In this document: positions 1 to 64,000 of the stretch, in pieces
Numbering within the stretch: position 1 is the stretch's first letter
Layout of the letters: every line of letters starts with the position of its first letter
Assembly (NCBI GenBank): GCA_021373185.1
Contig: JAJFTF010000055.1
Coordinates: forward strand, 62,001 to 126,000
Reading direction: 5' to 3'
DNA length: 64,000 bases
Source: Betaproteobacteria bacterium
GTDB lineage: Bacteria; Pseudomonadota; Gammaproteobacteria; Burkholderiales; Sulfuricellaceae
Notes under the pieces: model-generated
Seen by the model: only the letters and a program-made list of their open reading frames with translations
What the model was told of the DNA's origin: nothing
Databases searched by the model: none
Position numbers and translations under genes: made by a program

Positions 1-146
1 AAAAGTGAACATGCGAGGGATTATATCCTTCCCACTATACTGGGGCGATAGAGTAAAATGAAGACTATCAAGTAGCGGTTATTCAGTCCGAATAATACAT
101 TCAACCACGGACCAATGCCGTTTTTAAGCTCAAAGGGAGTTGCATC

Positions 147-707
147 ATGCGCATCGAAGTCCACGTTCACGGCACCCTCAACCTGTGCAAGGGGGTTACG
201 CTGGCCAAGGTAGAAAACGGCCTGCGTAAATGGCTGGATTACCTGGATGCAGAAACCATTGCCGATGCGCGCAGTTTGGAACAGGATGAACCCGGCATCG
301 TCTTCCATCGCGCCGAGCGCACGCTGGAAATTTGCTGGACGGGCGAGGTCGGAAAAAACTTTGTGAATCGGCTGCAAGATGCACTGTTTGAATTCGGGCC
401 ACTGACTGAGCGTGCCACAGAAATCGAATTGACCTACTATCATGAAGATGGGCGCGATGAGTACCAGCTTCTCTTTGCCGGCCCCAACTCAGAAAGCATC
501 CATATGGCACAGCGGCAACGCATGATTGAAGATGTCGCAAGCCTGCTTTCCCGCCACTTTACCCAGGAAGATGTGATTCAGGTCACCGGCTTGGTCAATA
601 GCCTGTTCGATCATGATTTTGAGCGCCGCAAGGCGGCAGAATCTGACCATAATGTCCCTGCTTCAGATAGCGGCTTGCTTCATTTCCGGAAAAAACACCT
701 GCACTAA
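147..707 (+). CDS. conserved hypothetical protein, 186 aa
   Basis: I do not recognise this protein. It is soluble-looking, acidic in the middle and His/Lys rich at the end, with no signal peptide or membrane segment. The N-terminus (MRIEVHVHG) looks like a beta strand that opens a small alpha/beta fold. A GGGAG ribosome site at 135-139 lies well placed before the ATG, and codon use matches neighbouring genes, so it is very probably real. It stands alone: the 146 bases before it hold no other gene, and a separate promoter for dsrA follows it. No function is inferred. Confidence 0.8.
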   Translation: MRIEVHVHGTLNLCKGVTLAKVENGLRKWLDYLDAETIADARSLEQDEPGIVFHRAERTLEICWTGEVGKNFVNRLQDALFEFGPLTERATEIELTYYHEDGRDEYQLLFAGPNSESIHMAQRQRMIEDVASLLSRHFTQEDVIQVTGLVNSLFDHDFERRKAAESDHNVPASDSGLLHFRKKHLH

Positions 708-761
708 CTCCGTCTGACACACTCGCTTTCCTCGAGTCGTTACTTAAAATTCGCTTAATAC

Positions 762-791
762 TTGACAATTTTAATACGGTATTTGTATACT
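762..791 (+). promoter_or_regulatory. sigma70-type promoter of dsrA
   Basis: TTGACA at 762-767 and TATACT at 786-791 are separated by 18 bases, a near-consensus housekeeping promoter. Transcription would begin near 798 and give an AT-rich leader of about 85 bases before dsrA. It shows that the gene is transcribed on its own and not as the tail of the upstream gene. Confidence 0.7.
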
Positions 792-885
792 TAGTCCAAA
801 CCATATAAATATTCTATTTAAGATTGAATAATAGTTTGAAGTCCGGGAAGCATCCACTGAACCAAATTTGCTGAAGGAGACCATG

Positions 886-2184
886 ATGTCAAAGCCCGCC
901 CACCCTACCCCCATGCTGGATCAACTGGAAAGCGGCCCTTGGCCCAGCTTTGTATCCGGCCTCAAGCGCCTGGCCAAAAAAAACGACATGATGGTCGATC
1001 TGTTAGGCCAACTGGAAACCTCCTATGAAACCAGAAAAGGTTACTGGAAAGGCGGTACGGTTGGTGTGTTCGGCTATGGCGGCGGCGTGATTCCTCGCTT
1101 TACCGAACTCAAGGACGAAAACGAAAAGCCGTTGTTCCCTGACGCAGCCGAGTTTCACACCCTGCGTATACAGCCGCCTGCCGGTTTGCACTATGACACC
1201 AAGGTTCTGCGCAAGATGTGCGACATCTGGGAAAAACATGGCTCCGGCCTGATCGCTTTCCACGGCCAGTCTGGCGACATCATGTTCCAGGGCGCCACCA
1301 CCGCCAACGTGCAGCCGGCTTTTGACGAGATCAACGAGTTGGGATTCGACATGGGCGGCGCAGGCCCCGCCGTGCGCACCTCAATGTCCTGTGTCGGCGC
1401 CGCACGCTGTGAGCAATCCTGCTACGACGAAGCCAAGGCGCTGCGCACCGTGGTCAATTCCTTTCTGGATGACATGCATCGCCCGGCGCTGCCATACAAG
1501 TTCAAATTCAAGTTCTCCGGCTGCCCGAACGATTGCGTCAACTCGATTCAACGTTCCGACATGGCCGTGATCGGCACCTGGCGCGACAGCATCCAGACTG
1601 ACGATGCGCTGGGCAAAAAATGGTTTACCAAGCACGGCATCAATGAACTGTTCAACGACGTGATCAGCCGCTGCCCTACCAAGGCGCTGTCGCTGCAAGA
1701 GACCAAGGATGTTTCCACTGCGGAGGGCATTTCCAGCGTAGCGCTGAATGGCAGCCAGTCACTGCAAATCGAAAACCACAACTGCGTGCGCTGCATGCAC
1801 TGCATCAACGTCATGACCGGCGCACTGGCTCCAGGCAAGGATAAAGGTGTAAGTATCCTGATCGGCGGCAAAAGCGTGCTGAAAATTGGCGCAACCATGG
1901 GCACCGTGATTGTGCCATTCATGAAACTGGAGTCCGACGAAGACTTCGCCCGGCTGGTTGAAATTGGCCAGAACACTATCGATTTCTTCGCCGAAAACGC
2001 ATTGGAACATGAACGTACCGGTGAAATGATCGACCGAATCGGCTTGGTCAATTTCCTGGAAGGTATCGGTATAGACATCGACCCGAACATGGTTCTTGAG
2101 CCACGCTCCAATCCATATGTCCGTATGGATGGATGGGACGAAGAAGTCGAAAAAGCTGAGCGGAGAAAAGCGGAGGCAGCCTGA
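886..2184 (+). CDS. dsrA: reverse-type dissimilatory sulfite reductase alpha subunit (DsrA), orphan copy
   Basis: DsrA and DsrB together form the cytoplasmic siroheme enzyme that in sulfur oxidisers converts persulfide sulfur to sulfite. The N-terminus (TPMLDQLESGPWPSF) and the whole length match oxidative-type DsrA. The siroheme-[4Fe-4S] ligands are present as C169-x5-C175 and C213-x3-C217. The inserted ferredoxin domain has C263 and C300-x2-C303-x2-C306. AAGGAG at 874-879 favours the ATG at 886; 883 is possible. From memory, the linker between C263 and C300 is about 16 residues longer than in Allochromatium vinosum DsrA. No dsrB or other dsr gene follows: the next gene is convergent, 13 bases away. 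It could be a spare subunit for a full dsr cluster elsewhere or a relic, but the frame is intact and has its own promoter. Confidence 0.93.
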   Translation: MSKPAHPTPMLDQLESGPWPSFVSGLKRLAKKNDMMVDLLGQLETSYETRKGYWKGGTVGVFGYGGGVIPRFTELKDENEKPLFPDAAEFHTLRIQPPAGLHYDTKVLRKMCDIWEKHGSGLIAFHGQSGDIMFQGATTANVQPAFDEINELGFDMGGAGPAVRTSMSCVGAARCEQSCYDEAKALRTVVNSFLDDMHRPALPYKFKFKFSGCPNDCVNSIQRSDMAVIGTWRDSIQTDDALGKKWFTKHGINELFNDVISRCPTKALSLQETKDVSTAEGISSVALNGSQSLQIENHNCVRCMHCINVMTGALAPGKDKGVSILIGGKSVLKIGATMGTVIVPFMKLESDEDFARLVEIGQNTIDFFAENALEHERTGEMIDRIGLVNFLEGIGIDIDPNMVLEPRSNPYVRMDGWDEEVEKAERRKAEAA

Positions 2185-2197
2185 CCCACTGCTATGT

Positions 2198-4633
2198 TCA
2201 TAATTCCGGAATTGCGCCGCTTGATGTCAGCACTAGAAGATCCTCCGCCTCCTGCTGGAGGAGGATCCACTTTTCATCGATGTCCGATACACCATTTCGG
2301 CACGATTCCTCCAGTTGCATAGCGGCAAATTCGAGCGCAAGAACGCCGCAATAGAGCGCGCCACTGCGCAGCCTGTGGGCCAACTCTCCCATCTTGCCAA
2401 AATCAGCGGCCTGATGTGCATGCTGCAACTCATTCATGGAAACCGTTAGATCGTTGACCTGTATTCTCATCAGAGCAAGCCAGTCTTGCCGGTAACCTCC
2501 AGCGCGGGAGACACCATGTTCAATATCGATAATCGGCAAATCTGAGCGTGGAGAAACAGGCAAGCCGCTTTCGTTGGTTGCCATTTCCTTTTTTCCGTCA
2601 TGAACTGCATCAAATGGCAGCACATACCATTTTTCGATGGCATCGCGCAGAGCCTTTTCGGACAGCGGTTTCTCCAGATAACCATCCATCCCCGCAGACA
2701 AATAGCGCTCTCTGTCCCCACCCAACGCATTGGCTGTCAGTGCTACGACAGGAATGCGTTTGCCGCCTCGCTGCAACATCCGTATACGCTTGGTCGCTTC
2801 CAGACCATCCATCGCCGGCATGTGCACATCCATCAGAATCAAGTCATAATTTTGCTTGGCACAAGCATCAACCGCCGCAATGCCATCCGCCGCTTCGTCG
2901 ACGTCGATATCCCACTGACGCAACAGAATCAAGTTCAACTTCCGGTTTATTTCATTGTCGTCCACTACCAGAACACGTAATCGTTCAAGAGGAAAAATGG
3001 GTGCCGGTTTTTCCTTATTTTGGAGAGAATCGCGCTGCAATCCCAGCATTTCCAGCGGCTTTGGCACTGGTAACGGACTATCTCCGCCGACTTCCGCGAG
3101 ACGCAGCAAAACCGTGAATCTTGTCCCTTTACCGGCCTCACTCTCGACTGCAATAGCGCCATTCATCAACTCAACCAGATGGCGCGAAATAACGAGCCCC
3201 AACCCCGTCCCCCCGTAACGGCGAGTAATTGAAGCATCTCCCTGGCTAAATGGCTGGAACAACTTGCTTAACTGTTCCTCAGTCATGCCGATTCCCGAGT
3301 CCGCCACGCATATTTCAATATTGGCAAAACCTTTGTTCCCAGCCAGGCGTTTCACGGTAATGGTAATTTTCCCCGAGCGGGTAAATTTGATGGCGTTGCC
3401 AAGAAGATTGGTCAGTATCTGGCGTATGCGTGCAGGATCGCCCATCAAGCTATGCGGAAAATTCGGGTCGATTTCCAGGATCAGGGGCAACCCCTTGCTC
3501 TGAGCATTGGGCAAGTAGAGGAGGATGCACTGTTTGACCAGATGATCCAGGTCGAAGGTCAGGCATTCAATCGACAGCTTGCCCGCTTCGATCTTGGACA
3601 AGTCCAGGATATCGTTGATGATGGCCAACAAGGACAGCGCAGATGTTTCGCAGATATTGAGATAATTCTGCTGAAGATTATCGATGCTGGTTTTGCCCAT
3701 CAGCCCGAGAAATCCGATCAGGCCATTCAGCGGTGTGCGAATTTCATGGCTCATGTGAGCGAGGAACTGGCTTTTGGCCTGATTGGCGAATTCCGCGCTG
3801 GCCTTGGCTTGCAAAGCTTCCTCCTTGATCTGTGCCAGATCCTTCGTCCGTTCTTCGATACGCTCCTGCATGGTGCCGTAAACCGATTGCAGCTCTGCCG
3901 CCATGCCGTTAAAGCCCTTTTCCAGTTCCGCCAACTCGCCCCCGGAAGACGAGGCGACACGCGTATCGAGCTTGCCCTGAGTCATGAGCACAACCGCATC
4001 GAGCAGGCGCGACAAGGGCGAAGTGACGTCGCGGCTAAGGCGAAGCGCCAACATCAGGGCCGCGAACAGGCCGAGACCGCCAATTGCCAAGCCACTCATA
4101 ATGAAACGGTTTTTACGTTGCTGGGTGGGAACGGTAGATAAATCGACGTAAACATACCCAAGCAACTTCTTTTTCTTGTCCGAATTGGTTGACGTGCGGT
4201 CATACAGGCCGAATTCGTCGATCTCGTTGTTGCCTTGTAAAATCGGTGCCGCAAAAATCAGGTGCGCCTCACCGCTGGCAACAATCTGGCTGGTGGTATC
4301 CGTCGATTTGGCGGCACCAAGGTCAAACTGGCCGGGTCGACCATTTACCGCAAGCATTTTGTTTCGGTCATCAACAATAATAATCGCGCTGACATCGTCT
4401 TCCTTCATCATTCCCTGAGTAAGCGCCTGAAGCGATTCCCGGTTGCCGGAAAAGACGCCATATTCGCTAGCCGATGCGAGTTGGCGCGAAATCAGCATGC
4501 CTCTCGCTTTAAGCGCTCCATCCATCTCAAGTATCCCGCCTACCATCACCAGCATGGTCAGCATGATGGAAATGACAACCACAGGAAACATGGCCAGAAA
4601 CAATATCCTGTATTTGATACTCCAATTTTTCAT
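2198..4633 (-). CDS. hybrid sensor histidine kinase with receiver and HPt domains
   Basis: A membrane phosphorelay kinase of the BarA/TorS layout, 811 aa. The order is: N-terminal membrane helix (about 10-35), periplasmic region, second helix near 180-200, HAMP, HisKA with phospho-accepting H296 in [11 protein letters not shown], HATPase (N-box [16 protein letters not shown]), receiver domain with VVDDN and phosphorylatable D near 602 in LILMDVHMP, and a C-terminal HPt domain with H753 in AHRLRSG. No output regulator is encoded nearby, so the HPt must pass phosphate to a regulator elsewhere. Its start overlaps the stop of the upstream binding-protein gene by ATGA, so the two are translationally coupled. 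The signal is unknown; the partner genes suggest a small ligand seen in the periplasm. Confidence 0.9.
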
Positions 4634-5580
4634 GGTGCGCCTTCCACAACGTGTTTCAACTTGCCATGCAACGTAGCCTCATCCTCGACAACCAGACCCA
4701 GCGAACGCGCCACCTGGGCATTGACGCCGACCGAGAAATAACGGGTAAACTGGGGCGGCGGCAAATGTCGCTCTACCCCCATTTTCTGGATAACCTCAGC
4801 GGCCTGCTGGCCGATTTGTGCGGGCAGGCTGTACACAGCCGCAATTGCGCCGGCCTTGACGTAAGAAGACGAAAAGCCGAATAGCGGGACTTGATGGCGA
4901 TAAGTTGTGAGGAGGATGCTTTGTATCGTGCTGCGGTTGTAGATGTTCTGATCGGGTACCGCCAGAACCGCATCGCAATTACCAAGCAGTTGCTTCAATT
5001 CCGGCAAGGGATCCGCATCGCTGATTTTTCCGATCACGGCCAGCAGGCCGGCAGCCTTGGCCTCCGCCCGCAGCAATGTTTCAAGCTCGGCTGAACTTGG
5101 CCCCAGCAGGATGCCGACTCGCGTTCGCCCTGGAAGCGCCTGGCGAATCAGGGCAAACTGGCGCGCCCAAGGCTGATCCAGATAAATCGCGGAAAAATTA
5201 CGGGTATCGCCCAATCGCCCGCCTTGGCGTGCAACCTTCTCGAAAGCCGTACGCGGCACCAACACATTGAGCACGGGCTGGGGCAATTTGCTTTTTTCCA
5301 CGGCTTCCATGGCATCGACGCCAATCGCCACCACCATCTGTCCTGCATTGGCGCGAAGCGCTTCGCCTTCCTTCAGCGAGTGTAGCGGAACCACCTTGAT
5401 TTCCAGTTTGGCGGTACTTCCCTGCAAAAGTGTGGCGCGCATCTTTTCAACGATTTCGGCATAAGCGCCACCCTCATCGCTGAGCACCACCGTCACCCCC
5501 TCCAACCCGAACGCAATGCGCGGCAGGCAGGCAATGGCAAAAGCCAGGCTTAAAGCAAAGAATATTCGCCAGGAAGGCAT
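4630..5580 (-). CDS. ABC-type substrate-binding-like periplasmic protein (ABC_sub_bind family)
   Basis: A secreted protein of about 316 aa. It begins with a clear signal peptide ([20 protein letters not shown], cleavage near FG-LEG). The body has the periplasmic-binding fold of the ABC_sub_bind family, recognised from [34 protein letters not shown] and [21 protein letters not shown] start at 5613 would add residues that read into the upstream gene and hide the signal peptide, so I take the ATG at 5580. No ABC permease or ATPase is present. In this setting it more probably presents a ligand to the co-encoded histidine kinase than feeds a transporter. It lies between the kinase (4-base overlap) and the TonB receptor (5-base gap). 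Confidence 0.82.
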
Positions 5581-5585
5581 TGTTG

Positions 5586-7625
5586 TCAGAGATCCAGCTT
5601 CAGGCTGAGCCAAGCCGTGCGGCCCGGGAATTCGTTGTCGTGGCGGTATTCGAAGTAATGCGCATCGGCAAGATTTTGCACCACCAGTGCAAGCTCACCG
5701 TTGGTTGAGCCGGTGCGGAAACTGTGAGCGACGCGGCTATCCCAGCGGCGGGAAGTGTTGATGTAATAAACCGGCGCAGGAATTGGATTTGGCCCGGAAT
5801 CCGTGCCGGGCGAGTGCGTTTCGCCATTCTGATAACCCATCAGGCTTGCTCGCCAATTCGGGGTAAAGCTGTGAGTGAGCATCATGCTCTGGCTGTTGGT
5901 GGGCGCAGAATTGGTGTAGGTCATGCCGTCTTCGTTGTTGCTTGCAACCAGCGTGTGCGACAGGCTGTAGATCACCCTGGTCTGCTTGCCAATATCCCAT
6001 TTGAACTGTGTTTCGAATCCCTTGACCACGGCACGACCTGAGTTGAGGTTATCTTTCGTCACTGAAGAATTATTTTCAGCAATCAGGTCTGAAATCTTGT
6101 CCCGGAATAGACGAAAATCCACTTTCAATCCCGGAAATGACCCGAGATAGCCGATTTCTGTTGAATCGATGTGTTCGGGCTTTAACTTGTTATGAATAGT
6201 TCCATTATCAAAGTAGGGTTTCGCCAACCTCAATTCATAGGTAGTTGGCGTACGAGTTGCCGTGGAGCGACCAAGCCTTAGCGTGTGATCTGGCGTGAGA
6301 TGCCAATTAACCGCCGCTCGCGGGGTCACATCGGTACCTGATACGCTATTGTTCTCGGACATCGCACCCACATTGAATATCAGGTCATGCCGGGCACGCC
6401 ACTCCAGATTGCCGAACAGCCGGGACAGATGAAACGGAGTCGGTTTCGTATCTCCACCCAGCCAGAGAGGTGCATAGGTTTTATCGTAGCGAACGCTGCC
6501 ACCCCACACTGTGCGGGTGCTTTCGCTGGGCGAGAAAGAATGCTGAACCTCGAGATCATAACGATTGGCAATCACATCGGCATTGCCGGTTTTGCCATTG
6601 GTGATGTTGAGCGTAGAGCCAAAACTGCTCTCGGTGGCATGGTAAAACTGGACTGACAACTCGCCGTTATCCCTCAGTGCGCGCCGCCAGTGTATGAGCT
6701 CGAAATGGTTATCTGCGCGCTTGTTAACCGCAATAACGTTCCCTCCCGGCGAACCTTCCTGGCGGTCGCCGCCGTTATAACCAAGCTGGATTTCCAGTTC
6801 ATCGACCGGATTGACGCGATAATCAGCACGGAAGGTCAACAGACGGATTTTTTTGTCATCCAGCAGGTTTTCATCCCATCTGCCTGACATGGACAAAGGA
6901 TTCGCCATCCTTGACGTTTCTCCCTGGTCATTACGCACTCCGGCGGTAATGCGGTAAGCCAGGTCGCCATCTTGCCCGCCATAGCGGGCAACCGCTTCGT
7001 CCCGGCTGCGCCCTGTGGCAAGCGAAACGAATTTCCCCTGTGTTTCCAGCGAATGGCGGGTGATGATGTTGATAACACCCAGAAAGGAGTTGGCACCATA
7101 GCTTGCGGAATTGGGGCCGCGATTGACTTCGATGCGCTCGATATCATCCATTGCCAATGGGATATCGCTCCACAGCATGCCGCCAAACAGCGGGGAATAG
7201 ACTGAACGTCCATCTACCAGCACCTGCATACGCTGGGCATAAGCATTCGTCATGCCGTGGTAGCTGACCGTACTATCTGCGGCATAATCGGAGGCCGAAT
7301 GGTAGGCGACATACATACCGGGCACCAGCCGCATCACCTCGGATAAATCCCATGCACCGGAATCCTTGATCATTTGCCGATCGATCACGGTCACTGCCGC
7401 AGGCGCTTCATCTATGGGCTGGGAAAGACGGGACACAGAAAGTACAACCGGCATTTCATCCAGGTAAACGCCTTCAGACAGAGGAATATTTTTTTCCGCC
7501 CCCTGTGCCAGCCCGATATAAAGCAGCAGGGAACTTGCAAGAAAACCGCATCTGAATTTCACGAACCGGGCCACCGATTTTTTGTGTGGGGAAGGCGCTG
7601 AGTTTTTATTTTTTGAAAATAGCAT
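5586..7625 (-). CDS. TonB-dependent outer-membrane receptor
   Basis: An outer-membrane beta-barrel that takes up an unknown ligand with energy from TonB. The order is: signal peptide (hydrophobic FLASSLLLYIGLAQG), plug domain (APAAVTVIDRQMIKDSGAWDLSEVMRLVPG, then GRSVYSPLFGGMLW and IERIEVNRGPNSASYGANSF), a long barrel, and a C-terminus ending in aromatic-rich TAWLSLKLDL as expected for barrel assembly. The ATG at 7625 begins just before the signal peptide; a GTG at 7694 would give an unlikely 23-residue extension. It is the first gene of the receptor / binding protein / kinase operon. The barrel type resembles cobalamin or siderophore receptors, but the ligand cannot be read from the sequence. 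Confidence 0.9.
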   Translation of the reverse strand: MLFSKNKNSAPSPHKKSVARFVKFRCGFLASSLLLYIGLAQGAEKNIPLSEGVYLDEMPVVLSVSRLSQPIDEAPAAVTVIDRQMIKDSGAWDLSEVMRLVPGMYVAYHSASDYAADSTVSYHGMTNAYAQRMQVLVDGRSVYSPLFGGMLWSDIPLAMDDIERIEVNRGPNSASYGANSFLGVINIITRHSLETQGKFVSLATGRSRDEAVARYGGQDGDLAYRITAGVRNDQGETSRMANPLSMSGRWDENLLDDKKIRLLTFRADYRVNPVDELEIQLGYNGGDRQEGSPGGNVIAVNKRADNHFELIHWRRALRDNGELSVQFYHATESSFGSTLNITNGKTGNADVIANRYDLEVQHSFSPSESTRTVWGGSVRYDKTYAPLWLGGDTKPTPFHLSRLFGNLEWRARHDLIFNVGAMSENNSVSGTDVTPRAAVNWHLTPDHTLRLGRSTATRTPTTYELRLAKPYFDNGTIHNKLKPEHIDSTEIGYLGSFPGLKVDFRLFRDKISDLIAENNSSVTKDNLNSGRAVVKGFETQFKWDIGKQTRVIYSLSHTLVASNNEDGMTYTNSAPTNSQSMMLTHSFTPNWRASLMGYQNGETHSPGTDSGPNPIPAPVYYINTSRRWDSRVAHSFRTGSTNGELALVVQNLADAHYFEYRHDNEFPGRTAWLSLKLDL

Positions 7626-7739
7626 AAACTTTTCGATCAAAAATTCCTGTAAATGCCTTGAGGCGGCACCCTTTATGGCATGGGTATTGGACACCTATCT
7701 GCGATGGCATAACGTTTTGATACTGTTCGGATTACCATA

Positions 7740-7982
7740 TCAATTATCGAGCCAGCGCACCAGATAAAACAACCTGAAACCTTCGGACGAACGTGAAGGG
7801 CCGAACAACACTGCCGGCACAAGCTTTTTTGCTGGGTTGGCATCGGCACGCGCGTCCTCCTCTGTCGCCTTCACAGTGACGCAATTCTCGGGAAAACGTT
7901 TGCGATTCGGGCTGGGCGAATAAACCAGCGCATAGCATTCGCGCGCAAGGTTGGCGTCAGGATCAATCAGGCTGGATTTCAT
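7740..7982 (-). CDS. small hypothetical protein, 80 aa
   Basis: Not recognised. It has no membrane segment. It carries two Cys residues and a well-formed C-terminus (GPSRSSEGFRLFYLVRWL) that looks like a folded, conserved domain and not a chance frame. There is no strong ribosome site before the ATG, so the start is uncertain. It is separated from the upstream small gene by a terminator at 8084-8121 and lies 114 bases before the TonB-receptor start on the same strand, so it may head that operon. Confidence 0.55.
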   Translation of the reverse strand: MKSSLIDPDANLARECYALVYSPSPNRKRFPENCVTVKATEEDARADANPAKKLVPAVLFGPSRSSEGFRLFYLVRWLDN

Positions 7983-8083
7983 GGTTATGGCATTCAGAAT
8001 GCTTGATTCTACAAGAATTGAGGAATACGCAATATGATTTTGGTATGAACTGAGATGAAGGCTTGGGTAATTTCCATGGGTAG

Positions 8084-8121
8084 AAAATAAAAAAGCCTTC
8101 CTGATAATTCACAGGAAGGCT
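8084..8121 (-). terminator. Rho-independent terminator
   Basis: A perfect 10-bp stem (arms 8094-8103 and 8112-8121, loop of 8) is followed on the minus strand by a run of six T at 8093-8088. It ends transcripts from the small gene at 8184-8411. Confidence 0.85.
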
Positions 8122-8183
8122 ATTCGACCATGGATAGGGCATCACTAAAACTGGAATCGGCGAGAAACCGCCAAGCAAAAAAC

Positions 8184-8411
8184 TCAGGAGCGTGAATAAC
8201 CCAGCACCTCATTCATCACCGGGTCGGGTAAATGGTTAAGGCAATCAGCCACGAGTTCTGCCGCCTCGTAACTTTCATAAGTGTCGCTATCCAGATCGTT
8301 GACCAGCACCAATGCCGCACAGGCGATCTGGAGCAGCTTCACGCGCTCTGTTTTGAGCCGATCCAGCTCGGAGCGCAGTCGGTACATATCTATTATTCCA
8401 AACTGGGCCAT
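8184..8411 (-). CDS. small hypothetical protein, 75 aa
   Basis: An unrecognised, strongly acidic, helical protein. An N-terminal basic/coiled stretch (YRLRSELDRLKTERVKLL) is followed by an acidic region. GGAGG lies seven bases before the ATG, and a terminator follows at 8084-8121, so this is a true gene at the end of a transcript. It sits downstream of the DUF6164-like gene and the DMT transporter on the same strand. Confidence 0.75.
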   Translation of the reverse strand: MAQFGIIDMYRLRSELDRLKTERVKLLQIACAALVLVNDLDSDTYESYEAAELVADCLNHLPDPVMNEVLGYSRS

Positions 8412-8506
8412 GCCTCACCTCCGTCCAGAAAACCACAACATGTAGTGCATTCTACATCTTTTTTACCAATATCTATAACAACCAGAATTTAATTGCCAGT
8501 TCATCG

Positions 8507-8872
8507 TTATCTTCCAATATCGATGAACGGTTTGGTAGAAAAATAAATAACTGCCGAAATGGCCGCCAGGTAGACAACAAACCGGACTGGATTCTCCCTG
8601 ATTACATCGAAAATCGTCCGGCTCTTTCCCGTCTCCTGTAAATGGATATATTCTTCCCTTGCCTTGGCAAGCCGTTCGTTTTGATACTCATCAATAAGCG
8701 ACTGGGCTCGCTGATATTGATCCTCATCACGCAACCAGATCGCCGCCACCGATATTCCCCAGATGCCGGAAGAAGTCTCATAAAAATCGATCTTATTGGC
8801 CGCCAATAATTCACGGACTTCCTCTGCCTCATCGTCAGGCACATTATTCAATCTAAACAATTTAATTGGCAT
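8507..8872 (-). CDS. DUF6164-like small membrane-anchored protein
   Basis: A 121-residue protein. The N-terminal ~80 residues (MPIKLFRLNNVPDDEAEEVRELL, then an acidic helical stretch with AKAREEYIHLQ) are cytoplasmic. One C-terminal membrane helix follows (VRFVVYLAAISAVIYFST). From memory this matches the uncharacterised DUF6164 family found next to metabolic genes in Beta- and Gammaproteobacteria; the family assignment is moderately sure and the function is unknown. It lies 45 bases downstream of the DMT transporter and is probably co-transcribed with it. Confidence 0.75.
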   Translation of the reverse strand: MPIKLFRLNNVPDDEAEEVRELLAANKIDFYETSSGIWGISVAAIWLRDEDQYQRAQSLIDEYQNERLAKAREEYIHLQETGKSRTIFDVIRENPVRFVVYLAAISAVIYFSTKPFIDIGR

Positions 8873-8917
8873 CGTGAGTCATCCCGTTATCAGGTTCGCT
8901 GTGAACACGTTTTCATA

Positions 8918-9802
8918 TCAAGACTGCCGGCGTGGCGATAGCCAATCTACGCCCCAATGGTGCAGGCTCAGCCCCAGCACAATAAATGCGGTGCCGTACC
9001 AGACTTGAGGCTGCACCGCCTCATTATTCAAGCCATGACCAAGCAACAGCGCCATTACCGGCGTAATCAGCGTAATCAAGGCCACGCGCCCTGCCTCCAT
9101 ATGCTTGATCATGTAGTAATAAAGCACAAAACCCAGCACTGAGCCGATCACGCCCAAATACAATGTTGCGGCCACTGCACGTTCGGGCAAATAAGCGGGC
9201 CATTGTCCGTCGACCCACCACCAGGCCGCAAAAAATAGCGGCAAAGCCACCAGCAAGGTGCCCAAGGTCATCGCCAGCGGTGGGCTATCGTCGGCAATGC
9301 GCTTGATCCAGACCAGGCCTAAAGACTGGGCCACCACGGCGGCAAACAGCGCAACAACTCCCATGAATGCCCCGGCACCCAAGCCGAATCCGCCATAAAA
9401 CACCATCGCCAGGCCTGCCAGGCCAAACAGCATCCCGATCACCCGGTTGACGGTGAGCGATTCCTCCTTCAGCCATAATGCCGCGCCCAGACTGGTAATC
9501 AGCGGCGACAGGCCGAACAGCACCGAGATCAAACCGGAGTTGACGTACTGCGCCGACCAGTAGGTCAGGGACATCGCGCCAAACAAGCTCAGCCCGCTCG
9601 CCAAATAGGCTTGGCGCGCCTTGCGATGAAGGGGAAAACGAATGCGCAGCACCGCCAGCAACAAAATGCACAGCAATGCACTGATCGCCATCCGCGAGAA
9701 AACGGCAAAACTGAAACCGATACCCAGCGTGCTCCACTTGATGGCGAGCGGTGTAGTCGACCAGATCAGAATCACGGAAACAAACGCCGCCGGTAACGAC
9801 AT
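8918..9802 (-). CDS. DMT-superfamily (EamA) transporter
   Basis: An inner-membrane transporter of 294 aa with about ten hydrophobic helices arranged as two EamA repeats (first from FVSVILIWSTTPLAIKW, second from FMGVVALFAAVVAQSLGLVW). EamA proteins export or import amino acids and metabolites; the substrate is not known here. The ATG at 9802 follows a good GGGAG site. Upstream in-frame codons to 10003 are not part of the protein, because they run through the terminator and the leader peptide described below. Expression appears to be controlled by attenuation (leader 9907-9996, terminator 9836-9870), which points to a cysteine- or sulfur-linked substrate as an inference. Confidence 0.88.
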   Translation of the reverse strand: MSLPAAFVSVILIWSTTPLAIKWSTLGIGFSFAVFSRMAISALLCILLLAVLRIRFPLHRKARQAYLASGLSLFGAMSLTYWSAQYVNSGLISVLFGLSPLITSLGAALWLKEESLTVNRVIGMLFGLAGLAMVFYGGFGLGAGAFMGVVALFAAVVAQSLGLVWIKRIADDSPPLAMTLGTLLVALPLFFAAWWWVDGQWPAYLPERAVAATLYLGVIGSVLGFVLYYYMIKHMEAGRVALITLITPVMALLLGHGLNNEAVQPQVWYGTAFIVLGLSLHHWGVDWLSPRRQS

Positions 9803-9835
9803 GCCTCTTCTCCCAAGTTCGGCCATGCAGGCCAT

Positions 9836-9870
9836 AAAAAAACAAAAGCCACAGAGTTCGATCTGTGGCC
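9836..9870 (-). terminator. attenuator terminator in the leader of the DMT transporter gene
   Basis: On the minus strand the arms GCCACAGA (9869-9862) and TCTGTGGC (9855-9848) form a perfect 8-bp stem with a 6-base loop. TTTTGTTTTTTT follows at 9847-9836. The structure lies only 33 bases before the transporter start and 36 bases after the leader-peptide stop, so it terminates leader RNA and not an upstream gene. The same TGTGGCC string occurs inside the leader-peptide codons (9924-9918) and could pair with the 5' arm instead. Confidence 0.82.
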
Positions 9871-9906
9871 TTGGCGGAAACTGCTGAAATTTACAGTGCT
9901 TGAACG

Positions 9907-9996
9907 CTAATTTTCCGGGCCACACAACGTAACGCGCCACGCCATGCAGGCGCAGGGGCGAAATTGAAAACGGCGGACGGATAGAAATAAATTCAT
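9907..9996 (-). CDS. putative 29-residue leader peptide with Cys codons (leaderless)
   Basis: A short frame ATG...TAG that begins exactly six bases after the -10 box GATAAT, so the predicted transcript starts at the A of the ATG. The peptide carries R8-R9, then R13-P14-C15-A16-C17, W20-R21 and C25, an unusual density of Cys and Arg codons. Codons 24-27 contain TGTGGCC, which is complementary to the 5' arm of the following terminator. A ribosome stalled at C15 or C17 would leave this segment free (antiterminator), and one that reached the stop would cover it. I do not recognise the peptide as a named family; its coding status is inferred from this geometry. Confidence 0.6.
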   Translation of the reverse strand: MNLFLSVRRFQFRPCACMAWRVTLCGPEN

Positions 9997-10002
9997 GCGT
10001 CA

Positions 10003-10032
10003 ATTATCAAGCGGCGGGAGCAATCATGTCAA
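10003..10032 (-). promoter_or_regulatory. sigma70-type promoter for the leader peptide and DMT transporter
   Basis: On the minus strand TTGACA (10032-10027), an 18-base spacer and GATAAT (10008-10003) form a strong promoter. The start point predicted about seven bases downstream coincides with 9996, the first base of the leader-peptide ATG. The divergent ylqF gene begins 80 bases away. Confidence 0.72.
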
Positions 10033-10111
10033 CAGCAAAAAATGCATGCAAAACATGACGAGATGCGTCGCGGAGTGTAGAATAAGCATTTGATTAAATA
10101 GTTGATTCAGA

Positions 10112-11026
10112 ATGTCTATTAACTGGTTTCCCGGCCACATGGTCTCGGCACGCAAAAAAGCGGCTGAAACCATGGAGCGCATTGATATCGTCATCGAAGT
10201 ATTGGACGCCCGCCTGCCCGAGGCCAGCAGCAACCCGATGATTCAAGAGTTGCGCATGCACCGCCAGCGCCCCTGTCTGAAAATCCTCAACAAGTCCGAC
10301 CTGGCCGACCCGGTCGCCACCCAAGCCTGGCTCAACTTCTATAACCGCCAGAAAGGCGTCAAGGCCGTGGCGCTATCCTGCAAGAAACCGGGAGATGTCG
10401 CCAAGGTGCCCGGCTTGTGCCAGGAAATCGCCCCGCACCGCGGCACCAACCTGAAACCGTTGCGCATGATGATCATGGGCATCCCCAACGTCGGCAAATC
10501 AACCCTGATGAACGCCCTGCTGAAGCGTCGGGTGGCGGCAGTGGGCGACGAACCGGCGGTAACCAAGACGCAGCAGCGCTTCGACCTGAACGACCGGATG
10601 TCGATCACCGACACGCCCGGCTTGATGTGGCCGAAAATCGAGCATGATAGCGACGGCTACTTGCTGGCCGCGAGCCACGCGATAGGACGTAATGCCGTAA
10701 TCGACGAGGAAGTGGCCACCTTTCTCGCTGAAATCCTGTTGGCTCGCTACCCCAATTTGTTATCCGCCCGCTATAACTGCGCCACGGAAGGAATGGATGG
10801 CGCATCGGTCATCGAGGCGGTCGCCAAACGACGCGGCATTCTTCTCAAAGGCGGCGCGCCCGACTTGGAGAAAGCCGCCCTCACGCTACTTAAAGACTAC
10901 CGCACCGGTGCGCTGGGACGTATCACCCTGGAGACACCGGAAACTCGTAGCGTCATGCTAGAAATGCATGCCCCCGCCAAAAATAAAACAGAGGCCAATT
11001 CGCCGACCGCTTCGCACGCCGAATGA
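10112..11026 (+). CDS. ylqF: ribosome biogenesis GTPase YlqF/RbgA
   Basis: A circularly permuted GTPase of 304 aa that helps late assembly of the large ribosomal subunit. The permuted order is visible: the G4 motif NKSD near residue 61 comes before the G1 P-loop GIPNVGKST near 123-131, then G3 DTPGLMWPK near 167. The N-terminus MSINWFPGHM is typical of the family, and the C-terminal RNA-binding ANTAR-like region follows. The stop lies just before ycaO, whose ATG at 11059 is 32 bases downstream, so they may be co-transcribed. Confidence 0.92.
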   Translation: MSINWFPGHMVSARKKAAETMERIDIVIEVLDARLPEASSNPMIQELRMHRQRPCLKILNKSDLADPVATQAWLNFYNRQKGVKAVALSCKKPGDVAKVPGLCQEIAPHRGTNLKPLRMMIMGIPNVGKSTLMNALLKRRVAAVGDEPAVTKTQQRFDLNDRMSITDTPGLMWPKIEHDSDGYLLAASHAIGRNAVIDEEVATFLAEILLARYPNLLSARYNCATEGMDGASVIEAVAKRRGILLKGGAPDLEKAALTLLKDYRTGALGRITLETPETRSVMLEMHAPAKNKTEANSPTASHAE

Positions 11027-11058
11027 CATCTCCGGCAACCAGCCAGCAGGATATCCAC

Positions 11059-12771
11059 ATGAACAAAGAGAACTTCATTGCGGGCAAGGATGCTTCGCTG
11101 GAATCGACCATTGATGCCATGCACAGCAAGCTAAGCGCGCTGAATTTTCACATCGAGGAATGTTCCTGGCTAAACCCGGTAGAGGGCATCTGGTCAGTGC
11201 ACATTCGTGAACGCGACTGCCCTTTACTGTTCACCAACGGCAAGGGAGCGTCAAAGCAGGCGGCGTTAGCAAGCGCACTGGGCGAATTTTTTGAACGTCT
11301 CTCCTGCAATTATTTCTGGTCGCATTATTACTTGGGCGAAACGCATACCCGGCGCGGGTTCACCCATTACCCGCAGGAAAAGTGGTTTGATCCGGGCAGC
11401 GACGAATGGCCGGATGACCTGCTCACGCCGGAATTGCGTGAATTCTACAACCCGGACGGCAGTATTGACGCTGATATGCTGGTCGACCTCAACTCAGGCG
11501 ATGGCGAAGGCCGCATTTGTGCCCTGCCCTTCGCCCGGAGTCGCGATGGTGTGAACGTATGGTTCCCTGTGAACATCATCGGCAACCTGTATGTCAGCAA
11601 TGGCATGGCAGCGGGCAATACTCCTGCTGAAGCTCGTACCCAAGCATTGTCTGAAATTTTCGAACGTCATATCAAATTTCGCATCATCAGCGAAGGATTA
11701 TGCCTGCCGGATGTGCCGAGTGAGGTGATTGCGCGTTATCCGCGTATTGAGGCCGGTATCCTCGCATTGCGCAAGGCGGGCTTCGGCATCTTGGTTAAGG
11801 ATGCCTCGCTGGGTGGCCTATATCCGGTGATGAATGTAACCTTGCTCAATCCGCACGATCAGGGCTGTTTTTCCAGCTTTGGTGCTCATCCGCGTTTTGA
11901 AATCGCGCTTGAACGCGCACTCACGGAATTGCTGCAAGGTCGCGCACTGGATGCGCTGGGCGGCTTTCCCGAGCCGGGGTTTGACCTCGAGGAAATTGCC
12001 AGTTCGCCTAATCTGGAAATTCATTTTGTCGATTCCAGCGGCATCATCAGTTGGAACTTCCTTGGCGACACCCCTGATTTCGAATTCAGCGACTGGAACT
12101 TCAGCACCACTACCGCTGAAGACTATGCATGGCTGACCGAGTGCATCCACGCCGAAGGCCATGATATCTATATCGCCGACCATACCCATCTGGGTGTTTA
12201 TGCCTGCCGGGTAATCGTGCCCGGCATGTCCGAAATTTATCCGGTCGACGATCTGGAATGGGAAAACAACAGCATCGGCAACATCATCCGTCCCGCCATC
12301 CTGCACCTGTCCGATCTGGATGAGAATGAATGTGCCGATCTGCTGGAGTCTCTCAATGAACTGGGGCTGGATGACCAGCGACCAGTCGCAGCGATCATCG
12401 GCATGGCAGCCGACGCCGATTCCTTGTGGCGAGATTTGCGCGTCGGCGAGCTGAAAACCCTGCTGGCACTGGCAATCGGCAATGAAGAAGCGGTTCGCGA
12501 GGGATGCGACTGGATCCATCATTTCGAGCAATTGGATCAGCGCCGCAGAAATGTTTACCGCTGTATCGAGAACTTGCTTGACATGACCGACACCGTGCCT
12601 TATCGCAACGCCCTGTTGCACCTGTATGGCGCTGACACACTGCAACAGGCGCAAGCCCTGCTCGACAGAAAACAGCATTTCTTCGGCCTGCAATCGCCGG
12701 GAATGGCGCTTGCAGGCTGCGATATGCACCAGCGCTTGCTTGCTGCTTATAACAAGCTACATGCAACATAA
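11059..12771 (+). CDS. ycaO: YcaO protein (ribosomal S12 methylthiotransferase accessory factor)
   Basis: A 570-residue YcaO-fold protein closely like E. coli YcaO, from FIAGKDASLE and EECSWLNPVEGIWSVHIR onward. YcaO proteins use ATP to activate amide backbones; the E. coli member enhances RimO-dependent beta-methylthiolation of ribosomal protein S12. ATP-site motifs TNGKGA, ALASALGEFFERLS and ALSEIFERH are visible, followed by the C-terminal ~180-residue TPR-like region. AGGA at 11049-11052 supports the ATG at 11059. An ATG at 11023 would overlap ylqF by four bases but has no ribosome site. No azoline peptide or maturation genes lie nearby, so a role in natural-product synthesis is unlikely. 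rimO is not in the window. Confidence 0.9.
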   Translation: MNKENFIAGKDASLESTIDAMHSKLSALNFHIEECSWLNPVEGIWSVHIRERDCPLLFTNGKGASKQAALASALGEFFERLSCNYFWSHYYLGETHTRRGFTHYPQEKWFDPGSDEWPDDLLTPELREFYNPDGSIDADMLVDLNSGDGEGRICALPFARSRDGVNVWFPVNIIGNLYVSNGMAAGNTPAEARTQALSEIFERHIKFRIISEGLCLPDVPSEVIARYPRIEAGILALRKAGFGILVKDASLGGLYPVMNVTLLNPHDQGCFSSFGAHPRFEIALERALTELLQGRALDALGGFPEPGFDLEEIASSPNLEIHFVDSSGIISWNFLGDTPDFEFSDWNFSTTTAEDYAWLTECIHAEGHDIYIADHTHLGVYACRVIVPGMSEIYPVDDLEWENNSIGNIIRPAILHLSDLDENECADLLESLNELGLDDQRPVAAIIGMAADADSLWRDLRVGELKTLLALAIGNEEAVREGCDWIHHFEQLDQRRRNVYRCIENLLDMTDTVPYRNALLHLYGADTLQQAQALLDRKQHFFGLQSPGMALAGCDMHQRLLAAYNKLHAT

Positions 12772-12967
12772 GGTTAGCCAAAGGCGAAAAAAATTTGTAG
12801 AATTTCACGAATGACCGGCAATCACTATCCCACCAGCCTTCGGAATGAGCTAAGCTTATGCTGGACACCACTAGAAAATTGCGGCAAAGTAGAAAATTCA
12901 TGGGGACAGCATAAAACCATGGCGAATTAAATCGCTGTAACATTACCGCTGCTTCTTGCCGGAACGC
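12772..12967. other. intergenic region with an inverted repeat, possible IS relic
   Basis: No gene is seen here. TTATGCTG at 12856-12863 and CAGCATAA at 12907-12914 form a perfect 8-bp inverted repeat. The inner bases (GGACACC and TGGGGA) resemble insertion-sequence ends. The 43-base interior has no coding capacity. The evidence for an IS origin is weak. Confidence 0.3.
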
Positions 12968-12997
12968 TTGGCTTGACAGCCAATTTTGCCCTACAAT
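12968..12997 (+). promoter_or_regulatory. probable promoter of the HU gene
   Basis: TTGGCT at 12968-12973 and TACAAT at 12992-12997 are 18 bases apart. A better TTGACA at 12973-12978 is too close to the -10 box (13 bases). The start would fall near 13004, about 30 bases before the HU start codon. Confidence 0.55.
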
Positions 12998-13034
12998 ACT
13001 TTTTTATTTTTTAACCACGATGGGAGATAACAAG

Positions 13035-13328
13035 ATGAACAAAGCTGAACTTATCGATGCCGTAGCCAAATCGACCAAGCAGACCAAGGCTCAGGCCGAA
13101 ACCACCTTGAATGCCTTGATGGCCGCCGTGCAACAATCGCTGACCAAAGGCAACTCCGTCCAGTTGATCGGTTTCGGTACCTTTGCTGTTGAAGAACGCG
13201 CAGCCCGTATCGGTCGTAATCCTGCCACCGGCAAGGAACTGAAGATTCCTGCCAAGAAAGTCGTTAAGTTCAAGGTTGGCAGCAAGCTGAAAGATGCTGT
13301 TGCCGGCGCCAAGGCCAAAAAGAAATAA
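13035..13328 (+). CDS. hupB: HU-family histone-like DNA-binding protein
   Basis: A 97-residue nucleoid protein that binds and bends DNA as a dimer. It begins MNKAELIDAVA and has the family signature GFGTFAVEERAARIGRNP in the DNA-embracing arm, with a Lys-rich end GAKAKKK. GGGAG at 13022-13026 sets the ATG at 13035 as the start; an ATG at 13020 lies before that site. It is a single-gene unit with its own promoter and strong terminator. Confidence 0.95.
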   Translation: MNKAELIDAVAKSTKQTKAQAETTLNALMAAVQQSLTKGNSVQLIGFGTFAVEERAARIGRNPATGKELKIPAKKVVKFKVGSKLKDAVAGAKAKKK

Positions 13329-13358
13329 TTAAAAAACAAGCATTAAACAGTAACTCCA

Positions 13359-13398
13359 AACAAGGCGGCCACTAGAAATAGTGGTCGCCTTGTTTTTT
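13359..13398 (+). terminator. Rho-independent terminator of the HU gene
   Basis: A 16-bp stem (13359-13374 with 13379-13394, one G-T pair) is capped by a GAAA tetraloop and followed by a T run. It is the strongest terminator in the window, as fits a highly expressed gene. Confidence 0.95.
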
Positions 13399-13513
13399 AT
13401 TGCCGCCATAAACCCTTGCCGCTGTGGCCTGCCAGCCCAAGCCTTTTCTCAAACTCACCCGTTTCAGGGTAAAATGCTGAATTTTTCCGCATATCAGAGG
13501 CACGCATCAGGTA

Positions 13514-16500
13514 ATGGATATTATGGATTTTAATCAATTTCTGGGGTTGGGCAAGAATTCAGAAGACCCGCAAGAAACCCGCAACCGCCTGCAACTTTAC
13601 ATCAACCTGAAGTTGTCTTCGTCGGGGCAACCTCCTTGCCTGGAAGGCAAGAGCAGCGATTTCCTTGCAGTTGCGGAAAACCTGCTGAAAAGTTACCGGG
13701 AAAAATCCCGCTTGTTGAGCGGCTATCTTTGCCCGCCCGACCAGCGTATCCAGACCTTTCTCGACGACTACCTCGCCGATGCCGTAACCGGTGCCGTGCC
13801 ACGGCTACCGGAAAATACGCTGGTACTCGACCGCCATGGCGTAGCCAGAGAACTTTCCCTGCCGATCAGTAAAAACGAATACAAGAGCGAGTATGTCAGC
13901 AGCTACCGCCTCCATAATGGCGTTTTGCACAACCCGGTCAGCGACCGGCGCACGACCAAAGGCTTGTTCCACGTAGCCGAAGGCGGCCTGCCGATCCCCG
14001 GCGACAAGAAAGCCGTGCCCAAGGCAACCTTTGCGCGGTTGCTGCAAGAAGCGCTAACCCCGCCGGAGCACCTGTTATGCCTGCCCTTCACCCAAGGACA
14101 GCCGCACGAAGCCAAGATGTTCGCTTCATTGCTGTTGCGTCCGGTGGTGTGCCCGGAAATCCCAGGTCGCGAACCGGAAAAAAGCATGGAAATCCGTTTC
14201 TTTGCGCCTGGCAGCCTGGTAAGCAACCTGGATTTTGTGGAAAGCATATTCGGCAACGGCGGCAACCCCGTTCTTGCATCGACGGATGCGGGACTGGATG
14301 TAGGTCACTGGTCGGGGCACTCCGGCTGCGTAATTCTGGCGCCACACCTGGCCCGGTTCACCAAGAAAGCGCTGGGGCTTCCCCACCATGACAAAGCGAC
14401 TCCGCGTCAGCGCACCGATGGCATGTGCTGGCGCGAGGAGAGCGATCTCTACAACGATGGCAATGCATTCAAAATCACGGCGCGGGACGAACGGGGCATC
14501 ATCGTCACTATCGTTGCCGACAACTACTTCGGCTATTGCAAAAAAGAGGTCAAGACCCAGATCAGCTACGCAGCCAACCTTTTCGGCCTTGCCGAAGAAG
14601 AACATGCCGGCGGCGCCTTGGCGTTCCCGCGCCATAATCATGGTGAAGAATATGGCGTGGACAGCCGCACTCGCGCTCCCGAATACAGTTTCGAAGATAC
14701 CGCAGCCCGCTACGGCGAACTGATGAACCTGCAGCCGGAAGGCTATGGCATCGACAAACTCCACCCGGAAGTGATCTATGTGCCTCAGGATCTGCGCATG
14801 GACCTTTCCAGCCAGACCATTACCTGGTTGAAAGACGATGTCCGGCAGTGCATCAAGCTGCGCCCCGGCAAGATCTACGTGCAGCCCAACGGCTACAAGA
14901 TCGAAATGAAGAAACACCCGGGCGCGCCCAGTTGGCGTCTGGTCGGCACCGATCAGGAAGGCACGTTTTGCCACAAGCCCTGCACGGTTTCCGGCGGCGG
15001 CAAGTCCGAAATATCCAAGTCACTGAACGATGCCGTGATATACGGCCCGCTGTTCGTGGCCAACCTGGAACATGATCTTGGCCTGGTAGAAGGCATATTC
15101 CAGAGCGACTACGCCAACCGCTTCAAGGCCGGATTCGAACATGAAGACAGAGACCCTTCCCGCAAGCTGCTGGGTACCGAGCGCAGCCTGGGGTCGGTGA
15201 TCAAGGTGCTCACGCCCTCCCCTTCCTATACCGATGAATTCAATGCCTGGCTAGACGGCATCCCGGATCGCATCCTGGCGCTGGCATTCATCATCAAGCG
15301 CATGTACCTGCCGGAATGGGGCGACGACTGGCGCAAGCAGCTATCTGTTGATTTCCTGAACGGGCATCCGGGTCATGAACTCAAGCTCGGCGACCGCAAA
15401 CTGATGGGTTCATATTTGCGCGTCGGTTTCGCTCAAAATGGCGGCTGGAATGTTTTCAAGTTGCGGCAGGATTTTATCGCTGCGGAAAAAATCCAGATGG
15501 AGGACGACATTACCGCGTCCGTCGTCGTTCCGGCCGAATCGCTGCCCAACTCCTCGCCGAAAAGCGCCGATCCAAGCGTCAAGCTGGTGCGAAATTGCGA
15601 ATATCGCCTGTTCCAGCGCCCGGATGATGCGGTGCATCGCGGCTTCGACCGCCAAACCGAGGCAGACATGGCGTTGAGCGATAATTTCCTGGCCAATTTC
15701 GAGCCCCTTAAAGACGAGTCGCTGGCGGAAATTCTCGATGATGTCGTGGGTTTCGACCTGTACACGGAGCCGATGCGCCGGGTACTGCAAGAAGCCTATA
15801 AGGCCGGCGACTACGTGGTGTCATCGGCGCATCCGCGCTTGGTTGATGGCAAGCCGAGCAAGAACCCGCGCTATCTGCAATTGAGGCCCGATCTGGCCAA
15901 ACCGGTGCGTCGTTACGTCGCCGAAATCGGTGCCCGTTTCAATCGTCGGGTGCCTTTGGGTATGCCCGTGATTGAGCCAGTCAACGCAGTCCTGGTTGGC
16001 CGCCGCAACAATCCGCCGGAACCCGGTATCCGACCCTTGGCAGTCTATAATCCGATCCATTATCAGGAACTGCCCGAGCTGTTCATGGATTTCATCTGCA
16101 GCCTGACGGGCAAGTCGCCCTCCACCACCGGAGCAGGTAGCGAAGGCGCGCTCACCAAGGGCCCGTTCAATGCGCTGCGACCGACTGCGGATCTCAACAA
16201 CACGCTGGTTTCCTTCATTCTTACCGGCTACGCAGGCTACTCAACGGCAGCCGGGTATATCGGTCCCAAGTTTCGCGTCAATCACGACATCAGCCTGCTG
16301 GTGCCGGAAATCTGGTCACGCCTGCCGGCCAAACAACGCGACCCAAGCTTCCTGATCGAAACGGGCTGCCTGGAAAAAATCGACGATTTCCAATATGAAG
16401 GCCGCCTGATCCAGGCAAGCCGTCTGGGCTATCGCATCACCGAACGTTTCGTCCACGGCTTCATGGGCAAGATGTTCGATGCGCCCAGGGCGGTTTTCGG

Positions 16501-16987
16501 CGAGCAGATTCTGCGGCCAGAGACCCAGGATCTGGCGGTATTCGTGGACGGCGTGGAAAATATTGTCGAGGCCCAGCAAAAGGTTGCCACATGCTATCTG
16601 GAAGACGGCAGCGTGGACGATGCCTGCCCGCCGCTGAAAGCCCTGCTGCACATTATGGCCACCGGCAGCTACGAGGGGCGCGACGTCCACGACCCGGCCA
16701 TCCGCGCCCTATTTAGCCGGGATGCGCTACTCGCTTCAGACTGGTACCGCGAACGGCTGGAAACCAAACAGATGCGGGATATCGCGCTGTGGCAGCGTCA
16801 CATCGATTACTTGAACGCTTTTGCCTCGCGTACGAGCCATCAGGACATGGTGGAACGACTGGATATTCAGAAGCGACTGGAAGATGCCAAGGCGGGGCTG
16901 GAACGGGTAAAGAACACGGCCTATTTGCACAGCCTGCAAGGCACCATCGGCGCCGACCCAATGCGACCGGTGCGCTCTACGAACTGA
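13514..16987 (+). CDS. large protein resembling PPi-type phosphoenolpyruvate carboxykinase
   Basis: A 1157-residue cytoplasmic protein with no membrane segments. Its size and its Gly-rich phosphate-loop-like motif TVSGGGKSEISKS (near residue 490) agree with the PPi-dependent PEPCK family known from Entamoeba and Propionibacterium. A second block near 864 (TGKSPSTTGAGSEGALTKG, then FNALRPTADLNNTL) fits the same family. That enzyme interconverts oxaloacetate + PPi and PEP + CO2 + Pi. The motif lacks the full Walker A spacing, as expected for a PEPCK-like loop and not a normal ATPase. I assign this from memory of family features, not from an alignment. It stands alone after the HU terminator. 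Two ATG codons (13514, 13523) are possible; the first is taken. Confidence 0.55.
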   Translation: MDIMDFNQFLGLGKNSEDPQETRNRLQLYINLKLSSSGQPPCLEGKSSDFLAVAENLLKSYREKSRLLSGYLCPPDQRIQTFLDDYLADAVTGAVPRLPENTLVLDRHGVARELSLPISKNEYKSEYVSSYRLHNGVLHNPVSDRRTTKGLFHVAEGGLPIPGDKKAVPKATFARLLQEALTPPEHLLCLPFTQGQPHEAKMFASLLLRPVVCPEIPGREPEKSMEIRFFAPGSLVSNLDFVESIFGNGGNPVLASTDAGLDVGHWSGHSGCVILAPHLARFTKKALGLPHHDKATPRQRTDGMCWREESDLYNDGNAFKITARDERGIIVTIVADNYFGYCKKEVKTQISYAANLFGLAEEEHAGGALAFPRHNHGEEYGVDSRTRAPEYSFEDTAARYGELMNLQPEGYGIDKLHPEVIYVPQDLRMDLSSQTITWLKDDVRQCIKLRPGKIYVQPNGYKIEMKKHPGAPSWRLVGTDQEGTFCHKPCTVSGGGKSEISKSLNDAVIYGPLFVANLEHDLGLVEGIFQSDYANRFKAGFEHEDRDPSRKLLGTERSLGSVIKVLTPSPSYTDEFNAWLDGIPDRILALAFIIKRMYLPEWGDDWRKQLSVDFLNGHPGHELKLGDRKLMGSYLRVGFAQNGGWNVFKLRQDFIAAEKIQMEDDITASVVVPAESLPNSSPKSADPSVKLVRNCEYRLFQRPDDAVHRGFDRQTEADMALSDNFLANFEPLKDESLAEILDDVVGFDLYTEPMRRVLQEAYKAGDYVVSSAHPRLVDGKPSKNPRYLQLRPDLAKPVRRYVAEIGARFNRRVPLGMPVIEPVNAVLVGRRNNPPEPGIRPLAVYNPIHYQELPELFMDFICSLTGKSPSTTGAGSEGALTKGPFNALRPTADLNNTLVSFILTGYAGYSTAAGYIGPKFRVNHDISLLVPEIWSRLPAKQRDPSFLIETGCLEKIDDFQYEGRLIQASRLGYRITERFVHGFMGKMFDAPRAVFGEQILRPETQDLAVFVDGVENIVEAQQKVATCYLEDGSVDDACPPLKALLHIMATGSYEGRDVHDPAIRALFSRDALLASDWYRERLETKQMRDIALWQRHIDYLNAFASRTSHQDMVERLDIQKRLEDAKAGLERVKNTAYLHSLQGTIGADPMRPVRSTN

Positions 16988-17037
16988 CCATGATTTTGCA
17001 GGTGAGCCTAACGGCGCACCTGCATTTCTTTCCAAGG

Positions 17038-17451
17038 CTACTTCTTCGACTTGCAGACATAGTTGAATACAGACTCTTCAATGCTGTCTGGTGAAACGGC
17101 GGTATCTTCGGGGTCCTGGATCGTCTGCTTGCTGATCAGCTCCATTTTCTCGTTCCTGGCTTCAACCGTAAGTTTCGAAGTGGTTCGCTTGTCGCAATCA
17201 GCCTTGCCCGCTATCACAAGATATTTGATCCCATGTTTCCCGATGTGGTAGTCATTCACATCGCCGAAGGCGTGACGTGTAACATAAGTAACGACTGAGG
17301 ACGAGCTTTTAATGCTGGATTTATCAATCTCGCGGACATGGTCGCCGACTTGAATCACGGGCTCCCAATCGGTCGCCTGCGCCGAAATGGCGGTAGCGAA
17401 TCCCAAAACAAGAACAGCAACTGCTGTACGAATTCTCAATGCTCTGAACAT
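17038..17451 (-). CDS. secreted hypothetical protein (surface-adhesin E-like size and layout)
   Basis: A 137-residue protein with a signal peptide (basic MFRALRIRTA, hydrophobic AVLVLGFATAISA, cleavage near AQA). The mature part begins DWEPVIQVGDHVREIDKSSIK. It carries two Cys residues, one near the middle (KADCDKRT) and one at the end (NYVCKSK), which could form a disulfide in the periplasm. GAGG precedes the ATG at 17451. The layout resembles small periplasmic proteins that compare a stored value with lines of the form 'tyrosine-valine-threonine', but I cannot name a function. It is convergent with the PEPCK-like gene and divergent from the ankyrin gene. Confidence 0.75.
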   Translation of the reverse strand: MFRALRIRTAVAVLVLGFATAISAQATDWEPVIQVGDHVREIDKSSIKSSSSVVTYVTRHAFGDVNDYHIGKHGIKYLVIAGKADCDKRTTSKLTVEARNEKMELISKQTIQDPEDTAVSPDSIEESVFNYVCKSKK

Positions 17452-17533
17452 CAATTTACACCTCTCTCAATTCACATTAAACTTGCCGCCGCTGCCATCA
17501 TACCAAACGCCATACCAACAAGAGGATAGAACC

Positions 17534-18019
17534 ATGAAAAAGAACCACCAGATCAGCATTGGCTGGATTGGCGTTGCCGCCATTTTCCTTTTATTCTCTG
17601 CCGCTAGCGTTCACGCCGCAGGCACTATTTTTGAAGTTACCAAGGACGGCAGTAAACAGGAAGTGGAAAAAATGCTTGCCGCCAACAAGAATCTCGTCAA
17701 CGCACGTAACGAGCTCGGTTCAACGCCACTGCACGTAGCAGCCGGCGTTCCCGATCCGGAAATCGCCAAACTGCTGGTCGCCAAAGGTGCCGACGTCAAT
17801 GCAAAAGACAAGAGCAACACTACGCCAATGCATATTTCCGCCTACACCGGTAAAAAGGAGCTGGTCGAATTTTTCCTGTCCAAAGGCGCTGACGCCTATG
17901 CCAAGGACTTCAAGGGAGAAACGCCGCGCGATTTTGCCGAGCACTCGCTGAACAAGGAGATCAAAGACATTTTGGTCATGTGGATGCTGAAACACCCGCA
18001 GCCGGCCAAGAAGAAATAA
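17534..18019 (+). CDS. exported ankyrin-repeat protein
   Basis: A 161-residue protein with a signal peptide (WIGVAAIFLLFSAASVHA, cleavage before AGTIFE) and about three ankyrin repeats. Hallmark lines are GSTPLHVAAGVPDPEIAKLLVAK, NTTPMHISAYTGKKELVEFFL and GETPRDFAEHS. Periplasmic ankyrin proteins act as protein-binding scaffolds, some protecting catalase or envelope enzymes; the partner here is unknown. AGAGGAT at 17521 sets the ATG at 17534, and the longer upstream frame is not used. The stop meets the convergent ABC transporter gene. Confidence 0.9.
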   Translation: MKKNHQISIGWIGVAAIFLLFSAASVHAAGTIFEVTKDGSKQEVEKMLAANKNLVNARNELGSTPLHVAAGVPDPEIAKLLVAKGADVNAKDKSNTTPMHISAYTGKKELVEFFLSKGADAYAKDFKGETPRDFAEHSLNKEIKDILVMWMLKHPQPAKKK

Positions 18020-18020
18020 G

Positions 18021-19817
18021 CTACTGACTAGCGGCTTCGGTCGGTTTCTCCTGCTGCTGCAAAGTCCACATTTGGGCATACACTTCGCCACGATCCAGTA
18101 GTTCCCGGTGTGTGCCCTGTTCCACTACGCGGCCATGATCCAGAACCAGTATCCAGTCGGCATCGACAATGGTGGAAAGACGATGCGCGATGACCAGGGT
18201 GCTGCGATCCTTGGCGACATGGCGTAATTCTTCCTGAATTGCCTTCTCCGATCTGGAATCCAGCGCCGATGTCGCTTCATCGAAAATCAGGATGCGCGGA
18301 TTTTTCAAAATGGCGCGAGCAATTGCCACGCGCTGCTTTTCCCCGCCGGACAACTTCAAACCGCGCTCCCCGACCAGGGTGTCATAGCCATCGGGCAACG
18401 ACTCGATGAAATCATGGATGTGGGCATGGCCTGCCGCCCGGACGATTTCTTCGCGCGTCGCATCGGGCCGACCATAGGCGATATTGTAATAAATCGTGTC
18501 ATTGAACAGCACCGTATCCTGAGGAACGATGCCAATGGCTGCACGCAGGCTACGCTGAGAGACGTCGCGGATATCCTGTCCATCGATCAGGATACGCCCG
18601 CTGCCGACATCGTAAAACCGGAACAACAGCCGGGAGAAGGTTGACTTTCCCGCTCCGCTTGGCCCAACCACCGCAACGGTCTTGCCTGAAGGAATTTCGA
18701 AGCTGACATCGAATAAAATCTGGCGTTTCGCTTCGTAACTGAAACTGACCTGTTCGAAGCGAATAACACCCGCATTCACATTCAAGTCGGCGACACCAGG
18801 CTTGTCCTGGATTTCGGTATTCTGTTCCATCAGGCTGAACATCCGTTCCATGTCCGCCAGGGAATGCTTGATCTCGCGATAAACAAAGCCGAGAAAATGC
18901 AGCGGCAGGTAAATTTGTATCATATAGGCATTGACCAGCACCAGGTCGCCCAGCGTCATGGCGCCCCCCACGACGCCCTGCGCCGCCAGCAGCATCAGCA
19001 ACGTGACCCCGATGGCGATGATCAGACTTTGCCCGGCATTCAGCACCGCCAGCGAGGTCTGGTTGCGCACCGCCGCCTTTTCCCAGACCTGCAGGCTTTC
19101 ATCGTAGCGCCGTGTTTCATATTCCTCGTTGCTGAAATACTTGACCGTTTCGTAGTTGAGCAGGCTGTCAATGGCACGGACATTGGCCTTTGAGTCCATG
19201 TCGTTCATCGTGCGCCGAAACACCATGCGCCACTCGGTGATCAGCAACGTGAAAGCGATATAGACAATCAACGTACAGAAAATAATAACCGTGAACCAGA
19301 TGTTGTATTTAACCAGCAAAATCGCGGCCACCAGCCCGATTTCCACCAACGTCGGCAGGATGTTGAACAGCATGAAGTTGAGCAGGAAACCGATGCCGCG
19401 CGTACCGCGCTCGATGTCACGCGACACGCCGCCGGTCTGGCGCTCAAGATGGAAACGCAGCGACATGGCGTGCAAATGGCGGAACACCTGCAGCGCCACA
19501 CGGCGGATAGCACGCTGCGTCACCTTGGCGAATACCGCATCGCGCAACTCGCCGAACAGCGTGCTCATGAAGCGCAGAGCACCATACCCCGCCACCAGAA
19601 ATACCGGCAACAGCAACAGCGCCTGCGGCTTTTGCAGTGAGTCGATGATCTCCTTCAGCACCAATGGCACGCCGACATTGGCTACTTTGGCCAGCATCAG
19701 CAACATCAATGCCAGCGCTACCCGTCTGCGGAATTCCCACAGATAGGGCAGCAAGGTCTTGACGGTCTTCCAGTCGTTGCGGTTGGTAGGCGGTTCGCCG
19801 TGATGGGTGATGCGCAT
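18021..19817 (-). CDS. ABC exporter of the ATM1/HMT1 (ABCB7) type
   Basis: A 598-residue half-transporter: six membrane helices (about 30-310) then an ATPase domain. Walker A GPSGAGKST is near 382, signature LSGGEKQRVAIARAIL near 487, Walker B ILIFDEATSALD near 507 and the switch His in VIAHRLSTI. The N-terminus (WKTVKTLLPYLWEFRRRV) is typical of the ATM1/HMT1 heavy-metal or glutathione-persulfide exporter group, as distinct from MsbA. In bacteria these export glutathione-metal or sulfur-rich conjugates. It lies 13 bases downstream of the GGDEF-EAL gene on the same strand and may share its transcript. Confidence 0.88.
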   Translation of the reverse strand: MRITHHGEPPTNRNDWKTVKTLLPYLWEFRRRVALALMLLMLAKVANVGVPLVLKEIIDSLQKPQALLLLPVFLVAGYGALRFMSTLFGELRDAVFAKVTQRAIRRVALQVFRHLHAMSLRFHLERQTGGVSRDIERGTRGIGFLLNFMLFNILPTLVEIGLVAAILLVKYNIWFTVIIFCTLIVYIAFTLLITEWRMVFRRTMNDMDSKANVRAIDSLLNYETVKYFSNEEYETRRYDESLQVWEKAAVRNQTSLAVLNAGQSLIIAIGVTLLMLLAAQGVVGGAMTLGDLVLVNAYMIQIYLPLHFLGFVYREIKHSLADMERMFSLMEQNTEIQDKPGVADLNVNAGVIRFEQVSFSYEAKRQILFDVSFEIPSGKTVAVVGPSGAGKSTFSRLLFRFYDVGSGRILIDGQDIRDVSQRSLRAAIGIVPQDTVLFNDTIYYNIAYGRPDATREEIVRAAGHAHIHDFIESLPDGYDTLVGERGLKLSGGEKQRVAIARAILKNPRILIFDEATSALDSRSEKAIQEELRHVAKDRSTLVIAHRLSTIVDADWILVLDHGRVVEQGTHRELLDRGEVYAQMWTLQQQEKPTEAASQ

Positions 19818-19830
19818 GAGGGCGGAATGT

Positions 19831-22179
19831 TTACCGGGTTGGCGCTTGCAGCACTAAAGGCGCTGGCCTGCCAATGTCATAGCCTTGCGCGTAATCCACG
19901 CCGAGCGCACGCAATTTTTCAAGGATCAGGTCATCCTCGACGAATTCTGCAATGGTTTTAATGCCCATTACATGACCGATGCGGTTAATCGCTTCGACCA
20001 TGGCAAAGTCGATAGGGTTATGCACCATATTCTTGACGAACATACCGTCAATCTTCAGGTAATCCACCGGCAAGTCCTTGAGATAAGCGAATGACGACAT
20101 GCCGCTGCCGAAATCGTCGAGGGAGAATCGGCATCCTGCCCGCTTCAATTCCTGCATGAAATGGCGGGTGTGCTCGATACTGGAAATCGCCACGGTTTCA
20201 GTGATTTCAAAACAAAGTGTTGCCGGCGGTATGCCATACAGAGCGATCTGTTCGCGCAGGAAATCGAGGAAAAATTCATCGTTCAGGCTGGCGCCGGAAA
20301 GATTGATTGCATAAACGCGTGAGGTATCCGGCTCCACGCCGCTGACAAGATTTTTCTTTATCGTAGCAAACAGGGTACGCACCACCCAACGATCGATTAC
20401 CGGCATCAAGCCGTAGCGTTCAGCGGCAGGCAAAAACTTGGCAGGGGGGACAATGTCGCCATTCACATCCATCATGCGGAGCAGAATTTCACAATGATGC
20501 GCATCGGGCTGTACTTCCCAGAGAGAGCGAATAGGCTGGTAATAGAGGAGAAAACGGTTTTCCTCGAATGCCTTTGAAATATCGGCGACCCAACTCATCT
20601 CACTCTGGCGTTGCATCAGGTCGAAGTCTTCCAGACTATAAACATTGACGCGGTTTCGCCCTCTATCCTTGGCCGCATAGCAGGCGGCATCGGCGCAACT
20701 CATCAGGTTCGCAGCACTGCCGCTCTGCGCAACAATCGGCACCAGTCCGATGCTGGCACCCACCTCAAATGTCCTTCCCTCCCAGACAAAGCGGAAATCC
20801 TGCACAATTTCCCGCAGCACGTTGGCAATTCGCGTAGCCTCTTCCAGAGTGCGATGTTCCAACAAAACGCCGAATTCATCCCCGCCCAGCCGGGCCAAAG
20901 TATCGCCGCCCTGGATCTGTGCTCGCAACATTTCGGTCAGTTGCTTCAACAACTCATCTCCTGCAGCGTGGCCGGCAGTATCGTTGACCAGCTTGAATTG
21001 ATCGAGATCCATATACAGCAAGGCATGCTGGCTATTATCTGATTTTGTTCCTTCCAGCAACCGGGTGAGCCTGAGATCGAATTCCCGTCGGTTAATCAAG
21101 CCGGTCAGTTGGTCATGAGCGGCCTGCCAAGCTAATTGCTTGGCTAATTCGCGCGCCTCGGTGACATCGCGGAACACCAGCACCGAACCGATCACCTCCC
21201 CCTCAGGATTGCGAATCGGCGCGGCGGAACTTTCGATATCGTATTCACGGTTGTCATTGCTGATCAGCAAAATATTTTCATAATGGCTGACCATCACGCC
21301 TTCAATGGGGCCATCGAAAACAGGATGCCGAATTTGTTTGCGCGAGAACGCATCGACGGCATTGAATGCCCAACGCAAGGTCAGGCCTTTGACTTCCTCC
21401 AGTTGCCAACCTGTAAGATGCTCGGCAACAGGATTGAAATAGATCACTTTGCCTTCGATATCGGTGGTAATCACGCCGTCCCCGATCGAATCCAGCGTTA
21501 CCAAGGCGCGCTCCTTCTCCTGGAAAAGAGCCCGCTCAGTCATGGCCGTACGCCGCATCACGTACAAAGCGATCAGGGCGCCCAGCGCGACAGCAAAAAA
21601 GCCGAGCATACCCATCCAAAGAAGTGCGTTGCGATAAGAAGACGTCGCTTCGGCCATGGCATTATGCTTTTGCTCCCATTGCCGATTCATGAGCGCATCA
21701 AGGCCCGCGATCAGCATTTTCTGCACTGGAAGCACGTCGTTGAGCAACAATTGTTTGGCTTTGGCAGCATTGTCTACCTCGAATAGCTCCACCACCTTTA
21801 TCTGAAGCGCCTCTCCGTGCTTGGCCAGTTCGAGCAATTGGGCAAAAACCCGTGTTTCTTCCGGGCTAAGACCCGACGCAACCAGCCTGTCGCGCGCATG
21901 GATAAAATTTGCCGCCTGCTGGCTGCGCTGAGAGATTTCATCATCCCGCTCAAAAACATCAGTCAACAATGCCATGCGATGGAGGCTGACGGCGCGCTCG
22001 CGAACGGCTTGCTCCATCTCGGAAACCAGTGCGATCTTGAAGTCGTACAACCTGTTGGATTGTTCCATTCGCTCGTGCAGCACCATGATGCGCGTCAAAC
22101 CAACAAAGATCAGCCCTGCCATGAGCAGCAACACCAAGCCGAAACCGGCGAGAATGAGAAATCGGGAATTCTTCAGCAT
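19831..22179 (-). CDS. membrane-bound PAS-GGDEF-EAL c-di-GMP protein
   Basis: A 782-residue sensor for cyclic-di-GMP turnover. The order is: membrane helix (about 6-27), periplasmic four-helix-bundle-like domain (about 30-180), second helix (about 185-207), PAS (about 225-345), GGDEF with an intact [13 protein letters not shown], and EAL. In the EAL domain the signature reads EIL (CEILLRMM) and other catalytic blocks are present ([38 protein letters not shown]). EIL variants are usually still active phosphodiesterases. Both domains may therefore be active, with a net direction set by the sensor. It is downstream of rmuC with a 3-base gap. Confidence 0.92.
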
Positions 22180-22182
22180 GCG

Positions 22183-23523
22183 TCAGGAATCCTCACCGCC
22201 GACTTGTGCGTCGATCAAGGCTTCCAGTACCGGCACGCCGGATTCATCCAGTTGGACATGCTCGATCTGGGCGAAGCGGCGGCTGATTTTCTGGCTGGTG
22301 ACATGCACCTCTTCAGCGTCTTCATGAGCCAGGCGAATATGATCGGCCAGTTTTTTCATGCGCGTATCGAAGCGGGAAAATTCCTTGCCCAGCTTGCTCA
22401 GCGCATCCTTGATAATGTGTACCTGCTTGCGCGTTTCCACGTCTTTTATCACGGCTCGCGCGGTATTCAGGATCGCCATCATGGTGGTCGGCGAAACGAT
22501 CCATACCCGTTTCTGCATGGCGTAATCCACCACATCGCCCTGATGATGGCCATGAATCTCGGCAAATACCGCCTCTGCCGGCACGAACATCACTGCACCA
22601 TCGCTGGTTTCATTGGGAACAATGTATTTCTCGCTGATCGCATCGACGTGGCGCTTCACATCCGCCTTGAACTGCTTCATCGCCTGCGCCCGGTCACCAT
22701 CCGAAAGCTCGGCAGCGAACATGCGGTGATAATTTTCCAATGGAAATTTGGAGTCGACGGCGACATTGCCGGTCGGCTCCGGCAACATCAACAGGCAATC
22801 GACGCGATTGCCATTGCTTAAGGTGTGCTGAAAAGCATAGGCTGAAGGCGGCAGGATATTGCGTATCAGCGCTTCCAGTTGCACTTCGCCGTAAGCGCCG
22901 CGCGAGCGTTTGTCGCCGAGCAGTTCCTGCAGGCTGACCATATTGGTGGTAAGGCCATCGATTTTCTTCTGCGCCTCGTCAATGGTCGCCAGCCGCGCCA
23001 TCACGTTGGAGAATGTCTCGTTGGTTTTCTTGAAACCTTCATCCAGGCGTTCTGTCACCTTGCCGCTGATTTGTTCGAGACGCCCATCCACCGACTTGGT
23101 CAGCGCTTCAATTGAGGCAGTCAACTGTTGGGTGGTATTGCGCAGGGTGGACTGAATCAGTTCTTGATTTGCTCGCACCTGCTCTGCAGACTGTGCCAGC
23201 ATGGCTTCACGGGTCTGGGCAAGACTTGTGCTCTGGGACAATTGCAATTTTTCCAGCGCATCGCGGTTTAACTGAAGTTCCTGAGAGATCGATCCGCGCA
23301 AGCGCTCGGCATTCTCCGCTGCAGCCGAATTCATCCGGTCACCCTGCCTGGCCAACCCCTCATGCAAGTCAGACAGCATGGCACGGTGCTTATCTTCCAT
23401 AATCTGCGCCACCAGAGTCGGCAGTTCGTTCTGCCGGCGGGCCAGCCCGCCGAATCTATACCCCAGCCACGAGGCTGCGACCAGAATTAACAACAGCAGA
23501 ATGCCGATCAGGATTTCAGGCAT
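22183..23523 (-). CDS. rmuC: RmuC family DNA recombination protein
   Basis: A 446-residue protein with an N-terminal membrane helix (ILIGILLLLILVAASWLGY), a long coiled coil (about 30-200) and a PD-(D/E)xK nuclease-like domain. The nuclease block is visible as AYGEVQLEALI, then NRVDCLLML and VAVDSKFPLENY. RmuC proteins limit DNA inversions and act on branched or invading DNA. A single start at 23523 gives the membrane anchor directly. It is followed by the c-di-GMP gene with a 3-base gap. Confidence 0.93.
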   Translation of the reverse strand: MPEILIGILLLLILVAASWLGYRFGGLARRQNELPTLVAQIMEDKHRAMLSDLHEGLARQGDRMNSAAAENAERLRGSISQELQLNRDALEKLQLSQSTSLAQTREAMLAQSAEQVRANQELIQSTLRNTTQQLTASIEALTKSVDGRLEQISGKVTERLDEGFKKTNETFSNVMARLATIDEAQKKIDGLTTNMVSLQELLGDKRSRGAYGEVQLEALIRNILPPSAYAFQHTLSNGNRVDCLLMLPEPTGNVAVDSKFPLENYHRMFAAELSDGDRAQAMKQFKADVKRHVDAISEKYIVPNETSDGAVMFVPAEAVFAEIHGHHQGDVVDYAMQKRVWIVSPTTMMAILNTARAVIKDVETRKQVHIIKDALSKLGKEFSRFDTRMKKLADHIRLAHEDAEEVHVTSQKISRRFAQIEHVQLDESGVPVLEALIDAQVGGEDS

Positions 23524-23614
23524 GGCTTACTCTAAATAAATGGAAGGGAGATTATAGCGCAACACCGATGGCGCCGTTACTCGACCGAGATCGCGGCAAC
23601 CCAGCCGCCAAATG

Positions 23615-23662
23615 AAAATCCCCCGTTCCTCCGATTTGTAGATCGGAAAAACGGGGGATTCT
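23615..23662 (-). terminator. Rho-independent terminator of typA
   Basis: Inverted arms AATCCCCCGTT and AACGGGGGATT enclose a second paired CCGAT / ATCGG segment with a short loop. On the minus strand a short T-rich stretch (ATTTTC) follows. It lies just after the typA stop. Confidence 0.8.
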
Positions 23663-23677
23663 TTAACAAGCGAACCG

Positions 23678-25489
<1,812 letters not shown>

Positions 25490-25560
25490 GTATTGATTCC
25501 TGCAATTGAAAAAAAGAGCGCGGATTGTAACATATATTCATGGATATCCGATCTAACCCA

Positions 25561-25588
25561 TTGCTTTTCGAAAAAATAACCGTATAAT
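25561..25588 (+). promoter_or_regulatory. sigma70-type promoter of rhlE
   Basis: TTGCTT at 25561-25566 and a perfect TATAAT at 25583-25588 are 16 bases apart. Transcription from about 25595 gives a leader of about 210 bases before the GTG start at 25805. Confidence 0.72.
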
Positions 25589-25723
25589 GCGCCGCTTGGC
25601 TGTAGCAATATTTTCAATTCAGCCTTTGGTTCATCGCTCCTGACCCTCTCTGTCTCAGATTCACTGAGTACATTTACACCCCGGTTAGCGACGATGTTTT
25701 AGCGCCGCGTGGTGTTTGGTACT

Positions 25724-25750
25724 TGACCCCCTTTCTTGATAATGGGGTCA
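25724..25750 (+). promoter_or_regulatory. hairpin in the long rhlE 5' leader
   Basis: TGACCCC (25724-25730) pairs perfectly with GGGGTCA (25744-25750) across a 13-base loop. It is one of several potential structures in the 210-base leader; the region between 25490 and 25804 holds no gene. No T run follows, so this is not a terminator. Confidence 0.5.
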
Positions 25751-25804
25751 CCCCTTCTTATTCCCTGCTGCGCGTTAGTTTTACCTTAAACTTAAGGAAA
25801 TTAC

Positions 25805-27121
25805 GTGTCTTTCGAAAAACTGAATCTAAATCCCGCCATCCTGCAAGCAATCGCCGATAGCGGTTACACAGAACCATCCCCGATCCAGGCTGCAGCTATC
25901 CCTGAAGTTCTTGCCGGTCATGACCTGATGGCTTCGGCCCAAACCGGAACCGGCAAAACCGCCGCCTTCATCTTGCCTGCACTGCAATACCTGACCGAAC
26001 CATCGCAAAGCAAAAGCAAAGGCCCGCGCATCCTGGTACTGACCCCGACTCGCGAACTGGCAAACCAGGTTAACGATGCCGCACGCAAATACAGCAAGCA
26101 CATGCGCGTCAAGACCGTCAGCATTCTCGGCGGCATGCCTTACCCGCTGCAAAACAAACTGCTGTCGCAGCCGGTTGACATCCTCGTCGCCACACCTGGC
26201 CGCCTGATCGACCATCTGGACCGTGGCCGCATTGACTTCTCGCGCCTGGAAATGCTGGTGCTGGATGAAGCTGACCGCATGCTGGATATGGGCTTTATCG
26301 ACGACGTCGAGAAAATCGCCGCTGCCACCCCGGCCAGCCGCCAGACTCTGCTGTTCTCGGCCACGCTGGAAGGCACCATCGCAACTCTGGCCAAGCGTTT
26401 GCTGAAAGACCCCAAGCGCATCCAGATGACCGCGCAGCAAGCCAAGCACGAAAATATCGAGCAACGCCTGCACATCGTCGACGACATGGCGCACAAAAAC
26501 CGCCTGTTGCAGCATCTGCTGACCGACATCGACGTCAAGCAAGCCATCGTCTTCACCTCCACCAAGCGCGATGCCGACATGCTGGCCGAAGACCTGTTCG
26601 CACAAGGCCACCAGGCTGCGGCATTGCACGGCGACATGAACCAGGGCGCGCGCAATCGCACCCTCACCCGCATGCGTAGCGGCGCCATCAAAGTGCTGGT
26701 CGCCACCGATGTGGCGGCGCGTGGACTGGATGTGGCCGGCATCAGCCACGTCATCAATTTCGACCTGCCGAAGTTCGCCGAAGACTACGTCCACCGCATT
26801 GGCCGTACCGGTCGTGCCGGCAGCACGGGGATCGCAGTATCTTTCGCCTCCGGCAAGGACGTGATGAACCTGAAAAAGATCGAGCGCTTCACCGGCCACG
26901 CGATCACCCCGCACATCGTCCCGGGCTTCGAGGCCAAGCGTCCGATGCGTTCCGGCGCGCCCAGCCCTGCCGGCAGGCGCCCTGGTGGGTTTGGCAACAA
27001 TGATCGACGCCCCGGCTATGAAGGTCGCCCCAACGGCAACCGCGAAGGCGGCTATGCAGGTCGCGGCGGCCCGAACAAAGGTGCCACCGGAACCGGACGT
27101 CCCGTCAGCCGAGGCCGGTAA
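25805..27121 (+). CDS. rhlE: DEAD-box ATP-dependent RNA helicase (RhlE type)
   Basis: A 438-residue RNA helicase. The Q motif (EPSPIQAAAIP), motif I AQTGTGKT near 44-51, PTRELA, TPGR, DEAD in VLDEADRML near 155, SAT, and HRIGRTGRAG are all in place. A Gly/Arg-rich tail follows from about residue 380 (GRRPGG, GRGGPNKG), an RNA-binding extension typical of RhlE. The start is a GTG at 25805 with AAGGA just upstream. The long structured leader suggests cold- or RNA-structure-dependent control, like that reported for other DEAD-box genes. Confidence 0.95.
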   Translation: MSFEKLNLNPAILQAIADSGYTEPSPIQAAAIPEVLAGHDLMASAQTGTGKTAAFILPALQYLTEPSQSKSKGPRILVLTPTRELANQVNDAARKYSKHMRVKTVSILGGMPYPLQNKLLSQPVDILVATPGRLIDHLDRGRIDFSRLEMLVLDEADRMLDMGFIDDVEKIAAATPASRQTLLFSATLEGTIATLAKRLLKDPKRIQMTAQQAKHENIEQRLHIVDDMAHKNRLLQHLLTDIDVKQAIVFTSTKRDADMLAEDLFAQGHQAAALHGDMNQGARNRTLTRMRSGAIKVLVATDVAARGLDVAGISHVINFDLPKFAEDYVHRIGRTGRAGSTGIAVSFASGKDVMNLKKIERFTGHAITPHIVPGFEAKRPMRSGAPSPAGRRPGGFGNNDRRPGYEGRPNGNREGGYAGRGGPNKGATGTGRPVSRGR

Positions 27122-27170
27122 GACGAAACGTCATTGGCTCATTCCAATCGAGTGAGCCACGACAAAATTG

Positions 27171-27199
27171 AAAAAGGCGCTCTTCGGAGCGCCTTTTTT
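27171..27199. terminator. bidirectional terminator between rhlE and purT
   Basis: A 12-bp stem (27171-27182 with 27187-27198) with a TTCG tetraloop has T runs on both strands. It ends rhlE on the plus strand and purT on the minus strand. A second hairpin (TGGCTCA ... TGAGCCA, about 27135-27158) lies just before it. Confidence 0.92.
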
Positions 27200-27250
27200 A
27201 TTCATCAGTTCGTTCACTAAGCCTGCATAGCCCGGAACTGGCGCATACGC

Positions 27251-28453
27251 TTATCCGCCAGCCACCGGCCTGACCTTGCTGGCGGCCAGCTTGGCGCGCG
27301 TTCTCGCCTCATCGACATCCTTGCCATTCGCCAGCGCCACACCCATGCGACGCCGGGTCAAGCTTTCCGGCTTGCCGAACAGGCGCAGGTCGCTTTGCGG
27401 CACACGCAGCGCTTCTTCCACGCCCTCAAAGACAATGCCCGTTGCCTCCATGCCGCCATAAATCACCGCGCTGGCGCCCGGCGCACGCATCGCGACATCC
27501 ACCGGCAAGCCGAGAATGGCGCGGGCATGCAGCTCGAACTCGCTCCATACCTGGCTGCACATCGTCACCATGCCGGTATCGTGGGGGCGCGGGCTGACTT
27601 CGGAGAACCAGACCTGGTCGCCCTTGACGAAAAGCTCCACGCCGAAAATGCCACGCCCGCCCAGATTGTCCGTGACCGCCCTGGCAATCTCGCGTGAGCG
27701 AGCCAGCGCAGCCACGCTCATCGGCTGCGGCTGCCAGCTTTCGACGTAATCGCCCTTGACCTGGAGATGACCAATGGGCTCGCAGAAAAAAGTTTCTACT
27801 TGACCCGAAGCGCCCACGGCGCGCACAGTGAGCAAAGTAATCTCGTAGTCGAAGTCGACAAAACCTTCGACGATCACCCTTCCCTGATTCACCCGGCTGC
27901 CGGTGGCCGCATAATCCCACGCTGCTTTTACATCAGTGGGGCCTTCAAGCCGGGATTGCCCCTTGCCGGAAGATGACATCACCGGCTTGACGATACACGG
28001 GTAGCCGATGCCGTTGTCGATCGCCGCCTGCATTTCTTCCTGGCTATCGGCAAAAGCATAAGGTGAAACCGGCAGTTGCAAGGTTTCCCCCGCCAAGCGC
28101 CGGATGCCTTCGCGATTCATGGTGAGTTGCGCGGCACGTGCGGTGGGGATGACTTCGGCCAGACCGTCGCGTTCGATTTCGACCAGCATGGCGGTGGCAA
28201 TAGCCTCGATCTCCGGCACCACAAGGTGTGGCTTCTCCAGTTCCACCAAAGCGCGCAAAGCAGCGCCATCGGTCATGTCGATGACGTGGGCGCGGTGCGC
28301 CACCTGGTGCCCCGGCGCATCGGCATAGCGATCCACCGCGATCACTTCCACGCCGAGGCGTTGCAGGGCGATGGTCACCTCCTTGCCGAGTTCGCCGCTG
28401 CCGAGCAACATGACGCGGGTTGCGCCGGGAGTTAATGGGGTGCCGATTTTCAT
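27251..28453 (-). CDS. purT: formate-dependent phosphoribosylglycinamide formyltransferase PurT
   Basis: A 400-residue ATP-grasp enzyme that adds formyl from formate to GAR in purine synthesis. The N-terminal Rossmann-like region ([22 protein letters not shown]) is followed by the substrate region (VVPEIEAIA), the ATP-grasp loop ([11 protein letters not shown]) and metal-site residues near FFCEPIGH and [16 protein letters not shown]. Length and motifs match E. coli PurT throughout. It is the downstream gene of ybbP on the minus strand, with a 31-base gap. Confidence 0.96.
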
Positions 28454-28484
28454 GATCGATCCTGCGCAAGTAAAAGAGAGGATT

Positions 28485-30965
28485 TTAGCCGTAATCCCTG
28501 ATCGCCTGCAAAGGCGGCTGATTCAGCACGCCGTAACAACCGGCCACGCCCGCGACGCCGATGACTGCCGCCCCGGCCAGCATCCCGCCTGGCAGCAGCC
28601 AGAAATTGAAGGCATAGGGCAAGGTCAGGATTTTCGTACTCAGGACATAGCCCGTTCCGCCCGCGCCCAGCGCTGCAACCAAGCCGGCCAGCAGGCCGAT
28701 CCCGGCAAATTCGGCGAACAGGGCAAGCAGCAACTGCTTTCGGCTTGCGCCCAGAGTACGCAGAATCGCCACCTCGTAAACCCGCTCGTCGCGGGTGGCC
28801 GCAATCGCGGCATACAGCACCGTAAACCCCATCAGCCAGGTAAACAGGAACACGAATTCCACTGCGCCGGCAACCCGCTCCATGATGGATCGCACCTCAT
28901 CCATCACTGCGGCCACATCGATCACCGTCAGGTTCGGAAAGGCCTTGACCATGTTATCGAGCAGCGCCTCCTGTCCGGCAGCCAGATGAAAGCTGGTGAT
29001 GTAACTGGCAGGAAAACGCTCCAGCAGGCCGGGTGAGGCGACCACAAAAAAATTGACGCGAAACGAGTCCCAGTCTACCTTGCGCAAGTTCGCCACCTTG
29101 GCGTTGAACACCGCCCCGCCAACGCCATAGCTCAACTCGTCGCCCAGCTTGATGCCCAGCGTTTTGGCGATACCCTCTTCGACCGATAACCGATCGGCAC
29201 CCGATCCACCGTCCGCCCACCATTTCCCCGCAACGAGCTGGTTGCCCTCGGGCAGGCGATTCGCCCATGACAGGTTGAATTCCCGCTCCACCAGCCGCTG
29301 CGCGCGCTCATCGGGATAGTCCGTGGCTACCACCGGCTTGCCATTGACCGCCAGCAACCGACCGCGCACCATCGGATAGAGTTCAGGCGGAACTACATTA
29401 TGGCTCCGGAAAAAATCGTGCAGCGGCTGCAGTTGATCCGGCTGGATATTGATCAGGAAACGATTCGGCGCATCGGCGGGCAAAGTGGATTGCCAGTTTT
29501 GCATCAGGTCGCCGCGCACCACGGTGAGCAACAGCAACACCAGCATTCCAAGGCTGAAAGCGGTCACCTGCGCCACGCTGTTGCCCGCCCGCCGCGCAAT
29601 ATTGGCCAGCCCGTAACGCCAGGATGCGACCGCCTGCCGACGCATCCCGGACAGCGCACGGATCAACAACAATGCCAACAACGCAGCGGCCATAATGGCC
29701 GCGCCCAAGCCTGCCAGCACATAAGCGCCGAGCCTGGCATCGCCGGCTTGCCACACCACCAGACCGGAAATCGCGGCCAGCCCCAGAATAAAACCGAGCA
29801 GGCCATAACTCCGGGGCGCGCCAAGCTCACGGCGCAACACGCGCAAAGCCGGCACATCTTTCAACTGCTGCAAAAACGGCAAAGAGAAACCCAGCAGCGT
29901 CACCATGCCGGTCAGAACCCCTTGAACCACCGGCAGCAGCGACGGCAGCGGCAGTTCGGTCGAAAGCAGGCTGCCCAAACGTTGCGCCAGCACCATCTGC
30001 CCTGCATAGCCGAGCAAACAGCCAACCAGGCTGGCGGCCAGGCCGAGCAGAAGAAACTGATACAGGTAAAGACGGGAAATCAATTGCTGCCGTGCACCCA
30101 GACAGCGCAACACCGCGCAGTTATCGAGATGACGCGCCATGAACCGGCGCGTCGCCATCACTACCGTCACTGCCGCTAGGACAATGCTGACCAATGCAGC
30201 CAGACCAAGGAAACGTTCCGCCCGCGCCAGCGCGGCGCGGATTTCCGGGCGGGCGTCCGCAACGCTTTCGAGGCGCTCGCCGCGCTTCAGCCGTGGCGCA
30301 GCCCACAGGCGGAAGGACTCGACGCTATCGGCACCCCCCGCCACCAACAGTCGGTAGGAAGCGCGACTGCCCTCCTGGATCAGCCCGGTCGCGGGAATAT
30401 CTTCGAGGTTCATCAGCAGACGCGGTGCGATGTTGAACATCATGCCAACCCGATCCGGCTCACGGGTCAAGATGGCGGATACCGTCAAACGGCTATTCCC
30501 GATCGCCATCACCGCGCCCGGTTTGGCATTGATCTGCCGGAACAGACGTTCATCCAGCCATGCCGTGCCCGATGCAGGATATGCGCCAATGGCGTGATTC
30601 GAAGGCACCGCCCGCAATTCTCCGCGCAGCGGATAGTTGCGGCTTACCGCCTTGATCTCCGCCAATTGGGCTAGTTCGCCATAGCGCATCATGCTGGGAA
30701 AACTCAACGTTTGCGCCGTTTTCAGGCCGCGCCGCAAGGCCTCGCGTTCGATATCAGCATCCAGCGGGTGATCGGAGACGACCACCAGATCCGCGCCGAG
30801 CAAGGTATTCGCCTGCTGCTTCAACGCCCGCCCTACCCGGTCGGTAAAGAAACCAACTGATGTCACGCTTGCCACCGCAATCACCAAGGCGGCGGCCAGT
30901 ACACGCATCTCGCCGCCGCGCCACTCGCGGCGCAACATACGCAGGGCAAGGGCAAAGCTGTTCAT
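28485..30965 (-). CDS. ybbP: FtsX-like ABC transporter permease (YbbP type)
   Basis: An 826-residue inner-membrane permease: N-terminal membrane helix ([18 protein letters not shown]), large periplasmic MacB-like domain, then a cluster of helices with FtsX domains (about 260-490 and again 710-815). The ATG at 30965 is used; TTG at 30977 is possible. It pairs with the YbbA ATPase encoded just upstream. E. coli has the same tesA / ybbA-ybbP arrangement. The substrate is unknown; MacB-like family members extract lipids or lipoproteins or drive envelope signalling. Confidence 0.9.
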
Positions 30966-30980
30966 TTCAAAACTCAATTG

Positions 30981-31105
30981 AACCGCAAAATCGCAAAGGC
31001 GCAGAGGAAGGGCAAGTATCTATCAAGATCAATCGGCTCATCAGTTGGAGGGACATTTAAACGCTCTCATAGCTTTTTTCTTTGCGCCTCCGCGACCTTG
31101 CGGTT
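30981..31105. repeat. imperfect inverted repeat between ybbP and ybbA
   Basis: Left arm AACCGCAAAATCGCAAAGGC... (30981-31006) and right arm (31080-31105) are inverted copies that match at about 22 of 26 positions, with about 73 bases between. The right arm ends in the ybbA stop codon. The sequence is of the CGCAAAGGCGCAGAGG type, which I recall as an intergenic element scattered in many proteobacterial genomes. Confidence 0.6.
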
Positions 31106-31790
31106 AATTACCGACCAGCACGCCATTTTCAAGATGCAGGCGCCGCTGACAGCGCTGCGCCAACTGGTCGTCATGGGTGACCAGAATCAGCGTGGTGCTG
31201 CTTTCCTCGTTCAGCCGGAACAGCAGGTCGATGATGCGCGCACCGGTCACGCTGTCGAGGTTGCCGGTCGGCTCATCGGCCAGCAACAATCGGGGTTTTG
31301 CGGCAAAAGCGCGGGCAATCGCCACGCGCTGCTGCTCGCCGCCAGATAGTTGGCGCGGGTAATGGGAAAGCCGTTGTGTCAGCCCCACCCGCTCCAATTC
31401 GGCAGCCGCTTCGTCACGGGCATGGGTGGCGCCTGCCAGTTCCAGCGGCAACATCACGTTTTCCAGCGCGGTCAACGCCGGCAACAGTTGGAAGGACTGG
31501 AACACGAAGCCGACGAGCCGGCCACGCAGGGCTGCCCGGCCATCTTCATCCAGCGCAAACAGATCGATGCCATCGAGAAAAACCTTGCCGCCGCTTGGCA
31601 CATCCAGGCCGGCCAGCAGGCCCAGCAAGGTGGATTTTCCTGAACCCGATGCACCCACCACCGCGACCGATTCTCCCGGCAATGCCGAGAACTCAAGCCG
31701 GTCGAGGATCAGCAGGGGCGCGCCCTCACTGGTCACTTGCTTGGTCAGCGCGACTGCCTGCACAATAGGCTGAGAAGAAGGAATATTCAT
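31104..31790 (-). CDS. ybbA: ABC transporter ATP-binding protein (YbbA)
   Basis: A 228-residue ATPase with Walker A GASGSGKSTLLGLL near 45-53, signature LSGGEQQRVAIARAF and Walker B LLLADEPTGNLD near 168. It powers the YbbP permease encoded 138 bases downstream, the gap holding an inverted repeat. Its ATG (31790-31788 on the minus strand) overlaps the divergent tesA ATG by two bases. A GTG nine codons on is an alternative start that would free that spacer. Confidence 0.94.
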   Translation of the reverse strand: MNIPSSQPIVQAVALTKQVTSEGAPLLILDRLEFSALPGESVAVVGASGSGKSTLLGLLAGLDVPSGGKVFLDGIDLFALDEDGRAALRGRLVGFVFQSFQLLPALTALENVMLPLELAGATHARDEAAAELERVGLTQRLSHYPRQLSGGEQQRVAIARAFAAKPRLLLADEPTGNLDSVTGARIIDLLFRLNEESSTTLILVTHDDQLAQRCQRRLHLENGVLVGN

Positions 31791-32400
31791 GCGTAAATTA
31801 TTGCTTGTCCTGGTTTTGCTATTTTCCTGCGCCGCGCACGCCGCGCCGGTGATCCTGGTATTCGGCGACAGCCTTTCCGCAGCCTATGGCATTGCCGCCG
31901 ACAAGGGCTGGGTCGCCCTGCTCGATCGGCAACTCCAACAGCGACATCCAGGCTACCGGGTAATCAACGCCAGCATCAGCGGCGAAACCACCAGCGGCGG
32001 TCGCTACCGCATCAAACAGGCGCTGGACGAACATCAGCCTTCGGTGGTGATTCTGGAACTGGGCGCAAACGATGGCCTGCGCGGACTGCCGCTTGCCGCC
32101 GCAAGCGCCAACCTGGACGTCATCATCACGGCCTGCCGCAGCCGCAAGGTTGGCGTGCTGCTAGTCGGAATGCGCCTTCCCCCCAACTATGGCCCGGCAT
32201 ATGCCAGCGAGTTCGGGACTATGTACAAACAACTCGCGCAGCGCCATAAAATACCGCTGCTGCCGTTTCTGCTGGAAGATTTTGCCGATAAGCCCGAACT
32301 GTTTCAGTCAGACGGGCTCCACCCTGCCGCAGACGCGCAGCCGCTAATTATGGAACGGGTCTGGGCACGCCTGCAGCCGCTGCTGGCAGGGTCACGATAA
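31789..32400 (+). CDS. tesA: TesA-type arylesterase / lysophospholipase
   Basis: A 203-residue periplasmic SGNH hydrolase with a signal peptide (MRKLLLVLVLLFSCAAHA, cleavage before APVILV). The four SGNH blocks are GDSLSAAYG (catalytic Ser), SGETTSGG, ELGANDGL and DGLHPA (catalytic Asp-His). It acts on acyl esters and thioesters in the periplasm. The start cannot be moved without losing the signal peptide. Its 3' end overlaps the convergent histidine kinase gene by 53 bases. Confidence 0.95.
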   Translation: MRKLLLVLVLLFSCAAHAAPVILVFGDSLSAAYGIAADKGWVALLDRQLQQRHPGYRVINASISGETTSGGRYRIKQALDEHQPSVVILELGANDGLRGLPLAAASANLDVIITACRSRKVGVLLVGMRLPPNYGPAYASEFGTMYKQLAQRHKIPLLPFLLEDFADKPELFQSDGLHPAADAQPLIMERVWARLQPLLAGSR

Positions 32401-33169
32401 ACGCCGCCCCACCCAAGCGGCTTGCCTCGGCCCGCACATCGCCCTGAAGTAGCTTGGCAAAAGCCTTGACCAGAGATAGGCCAAGCCCCGCTCCACCGGA
32501 AGGCGTCCGACTGGGGTCGAGCCGGGTAAAGCGCTCAAAAATTCTGTCGCGCATCTCCGCCGGAATGCCCGGCCCGTCATCCTCTACCGTCACCACCACC
32601 TCGCCGCCCTTGGCCGTGGCCGACAGCACCACCAGTCCATCTGCGGGAACATACTTGAGCGCGTTGTCCAACAGGTTGCTGAAAATTCGCGCCAGCAACT
32701 GACGATCGGCTTCCACCATGATCTGCAGGGCGATCCGCCCCTGTAGCCGGAGTTGCCGCTCCTCGGCGGACGGCCCATAGAGTTCGAGGATTTCTTCAAG
32801 CAGCAGCGACAGGTTCACCGCCATCTTTTTCACCGGCATACCGCCGGCCTCGGCTTGGCCGAGAGTCAGCAAAGCGCTGATGATGCTCTGCATGCCCTGA
32901 ATCTCGGTCAACACCCGCTCCAGGGTGGCGCGATGCGCTTCGCTATCTTCGTTGCGCAACGTCGTCTCGACATCGGCATGCAAACGGGTCAGCGGCGTCC
33001 TCAAGTCATGCGCGATGTTGTCGCCGGTCTGGCGGGAACTCTGGGTAACGGCAACCAGACGACTGCGCAGCGATTCCAGACTGCGCTGGCGACGTCGGGC
33101 CAGCCAGAATCCAATCGCCGCACCAGCCACACCAAGCAGCAATGCCGCCATAATCCAGATGCCCGGCAT
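32348..33169 (-). CDS. sensor histidine kinase without a periplasmic sensor domain
   Basis: A 273-residue kinase for the adjacent OmpR-type regulator. It has only one N-terminal membrane helix (IMAALLLGVAGAAIGFWLA), followed directly by HisKA with H in DNIAHDLRTPLTRL and an HATPase domain (NLLDNALKYV, VEDDGPGIP, GAGLGLSLVKAFAKL). Two-component kinases usually have two helices and a sensor loop; neither is here. An upstream frame runs to 33367 inside the regulator gene but has no sensor features, so 33169 is taken: its ATG shares one base with the regulator stop (TGATG). The 3' end overlaps tesA. Confidence 0.85.
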   Translation of the reverse strand: MPGIWIMAALLLGVAGAAIGFWLARRRQRSLESLRSRLVAVTQSSRQTGDNIAHDLRTPLTRLHADVETTLRNEDSEAHRATLERVLTEIQGMQSIISALLTLGQAEAGGMPVKKMAVNLSLLLEEILELYGPSAEERQLRLQGRIALQIMVEADRQLLARIFSNLLDNALKYVPADGLVVLSATAKGGEVVVTVEDDGPGIPAEMRDRIFERFTRLDPSRTPSGGAGLGLSLVKAFAKLLQGDVRAEASRLGGAAFIVTLPAAAAGVPRPVP

Positions 33170-33855
33170 CAGGCTTCCACGCGCAGAACGTAACCGCTGC
33201 CTCGCACGGTGTGCAGCAAGGGCGGCGAAAAATTCTTGTCGATTTTCTGGCGCAAGCGGCTGATATGCACGTCCACCACATTGGTCTGCGGGTCGAAGAA
33301 ATATTCCCACACGATCTCCAGCAGCATGGTGCGCGTCACCACCTGCCCGGCATGGCGCATCAGGCATTCCAGTAAGCTGAATTCGCGCGGTTGCAGATCG
33401 ATTTTCTGGCCTGCACGAGTGACAGTGCGACTAAGCAAGTCTATTTTCAAATCGGCAAATTCCAGCAAGGTATCCGGGCCGCCGCCGGAACTGCGCGAGC
33501 GCCGCAACAACGCCTCGACGCGCGCCAGCAATTCGGCGAAAGCATAGGGTTTGACCATGTAATCGTCGCCACCGGCGCGCAAACCTTCCACCCGGTCATC
33601 TACCTTGCCGAGCGCGCTCAAAATCAGGGCAGGGGTGCCTTTACCCTCGTCACGCAGCGCCTTCAGCACAGACAAACCATCGCGCACGGGCAACATGATA
33701 TCGATCACCCACAGGCTGTGGCCACCGGCTCGCGCCTGCTTCAAGCCTTGCTCGCCGTCATGGGCCAGATCGACGGCGTAGCCGGACTCTTCCAGCCCAC
33801 GCTTGAGCAAATTCGCCGCCGCAACGTCATCTTCAATAATCAGCAACTTCATCAA
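33169..33855 (-). CDS. OmpR-family response regulator
   Basis: A 228-residue transcription regulator. The receiver domain has EDD near residues 8-10, the phosphorylatable Asp in LWVIDIMLPVRDG near 53 and the Lys in DDYMVKPYA. The C-terminal winged helix ends VVDVHISRLRQKIDKNF, then LHTVRGSGYVLR. It forms a pair with the kinase encoded immediately downstream (stop and start overlap). The targets are unknown. A 24-base gap separates it from selD. Confidence 0.93.
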   Translation of the reverse strand: MMKLLIIEDDVAAANLLKRGLEESGYAVDLAHDGEQGLKQARAGGHSLWVIDIMLPVRDGLSVLKALRDEGKGTPALILSALGKVDDRVEGLRAGGDDYMVKPYAFAELLARVEALLRRSRSSGGGPDTLLEFADLKIDLLSRTVTRAGQKIDLQPREFSLLECLMRHAGQVVTRTMLLEIVWEYFFDPQTNVVDVHISRLRQKIDKNFSPPLLHTVRGSGYVLRVEA

Positions 33856-33879
33856 AAATCACCCAGAACCGATTTCAAG

Positions 33880-34917
33880 TTATTTGACAACGACCAGCGG
33901 CTCACCGGCATGCAAGCTACCGATCATGCTTGCAAAGCTAAAGCCCTGCTGGTTGAAAATTTCCAGTACGCTCTCTACGTCCTCTTGAGCACACGCCACC
34001 AACAGGCCACCGCTGGTCTGCGGATCGCACAGCAGGTTTTTCTGCCAGTCCTGCATCGCTGCTGGCAAGGCCACTTTGTGCCCATAACTTGCCCAGTTGC
34101 GCGCTGCCGCGCCGGGCGCATGGCCCTGCTTCGCCAGTTCTTCCGCAACCGGCAATAACGGCAAGCTATCGAATTCGATTTGCGCCGAAAGTTTCGAGCC
34201 GCTGCAAGTTTCCAGCAGGTGACCGAGAAGTCCGAATCCGGTCACGTCGGTCAGGGCATGCACCCCCGGCATATTCGCCAGTGCCGAGCCGGGCGTGTTG
34301 AGCTGGGTAGTGCTGGCCACCATCTGGCGGTAGCCTTCCTCGGACAGCAAACCTTTTTTCAACGCCGCGCTCATCACGCCGATGCCCAGCCCCTTGCCAA
34401 GAATCAGTGCGTCGCCAGCCTTGGCGCCATCGTTGCGCTTGACGTGGTCGGGGTGAACGAGACCCAGCACCACCAGTCCGTAAATCGGTTCGACCGAATC
34501 AATCGAATGGCCGCCGCCGATCGGGATGCCGGCTGCCGCACATACCGACTCGCCGCCCTTGAGAATTCCCTGAATCACCTCGACCGGCAACTTGTCGATC
34601 GGCATGCCGACAATGGCAAGCGCTAAAATAGGCTGGGCGCCCATCGCATAAATATCGGAAATGGCATTGGTCGCGGCGATGCGCCCAAAATCGAAAGGGT
34701 CATCCACGATCGGCATGAAGAAATCGGTAGTCGCCACGATGGCTTGGGCTGCGTTCAGACGATACACCGCAGCATCATCGCTGGATTCGATGCCGACCAT
34801 TAGATCCTTGGGAATAATACGGCCCGGCATGGTGGAAAGAATTTCGCTCAAAACCGACGGGGAAATCTTGCAGCCGCAGCCTCCGCCATGAGAGAACTCA
34901 GTTAACTTGATATTCAT
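33880..34917 (-). CDS. selD: selenide, water dikinase (selenophosphate synthase), Cys form
   Basis: Makes selenophosphate from selenide and ATP. 345 aa from the ATG at 34917. The active-site loop SHGGGCGCKI places Cys14 where Sec or Cys acts and Lys17 beside it. AIRS/PurM-like N- and C-terminal domains and blocks DAAVYRLN, GGGHSIDS and DVTGFGLLGHL are present. No Sec codon is needed. It is divergent from selU, with only 39 bases between the two start codons. A TTG at 34938 is a possible but unlikely start. Confidence 0.95.
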   Translation of the reverse strand: MNIKLTEFSHGGGCGCKISPSVLSEILSTMPGRIIPKDLMVGIESSDDAAVYRLNAAQAIVATTDFFMPIVDDPFDFGRIAATNAISDIYAMGAQPILALAIVGMPIDKLPVEVIQGILKGGESVCAAAGIPIGGGHSIDSVEPIYGLVVLGLVHPDHVKRNDGAKAGDALILGKGLGIGVMSAALKKGLLSEEGYRQMVASTTQLNTPGSALANMPGVHALTDVTGFGLLGHLLETCSGSKLSAQIEFDSLPLLPVAEELAKQGHAPGAAARNWASYGHKVALPAAMQDWQKNLLCDPQTSGGLLVACAQEDVESVLEIFNQQGFSFASMIGSLHAGEPLVVVK

Positions 34918-34956
34918 ACTATAATCGTCCGCACTCAATATTTTTTTGACCGCACA

Positions 34957-36042
34957 ATGTTATGCACAAATAGCCATGAACGCGAGCGCCGTATCGTCAC
35001 AGCCGAGAGCCTTACCCTAGCACAGTTGGCCGAATTTGACGACATCATCGACGTGCGTTCGCCCTCCGAATTTCGCGAAGATCGTATCCCCGGCGCAACA
35101 AATTTTCCGGTTTTGAATGATGAGGAGCGGGCGCGAGTCGGCACCCTCTACAAACAAACCTCGGCCTTCGACGCCAAGAAAATCGGCGCAGCCCTGGTGG
35201 CGCGCAATATCGCCGATCATATAGAAAAATATTTTGCCGACAAGCCAAAAAGCTGGCATCCGCTGATTTACTGCTGGCGCGGCGGCAGTCGTAGCGGTGC
35301 GATGGCCCACATCCTCAATCAGATCGGCTGGCGCGCCCAGCAATTGCAGGGCGGCTACAAAGCCTACCGCACTACTGTACTGGCGGCGTTGCAAACGCTA
35401 CCCGGTCGTTTTCGCTATCGGGTCGTCTGCGGCCCCACCGGCTCGGGAAAAAGCCGGCTACTGGCCGCCCTCGAAGAAGCGGGCGCGCAGGTGCTGGACC
35501 TGGAAGGACTAGCCGCCCATCGCGGCTCCATCCTCGGCAGCCTGCCCGACGAACCGCAGCCATCGCAAAAAATGTTCGAAAGCCGGTTATGGGCAGCGCT
35601 GCAGAAGTTCGACCCGGCACAGCCGGTCTACGTTGAGGCGGAAAGCAAGAAAATTGGCAACATCCGCGCGCCCGATGCGCTGCTTGAGGAAATGTGGCAG
35701 CGCGGGCATTGCGTTCGGATAATGATCGCGCACGAGCAGCGCATCGCCCTGCTCAAGGAGGAATACAGCCACTTCCTCGAAAGCCCGGAAGACCTCAATG
35801 AGAAACTGCGCCACCTGACCGCGCTCCACAGCAAGAGCGTGATCGAAAAATGGTGCGAACTCTCCAGCAACCGCGCCTGGGACGAACTGGTCGGGGAACT
35901 GCTGGTAAAACACTACGACCCCGCCTATAACCGATCCACGGCAAAACATTACGCCCAGTTTGGCGAGGCGCTGATCCTCGATCTCGCGGATATCGGCATG
36001 GACAGCTTCCGCGAAGCCGCACAAAGGGTGATGGGAAAATAA
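34957..36042 (+). CDS. selU: tRNA 2-selenouridine synthase SelU/MnmH
   Basis: Replaces 2-thiouridine sulfur with selenium at the wobble base of tRNAs, using selenophosphate from SelD. 361 aa: an N-terminal rhodanese domain with catalytic Cys105 in IYCWRGGSRSG, then a P-loop GPTGSGKSRLL (about 159) and ATPase region. Divergently placed beside selD. selA, selB and selC are not in the window, so selenium here can be explained by tRNA modification alone. Confidence 0.95.
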   Translation: MLCTNSHERERRIVTAESLTLAQLAEFDDIIDVRSPSEFREDRIPGATNFPVLNDEERARVGTLYKQTSAFDAKKIGAALVARNIADHIEKYFADKPKSWHPLIYCWRGGSRSGAMAHILNQIGWRAQQLQGGYKAYRTTVLAALQTLPGRFRYRVVCGPTGSGKSRLLAALEEAGAQVLDLEGLAAHRGSILGSLPDEPQPSQKMFESRLWAALQKFDPAQPVYVEAESKKIGNIRAPDALLEEMWQRGHCVRIMIAHEQRIALLKEEYSHFLESPEDLNEKLRHLTALHSKSVIEKWCELSSNRAWDELVGELLVKHYDPAYNRSTAKHYAQFGEALILDLADIGMDSFREAAQRVMGK

Positions 36043-36069
36043 GTCGGTTCAGAACGGAGAAACCGTGTT

Positions 36070-39000
36070 TCAGACGACAACTTCATCCGTTCGTGTGCGC
36101 CCAACCCGCTGCACAAGCAGTTCAAACTCGTCCAGCGGCATCGGTCGGCCAAAAAGGTAACCCTGGTAAGCAAGACAGCCATGGTTGGCAAGAAACTCCC
36201 GCTGCGCTTCGGTCTCCACTCCCTCGGCGATAACCGCGAGCCCCAAACTCTGTCCCAAGGCCACAATGGTGCGGGCGATGGCGGCATCATTGGGATCGAT
36301 GAGCACATCCCGTACAAAGGATCGGTCGATTTTTAGCTGATCCAAAGGCAAGCGCTTGAGGTAGGAAAGCGAAGAATAGCCAGTACCGAAATCATCCAGA
36401 GAGAAACCCACACCGTGGGCTTTCAGCTCCGTCATCTTGGAGATAATGTCTTCCACATTCTCCAGAAGCAGGCTCTCTGTGAGTTCCAGCTTGAGTTTCT
36501 GCGGGTTGGCGCCGGTGCGATCAAGCACTGCCAGCACTTGATCCACGAAGTCTGGATGACGGAACTGACGGGCGCTGACATTCACTGCCAAGGTAAGGTG
36601 AGCCGTCTCTGTCCGGGCTGCCCAAGCCACCAACTGTGTACAGGAGGCTTTTAACACCTGGAGACCCAAAGCCAGAATCAGGCCAGACTCTTCGGCGGCG
36701 GGGATAAATTCGTCCGGGGAAACCAGGCCGCGCCGGGGATGCTGCCAGCGTACCAGAGCCTCTGCACCGGTAAACCGCCCGACACCATCTACTTGAGGCT
36801 GATAGTAGATTTGGAATTGATCTTTCTGTATCCCCTGGCGCAGGTCGGCTTCCAGCACGGCACGGGCTGTAACTACAGCCTGCATGCCCGGATCGAAGAA
36901 GCACAGGGCGTCTCGGCCCGCCATCTTGGCTTGATACATGGCAAGATCCGCCTGTTTCAACAGCTCCTCCACGCTTTCCTGATGGCCGCTGAACAAGGTG
37001 ATACCTATACTCGAAGTACTATGGTGCTCACACTCGGCGAGAATATAGGGCTGATTGAGCGTGGCAAGAATTTTCTCGGCCACTGTTTTGGTCAGGGTAG
37101 CGGCTTCCTGAGGGTTCTTGCTCAGATTTTCCAGCAATACCACGAATTCGTCACCGCCCAGGCGGGCCAAGGTGTCGCCTTCACGTATGCAGGCGAGGAG
37201 GCGTTGGGCTACCTGCTGGAGCAGCGAATCACCCTGATAATGACCGAGGGTGTCGTTGATATCCTTGAAATTGTCCAGGTCGATGAGCAGTAGCGCCCCT
37301 TCATACCCGCTGCGTGCGCTGACTGCCAGGGCCTGTTGCAGCCGATCCAGCAGCAGGCGGCGATTAGGCAAGCGGGTGAGAGAGTCATAGAAAGCAAGAT
37401 ACTGAATCTCTTCCTCCGCCGCCTTGCGCGTGGTGATGTCGTTCAGCGTAGCGACATAGTGTGTGACGTCTCCGGCACGCCCCTTCACCACAGTGATGGT
37501 AAGTGAATCGGGATACACTTCACCGTTCTTGCGCCGATTCCAGACTTCCCCATGCCATGACCCATCGCGATTGATGCTCTCCCACATCGCGGCATAAAAG
37601 GCCGCGTCATGACGCCCGGAACTAAGCAGGCGGGGCGTCTGCCCTACCGCTTCGTCGGCAGTGTAGCCGGTGATATCGCTGAAGGCCCGATTGACCCGCA
37701 GGATCACGTTATCCGCATCGGTGATAATCATGCCTTCTTGCGCCTCGAAGGCGGTGGCGGCAACGCGAAGATCCGCCTCCGCCTTCTGCGATTTGCGCAA
37801 GTAAAGCACGACCGCCGAAGCGGCAACAATCAGCAGGCTGCCGGCAGCGGCGAGCAAGAGGAAAAGCAAGACCCTTTCGGTGCCGAGGCGCACAAGCGCG
37901 TCCAGCGGACGGGGCACGTATATGGTGATGGCATCCTCGGGCAAGTTTCTGGAAGCAAGCACTATCGGCGAACTCATGTCCTCGATAAGTACCGCGGAAG
38001 GGAAACGCGCGTTCCCCCATGGGGTAATTTCCAAAGATTCAAGCTCACTCCGTTTGTACTGCAACAGTCTCTTCTCCGCAGACAGTTCCGCGACGGAAGC
38101 ATTGGGCAGGGCACGGGATTCGAGGCGTTTATCCGGCGCAAGGACGATGACGCCGTTGGCGTCGGCGATGAATGCATTAGCCTGATTCGTCCAGTGGGCG
38201 AATTTTGCGATGTCCCGTTTGACGACGACGGCACCGAGGAAGCGCCCTGTTTCGAAGACAGGATAAGCGTAGAACAGGCCTGGTACATTGGTCGTCCGCC
38301 CCACGGCATATTGATGGCCGGGCTGTCCCGCCTGAACCAGCGGAAAATATGCCCGATCGGCGAAATTCGATCCGACCGGACTTCCGGGCTTGTCGGCGTT
38401 ACCGGCGGCAATGCAATCGCCCGCCGCATTGATGATAAAGATATTGTCGGCCCCGAGATTGGCCGCCGCGATGTGAAGAGAGTTGTTTAGCTCACCGAGT
38501 ACCCTGTCCTGGGTCCATCGCTGCTTGCGCTCCTGATAATCCAGGGACGAAGGCACGGCATTCGCACCGAAACGGCGCAATACCCGATGGGTATCCTCAT
38601 CGCGGGAAACCATAAGCGAAATACCCTTGAGCAGCGCTATGCTTTCGTCAATGTTGTTGGCGATGTTCTCCGCCTGCTGCCCGGCGAGTTGCAGTTCCTG
38701 CCGGTACAAGTTGCCGGCAAGGCGGCTGTAGTAATAATCCGCACTCAACCAGGCAATACTTACCCAGCCGACGATCAACAACCCGATCAACTTGTAGGAT
38801 CGTCCAAAAGAAAACAGGTTGGGCTTACCAACGTAGGAGGCAACGAGCGTTACGACGACAATCAAGCTGGTCGCGGCCAGTACGATCGAAGCGAGAAATA
38901 CAGGAGCTATCCCGGAGGTGACGAGGTTGGTATCGCCATCACGAATGAAATAGGCGGCCGCCATCGCTGTATAGTGCATGCCGGAGACGGCTAGGCCCAT

Positions 39001-39594
39001 CACCACCGCGCTGGCGACCGTCACTCCCGTATTCCAGCGTGCTTGCCACATCTGTAAACGAAACTTGATCCACAAGGCCAGCGTGGCCAGAACAATGGCA
39101 ACCAGAATGGACAGCAGGAACAGCTTGATATCATAGCGAATCAGGCCATTCAGGCGCATTGCCGCCATTCCGGAGTAATGCATGGCGCCAATGCCTGCGC
39201 CGATCAGCAGCCCACCGGTGACAAGCCGCGCATGAGAAAGCTCGCGGCGGCTGATGATTTTTATCGCCAGGGCGCTGGCGAGGATGCCGGGAACCGTCGA
39301 CAACATGGTGATGGTGGCATTGTAACTGCTGGAGCAGGGCAAACTGAAAGCCAGCATACCGACGAAATGCATTGCCCATATGCCAATTCCCAGGCACAGC
39401 CCTCCGACGGCGATCCACTTCCGCTTTGCCGATGCTGCCGTGGTTGTTGAAACATGCTGAGAGACCAACAGGGAAGCGTATGACGCGAATATCGCAACGA
39501 CGACGGAAAGGCTGACCAACACGGGATCATAGTTACCCGCATAAAGTACGCTACTGTCAGGGGGAGAAATAACGAGATGAAGAAAATTCAGCAT
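36070..39594 (-). CDS. MHYT-Cache-PAS-GGDEF-EAL c-di-GMP sensor, 1174 aa
   Basis: A large inner-membrane protein. The N-terminal MHYT domain (seven helices; repeats AMHFVG, AMHYSG, GMHYTA, proposed to bind metal and sense O2, NO or CO) is followed by a second membrane pair flanking a periplasmic Cache-like domain (about 285-560; DNIFIINAAGDCIAAGN, FADRAYFPLVQAG). A PAS domain (about 610-735), an intact GGDEF ([13 protein letters not shown]) and an intact EAL (GAEALVRWQHP, LDDFGTGYSSLSYLKRLPLDQLKID, AEGVET) complete it. All catalytic blocks look intact, so it may both make and break c-di-GMP. It is a single-gene unit, convergent with selU. Confidence 0.92.
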   Translation of the reverse strand: MLNFLHLVISPPDSSVLYAGNYDPVLVSLSVVVAIFASYASLLVSQHVSTTTAASAKRKWIAVGGLCLGIGIWAMHFVGMLAFSLPCSSSYNATITMLSTVPGILASALAIKIISRRELSHARLVTGGLLIGAGIGAMHYSGMAAMRLNGLIRYDIKLFLLSILVAIVLATLALWIKFRLQMWQARWNTGVTVASAVVMGLAVSGMHYTAMAAAYFIRDGDTNLVTSGIAPVFLASIVLAATSLIVVVTLVASYVGKPNLFSFGRSYKLIGLLIVGWVSIAWLSADYYYSRLAGNLYRQELQLAGQQAENIANNIDESIALLKGISLMVSRDEDTHRVLRRFGANAVPSSLDYQERKQRWTQDRVLGELNNSLHIAAANLGADNIFIINAAGDCIAAGNADKPGSPVGSNFADRAYFPLVQAGQPGHQYAVGRTTNVPGLFYAYPVFETGRFLGAVVVKRDIAKFAHWTNQANAFIADANGVIVLAPDKRLESRALPNASVAELSAEKRLLQYKRSELESLEITPWGNARFPSAVLIEDMSSPIVLASRNLPEDAITIYVPRPLDALVRLGTERVLLFLLLAAAGSLLIVAASAVVLYLRKSQKAEADLRVAATAFEAQEGMIITDADNVILRVNRAFSDITGYTADEAVGQTPRLLSSGRHDAAFYAAMWESINRDGSWHGEVWNRRKNGEVYPDSLTITVVKGRAGDVTHYVATLNDITTRKAAEEEIQYLAFYDSLTRLPNRRLLLDRLQQALAVSARSGYEGALLLIDLDNFKDINDTLGHYQGDSLLQQVAQRLLACIREGDTLARLGGDEFVVLLENLSKNPQEAATLTKTVAEKILATLNQPYILAECEHHSTSSIGITLFSGHQESVEELLKQADLAMYQAKMAGRDALCFFDPGMQAVVTARAVLEADLRQGIQKDQFQIYYQPQVDGVGRFTGAEALVRWQHPRRGLVSPDEFIPAAEESGLILALGLQVLKASCTQLVAWAARTETAHLTLAVNVSARQFRHPDFVDQVLAVLDRTGANPQKLKLELTESLLLENVEDIISKMTELKAHGVGFSLDDFGTGYSSLSYLKRLPLDQLKIDRSFVRDVLIDPNDAAIARTIVALGQSLGLAVIAEGVETEAQREFLANHGCLAYQGYLFGRPMPLDEFELLVQRVGRTRTDEVVV

Positions 39595-39869
39595 TTAAAG
39601 TGAATATATTAATAGCATGTCATTAAGTGATGAAATCAAACACTGATTTTTTTATAACCAACGGATTCAATAGCCAACTTCAAAATCAAGGGAAAATAAT
39701 AATTCAATTCCAAAATCATTGATACCCTTCCTGTCCGCATATTGAAATCGTCGCAAACGCCCAGTCAGCAACGGATACCCGAACAAACCATGTCATTACC
39801 TTGACTCAGGTCAATTAGCTGATACGATTAAATTTGGGTTTGTTCATTCATTTCTGGAATGGGGGCAAC
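39595..39869. other. intergenic region without a gene
   Basis: AT-rich divergent spacer between the MHYT gene and the host-attachment gene. The FNR-like palindrome at 39801-39814 is the one clear site. No tRNA, terminator or short frame is supported. Confidence 0.6.
39801..39814 (+). promoter_or_regulatory. FNR/ANR-like binding site
   Basis: TTGACTCAGGTCAA is a perfect TTGAC-N4-GTCAA palindrome, the form bound by FNR/ANR oxygen regulators and related Crp-family proteins. It ends 55 bases before the host-attachment gene. No good -10 box is spaced for a class II position, so the mode of action is unclear. Confidence 0.55.
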
Positions 39870-40313
39870 ATGGCTACAACCTGGATTCTTGTCGCAAATG
39901 CCAGTGAAGCAAAAATCTACGCCAACAAAGGGATCAAAGAGGGCTTGGAGGAAATCGCAGCCTTCGACCACCCCGACAGCCGAAAGAAAAACACGGATCT
40001 TGTATCGGATCGCGCCGGCCATATGAAAAGCGCCGGTAATGGCCATGGATCTCGCCAACCGGCAACAGACCCGAAACAGCATGAGCATGAAACTTTTGCA
40101 CGGGAACTTGCCCAGCACATCGAACAGGGGCGCACCGAAAATATGTATCAGCGCCTTATCGTGGCCGCAGAACCCCGTTTCCACGGCCTGCTCAACAGCA
40201 AGCTAAGTATTCAGGTACGAGGCTTGATCAGCGGTAGCCTGGACAAGGATTACACCAAGGCAACCAACAAGGAGTTGACGGGACACCTCGAGAAACTCAT
40301 TTACCTGCAATAA
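39870..40313 (+). CDS. host-attachment family protein
   Basis: A 147-residue soluble protein of the Host_attach family (from MATTWILVANASEAKIYAN to GLISGSLDKDYTKATNKELTGHLEKL). The family name comes from a plant-associated relative; the fold resembles release-factor/ribosome-rescue domains, and the real function is unclear. GGGGGC precedes the ATG at 39870. The FNR-like box upstream suggests control by oxygen. It is convergent with thpR. Confidence 0.87.
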   Translation: MATTWILVANASEAKIYANKGIKEGLEEIAAFDHPDSRKKNTDLVSDRAGHMKSAGNGHGSRQPATDPKQHEHETFARELAQHIEQGRTENMYQRLIVAAEPRFHGLLNSKLSIQVRGLISGSLDKDYTKATNKELTGHLEKLIYLQ

Positions 40314-40446
40314 TCAAGACTCTTTCTTCTCCGCCTTGCCCCGGTCAAGGGGGTGGGGAAAGAGCAGAAGGAATCCCCGTTAAGCAGGTGATGTCGGCAT
40401 TTCATGGCGCAGGCAGTGCCAGTTCGAATCGGTATTCATCGGTGCG

Positions 40447-40992
40447 CTATTTTCGGGACAACAACGGCCAGCGGCCAACCACCTCGTAAGCTGCACCGCG
40501 CTCGTTCAGTATTGATCTGACCAGGACAAAATCCTCGGCGCGCCATTCAATCTCCTCGTGCGGCAGCACATCATTTTTGCAGTGAGCTTTCCTCAGAAGC
40601 GTAACGTGCGGGACGAAGGCCCGAGTCTCAAGACGGAACCCCGCACTACCCAATCTTTTCCTTAATTCATCGACCAGTTGCACCAACGCCTGCGAGGTTT
40701 CGCCCGGCGCGACCCAGGCAATCCCGTTATGACGCCACCAGCCGCAGCGCGTCAACCTGAGGTCGAATGCAGGAGCCTGAATCACCCCGGCCAGCTCGAG
40801 CAATTCATCGATCCTCGCCAGCTCTACTTCGCCAAGGAACACCAGGGTAAGGTGGATCGTTTCTGCCCGTGTACGACGTCCGCCGCAAACTTCATGCAGA
40901 CACCTGCCGATCTTGTCCAGGCGTGTGCAGGCAGGGGCATCGGGCCATAACGCGAAAAACAGACGCGCAGTTTCAGGCTTGGGGTGTTCGAT
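40447..40992 (-). CDS. thpR: RNA 2',3'-cyclic phosphodiesterase ThpR, unusual start codon
   Basis: A 2H phosphoesterase of about 181 aa. The two catalytic HxT motifs are HLTL (His near 47) and HVTLL (near 130). The N-terminal RLFFALWPD and the first HxT motif lie upstream of every usable ATG, GTG or TTG; the first such codon is a GTG at 40842, inside the motif block. In frame, the only stop upstream is TGA at 41011-41013. A GGGAG site at 41004-41000 is seven bases before an ATC (40992-40990), which I take as the start; a CTG at 40962 or a mutated ATG (AAG at 40980-40978) are the alternatives. If none works, the gene is silent. Confidence 0.8.
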   Translation of the reverse strand: MEHPKPETARLFFALWPDAPACTRLDKIGRCLHEVCGGRRTRAETIHLTLVFLGEVELARIDELLELAGVIQAPAFDLRLTRCGWWRHNGIAWVAPGETSQALVQLVDELRKRLGSAGFRLETRAFVPHVTLLRKAHCKNDVLPHEEIEWRAEDFVLVRSILNERGAAYEVVGRWPLLSRK

Positions 40993-41129
40993 GTCGTCAC
41001 TCCCAGTGGATCAAAAACTCATTTTAGCAATAATGCCATCATCCAAAGAGGCAATTGCCAAACTACTTAGAGACACATTGAAACAAATCCTTAACATTTC
41101 AGTTTCCCATGATTTTCTCTTTTTTAATC

Positions 41130-41159
41130 AACTCTGTGCCTCTGTGTCTCAGTGGTGAA
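41130..41159. repeat. copy of a widespread CACAGAG-type intergenic repeat
   Basis: The minus strand reads as CACCACTGAGACACAGAGGC followed by ACAGAG. Repeats of this kind (CACAGAGRCACAGAG) are scattered between genes in many bacteria, from memory. Only one arm is clear here. Confidence 0.5.
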
Positions 41160-41242
41160 GCAGATTTCCGGGTTGACGACCTGTTGCCTTGCAGCCAATT
41201 TTTGTCAACAATGTACTTGGACGTTAAAAAAAAGGGCTAAAA

Positions 41243-42637
41243 ATGGCACGAAAGTCACGCACCACCAAGCTGTTCGTTCTCGACACCAACGTACTGATGC
41301 ACGACCCATCGAGCCTGTTCCACTTCGAAGAACACGACATCTTCCTGCCGATGATCACGCTGGAAGAACTGGACAACAACAAGAAAGGCATGACCGAGGT
41401 TGCGCGCAATGCACGCCAGGCCAGCCGCTTTCTGGACGAAATCGTCAGCGGCGCACAGACCGCGATGGAAGACGGCTTCCCCCTTTCCACCCACAATAAA
41501 AACTGCAGCGGATGCCTGTTCCTGCAGACCAAGCAGATGAATGGCGAGCTGCCTGCCGGCATGCCGACCAGCAAGGCAGACAACCAGATCATCAGCGTCG
41601 TAATGAGCTTGCAGGCGCAATTTCCGAAGCGCGAAGTCATTCTCGTCAGTAAAGACATCAACATGCGCATCAAGGCCCGCGCCTTGGGCTTTGCCGCAGA
41701 AGACTACTTCAACGACAAGGTGCTGGAAGACACCGACCTGCTTTACACCGGACTCAAGGCGCTGCCGGCGGACTTTTGGGACAAGCACGGCAAGGGCATG
41801 GAATCCTGGCAGGCCAACGGCCACACTTATTACCGCATCAAGGGCCCGCTCTGCTCCAGCCTGCTGGTCAATGAATTTGTCTATCTCGAGTTCGACAACC
41901 CGTTCCATGCGATCGTCAAGGAATTGAACGGCAATAGCGCCGTACTGGAAACGGTGAAGGATTTTACCCATTTCAAAAACAACGTCTGGGGTATCGTTGC
42001 ACGCAACCGGGAGCAGAATTTCGCACTGAACCTGCTGATGAACCCTGAAGTGGACTTCATCACCCTGCTGGGCCAGGCCGGAACCGGAAAAACCCTGCTC
42101 ACGCTGGCTTCCGCCCTGACGCAAACGCTGGATCAGAAGCTTTACAGCGAAATCATCATGACCCGCGTCACCGTTCCTGTCGGCGAGGACATCGGCTTCC
42201 TGCCCGGCACCGAAGAAGAAAAAATGGCGCCGTGGATGGGCGCGCTGGAAGACAACCTGGATGTGCTCAACAAGACCGACGACGAGGCCGGCGATTGGGG
42301 GCGTGCCGCCACGCAGGATTTGATCCGCTCGCGCGTCAAGATCAAGTCGCTCAACTTCATGCGCGGACGCACTTTCCTGAAAAAATTTCTGATCATCGAC
42401 GAGGCGCAAAACCTGACGCCGAAGCAGATGAAAACCCTGGTCACACGTGCCGGCCCCGGCACCAAGGTAGTCTGCCTCGGCAATATCGCGCAGATCGACA
42501 CGCCTTACCTGACCGAAGGCAGTTCAGGGTTAACCTACGTCGTGGATCGTTTCAAGGGATGGGGACATTCCGGCCACGTCACGCTGATGCGCGGCGAGCG
42601 CTCAAGGCTGGCGGATTACGCGGCGGAGGTGCTTTAG
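41243..42637 (+). CDS. PhoH family protein with N-terminal PIN domain
   Basis: A 464-residue protein: N-terminal PIN-type RNase domain with FVLDTNVLMHDP near residue 12 and the acidic cluster TLEELDNN, then a PhoH P-loop ATPase domain with GQAGTGKTLL near 276 and LIIDEAQNLT near 385. The PIN-PhoH layout is that of PhoH2/YlaK-type proteins, which combine ATPase/helicase and RNA cleavage activities. GGGC precedes the ATG. It is convergent, with a two-base gap, to the hypothetical gene at 42640-43005. Confidence 0.92.
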   Translation: MARKSRTTKLFVLDTNVLMHDPSSLFHFEEHDIFLPMITLEELDNNKKGMTEVARNARQASRFLDEIVSGAQTAMEDGFPLSTHNKNCSGCLFLQTKQMNGELPAGMPTSKADNQIISVVMSLQAQFPKREVILVSKDINMRIKARALGFAAEDYFNDKVLEDTDLLYTGLKALPADFWDKHGKGMESWQANGHTYYRIKGPLCSSLLVNEFVYLEFDNPFHAIVKELNGNSAVLETVKDFTHFKNNVWGIVARNREQNFALNLLMNPEVDFITLLGQAGTGKTLLTLASALTQTLDQKLYSEIIMTRVTVPVGEDIGFLPGTEEEKMAPWMGALEDNLDVLNKTDDEAGDWGRAATQDLIRSRVKIKSLNFMRGRTFLKKFLIIDEAQNLTPKQMKTLVTRAGPGTKVVCLGNIAQIDTPYLTEGSSGLTYVVDRFKGWGHSGHVTLMRGERSRLADYAAEVL

Positions 42638-42639
42638 CG

Positions 42640-43005
42640 CTATTCCGTTACTTCCTGGAGGCTCTCTTCTTTGTAAGCCAGATAATAGCGGGCAAAGAGA
42701 GCCTCCATTTCGTCGATCACTTCGGCGGCAGGCTTGCCGTTCATCATGTGCTTCATCATCAGCCCCGAGGTCTCATGCAACAATTTGTCGGGGTTGAGCA
42801 TCGGGTAGGTTTCCCGCAGGCGCTTGATGGCTTTGACGACTGATTCATCGTCTGGGCGGGAAATCGGCAGAGGCTCCCTCGGTTCGGCGACACTGGCCAC
42901 CGGATTGCGGGCAACCAGAAATTCAACGAAGGCAATAACGGTACCCCGCTGCTCGTCGGTAAGCGCATCCAGCAGGCGCAGCAACTTTTTCTCTTCCTGC
43001 TTCAT
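42640..43005 (-). CDS. conserved hypothetical protein, 121 aa
   Basis: Not recognised. It is helical and charged (MKQEEKKLLRLLDALTDEQRGTVIAFVEF at the N-terminus), without membrane or signal segments. The middle PREPLPISRPDDESV is a likely linker, and the C-terminal half ends in a long helix with ARYYLAYKEE. It lies 10 bases after the LysR-gene stop on the same strand and is probably co-transcribed with that regulator. It may be a small cytoplasmic adaptor, but this is a guess. Confidence 0.72.
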   Translation of the reverse strand: MKQEEKKLLRLLDALTDEQRGTVIAFVEFLVARNPVASVAEPREPLPISRPDDESVVKAIKRLRETYPMLNPDKLLHETSGLMMKHMMNGKPAAEVIDEMEALFARYYLAYKEESLQEVTE

Positions 43006-43015
43006 GGCCGGAAGC

Positions 43016-43906
43016 CTATTTCAGCGCTTCGGTTGTAAAGTCGAGGAATGACTGCAACAGTTTGGAGCGGAATTTTTCTGTGCCATAAACCACTGACAAA
43101 GGTCGGATCAGGCACGGTTCCAGCGGCACGGCGACAAGATCGCCCAGCTTGATTTCCTTGAGGATGGTAACGCGCGAAACAATCGCAACGCCCAAACCGG
43201 CCTCCACCGCGCCCTTGATTGCCTCAGGGCTGCCCAACTCCATGGCAATATTCAGGTCGTCCGGCGTAATGCCGGCACGTTTGAAAAAATCATCCACCAC
43301 TTCGCGCGTCCCGGAACCGGCCTCGCGGCTGATATAGGGTTGAACGGCCAGCTTCTCGGCGGTAACCGACGACAGCTTGGCAAGGGCGTGATGCGGCGCA
43401 CAGATCATCACCAGTTCATCTTCGCAGCACACTTCGGACTTCAGACTGGGATGGTGAGAAGGCGCTTCGATCAGCCCGATATCCAGGGTATGGTCGGCCA
43501 CCCGCGACTCGATGGTTTCCGAATTTGCCACGGTAAGCCGCGCCTGAACCTGCGGATAATGCGCCTTGAAATCACCCAGCATGCGCGGCAGCATGTATTC
43601 CGCGATCGTGGTGCTGGCGCCGATCAACAAGGTGCCGCCGACCTCGCCAGTCATTTCCGTAAGGCGCGTTTCCATTTCTGCAGTCAGATTCAGGATGCGC
43701 TCGGCGTAATCCATCGCCAGCCGCCCGGCAGGCGTAAGCGTGATCTTGCTGTGGCTGCGCTCGAACAGGCGGGTATTAAAATGCTCTTCCAACTGTTTGA
43801 CCTGAAAGGTTACCGCCGGTTGAGTCATAAAGAGAATTTCAGCCGCCTTGGTGAAGCTGAGCTGCTTGGCAACGGTGTAAAAAACCTGGAGTCGGCGGTC
43901 TGCCAT
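43016..43906 (-). CDS. LysR-family transcriptional regulator
   Basis: A 296-residue regulator. The N-terminal helix-turn-helix runs LQVFYTVAKQLSFTKAAEIL with MTQPAVTFQVKQLEEHF as recognition region, and a two-lobe effector domain follows from about residue 90 (GTLLIGASTTIAEYMLPRML). The recognition lines resemble CysB/CbbR-type LysR proteins that respond to sulfur or carbon metabolites; the effector is not certain. The ATG at 43906 is used; a TTG at 43924 is less likely. It is divergent from lplT, 180 bases away. Confidence 0.88.
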   Translation of the reverse strand: MADRRLQVFYTVAKQLSFTKAAEILFMTQPAVTFQVKQLEEHFNTRLFERSHSKITLTPAGRLAMDYAERILNLTAEMETRLTEMTGEVGGTLLIGASTTIAEYMLPRMLGDFKAHYPQVQARLTVANSETIESRVADHTLDIGLIEAPSHHPSLKSEVCCEDELVMICAPHHALAKLSSVTAEKLAVQPYISREAGSGTREVVDDFFKRAGITPDDLNIAMELGSPEAIKGAVEAGLGVAIVSRVTILKEIKLGDLVAVPLEPCLIRPLSVVYGTEKFRSKLLQSFLDFTTEALK

Positions 43907-44085
43907 AGTGAAGATAATAGTCAAAATTTACGGACTCGTTATTCAATCACAAATTGGCGCGCAAAGATAGGCCAATCCCCCTTGCCTGGAGACATGGCAC
44001 CCCTTCTAATTTCATGGTATAAAGTTCAAGGCATCCGCTCCGCAGATGCTCGACAAACCAGAATGGAACCCACCCCGAAAAGCAG

Positions 44086-45348
44086 ATGAAGCGCGGTTTT
44101 TACACTATTCTTGCAGCCCAGTTTTTCTCCGCGCTGGCTGACAATGCCCTGCTGATCGTTGCCATTTTCGCCCTGCGCGATATGCACGCGCCGCATGAAT
44201 ACGAACCGCTGCTCAAGCTGTTTTTCACCCTTTCCTACGTTCTCCTCGCCGCTTTTGTCGGCGCTTTCGCCGACTCGATGCCCAAGGGCCGGGTCATGCT
44301 GATCAGCAACGGAATAAAGCTTTTCGGCTGCCTGATGATGTTCTGCGGCATGCACCCGCTGGCGGCCTACGCTATTGTCGGTTTGGGCGCCGCCGCCTAT
44401 TCGCCCGCCAAGTACGGCATTCTCACGGAACTCCTGCCGCACCGCCTGCTGGTGATTGCCAATGGCTGGATCGAAGGTTTGACGGTAACGGCCATCATCC
44501 TCGGCACCGTGGTGGGCGGACTGTTGCTCAAGCCGGATATCGCCCAGGCCTTGCTGCATTTCGATTGCCCGATAATCAATACCGGCATCAACACCGTCCC
44601 GGAAATGAGCATCGGCATCATCGGCGGCATCTACCTGATTGCCGCGCTGTTCAACCTGTACATTCCAGACACCGGCGTCGATCACCGGATTTTGAAGAAA
44701 AATCCGCTTTACCTGATCCACGATTTCAACCATTGCCTGACCTTGCTCTGGCGCGACAAGCTTGGCCAGGTATCGCTCGCCGTCACCACCTTGTTCTGGG
44801 GCGCCGGTGCAACTCTGCAATTCATCGTCATCAAGTGGGCGGAAGCGGCGCTGGATATGGGGCTGTCCAAAGCCAGCATGCTGCAAGGCGTAGTGGCCGT
44901 GGGCGTGGCGATAGGCGCGGTTCTGGCGGCAAGAATGATCACGCTGCGCAAATCGGTGCGGGTAATTCCGCTCGGCATTGCCATGGGACTGATCGTCATC
45001 GCCATGAATTTCGTGCATACCCTGTGGATCGCCGTGCCGCTGCTGGTGATCATCGGCGCGTTGTCGGGCTTTTTCGTTGTACCGATGAACGCGCTGCTCC
45101 AGCACCGCGGCCATATCCTGATGGGTGCCGGTCACTCGATCGCGCTACAGAACTTTAACGAGAATCTTTCCATCCTCATCATGACCGGCCTGTACGCATT
45201 GCTGATCCATCTGGATTTTCAGGTCTATACGATCATCACGCTGTTCGGGCTGTTCCTGAGCGGAACGATGTATCTCGTGAAAAAACGCCACGAGGAAAAT
45301 CAGCGCCAGTTCGACGACGTCATCCTGCTGGACGACAGCAGGCCCTGA
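44086..45348 (+). CDS. lplT: lysophospholipid transporter LplT
   Basis: A 420-residue MFS transporter with about twelve hydrophobic helices. It flips lysophospholipids inward for re-acylation. LplT-specific lines include MKRGFYTILAAQFFSALADNALL, YSPAKYGILTELLP and the loop with NPLYLIHDFNHCL. No acyltransferase (aas) gene is adjacent. It is divergent from the LysR regulator and convergent with the TPM-domain gene. Confidence 0.93.
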   Translation: MKRGFYTILAAQFFSALADNALLIVAIFALRDMHAPHEYEPLLKLFFTLSYVLLAAFVGAFADSMPKGRVMLISNGIKLFGCLMMFCGMHPLAAYAIVGLGAAAYSPAKYGILTELLPHRLLVIANGWIEGLTVTAIILGTVVGGLLLKPDIAQALLHFDCPIINTGINTVPEMSIGIIGGIYLIAALFNLYIPDTGVDHRILKKNPLYLIHDFNHCLTLLWRDKLGQVSLAVTTLFWGAGATLQFIVIKWAEAALDMGLSKASMLQGVVAVGVAIGAVLAARMITLRKSVRVIPLGIAMGLIVIAMNFVHTLWIAVPLLVIIGALSGFFVVPMNALLQHRGHILMGAGHSIALQNFNENLSILIMTGLYALLIHLDFQVYTIITLFGLFLSGTMYLVKKRHEENQRQFDDVILLDDSRP

Positions 45349-45373
45349 TGACGTAATTTTTGGAAGTATTAAA

Positions 45374-45871
45374 TCAGAGTATTAGCGGTTTATCCGGCAG
45401 TTCATTCTGGTTCTCCCCGCTGGCCGGATAGTATCGAACAAGGTGGCGGGCAACTGCCCGTATGCCGACAACCACGCCATCCTCAAAATACCCGAGCCGG
45501 AACTTCTGCTCCATCTCGCGGCAGATTGCTTCCCACCCCTGCGCCCCGACATCCCGATGAACACCACGGTCGGCAACGATTTCCACCCGCCGGTCGGCCA
45601 GCAGCAGATAGATCAGCACGCCATTGTTATGCTCGGTGTCCCACACCCGCAACTGCGAGAACACTTCGACGGCACGGTCGCGCGCACTCTTTCCTGCAAG
45701 CAGCGAATGCACGTCCAGCGCCGTTTCCACGGCAAAACGGATTTCACCGAAGTGGGTCGTTTCAGATTCCTTGATCGCCGCTTCGATAGCGCGCATCGAG
45801 CGTTGCGGAAATGCCCTTTTTGCCTGCCAAGGGAAAGTCAAAAAATGCCGGATTATGCGTTTGATCTTCAT
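45374..45871 (-). CDS. TPM-domain protein (second of pair)
   Basis: A 165-residue protein of the TPM (DUF477) family: WQAKRAFPQRSMRAIEAAIKESE, then VFSQLRVWDTEHNNGVLIYLLLADRRVEIVADRG. The domain resembles a phosphatase- or thylakoid-type fold. No signal peptide is seen; one hydrophobic stretch covers the core strands. AGGG precedes the ATG at 45871. It follows the larger TPM gene closely (four-base gap), as in many bacteria that also carry LemA. Confidence 0.86.
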   Translation of the reverse strand: MKIKRIIRHFLTFPWQAKRAFPQRSMRAIEAAIKESETTHFGEIRFAVETALDVHSLLAGKSARDRAVEVFSQLRVWDTEHNNGVLIYLLLADRRVEIVADRGVHRDVGAQGWEAICREMEQKFRLGYFEDGVVVGIRAVARHLVRYYPASGENQNELPDKPLIL

Positions 45872-45875
45872 ATCC

Positions 45876-46718
45876 CTACCAATCTCCCGACGCGCCGCCG
45901 CCGCCAAAACCACCGCCGCCGCCACTGAATCCGCCGCCATCCCCGCCTGACCAACCGCCGCCGCTGCTCAAGCCGCCGCTTCCGCCGGTGCGGCCAAACA
46001 GGGTAAACAGGAACACGACCAGCCCGGCGCCAAGAGCGACCATTGCCGAAGCGAACAGCAGCCAGGCGATAACTGCGGTAACCGACCCCGCGACCAGGCC
46101 GCCGACGAATTGGCCGAACAGGGCGCGCATCATACCGCCGACAACCACCGCGACAACAAATGCAAGCCCCAGCCAGTCGCCACTGAATGACGGCTTGCCG
46201 CTTGATCTGGAGGTTTTTTTCTCCGGCAGCGGTTCACCCTCGATCACCTTGATCATGCGCTCAACTCCAGCGCTGATGCCGCCGTAAAAATCTCCTTTTT
46301 TGAAATAAGGAGAGATGATTTCGCTGATTATTCGTTTCGCCACTGCATCCGGGATCGCGCCTTCAAGACCATAGCCCACCTCGATGCGCAGCTTGCGATC
46401 ATCCTTGGCGACCAGCAGCAGAACGCCATCATCCACGCCCTTGCGCCCGAGCTTCCAGGATTCGGCGACACGGAGGGAATACTGCTCGATGGTTTCAGGC
46501 TGGGTGGAGGGAACGATCAGAACGGCGATCTGGCTACCCTTACGCTCTTCGAAAGTTTGCAGGGTTTGCTCCAGCGCGGCACGCTGGCTGGGCTGGAGCG
46601 TTCTAGTCAGGTCGGTGACGCGCGCCTGGAGCGGCGGCACCGCTGTTTCTGCTGCCGCCCATGGAGCGAGCAACAGCCACAGGGCAACGACAACGCCGCT
46701 GAGCCAGGCTTGGCGCAT
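45876..46718 (-). CDS. YgcG-like TPM-domain membrane protein
   Basis: A 280-residue protein with a signal peptide (WLSGVVVALWLLLAPWAAA), a TPM domain (about 30-170; SQIAVLIVPSTQPETIEQYS, GRKGVDDGVLLLVAKDDRK), two membrane helices (about 195-245), and a Gly/Ser-rich C-terminal tail (repeats of GGGFSGG). The Gly-rich tail with a final W is typical of this family, often called YgcG. The start codon follows the lemA stop without a gap. Confidence 0.9.
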   Translation of the reverse strand: MRQAWLSGVVVALWLLLAPWAAAETAVPPLQARVTDLTRTLQPSQRAALEQTLQTFEERKGSQIAVLIVPSTQPETIEQYSLRVAESWKLGRKGVDDGVLLLVAKDDRKLRIEVGYGLEGAIPDAVAKRIISEIISPYFKKGDFYGGISAGVERMIKVIEGEPLPEKKTSRSSGKPSFSGDWLGLAFVVAVVVGGMMRALFGQFVGGLVAGSVTAVIAWLLFASAMVALGAGLVVFLFTLFGRTGGSGGLSSGGGWSGGDGGGFSGGGGGFGGGGASGDW

Positions 46719-47324
46719 TTACTTGGCGGCAGGAGCCGCGCTGAAATCCACCTTGGGTGCAGTGGAAATTTCCTTCTCGTTTTCCACGCTGAAATTCGGC
46801 TTGGTCTTGAAGCCGAACATCATCGCGGTGAGATTGCCGGGGAAGGAGCGCACCGTCACGTTGTACTCCTGCACCGCCTTGATGTAGCGGTTACGTGCCA
46901 CGGCGATGCGGTTTTCGGTACCTTCCAACTGCGCCTGCAAGTCACGGAATACGCCATCGGCCTTGAGCTGCGGATAACGCTCCGACACCGCCAGCAAGCG
47001 GGACAAGGCGCTGCTCATATGCGCCTGCGCCTGCTGGAATTTGGCGAAGGCCTGCTCATCGTTGATCAGCTCCGGCGTGGCTTGGATCGATCCGACCTTG
47101 GCGCGCGCCTCGGTCACCTGGGTCAACACCTCTTTCTCATGCGCGGCATAGCCTTTGACTACACCTACCAGATTGGGCACCAGATCGGCGCGACGCTGAT
47201 ACTGGTTGAGCACTTCGGACCAGCTCGCCTTGATCTGCTCGTCGGTGGATTGCAGCGCGTTGTAACCGCAACCGCTCAGGGACAGGGAAAGCAACAACAT
47301 GATGGGCAGCAACCAGTTTCGCAT
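46719..47324 (-). CDS. lemA: LemA family lipoprotein
   Basis: A 201-residue protein. The signal peptide has a lipobox (LSGC, Cys near residue 19), so it is likely a lipoprotein anchored in the envelope. The LemA domain follows (NALQSTDEQIKASWSEVLNQYQRR, then RADLVPNLVGVVKGY). GGGAG six bases before the ATG at 47324 sets the start. It is the first gene of the lemA / TPM / TPM set. The function of LemA proteins is unclear; envelope roles and links to membrane proteases are suggested. Confidence 0.93.
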   Translation of the reverse strand: MRNWLLPIMLLLSLSLSGCGYNALQSTDEQIKASWSEVLNQYQRRADLVPNLVGVVKGYAAHEKEVLTQVTEARAKVGSIQATPELINDEQAFAKFQQAQAHMSSALSRLLAVSERYPQLKADGVFRDLQAQLEGTENRIAVARNRYIKAVQEYNVTVRSFPGNLTAMMFGFKTKPNFSVENEKEISTAPKVDFSAAPAAK

Positions 47325-47366
47325 AATCATCTCCCGAATTAACAACGCCATTTTCTAAAGACCGCT

Positions 47367-47506
47367 TTTAGCCACAGATAAACACGGATTAACACCTATA
47401 AAACAATGTGTTGTAGAATTCCACCATTCACCAGAAAGGTTCGCAAGGCGAAAAAGGCAATTCATCGATAATCCGTGTATATCTGTGCTAATCCGTGGTT
47501 GAACTG
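47367..47506. repeat. inverted repeat of the CACAGATAAACACGGATTA type
   Basis: The left arm (47371-47391, CACAGATAAACACGGATTA) and the inverted right arm (about 47468-47488) match at 18 of 19 positions. About 80 bases separate the arms. This repeat is found in intergenic regions of many unrelated bacteria, from memory. It lies between lemA and the uracil-DNA glycosylase gene. Confidence 0.6.
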
Positions 47507-47511
47507 CTTTT

Positions 47512-48192
47512 TTATATGATAGCCGATTCCCCGGAATTCAAGCCTTGCATGGTTTCGCGCGCCAAGCACAAATCTTCCCACGCCTTGGCCTTGTCCTGCA
47601 GGGTGCGCAACAAATAAGCCGGGTGATAGGTAACGATCAACGGGGTGCCTTGGTAGGAGTGAACCTTGCCGCGCAAGCTGGCAACCGTTACCTCTTGGCC
47701 GAGCAGGGTCTGAGCCGCAAATTTTCCCAAGGCGACAATCAGCTTGGGGCGGATCAATGCGATCTGGCGCTCGAGGTAAGGGATGCATTTCGCCACCTCT
47801 TCCGGCTGGGGATTGCGGTTACCCGGCGGACGGCATTTCAGCACATTGGCAATATAGACATTTTTGTTGCGCTGCAGGCCGATGCTCTTCAGCATGTTGT
47901 CGAGCAATTTGCCGGCCTGGCCGACAAAAGGCTCGCCCTGCGCATCCTCGTCCGCACCGGGCGCTTCGCCGACGAACAGCCAGTCGGCATTCTCATCGCC
48001 CACGCCGAATACCGTCTGGGTGCGGGTCTTGTGCAAGCCGCAGGCAGTGCAGTTCGCCACCACGGCTTCCAGCTCGTTTCTATCCATGGACTGGAGATCG
48101 GCCAATGCCGGTGGTTCAACCGCTGCCGGCTTGAGCCGCCACACCGGCCCCAGCCCCATTTCCTGAAGATAAAGTTCGCGCCGGCCCGTCAC
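47512..48192 (-). CDS. uracil-DNA glycosylase, family 4 type
   Basis: A 226-residue base-excision enzyme that removes uracil from DNA. The [4Fe-4S] Cys set begins [13 protein letters not shown], the catalytic block is [18 protein letters not shown], and the C-terminal block is TYHPAYLLR. The GTG start at 48192 overlaps the rimI TGA by GTGA. Longer frames upstream run through rimI and are not used. Family 4 (Udg4) is one possibility; family 5 shares the same Cys set. Confidence 0.9.
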
Positions 48193-48650
48193 AATGCCAA
48201 CTCCAGCAGCAGCGCGTCTTCCCGGCCATTTTCTGCAGGATAATATTTTTTGCGCACTGCAATTTCGCGGAATCCGCTGGTCGCATAAAGCCGGCGCGCC
48301 GCAATATTGGAAGGGCGCACTTCCAGCAGCAAGGTTGCGGCCTGATAGCCGCGCGCCAAGTCGATGAGATGGTTCAGAAAGCGACGGCCCAGCCCCCTGC
48401 CCTGCCAATCGCGCGCAATACCGAGATTGAGCAAATGCACCTCGTCCGCAACTTCCATCATTACGCTGTAACCAATCACGGTGCCGCTGAACTCGCACAC
48501 CCACACACTGTGTCCGGCATAAAGCGAATCGCGGAAATTTCCATATGACCACGGGAAAGGATAAATATCGCATTCGATTTCTACCACCGCCTCGACATCA
48601 ACCAGAAGCATCGGGCGAAAGGTAGCGACATCCTGCAATAGGGCGTTCAT
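48189..48650 (-). CDS. rimI: ribosomal-protein-alanine acetyltransferase RimI
   Basis: A 153-residue GNAT acetyltransferase that modifies the N-terminus of ribosomal protein S18. The acetyl-CoA loop is QGRGLGRRFL with the preceding VHLLNLGIA strand, and the C-terminal block is SNIAARRLYATSGFRE. Its start overlaps the tsaB stop and its stop overlaps the glycosylase start, so the three genes are translationally coupled. The tsaB-rimI pairing is seen in many bacteria. Confidence 0.94.
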   Translation of the reverse strand: MNALLQDVATFRPMLLVDVEAVVEIECDIYPFPWSYGNFRDSLYAGHSVWVCEFSGTVIGYSVMMEVADEVHLLNLGIARDWQGRGLGRRFLNHLIDLARGYQAATLLLEVRPSNIAARRLYATSGFREIAVRKKYYPAENGREDALLLELAL

Positions 48651-49318
48651 CGCTCGCTCGTTTTCAAGGCGACTTTATTGCGGATATACAGCGGCGCGGC
48701 CTCAGCCGCGTCCACGCCAAGATCATTTCTGAAACGCTCAGCGCCCAAGCAGGCAATTTGCGCTGCATGAGGAAAAATCCCCGGCATGACTTCAGCAAGC
48801 TGCCCGGCATAGCGTTCGGCCAAAACCTCGCCATGAACCGCAAAGCCGTTGCCGCATCCGATCCAACCCTCGCCTGCCGCCTCAGGGGCATGTTGCGGCG
48901 CACCCAGGCCGGGCGCACTCAGGGCTTGCCAGCCACCTTCAATCTTTTCATACACGCCATGGTAAATCTCACCCATGCGTGCATCCAGGCAGGCAATCAC
49001 GCGGTTTGCGCCCGATGCCTCGGCCATCGCCAGCAACGTGCAGATGCCGGCTACCGGCAAATCCGCGCCAAACGCCAAACCCTGAGCCACGCCGCAACCG
49101 ATGCGCAGACCGGTGAAAGAACCCGGCCCCTCGCCAAAGGCAATGCCGTCCAGCTCTTTCAAATCCAGCCCGGCCTCGGCGAGCAACTCATCGACCATGG
49201 GCAATACCAGTTCCGAATGCCGTTGCCCCGCCAGTTCCTCGCGCACGAACGTCTCGCCGTCGAGCCACAAGGCGACGGAACACAGTTCGGTAGAAGTATC
49301 GAGGGCCAGTATTTTCAT
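48647..49318 (-). CDS. tsaB: tRNA threonylcarbamoyladenosine biosynthesis protein TsaB
   Basis: A 223-residue protein that stimulates TsaD for t6A formation at position 37 of tRNA. The ASKHA-type blocks are ALDTSTELCSVAL, FGEGPGSFTGLRIG and CLDARMGEIYHGVY. Start and length agree with the family. It is the first gene of tsaB-rimI-udg. Confidence 0.95.
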   Translation of the reverse strand: MKILALDTSTELCSVALWLDGETFVREELAGQRHSELVLPMVDELLAEAGLDLKELDGIAFGEGPGSFTGLRIGCGVAQGLAFGADLPVAGICTLLAMAEASGANRVIACLDARMGEIYHGVYEKIEGGWQALSAPGLGAPQHAPEAAGEGWIGCGNGFAVHGEVLAERYAGQLAEVMPGIFPHAAQIACLGAERFRNDLGVDAAEAAPLYIRNKVALKTSER

Positions 49319-49629
49319 AGGTAGACGAATTATACCCTAGCACGATCCTATCCTCATGACGCACCTAACAAATGGGCATTGCCAAAACATCATCTCAGTG
49401 TCATATTGGCGGAAATGTTGCGAAGTATGCAGCCTTGCCAGCCACGCAAGCTGAATGCAGATGGCGATGAATAGCATGAAGGTTTTGGAAGCAAATTACA
49501 GGACGCCATAAATCTATGCAACGCAATGAATTTATGACAACAAACAAATTACAACCAAAAATAGGCCAACTTTTGATGCAATATCTTGCGTCAAATGGGA
49601 TGCCTATTTAACGTTAGAGACAGAGCCCC
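49319..49629. other. AT-rich intergenic region before the accessory insert
   Basis: No gene is seen. TTTTGATGCAA (49571-49581) and TTGCGTCAAA form a hairpin at 49571-49595. GTTAGAG at 49613-49619 resembles the integron core site GTTRRRY except at the last base, and it lies 10 bases before the next start codon. Confidence 0.4.
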
Positions 49630-50262
49630 ATGTTCAAGCGTTTGTCACTTCTTATTCTTGGTGCCGCACTACTGGCGGGAGTTGTTTATCTTGGTTTTTT
49701 GTCAGGCAGCAACTCCACATTACTAGTCTGGTTTGGTATCGCCTCAGCAATTGGTGCACCAGCAGGAATTGCAGCGATTGGTGCCGCATTCAAGCCGGAA
49801 AACAATGAAATACTTGAACGTCTTGCCAAGGTGCCGGAGATTGAAAAACTAATAAATGAAGCAAAATCACAAGAAGAAAAAGTTCGCGCCCTCGAAGCCG
49901 AAAGGCAACAATTATCTGAGCTTGTTAAATTTGAATCTCTACGGCAGTCTCTATTGGCTCGAAGAGAAATAATCGAAGAAGAAAGTGTCCGACAGTTAAA
50001 GGTGCTGGATGACATTGACGAAGAACTTAAACAACTTGATATTCAAGTCGAGGCTAGTGGTTTATCAGAACAAATTGAGGTTCTTCGTAATCGTGTCAAG
50101 TTGCAAGACCGTGATTCAATAACGCTATTCCTAGCTGGCCGGCGACACGTTATCAATGTTCGGGGGTTGCGAACCAATCCATTGGGGGAGACTATTCTTG
50201 GATACCTCATGCTGCTTCAAGAGCTTTCACGTCTTCTTAATCGCCTGTTTACACGTCTCTAA
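49630..50262 (+). CDS. hypothetical membrane protein with coiled coil
   Basis: Not recognised. A 210-residue protein: two membrane helices (LSLLILGAALLAGVVYLGF; LLVWFGIASAIGAPAGIAAIGAAF) in the first 55 residues, then a long charged coiled coil (about 60-160; EKVRALEAERQQLSEL, RREIIEEESVRQLKVL) and a short basic C-terminal domain. The gene is AT-richer than its neighbours, and it is followed 17 bases later by the DUF4236 gene. Together they look like a two-gene membrane module of foreign origin. Confidence 0.72.
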   Translation: MFKRLSLLILGAALLAGVVYLGFLSGSNSTLLVWFGIASAIGAPAGIAAIGAAFKPENNEILERLAKVPEIEKLINEAKSQEEKVRALEAERQQLSELVKFESLRQSLLARREIIEEESVRQLKVLDDIDEELKQLDIQVEASGLSEQIEVLRNRVKLQDRDSITLFLAGRRHVINVRGLRTNPLGETILGYLMLLQELSRLLNRLFTRL

Positions 50263-50279
50263 CATGGAAGGTTTAGCCG

Positions 50280-51392
50280 ATGGGTTTCTATCTGAGGAAA
50301 AGCATTAGTGTTGGCCCGTTGCGGTTCAATCTATCGAAGTCCGGGATTGGAGTTTCCGCAGGCGTGACCGGTTTTCGCTTCGGCGTCGGTCCACGAGGTA
50401 ACTACGTTCACATGGGCCGAGGTGGTCTGTATTATCGAGCCACGCTTCCGCCATCCTCATCTCCCCGTAACTCGCCAGCCCAACCGCCTGCGCCAATTGC
50501 TCCAGAAATACCACCGGGAACTCACGCACCGCTTGAAGAAATCGAATCAGCCGACGTTTCAAAAATCGTTGATTCCTCTTCCCGTGAGTTGCTAGACGAA
50601 CTAAATCGAAAGCGGGCCAAAGCACGTTTGTGGCCCATAATGGCAATTGTTTCGATATTGGTTCTTGGTGTTGGCGTCTCGTCAAATTGGCCCACTTGGC
50701 TGTTGGCCCTATTCGTATTGGCGGGCGCTGTCGGAACATACACCGCTCATATTCGGGACGCTTTGGAAAAAACCGTTGTACTGTTCTATGATTTTGACTC
50801 CGATATGGAAGCCGCCTATGCTCAACTTCACACTGCGGCTAGTCAGCTCGCAAGCTGCGCGGCAGCATGGCATATTGAGGCATCGGGCAAAGTGCATGAC
50901 CGGAAATATCATGCCGGAGCAAGTGATCTTGTCCGCCGAAAGAACACGTTTATTCGCAAAGACGAGCCGCCCTACGTCAAGACGAACATCGAAACCGTCG
51001 CAGTTGACGTTGGTCGTCAAACGCTGCACTTCTTCCCGGACCGAGTCCTTGTTTACGACCAAAACGGCGTAGGTGCTGTTGGCTATCAGGAGTTGCGCAT
51101 TGACGTAGGCGCGACTCGATTCATCGAAAGCGACTCCGTTCCTCGAGATGCAGAAGTCGTCGATCGAACTTGGAAGTATGTCAACAAGTCTGGCGGCCCC
51201 GATAAGAGATTCAAGGACAACAAAGAACTTCCGGTCTGCCGCTACGAGGAAATCACGCTATCCAGCCAGTCAGGACTAAACGAGGTTTTGCAATTGTCCC
51301 GGTGTGGGTTCGGAAGAGGTCTTGCCGAGGCTGTCTCTCTGCTAGGCAAGAAAATGCCAAAGGAAGGTGCCTGTGTTGCACCAGCGGCATAA
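50280..51392 (+). CDS. DUF4236 N-terminal domain membrane protein, 370 aa
   Basis: The N-terminal ~55 residues match DUF4236 (FYLRKSISVGPLRFNLSKSGIG, then GVTGFRFGVGPRGNYVHMGRGG). A Pro/Ser-rich linker, two membrane helices near 120-160 (LWPIMAIVSILVLGVGV; LLALFVLAGAVGTYTA) and a large C-terminal cytoplasmic domain follow. The C-terminal domain has no known motif that I can see. GGAAGG lies before the ATG. DUF4236 proteins are scattered in mobile and accessory regions; no function is established. Confidence 0.8.
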   Translation: MGFYLRKSISVGPLRFNLSKSGIGVSAGVTGFRFGVGPRGNYVHMGRGGLYYRATLPPSSSPRNSPAQPPAPIAPEIPPGTHAPLEEIESADVSKIVDSSSRELLDELNRKRAKARLWPIMAIVSILVLGVGVSSNWPTWLLALFVLAGAVGTYTAHIRDALEKTVVLFYDFDSDMEAAYAQLHTAASQLASCAAAWHIEASGKVHDRKYHAGASDLVRRKNTFIRKDEPPYVKTNIETVAVDVGRQTLHFFPDRVLVYDQNGVGAVGYQELRIDVGATRFIESDSVPRDAEVVDRTWKYVNKSGGPDKRFKDNKELPVCRYEEITLSSQSGLNEVLQLSRCGFGRGLAEAVSLLGKKMPKEGACVAPAA

Positions 51393-51452
51393 CCCTGCGA
51401 TCCACCGGATCTGCAAGAAAAACCGCGCAGGCCAGTGAATCAAACGTTGGGC
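51387..51452 (+). repeat. possible integron attC-like site at the end of the accessory insert
   Basis: GCATAAC (51387-51393), CCTGCG (51394-51399), CGCAGG (51426-51431) and GTTGGGC (51446-51452) follow in the order R''-L''-L'-R' of an attC site, total about 66 bases. GTTGGGC fits GTTRRRY. The two outer boxes match each other at five of seven positions only. No integrase is in the window. Confidence 0.35.
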
Positions 51453-51507
51453 GTCTATCAATGACTCTCTAAAACGCCCTTAAAACGAAGCTGATCCAGT
51501 CACTAAT

Positions 51508-51909
51508 TTATCCCTGCCCAGACGACAAATTCAGATACACCTCGAACTCCATCCGCTGCCACGGATTGCGGCTTTTTTTCAAATGGGTGATGCGCGCCTC
51601 GGCTTTCGAGCCGCGATCCATGAAGCGGGCCAGCGCCTCGTTGTCGGCACGCGGCACGTAGCCGAGCTTGTGGCCTTGCCATTCGACGCGCACGGCGTTG
51701 GGGTCGTGGGAATTGTCGGGTTCGCGGACGAGTTGAAGGGCGTCGCCCACTTTCATTTCGCTCCACAGGCGTTTGCCTTCATAGTAGCGGAACCCGGCGA
51801 GGGGAGAATTTTGCAGCAGGATTTGGGCGTTTGTTCCCGGCTCGGCGGCACTGGCGGGCAAGGAGAAGAAAAGCGCAAGCCATAGCGCCGCAACCTGACG
51901 TAACCGCAT
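51508..51909 (-). CDS. exported HIRAN-domain protein
   Basis: A 133-residue protein with a signal peptide (LRQVAALWLALFFSLPASA, cleavage before AEPG) and a HIRAN domain (about 35-130; FRYYEGKRLWSEMKVGD, REPDNSHDPNAVRVEWQGHKLGYVPRADN). HIRAN domains usually bind single-stranded DNA ends in nuclear or cytoplasmic helicases, so export is odd. It follows dinG by 47 bases on the same strand, the gap holding a hairpin repeat. Confidence 0.87.
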   Translation of the reverse strand: MRLRQVAALWLALFFSLPASAAEPGTNAQILLQNSPLAGFRYYEGKRLWSEMKVGDALQLVREPDNSHDPNAVRVEWQGHKLGYVPRADNEALARFMDRGSKAEARITHLKKSRNPWQRMEFEVYLNLSSGQG

Positions 51910-51910
51910 A

Positions 51911-51956
51911 AGTTTTTGCCCCTCTCCCCAGCCCTCTCCCCTTAGGGGCGAGGGGG
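51911..51956. repeat. CCCTCTCCCC hairpin repeat
   Basis: CCCTCTCCCC (51932-51941), loop TTA, GGGGCGAGGG (51945-51954) gives a 10-bp stem with one mismatch. A run of T (51913-51917) lies on its plus-strand left side, with tandem CCCTCTCCCC on the same side. This is a common intergenic repeat of many genomes, from memory. It may weaken dinG read-through into the HIRAN gene. Confidence 0.5.
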
Positions 51957-53897
51957 TTATACCGCTTCGCCCACTCGCTGCTCGAAGAATTTTTCCACTT
52001 CCACCACTTCCCGCGTCCGTTTCATCGGCGGCAGGCTCTGCCAGATGCGCTTGCCGTATTGCTTGGTCAGCAGGCGCGGATCGCAGATCATCAGCACGCC
52101 ACGGTCGGTTTCGTCGCGAATCAGCCGTCCCGCGCCCTGTTTGAGGGTGATGACGGCGTGAGGGAGCTGATATTCCATGAAGGCGTTGCGCCCTTCCTGG
52201 TTGATTTTTTCGATGCGCGCCGCCAGCACCGGATCGTCGGGCGGCGAAAACGGCAACTTGTCGATAATCACCAGCGACAGTGCCGAGCCGCGCACATCGA
52301 CCCCTTCCCAGAAGCTCTGGCTGGCCACCAGCACGGCGTTGCCCAGGCGGCGGAAGCGCTCCAGCAGTTCGGTGCGCGTACCCTCCCCTTGCAGCAACAG
52401 GGGGAATTCCAGCCCTTCTTTTTCGAATGCCTCTTTCAACAATTCATGCGCCTCGCGCATGGCGCGCAAACTGGTGCACAGCAGGAATGCACGCCCGCCG
52501 CTGGCGCGGATCGCTGGCAGAGCCGCCTTGACCACCGCCTCGGTGTACTCGCGGCTATTCGGCTCCGGCATCCCGGTCGGGGCGTAGAGTACCGCCTGAT
52601 TTTCATAATCGAAAGGGCTGTCCCAGTAAGCGGTCGCCGCTTCGGTCAATCCCATCTGACTCTGGTAATGGCTGAAATCTTTTTTCACCGCCAGCGTGGC
52701 CGAGGTGAAAATCCAGGCACGGCTCTGGCCGTCGATCTGCTTGCGGAATATCTCGGCGATGGAAAGCGGCGTGGCGTTGAGCTGCATGGCGCGGTTGAAC
52801 ACTTCCACCCAGCGCACGCTGCCGTTGCCTTCCTCGTCCATCCAGCGCTTCAGTTGCACCGCAAACTGGGTGCCGCGCTGCCAGCAGTTTTCCAGGCCGG
52901 GACTGCGCGCCGCCTGCAATTCCAGCAATTTATTCAGGGCATCGAGCCTGGTTTTGACTTCAGCCAAAGCGTCTTTAAATCCGCGCGCCGCCTGTGCTGC
53001 ACTTAGCGGCAAGCGCACCGTGTCCTGCGGGAACACCAGACGCAGATCGCGCGCTGCTTTTTCCAGCGCCGCAGCGCCTTCGGGCAGCGCGGCAAAATCC
53101 TTGGCCGAAACCAGGCCCTCGGCATGGGCGTCATGAGCCAGTTCAAGTAATTGGGATGTACTCAGGTTCTCGCCAAAAAACAGGCTGGCGGTTTCCGGCA
53201 ACTGGTGCGCTTCGTCAAAAATCACGGTGTTGCTGGCAGGCAGCAGTTCGGCTACACCCTCGTCGCGCAGCATCACATCGGCAAAGAACAAATGATGGTT
53301 GACCACCACCACGTCCGCCCCTTGCGCCCGCTTGCGCGCCTCCATGACAAAGCAGTCCTTGTGAAACGCGCATTCCTGGCCGAGGCAATTTTCCCGCGTC
53401 GAGGTGACATAAGACCAGATACCGGCATTTTCCGGCACTTCGCTCAGGGTGCTCTTGTCGCCGCTGTCGCTTGATTTGGTAAAACGCTCGATCAGCGAAA
53501 GATAACGCGAATCGTCGCGCGTCATGAAGCGCCCTTCGTTCTTGGCGCGTTCAAGGTGAAAGTGACAGACGTAATTGGCGCGTCCCTTGAGCATCGCAAT
53601 CGTCACCGGCACTTTCAGCGCATCGCGCATGGCCGGAATATCGCGGAAGAACAGTTGATCCTGCAGGGTTTTGGTGCCGGTGGAAATAATCACCTTGCCG
53701 CCGGCAAGCAATGCCGGCGCGAGATAGGCGTAGGTCTTGCCGGTGCCGGTACCGGCCTCGGCCACCAGGATTTCATGTTTTTCAATCGCCGTGGAAATGG
53801 TTCGCGCCATTTCCAACTGCTGGCCGCGAACGCGGTAGTCTTTGAAGGCGCGAGCCAGCACGCCGTCTTCGGCGAAAATAGAATCAAGATCAAGCAT
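51957..53897 (-). CDS. DinG/YoaA-type ATP-dependent DNA helicase
   Basis: A 646-residue XPD-like helicase. Walker A is AEAGTGTGKTYAYLAP near 46-56, the DEAH box is VIFDEAHQL near 228, and the helicase C-terminal motifs are VASQSFWEGVDV and QGAGRLIRDETD. Four Cys for the [4Fe-4S] cluster are visible: YVCHF, then ENCLGQECAFHKDC. DinG/YoaA proteins unwind D-loops and R-loops in repair. Its ATG follows the hoxW stop directly, so it ends the hydrogenase transcript on present evidence. Confidence 0.93.
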   Translation of the reverse strand: MLDLDSIFAEDGVLARAFKDYRVRGQQLEMARTISTAIEKHEILVAEAGTGTGKTYAYLAPALLAGGKVIISTGTKTLQDQLFFRDIPAMRDALKVPVTIAMLKGRANYVCHFHLERAKNEGRFMTRDDSRYLSLIERFTKSSDSGDKSTLSEVPENAGIWSYVTSTRENCLGQECAFHKDCFVMEARKRAQGADVVVVNHHLFFADVMLRDEGVAELLPASNTVIFDEAHQLPETASLFFGENLSTSQLLELAHDAHAEGLVSAKDFAALPEGAAALEKAARDLRLVFPQDTVRLPLSAAQAARGFKDALAEVKTRLDALNKLLELQAARSPGLENCWQRGTQFAVQLKRWMDEEGNGSVRWVEVFNRAMQLNATPLSIAEIFRKQIDGQSRAWIFTSATLAVKKDFSHYQSQMGLTEAATAYWDSPFDYENQAVLYAPTGMPEPNSREYTEAVVKAALPAIRASGGRAFLLCTSLRAMREAHELLKEAFEKEGLEFPLLLQGEGTRTELLERFRRLGNAVLVASQSFWEGVDVRGSALSLVIIDKLPFSPPDDPVLAARIEKINQEGRNAFMEYQLPHAVITLKQGAGRLIRDETDRGVLMICDPRLLTKQYGKRIWQSLPPMKRTREVVEVEKFFEQRVGEAV

Positions 53898-54386
53898 TTA
53901 ACGGGAGTAGGTTTGCCAGACATCAGGATAAGGCCTGTCGCACAATTGTATCAGCAATTTCAGCGCGGCATCCCGGTTCTTCTCCGCCTCCTGGCTCAGT
54001 GGCGCGCCCAGTTCGAAGCCTTCGCCGCGCACCGCGAGCAGAAAAGTTGGCGGTGCAGGACATTGGTAAACTCGCTCGAACACCTGCATTACGGCGGCTG
54101 GCGACATGGCGTGAGTGGTATGACTGACGGCCTGCGAAGGCTGAATGCGAGAAAGGAGGCAGGGTGCCGGGCAGGAAATGCTGGCGTCAATGAACAGAAC
54201 AAGATCGCGGTTTTCCAGGTCTGTCGCGTGTTCGACTTGCAACTGAAAATCCGTCAACAACTCGATTTCAGGCCATTCCGGGTGATGCTCCTGATTTACC
54301 GCAAGTAAGTCGAGCAGTTGCGGGCCAAGCGCATCATCGCCCCGGCTTGGGTTGCCATACCCGAAAACCAGCAGCGGAGCGGTCAA
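53898..54386 (-). CDS. hoxW: hydrogenase maturation protease HoxW
   Basis: A 162-residue endopeptidase that removes the C-terminal tail of HoxH after nickel insertion. The N-terminal block LVFGYGNPSRGDDALGP has the conserved acidic ligand, with a second in LFIDASI, and the AMSPAAVMQVFERVY block follows. Its ATG overlaps the hoxH stop by four bases (ATGA). It is therefore a member of hoxFUYHW. Confidence 0.9.
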   Translation of the reverse strand: MTAPLLVFGYGNPSRGDDALGPQLLDLLAVNQEHHPEWPEIELLTDFQLQVEHATDLENRDLVLFIDASISCPAPCLLSRIQPSQAVSHTTHAMSPAAVMQVFERVYQCPAPPTFLLAVRGEGFELGAPLSQEAEKNRDAALKLLIQLCDRPYPDVWQTYSR

Positions 54387-55864
54387 GCGTCACACCGACC
54401 GTCTGAGTTCTTGGCCAGCCGGTCGATCACGTTGCCGCCCGCGTCCACCAGTTCCACTTCCAGCGGCATTTTACCTACGGCATGGGTGGCGCATGACAAG
54501 CAGGGATCAAAGGCACGGATCGCCACTTCGATATGGTTGAGCAGTCCCTCGGTCACTTGCTGGCCATCAAGGTATTGCAAGGCAACCTGACGTACCGCTT
54601 CGTTCATGGCGTGGTTGTTGTGGGTGGTTGAAACGATCAGGTTGGCGCGGACAATCAACTCGTCCTCGTTGACGCGATAGTGATGAATCAGCGTTCCACG
54701 CGGCGCTTCGATCACACCGACGCCGCGCAGTGCCGGCTCGCCCTTGCTAACCAGGTCATCGCCCTGCAAATCGCCATCCAGCAACAATTCCTGAATGCCT
54801 TCGGCGGCATGCAGCATTTCGATCATGCGCGCCCAGTGATAGGCCAAGGTGGCCTGGGTCGCGCTGCCGGCGTCAAATGCCTTGAAGATTTTTCTTTCGG
54901 CTTCGGCCAGCGGGGTCGGGATGAACTCGCAATTATTGACCCGCGCCAAAGGGCCGACCCGATACCAGCCCTCTTCTCTGCCTCTGGAGCGGATGAAAGG
55001 GAATTTCATGTAGGACCACGATTTAACTTCCTCGTGGATATAGTCCCAATAATGGCCATAATCGACATGATCGAAAATCGACTGGCCATGCTCGTCGTTG
55101 GCCCTCAGGCCGCCATGATAGAGATCCATGGCCCCATCATCCCGCACCAGGCTCATGAAGCTGGATTTGTAATAACCGAAGCCGTTATAAAATTTGGGGT
55201 TGCCGGTGTAGACCTTCTTGATCAGTTCGACAGCCGCCCTGCTCCAGGCAACGATGTTGTCGATATCCTTCAGCAGGGTATCGCGCTCTTCCCGCGACAG
55301 GTTCTTGTTCACGCCGCCGGGAATTGCACCGGTGCCGTGCACACGCTTGCCCATGGTGATCCGTATGATCTCCTGACCATACTTGCGCAACGCCACGCCC
55401 TGCTTGGCAATCTCGGGATAGGCTGCGACCACGCCGACAATATTGCGCTTTGCCACATCGCTATCGAAGCCGAACAGCAGATCGGGCGAGGCGAGGTAAT
55501 AGAAATGCAGGGCATGGGATTGCAGGATCTGGCCAAGGTGCATGAGGCGGCGCAATTTTTCTGCCGTGGGCGTCAACTGCGCGCCGACGATCATGTCCAG
55601 CGCTTTGGAAGCCGCCAGGTTGTGGCTCACCGGGCAAATTCCGCACAAACGCTGCACCATGGACGGCACTTCCCAGTAGGGGCGTCCCTGGATAAATTTT
55701 TCGAAGCCGCGGAATTCGACGATATGAAACCGCGCCTGGTGCACGCGATTATCGTCATCCAGCAACAATGTGACCTTGCCGTGTCCCTCTACCCGCGAGA
55801 CCGGCTCGATCACCACGCGTTTGAGCTTTTCGGGATTGGTCGCAGTTTCCAGTTCAAAAGTCAT
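54383..55864 (-). CDS. hoxH: NAD-coupled [NiFe] hydrogenase large subunit HoxH
   Basis: The catalytic subunit, 493 aa. The [NiFe] site is bound by two Cys pairs: RLCGICPVSH near residue 70 and DPCLSCATHA near 455. The remaining C-terminal ~30 residues after the second His are a tail removed by HoxW. Group 3d features are clear: it is cytoplasmic, without Tat leader, and the operon has diaphorase genes. It begins nine bases after hoxY. Confidence 0.96.
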   Translation of the reverse strand: MTFELETATNPEKLKRVVIEPVSRVEGHGKVTLLLDDDNRVHQARFHIVEFRGFEKFIQGRPYWEVPSMVQRLCGICPVSHNLAASKALDMIVGAQLTPTAEKLRRLMHLGQILQSHALHFYYLASPDLLFGFDSDVAKRNIVGVVAAYPEIAKQGVALRKYGQEIIRITMGKRVHGTGAIPGGVNKNLSREERDTLLKDIDNIVAWSRAAVELIKKVYTGNPKFYNGFGYYKSSFMSLVRDDGAMDLYHGGLRANDEHGQSIFDHVDYGHYWDYIHEEVKSWSYMKFPFIRSRGREEGWYRVGPLARVNNCEFIPTPLAEAERKIFKAFDAGSATQATLAYHWARMIEMLHAAEGIQELLLDGDLQGDDLVSKGEPALRGVGVIEAPRGTLIHHYRVNEDELIVRANLIVSTTHNNHAMNEAVRQVALQYLDGQQVTEGLLNHIEVAIRAFDPCLSCATHAVGKMPLEVELVDAGGNVIDRLAKNSDGRCDA

Positions 55865-55873
55865 TTTTCACAC

Positions 55874-56422
55874 TCAGTCGTAATGCAGCATCTCATAATC
55901 CAGCTTCGGCTCCCGCCCGTTCAACAAATCGGTCAGGAAGCGCCAGATCGCATCGCCCGACGGCGGGCAACCGGGCAGGAAGTAATCCACCTTCACCACT
56001 TCGTTGATCGGGTGCACCTTGTCGAATGGCAACGGCAGCTCCGGATCGTTAGGCACCTGATGTCCCTCCAATCCGCCCTCATACTGGTAGACCTCCTGAA
56101 AACAGTCCCACAGATCAATGTTGTTGCGCATCGCCGGAATGCCGCCAGTAATGGCACATGCGCCGATAGCGACCAGCACCTTGCAGTTCTTGCGGAATTC
56201 CTTGAGCACATGGACATTTTCCGCGTTGCATACGCCGCCTTCGACAATGCCGACATCGCACGGGCCGCAATGCTTGATATCGGTAAGCGGCGTGCGGTCG
56301 AATTCGATCAATTCAAGAAGCCCCAGCAAACGCTCGTCGATATCGAGGAAGGACATGTGGCAGCCGAAACAGCCCGCCAGCGAGCAGGTAGCGACACGCA
56401 CCTTGAGCTTCGGATCACTCAT
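55874..56422 (-). CDS. hoxY: NAD-coupled [NiFe] hydrogenase small subunit HoxY
   Basis: A 182-residue subunit that holds the proximal [4Fe-4S] cluster. The ligand blocks are CSLAGCFGC, GPCDVGIVEGGVC, GACAITGGIPA and PGCPPSGDAI. GGAG seven bases before the ATG at 56422 sets the start; an ATG at 56443 would lie deeper in hoxU. It overlaps the 3' end of hoxU by eight bases. Confidence 0.95.
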   Translation of the reverse strand: MSDPKLKVRVATCSLAGCFGCHMSFLDIDERLLGLLELIEFDRTPLTDIKHCGPCDVGIVEGGVCNAENVHVLKEFRKNCKVLVAIGACAITGGIPAMRNNIDLWDCFQEVYQYEGGLEGHQVPNDPELPLPFDKVHPINEVVKVDYFLPGCPPSGDAIWRFLTDLLNGREPKLDYEMLHYD

Positions 56423-57122
56423 GTTCTTCTCCGAGTTGCACATCCTTGATGGTGCGATGATCGAAAATTCGCTGCCCGATCGGCACGGTAAATCCCTGAC
56501 GTTTTTTCAGCAATGCGCCGGTTGGGCATACCTGTGCAGCCTTGTCGGTCGCCGCAAGGTTGGTGTCGCCCAACAGCCCGCTGGTGGAATTGACGACCAG
56601 GGTAGAACCGATTCCGCGTCCCGACAAACCGAACACGCTCTTGCCATCCACATCCCGGCTTGCGCGCACGCACAACTCACAATAAATACAGCGGTTGCGA
56701 TCAAGCAACATATCGGGGTGAGAAGCATCCACCTCGCGTTGCGGATAAAAATGGTTGTAATGGGGACTCATCATGCCAAGGTAGTAAGCCACCGCTTGAA
56801 GCTGGCAGTTGCCACTTTTTTCACAGGATGGGCAAATATGGTTGCCCTCGACAAACAGCATCTGTGTCAGAGACAGTCTTTCGTCGTTCAACTCCAGCGT
56901 GTCGCTCAGCACCTGCTGGCCTTCCACTGCCGGCATAGTGCAGGAAGCGACGTTGCGACCGTTGACCTTGACGGTGCACAGCTTGCAACTGCCGTGCGGC
57001 TTGAATTCAGGGTTGTGGCACAGGTGCGGAATATAGACATCCGCCGCCATAGCCGCATCCATGATGGTCTGGCCGTCCTTGAACGGTATGGATTTTCCGT
57101 CGATGGTAATTGTCTTGCTCAT
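56415..57122 (-). CDS. hoxU: NAD-reducing hydrogenase diaphorase subunit HoxU
   Basis: A 235-residue iron-sulfur subunit that links HoxF to HoxYH. The N-terminal [2Fe-2S] block is HGSCKLCTVKVNG, the His/Cys block HICPSCEKSGNCQLQ follows, and [4Fe-4S] ligands continue in CIYCELCVRASRD and VCPTGALL. The ATG at 57122 overlaps the hoxF stop (ATGA), matching MSKTITIDGK homologues. Confidence 0.95.
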   Translation of the reverse strand: MSKTITIDGKSIPFKDGQTIMDAAMAADVYIPHLCHNPEFKPHGSCKLCTVKVNGRNVASCTMPAVEGQQVLSDTLELNDERLSLTQMLFVEGNHICPSCEKSGNCQLQAVAYYLGMMSPHYNHFYPQREVDASHPDMLLDRNRCIYCELCVRASRDVDGKSVFGLSGRGIGSTLVVNSTSGLLGDTNLAATDKAAQVCPTGALLKKRQGFTVPIGQRIFDHRTIKDVQLGEEHE

Positions 57123-58948
57123 AGGTGCGCCCATTCATCATCCCGCCCGGTAATCTTGCGCGCAGTTTCCAGCGCACCATCCAGATCGAAGGCGGGTTCG
57201 AACGCCAGCGCTTTCAGCTTGCGTTCAAAAACATCGGGGAATTTTTCCATCGCATCCAGCATCGGGTTGGCCGCACTGCTTCCCAAGCCGCAATGACTCA
57301 TGGTTTTGAGTATGTGGCCGAGGCGTTTCAATTCTTCCATGTCGCAAATCGTGCCGTGCCCACCGCTGATCTTATCCATGATTTTTTTCTGCAACTGAGT
57401 GCCGACACGGCACGGAGTGCAAAAGCCACAGCTTTCATGCGCAAAGAAATGTGCAAAATTATGTGCTGTCAGAAATAAATCGCGCTTGCGATTGAACACC
57501 ATGAAGGCACCCGCTGTGGGCAGATCCTCGAAAGCGATTTTCCGGTCGAATTCCTTCCATGAAATCATGGTTCCCGACGGCCCGCTGATCTGTACGGCAA
57601 AAGGCTCGTCTGCACCGGCGTCATCCAGTATCTGACGCACCGTTACGCCGAACGGATATTCGTAAATACCGGGGCGGGCAATATCGCCGGAAATAGACAG
57701 CAGCTTGGTGCCTGTGGACTGCGCCGTACCCATGGCAGCGAACCATGCACCGCCCTTTTCCGCGATGCGAGCGGAGCAGGCGAATGTTTCCACGTTGTCT
57801 ACCACGGTCGGCCTGCCCTTGTAGCCATGGGTCACGGGAAACGGCGGACGGTTGCGCGGACGACCCGGTTTGCCTTCCAGCGATTCGATCAGGGCCGATT
57901 CTTCGCCGCAAATATAAGCGCCAGCGCCGAGATGGACTTCAATGTCAAAGGAAAAACCGGTTTGACCGAGGATGTTGTCACCCAGCAAACCGGCCTCACG
58001 GCGGCGCTTCAGTACCGCTTCGAGATTTTTCAGCAAATAGCGGTACTCGCCGCGCAAATAGAGGAATCCCTTGCTGGCGCCGACGACATATGCGCCCACT
58101 GTCATGCCTTCGAATACCATGTCGGCATAACTGTTGAGCAGCACGCGATCCTTGAAGGTGCCCGGTTCGCCCTCATCGGCGTTACACACGATAAAGCGCT
58201 CAGGATTCCCGCCAATATCGCATATTACGCTGCCCTCTTCTTCGGCAATGGCGGCATGGCAAAAAGACCATTTCGAAGCGGTCTTGAATCCTGCACCTCC
58301 ACGACCGCGCAAATTGGATTTGTCCATTTCGCTCAGAGTTTCCTTCGCACCGCGCGCCAGTGCCTGTTTGATCGCGGCACCCGGCACACAAGCTTCCCCC
58401 AGCAGTGCATCGGTTCGGCGGATATTATCTACGACCTCAAAAAGCATCGGCGGCCAATCGGCGAGCGGTTTTTGCGAACGGATCAGCTCAGCAATAAGGT
58501 CAAGTCGGTTTTGGTCGAGGTTGGTCAAAGGCCAGCCGTTGATCAGCGCTGCTGGCCCCTGGTCGCACATGCCGGTGCAGGAGGTATTGTCCACGCTGAC
58601 CAAACCGTCTTCCGACACCCGGCTTCGCTCCAGCCAGAGCTTATTGCACAGGTACTGAAGCAGTTCATCCTTGCCTAGCATCTGATCGGTGATGTTGTTG
58701 CTGAACAGGAGATGGTATTGACCAACCGGCTGGGTGGAAAGAAAGGAATAAAAACCGGCCACGCCCTCCACGGTTACCCGAGAAACGCCAAGATGGGCGG
58801 CGATTTGGTCAATCGCATCGGCGGGGACGAAATGACAGACGTCCTGAACATCGCGCAGAATCTGCAGGAGTTGTGCGGAATCGCTGCCATGCCGCGCCAG
58901 AATCGGCACCATTATCCGAGGGAGATCAGGGGAATCGGTTTGCTGCAT
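57119..58948 (-). CDS. hoxF: NAD-reducing hydrogenase diaphorase subunit HoxF
   Basis: A 609-residue subunit with an N-terminal NuoE-like [2Fe-2S] domain (VCHFVPADAIDQIAAHLG, then TSCTGMCDQG) and a NuoF-like domain: NAD/FMN block GRGGAGFKTASKW near 210, YICGEESALIESLEG, and the [4Fe-4S] block SCGFCTPCRVG near 507. It oxidises or reduces NAD(H). It is the first hox gene of hoxFUYHW and lies 38 bases downstream of the ubiB-like gene. Confidence 0.96.
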   Translation of the reverse strand: MQQTDSPDLPRIMVPILARHGSDSAQLLQILRDVQDVCHFVPADAIDQIAAHLGVSRVTVEGVAGFYSFLSTQPVGQYHLLFSNNITDQMLGKDELLQYLCNKLWLERSRVSEDGLVSVDNTSCTGMCDQGPAALINGWPLTNLDQNRLDLIAELIRSQKPLADWPPMLFEVVDNIRRTDALLGEACVPGAAIKQALARGAKETLSEMDKSNLRGRGGAGFKTASKWSFCHAAIAEEEGSVICDIGGNPERFIVCNADEGEPGTFKDRVLLNSYADMVFEGMTVGAYVVGASKGFLYLRGEYRYLLKNLEAVLKRRREAGLLGDNILGQTGFSFDIEVHLGAGAYICGEESALIESLEGKPGRPRNRPPFPVTHGYKGRPTVVDNVETFACSARIAEKGGAWFAAMGTAQSTGTKLLSISGDIARPGIYEYPFGVTVRQILDDAGADEPFAVQISGPSGTMISWKEFDRKIAFEDLPTAGAFMVFNRKRDLFLTAHNFAHFFAHESCGFCTPCRVGTQLQKKIMDKISGGHGTICDMEELKRLGHILKTMSHCGLGSSAANPMLDAMEKFPDVFERKLKALAFEPAFDLDGALETARKITGRDDEWAHL

Positions 58949-58986
58949 GAGGTAGAGTCTCCGCGCATCTTATTTATTCATGGTAG

Positions 58987-60666
58987 CTAATCTTTGCCGG
59001 AACGCCAAATCGACAAAATCAGCCAGATACTGTTGAAAAAAGCAGCCACGAAACCGAGCAGACCGAACAGCGGCAACCCGAACAAGGTGGGACCGCCCTT
59101 CACCGTCATCACGATCGAGGAACCGATCACCAGCGATGCCGTCAGAATTCCGAGCGTCAAACGGTTGACGCTATGGTCGATCTGATGGGAAAAACGTTCC
59201 AGGCGTTTGAGATCGAGATCGATCTTGAACTTCCCCCTTCGCGCCTCCTTGATCAGCCGCGCCACATCGCGCGGCAAGCCGGTGAAAAGGGAAAACACAT
59301 CGTGAACATTACGCTTTCCGCGCTTGATTAGCGCCGCTGGCGTGTAACGATCGGTAATTACTTTCCGAACAAAAGGCGTGAGGTGCTCAACCATGTCAAA
59401 CTCCGGATCAAGCTGACGACCAAGGCCTTCCAGAGTAATCAATGTTTTGAATAGCAGCGCAAAGTCGGCTGGCATCACCAGACAGTGGTCGCGCATAATC
59501 CGGGTCAGGTCAACCAGCAATGCGCCGAGACGCAAATCCCCAAGCGGCACATTGACGTAATTGAAGACGAACTCGTTGACATCCGCAGCAAGCTTGCTCT
59601 CATCCACCGCCGCATCGCCAGTCCATTCCAGCAGAACATCAAGCATCGCTTCGTCGTCCTTGCCTGCCAGAGCCGCCAGCAAATCGACCAGTTGATCGCG
59701 GCGCTGGCCTGTCAGCCGCCCCACCATGCCAAAATCAATCATCGCAACGCGATTGCCGGGCAAATAAAATACATTGCCGGGGTGCGGATCGGCGTGATAA
59801 AAACCGTCAATCATGACCATCTTCAACACTGCGTCGGCACCGTGCGCACCAAGCTGCTTGCGATCCAGCCCTGCCGCTTCGACCGCAGCCAGATCATTGC
59901 CCGGCACCCCGTCCACCCACTGCTGCACATTCATCGATTCGCTGGTCCATTCCCAAAATACTTTGGGAATAACGATGGCATCCGAATCGGCAAAGTTTTC
60001 AGCAAAACGCTCAATGTTGCGCGCCTCGGCGGCGAGATCCAGTTCGCGCCGGATCGAGCGGGAAAACTGCAAAACGATCTGAACAGGTTGATAGCGGCGC
60101 AGCTCCGGCATTTCATGTTCGACCAGACGGGCGAGATGCATCAAGATACGCAAATCGGCATCTATCCTGGCGCGAATGCCGGGACGGCGGATTTTGAGAA
60201 TGACCGGTGTACCATCCTGAAGTCTGGCATGGTGGACTTGCGCAATCGAAGCCGCCGCTGCAGCTTCGGTCTGCAAATCCTGAAAAATATCATGCGGTGA
60301 GCAACCCAAGGCAGCCTCAAGCTGTGGCAGCAGATCTTCAAAAGGCAGTGGCGGCACGCTACTTTGCAGCTTCTCGAACTCGGTGATCCAGTTAGGCGGG
60401 AATACGTCCACACGGGTCGCCATCACCTGTCCGAGCTTGACGAATGTCGGCCCCAACTCTTCAAGCGCACGCCGCACCCGAACCGGAGCATCGAGGTGCA
60501 TGATATCGGTCTGCGCCTTCCAGTGCAGAAAGCGCCCGGCACGTTCGAGCAGAGTGCCTATTCCCAGTGCGCGCACGATATCCGCCATACCATAGCGGAT
60601 CAGGGTAGAGGTGATTTCATGCAAGCGCGGCAGGTCGCGCATTACATTAAAAGTTTCCCATATCAT
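58987..60666 (-). CDS. ABC1/UbiB-family protein kinase-like protein
   Basis: A 559-residue ATPase of the UbiB/Coq8 family, supporting ubiquinone synthesis or membrane lipid movement. The family marks are KxGQ in VKLGQVMATR near 75-85, the atypical kinase core with AAAASIAQVHHA, and the catalytic VAMIDFGMVGRLTGQR. The C-terminus has two membrane helices (about 500-550; LGILTASLVIGSSIVM; LFGLLGFVAAFFNSIWLILSI). The position beside hoxF may link it to the quinone pool. The usual ubi neighbours are absent. Confidence 0.9.
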   Translation of the reverse strand: MIWETFNVMRDLPRLHEITSTLIRYGMADIVRALGIGTLLERAGRFLHWKAQTDIMHLDAPVRVRRALEELGPTFVKLGQVMATRVDVFPPNWITEFEKLQSSVPPLPFEDLLPQLEAALGCSPHDIFQDLQTEAAAAASIAQVHHARLQDGTPVILKIRRPGIRARIDADLRILMHLARLVEHEMPELRRYQPVQIVLQFSRSIRRELDLAAEARNIERFAENFADSDAIVIPKVFWEWTSESMNVQQWVDGVPGNDLAAVEAAGLDRKQLGAHGADAVLKMVMIDGFYHADPHPGNVFYLPGNRVAMIDFGMVGRLTGQRRDQLVDLLAALAGKDDEAMLDVLLEWTGDAAVDESKLAADVNEFVFNYVNVPLGDLRLGALLVDLTRIMRDHCLVMPADFALLFKTLITLEGLGRQLDPEFDMVEHLTPFVRKVITDRYTPAALIKRGKRNVHDVFSLFTGLPRDVARLIKEARRGKFKIDLDLKRLERFSHQIDHSVNRLTLGILTASLVIGSSIVMTVKGGPTLFGLPLFGLLGFVAAFFNSIWLILSIWRSGKD

Positions 60667-60694
60667 TAGCTAAAGTCCTGCAACCAGACGCAGA

Positions 60695-61366
60695 TTAATC
60701 CTTCTTTTTGAGTTTTTCCGCCTTCTCGTGCAAGGCATCCGCCATACCGGCAAGAATGCCTCCCGCCAGCGCGGCCAGCCGCACACTCATTTCGCGGGCG
60801 GCATCCTTGCCTGTGACCTTGCTCTCATGCAGCGTTGCGGAAACCTTGTTACCGAGGAGGTTCATTGTTTCGGCAACCTTGGAACCGGTGTCGGTGCCTG
60901 TACGCCGTGCATGGGCAACCAGGTCTTTCATCTCCTGCTTGATCCGGTCCGTTGCGGAATCCGCCACCAAGCTTACAGTGCCGAGAAATTCTTCCTCCAT
61001 CCGCTTCAGATTTATCAGCGCCCAATCCAAATCGCTTTCCGAGAAGTCCCTGGCTTGGGAGGTCAGTTGCTGCAACGCCAATTGCGTTGCTTCCGCCGCC
61101 TTCGACAATGCTTCGTCCAGCCCCGCCAAGCCTTCGGTCACGGCAGACTTCATCTCGCCAGCCCGTTTCGCCGCACCCAGACTGATTCCTTCGATCACCG
61201 GGCCGATCACGGATTTGATCTCATCAACGCTCAGCTTTCTGGTTTTCAAGGCCTGCAACGTCAAATTGCGCACATTCTCGCGAATGTCTGTGCCCTGTTC
61301 AATCGAAGTGCTGATCGCCTGCTTGATTTCATCAGGGGAAAGAATGTTCGGGGTGTTCTCGCTCAT
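60695..61366 (-). CDS. DUF6781-like helical protein
   Basis: A 223-residue, Ala-rich, all-helical protein without membrane or signal segments (SPDEIKQAISTSIEQGTDI, AAKRAGEMKSAVTEGLAGLDEAL). The pattern resembles apolipoprotein- or late-embryogenesis-like amphipathic repeats. From memory it fits the uncharacterised DUF6781 family. GGAGG precedes the ATG at 61366. It is the first gene of the minus-strand series and is separated from the ubiB-like gene by 28 bases. Confidence 0.75.
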   Translation of the reverse strand: MSENTPNILSPDEIKQAISTSIEQGTDIRENVRNLTLQALKTRKLSVDEIKSVIGPVIEGISLGAAKRAGEMKSAVTEGLAGLDEALSKAAEATQLALQQLTSQARDFSESDLDWALINLKRMEEEFLGTVSLVADSATDRIKQEMKDLVAHARRTGTDTGSKVAETMNLLGNKVSATLHESKVTGKDAAREMSVRLAALAGGILAGMADALHEKAEKLKKKD

Positions 61367-61458
61367 GACCGCCTCCTTAAACTCAACAATTCAAGCCATC
61401 TTACTCTGAAATCTAGCATAAATTGTTTTATAATGTACGTCTTCTTTCGCGGCAACAC

Positions 61459-64000
61459 ATGCTACTCAGACCCCCACTTCCGTCTCCTGGATCACGCAAA
61501 CGCCATGTCAGGCCCCACGGCTCTGGCGATGCTTTAGCGCTGGCGCAACTGGCGGAAAAAACGAGGCCTTTGATTGTTCTCACCGAATCAGCCTGGGATG
61601 CCCAGCGCCTGCACGACGAGATACCCTATTTCGCTCCCGAACTTTCTGTGCATCTACTGCCAGATTGGGAAACGCTTCCTTATGACCAGTTCTCCCCGCA
61701 CCAGGATCTGATCTCCGAACGCCTGGCAACGCTCTACCAGATTTCGCAAAATGCCTGCGATATCGCCATCATCCCCGCCACTACCGCGCTTTACCGTTTG
61801 CCGCCACGGGAATTTCTGGCTGCACATACTTTTTTCCTGAAACAGGGCACGCAACTCGATCTGGACGCCCTGCGCGGCCAGTTGACGCTGGCCGGTTATA
61901 CCCATGTCGCGCAGGTCTTGAGTCCCGGCGAATACAGCGTGCGCGGCGGAATTGTCGACCTGTTCCCGATGGGCAGCCCGCTGCCCTATCGCCTGGATTT
62001 GTTCGACAACGAAATCGAAAGCATCCGCACCTTCGACGCCGATACCCAGCGCAGCATTTATCCGGTCAAGGAAATCCGCTTGCTGCCGGCGCGGGAATTT
62101 CCGCTCGACAAGACAGGGCAGGATACTTTCCGGCGCAATTTCCGCGAAAAATTCGAGGGCGATCCATCCAAAAGCCGTTTGTACAAGGATGTCAGCGCCG
62201 GACTCGCACCAGCCGGTATCGAATATTACCTGCCGTTATTCTTTGAAAATATCGCGACGCTATTCGACTATCTGCCGCAGGAGGCGCTGATCTGCCAGTA
62301 CCACGGGCTGGAATCCGCCGCACAAAATTTCTGGCGCGATACCCAATCCCGCTACCAGTTGCTACGCGGCGACCGCGACCGCCCGCTACTACCGCCGCAG
62401 GAATTGTTCCTGCCGGTTGAAACGCTATTTGCCACCATCAAGCCCTATCCGCGCATCGAATTACATGCAGAGACGGAAGATGAATCCATCAAGCCCGTCA
62501 GCGCCGCCCTCCCGACTATTCAGGTAGACCGCCGTGCCGACAATCCGATCAGCCGTTTGCAACAGTTCGCCGCCGAATTCGATGGCCGCATCCTGTTGCT
62601 CGCGGAAAGTCTCGGCAGGCGTGAAACCATAGCGCAATTCCTGGCAGAGCATGGCCTTAACCCGGTCGCTTGTGAAAGCTACGCCGACTTCCTGACCAGC
62701 CAGGAAAAATTGATGCTCGGCGTCGGCCCGCTCAGCAATGGTTTTATCCTGCCACAGCAGCGCTTGGCCTTTATCACCGAAACCGAGCTCTATGCCACTC
62801 AGGTACGCCAGAGTCGGCGCCGTGATGCGGCACGCAAATCGACCGTGGAAAACATGCTGCGCGACTTGTCCGAGGTCAAGATCGGCGACCCGGTGGTACA
62901 CGAGCAACACGGCATAGGCCGCTATCTGGGTTTGGTCAACCTCGATCTGGGCGAAGGCGAGACGGAATTTCTCCTTCTCGAATATGCAAGCGACGACAAA
63001 CTCTATGTTCCGGTTTCGCAACTGCACCTGATCGGTCGCTACAGCGGCGCATCGCCAGAATCCGCGCCGCTGCACAGGCTCGGCAGCGGCCAGTGGGAGA
63101 AGGCCAGGAAGAAAGCGCTCAAACAGGCGCGCGATACTGCCGCCGAACTGCTTAATCTTTATGCCCAGCGCGCCGCACGCCAAGGCCATGTATTCAAAGT
63201 CAAGCCGAACGACTACGAGACCTTTGCCGCCGGCTTCGAATTTGAAGAAACACCGGACCAAGCCGCCGCCATCCAATCCGTGATCGAAGACATGACGTCC
63301 GGCAAGCCGATGGATCGGTTGGTCTGCGGCGATGTCGGCTTCGGCAAAACCGAAGTGGCGTTGCGCGCCGCTTTTATCGCCGTAGCCGACGGCAAACAGG
63401 TGGCGATTCTGGTACCCACGACCCTGCTTGCCGAACAACATTTCCAGAACTTCTCGGATCGCTTCGCCGAGTGGCCGGTAAAAATCGCCGAACTGTCGCG
63501 CTTCCGCTCCGCCAAGGAACAGACCGAAGCATTAAAGGGCATGGCCGATGGCAAGATCGACATCGTCATCGGCACCCACAAGCTGATCCAGAAGGATGTC
63601 AAATTCAAAAATCTTGGTCTGGTCATCGTCGATGAGGAACACCGCTTCGGTGTACGCCAGAAAGAACAACTGAAAGCGCTGCGCGCCGAGGTGGACGTGC
63701 TAACCCTGACCGCCACGCCGATTCCGCGTTCGCTCTCGATGTCGCTGGAAGGGCTGCGCGATTTCTCGGTCATCGCCACGGCGCCACAACGCCGCCTCTC
63801 CATCAAGACCTTTGTCAGCACCTACAGCGATGGCGTTATCCGCGAAGCAGTACTGCGCGAACTCAAACGCGGCGGACAAATCTATTTCCTGCACAACGAG
63901 GTGGAAACCATTCTCAACGTACAGGAGAAACTCGCCAAGCTACTGCCCGAAGCGCGCATCGAGGTAGCCCACGGCCAGTTGCGCGAACGCGAACTGGAAC
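61459..64000 (+). CDS. mfd: transcription-repair coupling factor Mfd (5' part, runs off the window)
   Basis: The first 847 codons of a protein usually near 1150 aa. Mfd displaces stalled RNA polymerase and recruits UvrA. The N-terminal UvrB-like region (TESAWDAQRLHDEI, LLPDWETLPYDQFSPHQD), the RNA-polymerase interaction domain (VVHEQHGIGRYLGLVNLDLG, EYASDDKLYVPVSQL) and the translocase motifs (Walker A VCGDVGFGKTEVALRA; DEEHRFGVRQKEQLKAL; TATPIPRSLSMS) are visible. The ATG at 61459 is a reasonable start, and the frame stays open to 64000. It is divergent from the DUF6781-like gene, with a TATAAT at 61429-61434 before it. Confidence 0.95.
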   Translation, partial: MLLRPPLPSPGSRKRHVRPHGSGDALALAQLAEKTRPLIVLTESAWDAQRLHDEIPYFAPELSVHLLPDWETLPYDQFSPHQDLISERLATLYQISQNACDIAIIPATTALYRLPPREFLAAHTFFLKQGTQLDLDALRGQLTLAGYTHVAQVLSPGEYSVRGGIVDLFPMGSPLPYRLDLFDNEIESIRTFDADTQRSIYPVKEIRLLPAREFPLDKTGQDTFRRNFREKFEGDPSKSRLYKDVSAGLAPAGIEYYLPLFFENIATLFDYLPQEALICQYHGLESAAQNFWRDTQSRYQLLRGDRDRPLLPPQELFLPVETLFATIKPYPRIELHAETEDESIKPVSAALPTIQVDRRADNPISRLQQFAAEFDGRILLLAESLGRRETIAQFLAEHGLNPVACESYADFLTSQEKLMLGVGPLSNGFILPQQRLAFITETELYATQVRQSRRRDAARKSTVENMLRDLSEVKIGDPVVHEQHGIGRYLGLVNLDLGEGETEFLLLEYASDDKLYVPVSQLHLIGRYSGASPESAPLHRLGSGQWEKARKKALKQARDTAAELLNLYAQRAARQGHVFKVKPNDYETFAAGFEFEETPDQAAAIQSVIEDMTSGKPMDRLVCGDVGFGKTEVALRAAFIAVADGKQVAILVPTTLLAEQHFQNFSDRFAEWPVKIAELSRFRSAKEQTEALKGMADGKIDIVIGTHKLIQKDVKFKNLGLVIVDEEHRFGVRQKEQLKALRAEVDVLTLTATPIPRSLSMSLEGLRDFSVIATAPQRRLSIKTFVSTYSDGVIREAVLRELKRGGQIYFLHNEVETILNVQEKLAKLLPEARIEVAHGQLRERELE

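Follow-up and report, generated by a model that had tools for sequence, protein, structure and literature searches.

A putative leaderless attenuator with a single tryptophan codon upstream of a DMT transporter gene

Described attenuators and the leader locus

The classical trp, his and phe attenuators of Enterobacteria contain several regulatory codons, control biosynthesis genes and share an order of segments, namely a hairpin in the ORF, an antiterminator strand and a terminator. These classical leaders possess a Shine-Dalgarno site. The leader analyzed here is alike in logic and segment order, but it has a single candidate regulatory codon, precedes a transporter gene and is probably leaderless. 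A leaderless trpL attenuator, rnTrpL/peTrpL, is known from Sinorhizobium meliloti (PMC7298713). As in rnTrpL, the transcript would start at the leader ATG (here predicted from a spacing of 5-8 nt), the ribosome would read Trp codons, and antiterminator and terminator are mutually exclusive. Whereas rnTrpL controls trpE(G) in Alphaproteobacteria and encodes a peptide of 14 aa with several Trp codons in succession, the leader described here has one Trp codon in about 30, encodes a basic peptide and precedes a DMT transporter gene. The mycobacterial polycysteine uORFs (Canestrari et al., 2020, cited in PMC13236596) are also leaderless short ORFs that act as amino-acid-responsive attenuators. They carry a poly-Cys tract and belong to cysteine genes, and PMC13236596 calls their control translational. 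In the leader described here, by contrast, Cys lacks conservation and an intrinsic terminator provides the output.

The Rfam models, amino-acid leaders included, gave no match in the window (the whole 64,000-nt stretch of DNA that was analyzed) at the gathering threshold. With E values up to 0.1 at ten loci, the only hit was a sub-threshold sX6 match near one relative. We did not find a description of this leader in the open-access papers searched, although an earlier prediction may exist.

The features of the locus are listed in Table 1. A first-pass annotation had read a promoter, an ATG at 9996, a 29-codon frame with Cys at codons 15, 17 and 25, a perfect terminator and a transporter gene on this strand, and direct reading confirmed all of these. 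It had also placed a TGTGGCC segment, equal to the 3′ arm of the terminator and able to pair with its 5′ arm, in codons 24-27. The identity and the pairing hold, but the segment occupies codons 25-27 (9924-9918) and the antiterminator is longer than proposed, as CGGAAA (9917-9912) is predicted by folding to pair with TTTCCG (9880-9875) as well. The gene on the other side of the leader is ylqF (10112, plus strand). It is divergently transcribed, which means that the terminator is not that of a preceding minus-strand operon. The pattern TTGACN-N17/18-NATAAT-N5/8-ATG has one match in the 2.77 Mb genome and none in the reversed control. Beside ylqF lies a YcaO gene of the ribosomal protein S12 methylthiotransferase type (window 11023-12771; NF040716, above cut-off).

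Table 1. Coordinates of the leader and transporter features in the window.
Feature	Position	Strand	Basis or remark
-35 element TTGACA	10032-10027	minus	Read directly; 18-nt spacer to the -10 element
-10 element GATAAT	10008-10003	minus	Followed by TGACGC (6 nt), then the ATG
Leader ORF, 29 codons and stop, MNLFLSVRRFQFRPCACMAWRVTLCGPEN, predicted leaderless	9996-9907	minus	ATG at 9996-9994; frame-specific composition in relatives
Hairpin inside the leader ORF, 3′ arm with the Trp codon	9933-9960 (approximate limits)	minus	Folding; pairing probability against shuffled sequences
W20 (TGG), conserved, proposed regulatory codon	9937-9939	minus	Comparison of leaders
Antiterminator 5′ strand TGTGGCCCGGAAA	9912-9924	minus	Comparison and folding
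Antiterminator 3′ strand TTTCCGCCAAGGCCACA, overlapping the terminator 5′ arm	9864-9880	minus	Folding
Intrinsic terminator AGGCCACAGA-TCGAAC-TCTGTGGCTT (9871-9846), then T run TTGTTTTTTT	9836-9871	minus	Sequence; covariation in relatives
Purine-rich ribosome-binding site of the transporter gene, GGGAGAAGAGG	9804-9814	minus	Sequence
EamA/DMT transporter gene, 294 aa, predicted regulated gene	9802-8918	minus	Pfam EamA, E 4.9e-34

Distribution of the leader and selection on its reading frame

At the order level we used the 80 best relatives from a scan of the named genomes carrying the transporter, and the leader layout was found in 60 of these 80 orthologues (the window itself included; the rest are from L032-L111). 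This layout consists of TTGAC[AGT], a spacer of 17-18 nt, a -10 element, 5-8 nt, an ATG and an ORF of 29-46 codons; the ORF of one relative (L077) is degenerate, with 21 codons. A GTGG[CT]C strand lies close to the ORF end, and ahead of the gene is AGGCCACAGA-n-TCTGTGGCCT with a T run. Carriers include Gallionella, Sideroxydans, Nitrotoga, Ferriphaselus and Sulfuricella (including Sulfuricella sp. T08), to which a later scan added Thiobacillus and Rhodocyclales.

The order and the whole GTDB class were searched with a more distant orthologue and the upstream DNA was then read. Most class-level orthologues (40-72% identity) have the leader layout, and TTGAC[AGT] with a 17-18 nt spacer occurs in most leaders of orthologues. 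Across order and class the total is 135 leaders, 134 of them with a recognizable terminator. Shuffled upstream regions gave the leader layout in 3.3% of cases, and in 0.9% with a Trp. The spacing from the -10 element to the ATG is 5-8 nt in 60/60 class-level leaders, although 1-30 nt was allowed; because only candidates with a good promoter 4-9 nt ahead of the ATG pass the leader scan, the layout may in truth vary more widely. To judge by this spacing, the first transcribed base is probably the A of the leader ATG or a neighboring base, and it is here that the leaderless ORF of the first-pass annotation finds its support. A covariance model (R1) run over 399 genomes returned many low-scoring matches that are bare GGCCACAG-type terminators, which were disregarded.

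The gene neighbors outside the operon vary among relatives, and the leader thus goes with the transporter gene. The class-wide comparison strongly supports the earlier proposal of a leaderless-type short ORF with mutually exclusive antiterminator and terminator before a transporter. In the closest relative (L034 in G008, upstream of position 2501), whose transporter is 90% identical, the leader ORF is wholly deleted. This deletion spans the region from the -10 element to the terminator, and promoter and terminator alone remain.

On comparative grounds, the short ORF upstream of the transporter gene is translated and its reading frame is selected. In the first 21 codons after the ATG, frame 0 has no stops and the other two frames have 36 and 11 at the order level and 62 and 20 at the class level; the stop-free frame 0 is partly built into the search, which required an ORF of at least 18 codons, but the amino-acid bias is not. 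From composition, about 66 Asp and Glu codons would be expected in either set, and the counts are 3/1554 codons (order) and 17/1260 codons (class). The leader peptides are likewise poor in Gly and Tyr and rich in Arg, His and Lys. When codons of related leaders differ by one nucleotide, the change is synonymous in 198/507 cases (39%), compared with 24% expected. Across the 134 relatives, the scarcity of Asp, Glu, Gly and Tyr is seen in the translated frame only. We know of no mechanism that would explain it.

The codon that is read and the alternative pairings

The near-invariant residue of the leader peptides is a single Trp, W20 in the window. Trp is found at codons 10-28 in 123/134 leaders, usually as one Trp codon per leader, and its context is basic (e.g., LRMVWHR, LRAWRD, RVWRV). 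The median distance from the Trp codon to the antiterminator strand is 14 nt (IQR 12-15). A ribosome footprint reaches about 12-13 nt downstream from the first base of the A-site codon, and a ribosome waiting for Trp would thus reach as far as, but not into, the antiterminator strand. In 82/99 leaders a ribosome in this position leaves the strand clear (overlap of at most 2 nt). TGG triplets 8-20 nt before the antiterminator strand fall in frames 0, 1 and 2 in 94, 26 and 3 cases (n = 123), whereas the strand itself starts in these frames in 49, 34 and 36 cases. That TGG is kept in the frame of the ATG and the strand occurs in all three frames argues for selection for decoding of the Trp codon. 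In L037, L040 and L103 the usual frame is lost after the Trp, not before it. Six order-level leaders (L033, L047, L054, L064, L065 and L070) have lost the Trp codon, which is replaced by Cys, Gly, Val or Leu with the other layout kept. These are possible natural loss-of-response variants.

The terminator and the antiterminator are conserved as pairings. In 42 aligned leaders, 98.3% of the cells of the terminator are paired, with two-sided changes in four pairs, and the terminator arms vary by lineage (GGCCACAGA, GGCCGCGGA, GCCGCACTTT, GGCCACTACC and others). Hardly any variation is seen at the order level in the antiterminator core, GTGG[CT]C:GGCCAC. The antiterminator strand pairs better with the terminator arm of its own leader (mean -15.4 kcal/mol) than with the arms of other leaders (-12.9 kcal/mol; Wilcoxon p = 7e-8). 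Applied to the whole leader, RNAalifold returned the terminator and part of the antiterminator only, because the alternative structures share strands.

Folding of the window sequence with a modeled ribosome footprint gave the two alternative states that had been proposed. With W20 in the A site and the RNA ending before the 3′ terminator arm, the pairing TGTGGCCCGGAAA:TTTCCG..GGCCACA is predicted to form; a ribosome placed at the stop abolishes this pairing in favor of the terminator. When no ribosome is modeled, the antiterminator is a predicted intermediate and the final minimum consists of the terminator and a 5′ helix, which leaves the untranslated state uncertain.

The first-pass annotation had assigned the sensing to Cys codons (C15 and C17) or to Arg codons, such that a stall there would free the antiterminator strand. 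We consider this unlikely. Stalls at C15 or C17 do free the same strand in the window, and as they give the same free state as a stall at W20, folding cannot separate the three; conservation does. Cys is missing from codons 2-26 in 20/58 order-level leaders, and only 6 have at least two. In the upstream regions of homologues the paired arms were found as expected, but most relatives lack an equivalent of C15 and C17, the site of C17 being usually Arg or another residue just before the Trp. A conserved Cys tract, the mark of cysteine-responsive leaderless uORFs, is absent. C25 is encoded by the antiterminator strand (TGTGG), and this strand is not tied to the reading frame. Arg is more common, with at least one in 58/58 order-level leaders and at least two in 54, but its positions vary, base composition favors CGN and the other frames are Arg-rich too. 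Cys and Arg codons were rejected as the sensor since they are not conserved or not at a fixed place, and they lack the constant spacing and the frame preference seen for Trp.

Equally improbable to us is a general sensor of translation speed or antibiotics, in which any slowing in the second third of the ORF would give read-through and the transporter would export a toxic compound. It would suit a peptide that is poorly conserved except for the Trp, and DMT proteins include exporters (the YedA and YddG models match below cut-off), but such a sensor has no need for a conserved in-frame Trp codon whose spacing to the antiterminator strand is constant.

The Trp codon also lies in a hairpin within the ORF. 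Its GG is paired upstream with a probability of 0.85, compared with 0.55 in codon-shuffled controls (p = 3e-13), and RNA structure may therefore add to the conservation of TGG, part of which may be due to the hairpin. It is less likely still that TGG is kept solely as the 3′ arm of a pause or protector hairpin, with the ORF translated and no particular codon sensed. Bases around TGG that are paired at similar levels (0.5-0.6) are variable, with 0.1-0.6 bits, whereas TGG hardly varies and mostly shares the frame of the ATG, and its T is nearly fixed with a pairing probability of only 0.48. The information and pairing profiles are aligned on the Trp codon, the unconditioned frequency of which is the 123/134 given above.

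The transcript (9996-9836) could also be mainly a stable trans-acting sRNA or the source of a trans-acting basic peptide, with attenuation secondary, for which the strong promoter and terminator, the leaderless ORF, the basic peptides almost without acidic residues and the Sinorhizobium precedent (PMC7298713) speak, but this is very improbable since the peptide keeps hardly more than the Trp and its charge, and the element is found directly before eamA or a chorismate mutase-eamA operon. We also rejected a TnaC-like mechanism, in which a ribosome holding Trp in its exit tunnel would arrest at the stop: neither the frame nor the stop downstream of the Trp is constant, and a ribosome in that position would favor the terminator.

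We consider it probable that the leader acts by ribosome-mediated transcription attenuation, with a single Trp codon in a leaderless leader ORF and read-through upon Trp shortage. RNA polymerase would initiate on the A of the ATG or beside it, and a ribosome would translate the ORF of about 30 codons. When Trp-tRNA is scarce, the ribosome would pause while its A site holds the Trp codon, melting the hairpin of the ORF, and its front edge would stop just before the antiterminator strand. The free strand would then base-pair to the terminator 5′ arm and the EamA transporter gene would be transcribed. When Trp-tRNA is ample, the ribosome would cover the antiterminator strand and the terminator would form. 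Against this reading stand the six leaders that have lost the Trp codon, the antiterminator predicted as the intermediate in the window when no ribosome is modeled, and the finding that a ribosome at the stop covers at least 4 nt of the antiterminator strand in only 44/99 leaders. The layout, the selected frame, the Trp codon, the alternative pairings and the distance from Trp to antiterminator are established at the level of sequence comparison, and the leader looks like one that responds to Trp.

In classical attenuators the regulatory codon occurs at least twice, and theory predicts low sensitivity for a single codon (PMC1183508). The leaders described here usually have one Trp codon, and we therefore call this leader a variant of the attenuator.

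The transporter and its possible substrate

The best NCBIfam matches of the transporter are below cut-off, and a PDB sequence search with it gave no match. The weak match to the YddG model is a hint only as to the substrate. A small chorismate-mutase/isochorismate-lyase-like gene lies between the leader and eamA in Thiobacillus (L104, L105) and in the families f20 (L158, L192) and f32 (L160), in each case below the NCBIfam cut-offs, and elsewhere the leader stands directly before eamA. Apart from this gene in some lineages, we saw no conserved gene neighbors at the class level. Its presence in the operon suggests an aromatic compound, and tryptophan or another aromatic compound may be the substrate. 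The main physiological objection is that a chorismate mutase induced by Trp shortage would be metabolically odd.

The leader family would, by its position, control eamA or the chorismate-mutase-like gene with eamA, and not a trp biosynthesis gene. The region upstream of the window genome's own trpE is without the leader layout. Between gph and trpE (L315) there is a long inverted repeat (ACCACAGAGACACAGAGGCACAGAGA) that holds a short ORF (MNHRDTEAQRTANPILWRWRV) with two Trp codons; it looks like a mobile repeat.

The fullest reading of these data is an undescribed, class-wide family of leaderless attenuators with one Trp codon at footprint distance, which would mark the DMT transporter (with a chorismate-mutase-like enzyme in some lineages) as a new transporter of tryptophan or other aromatics, and whose peptide would additionally be selected against acidic residues. 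We regard this reading as evenly balanced between true and false. If it is true, tryptophan supply would be the physiological signal for a group of DMT transporters common in the Gammaproteobacteria, for which a substrate hypothesis would be gained, and a leaderless attenuator with a single regulatory codon would have persisted through the divergence of a bacterial class.
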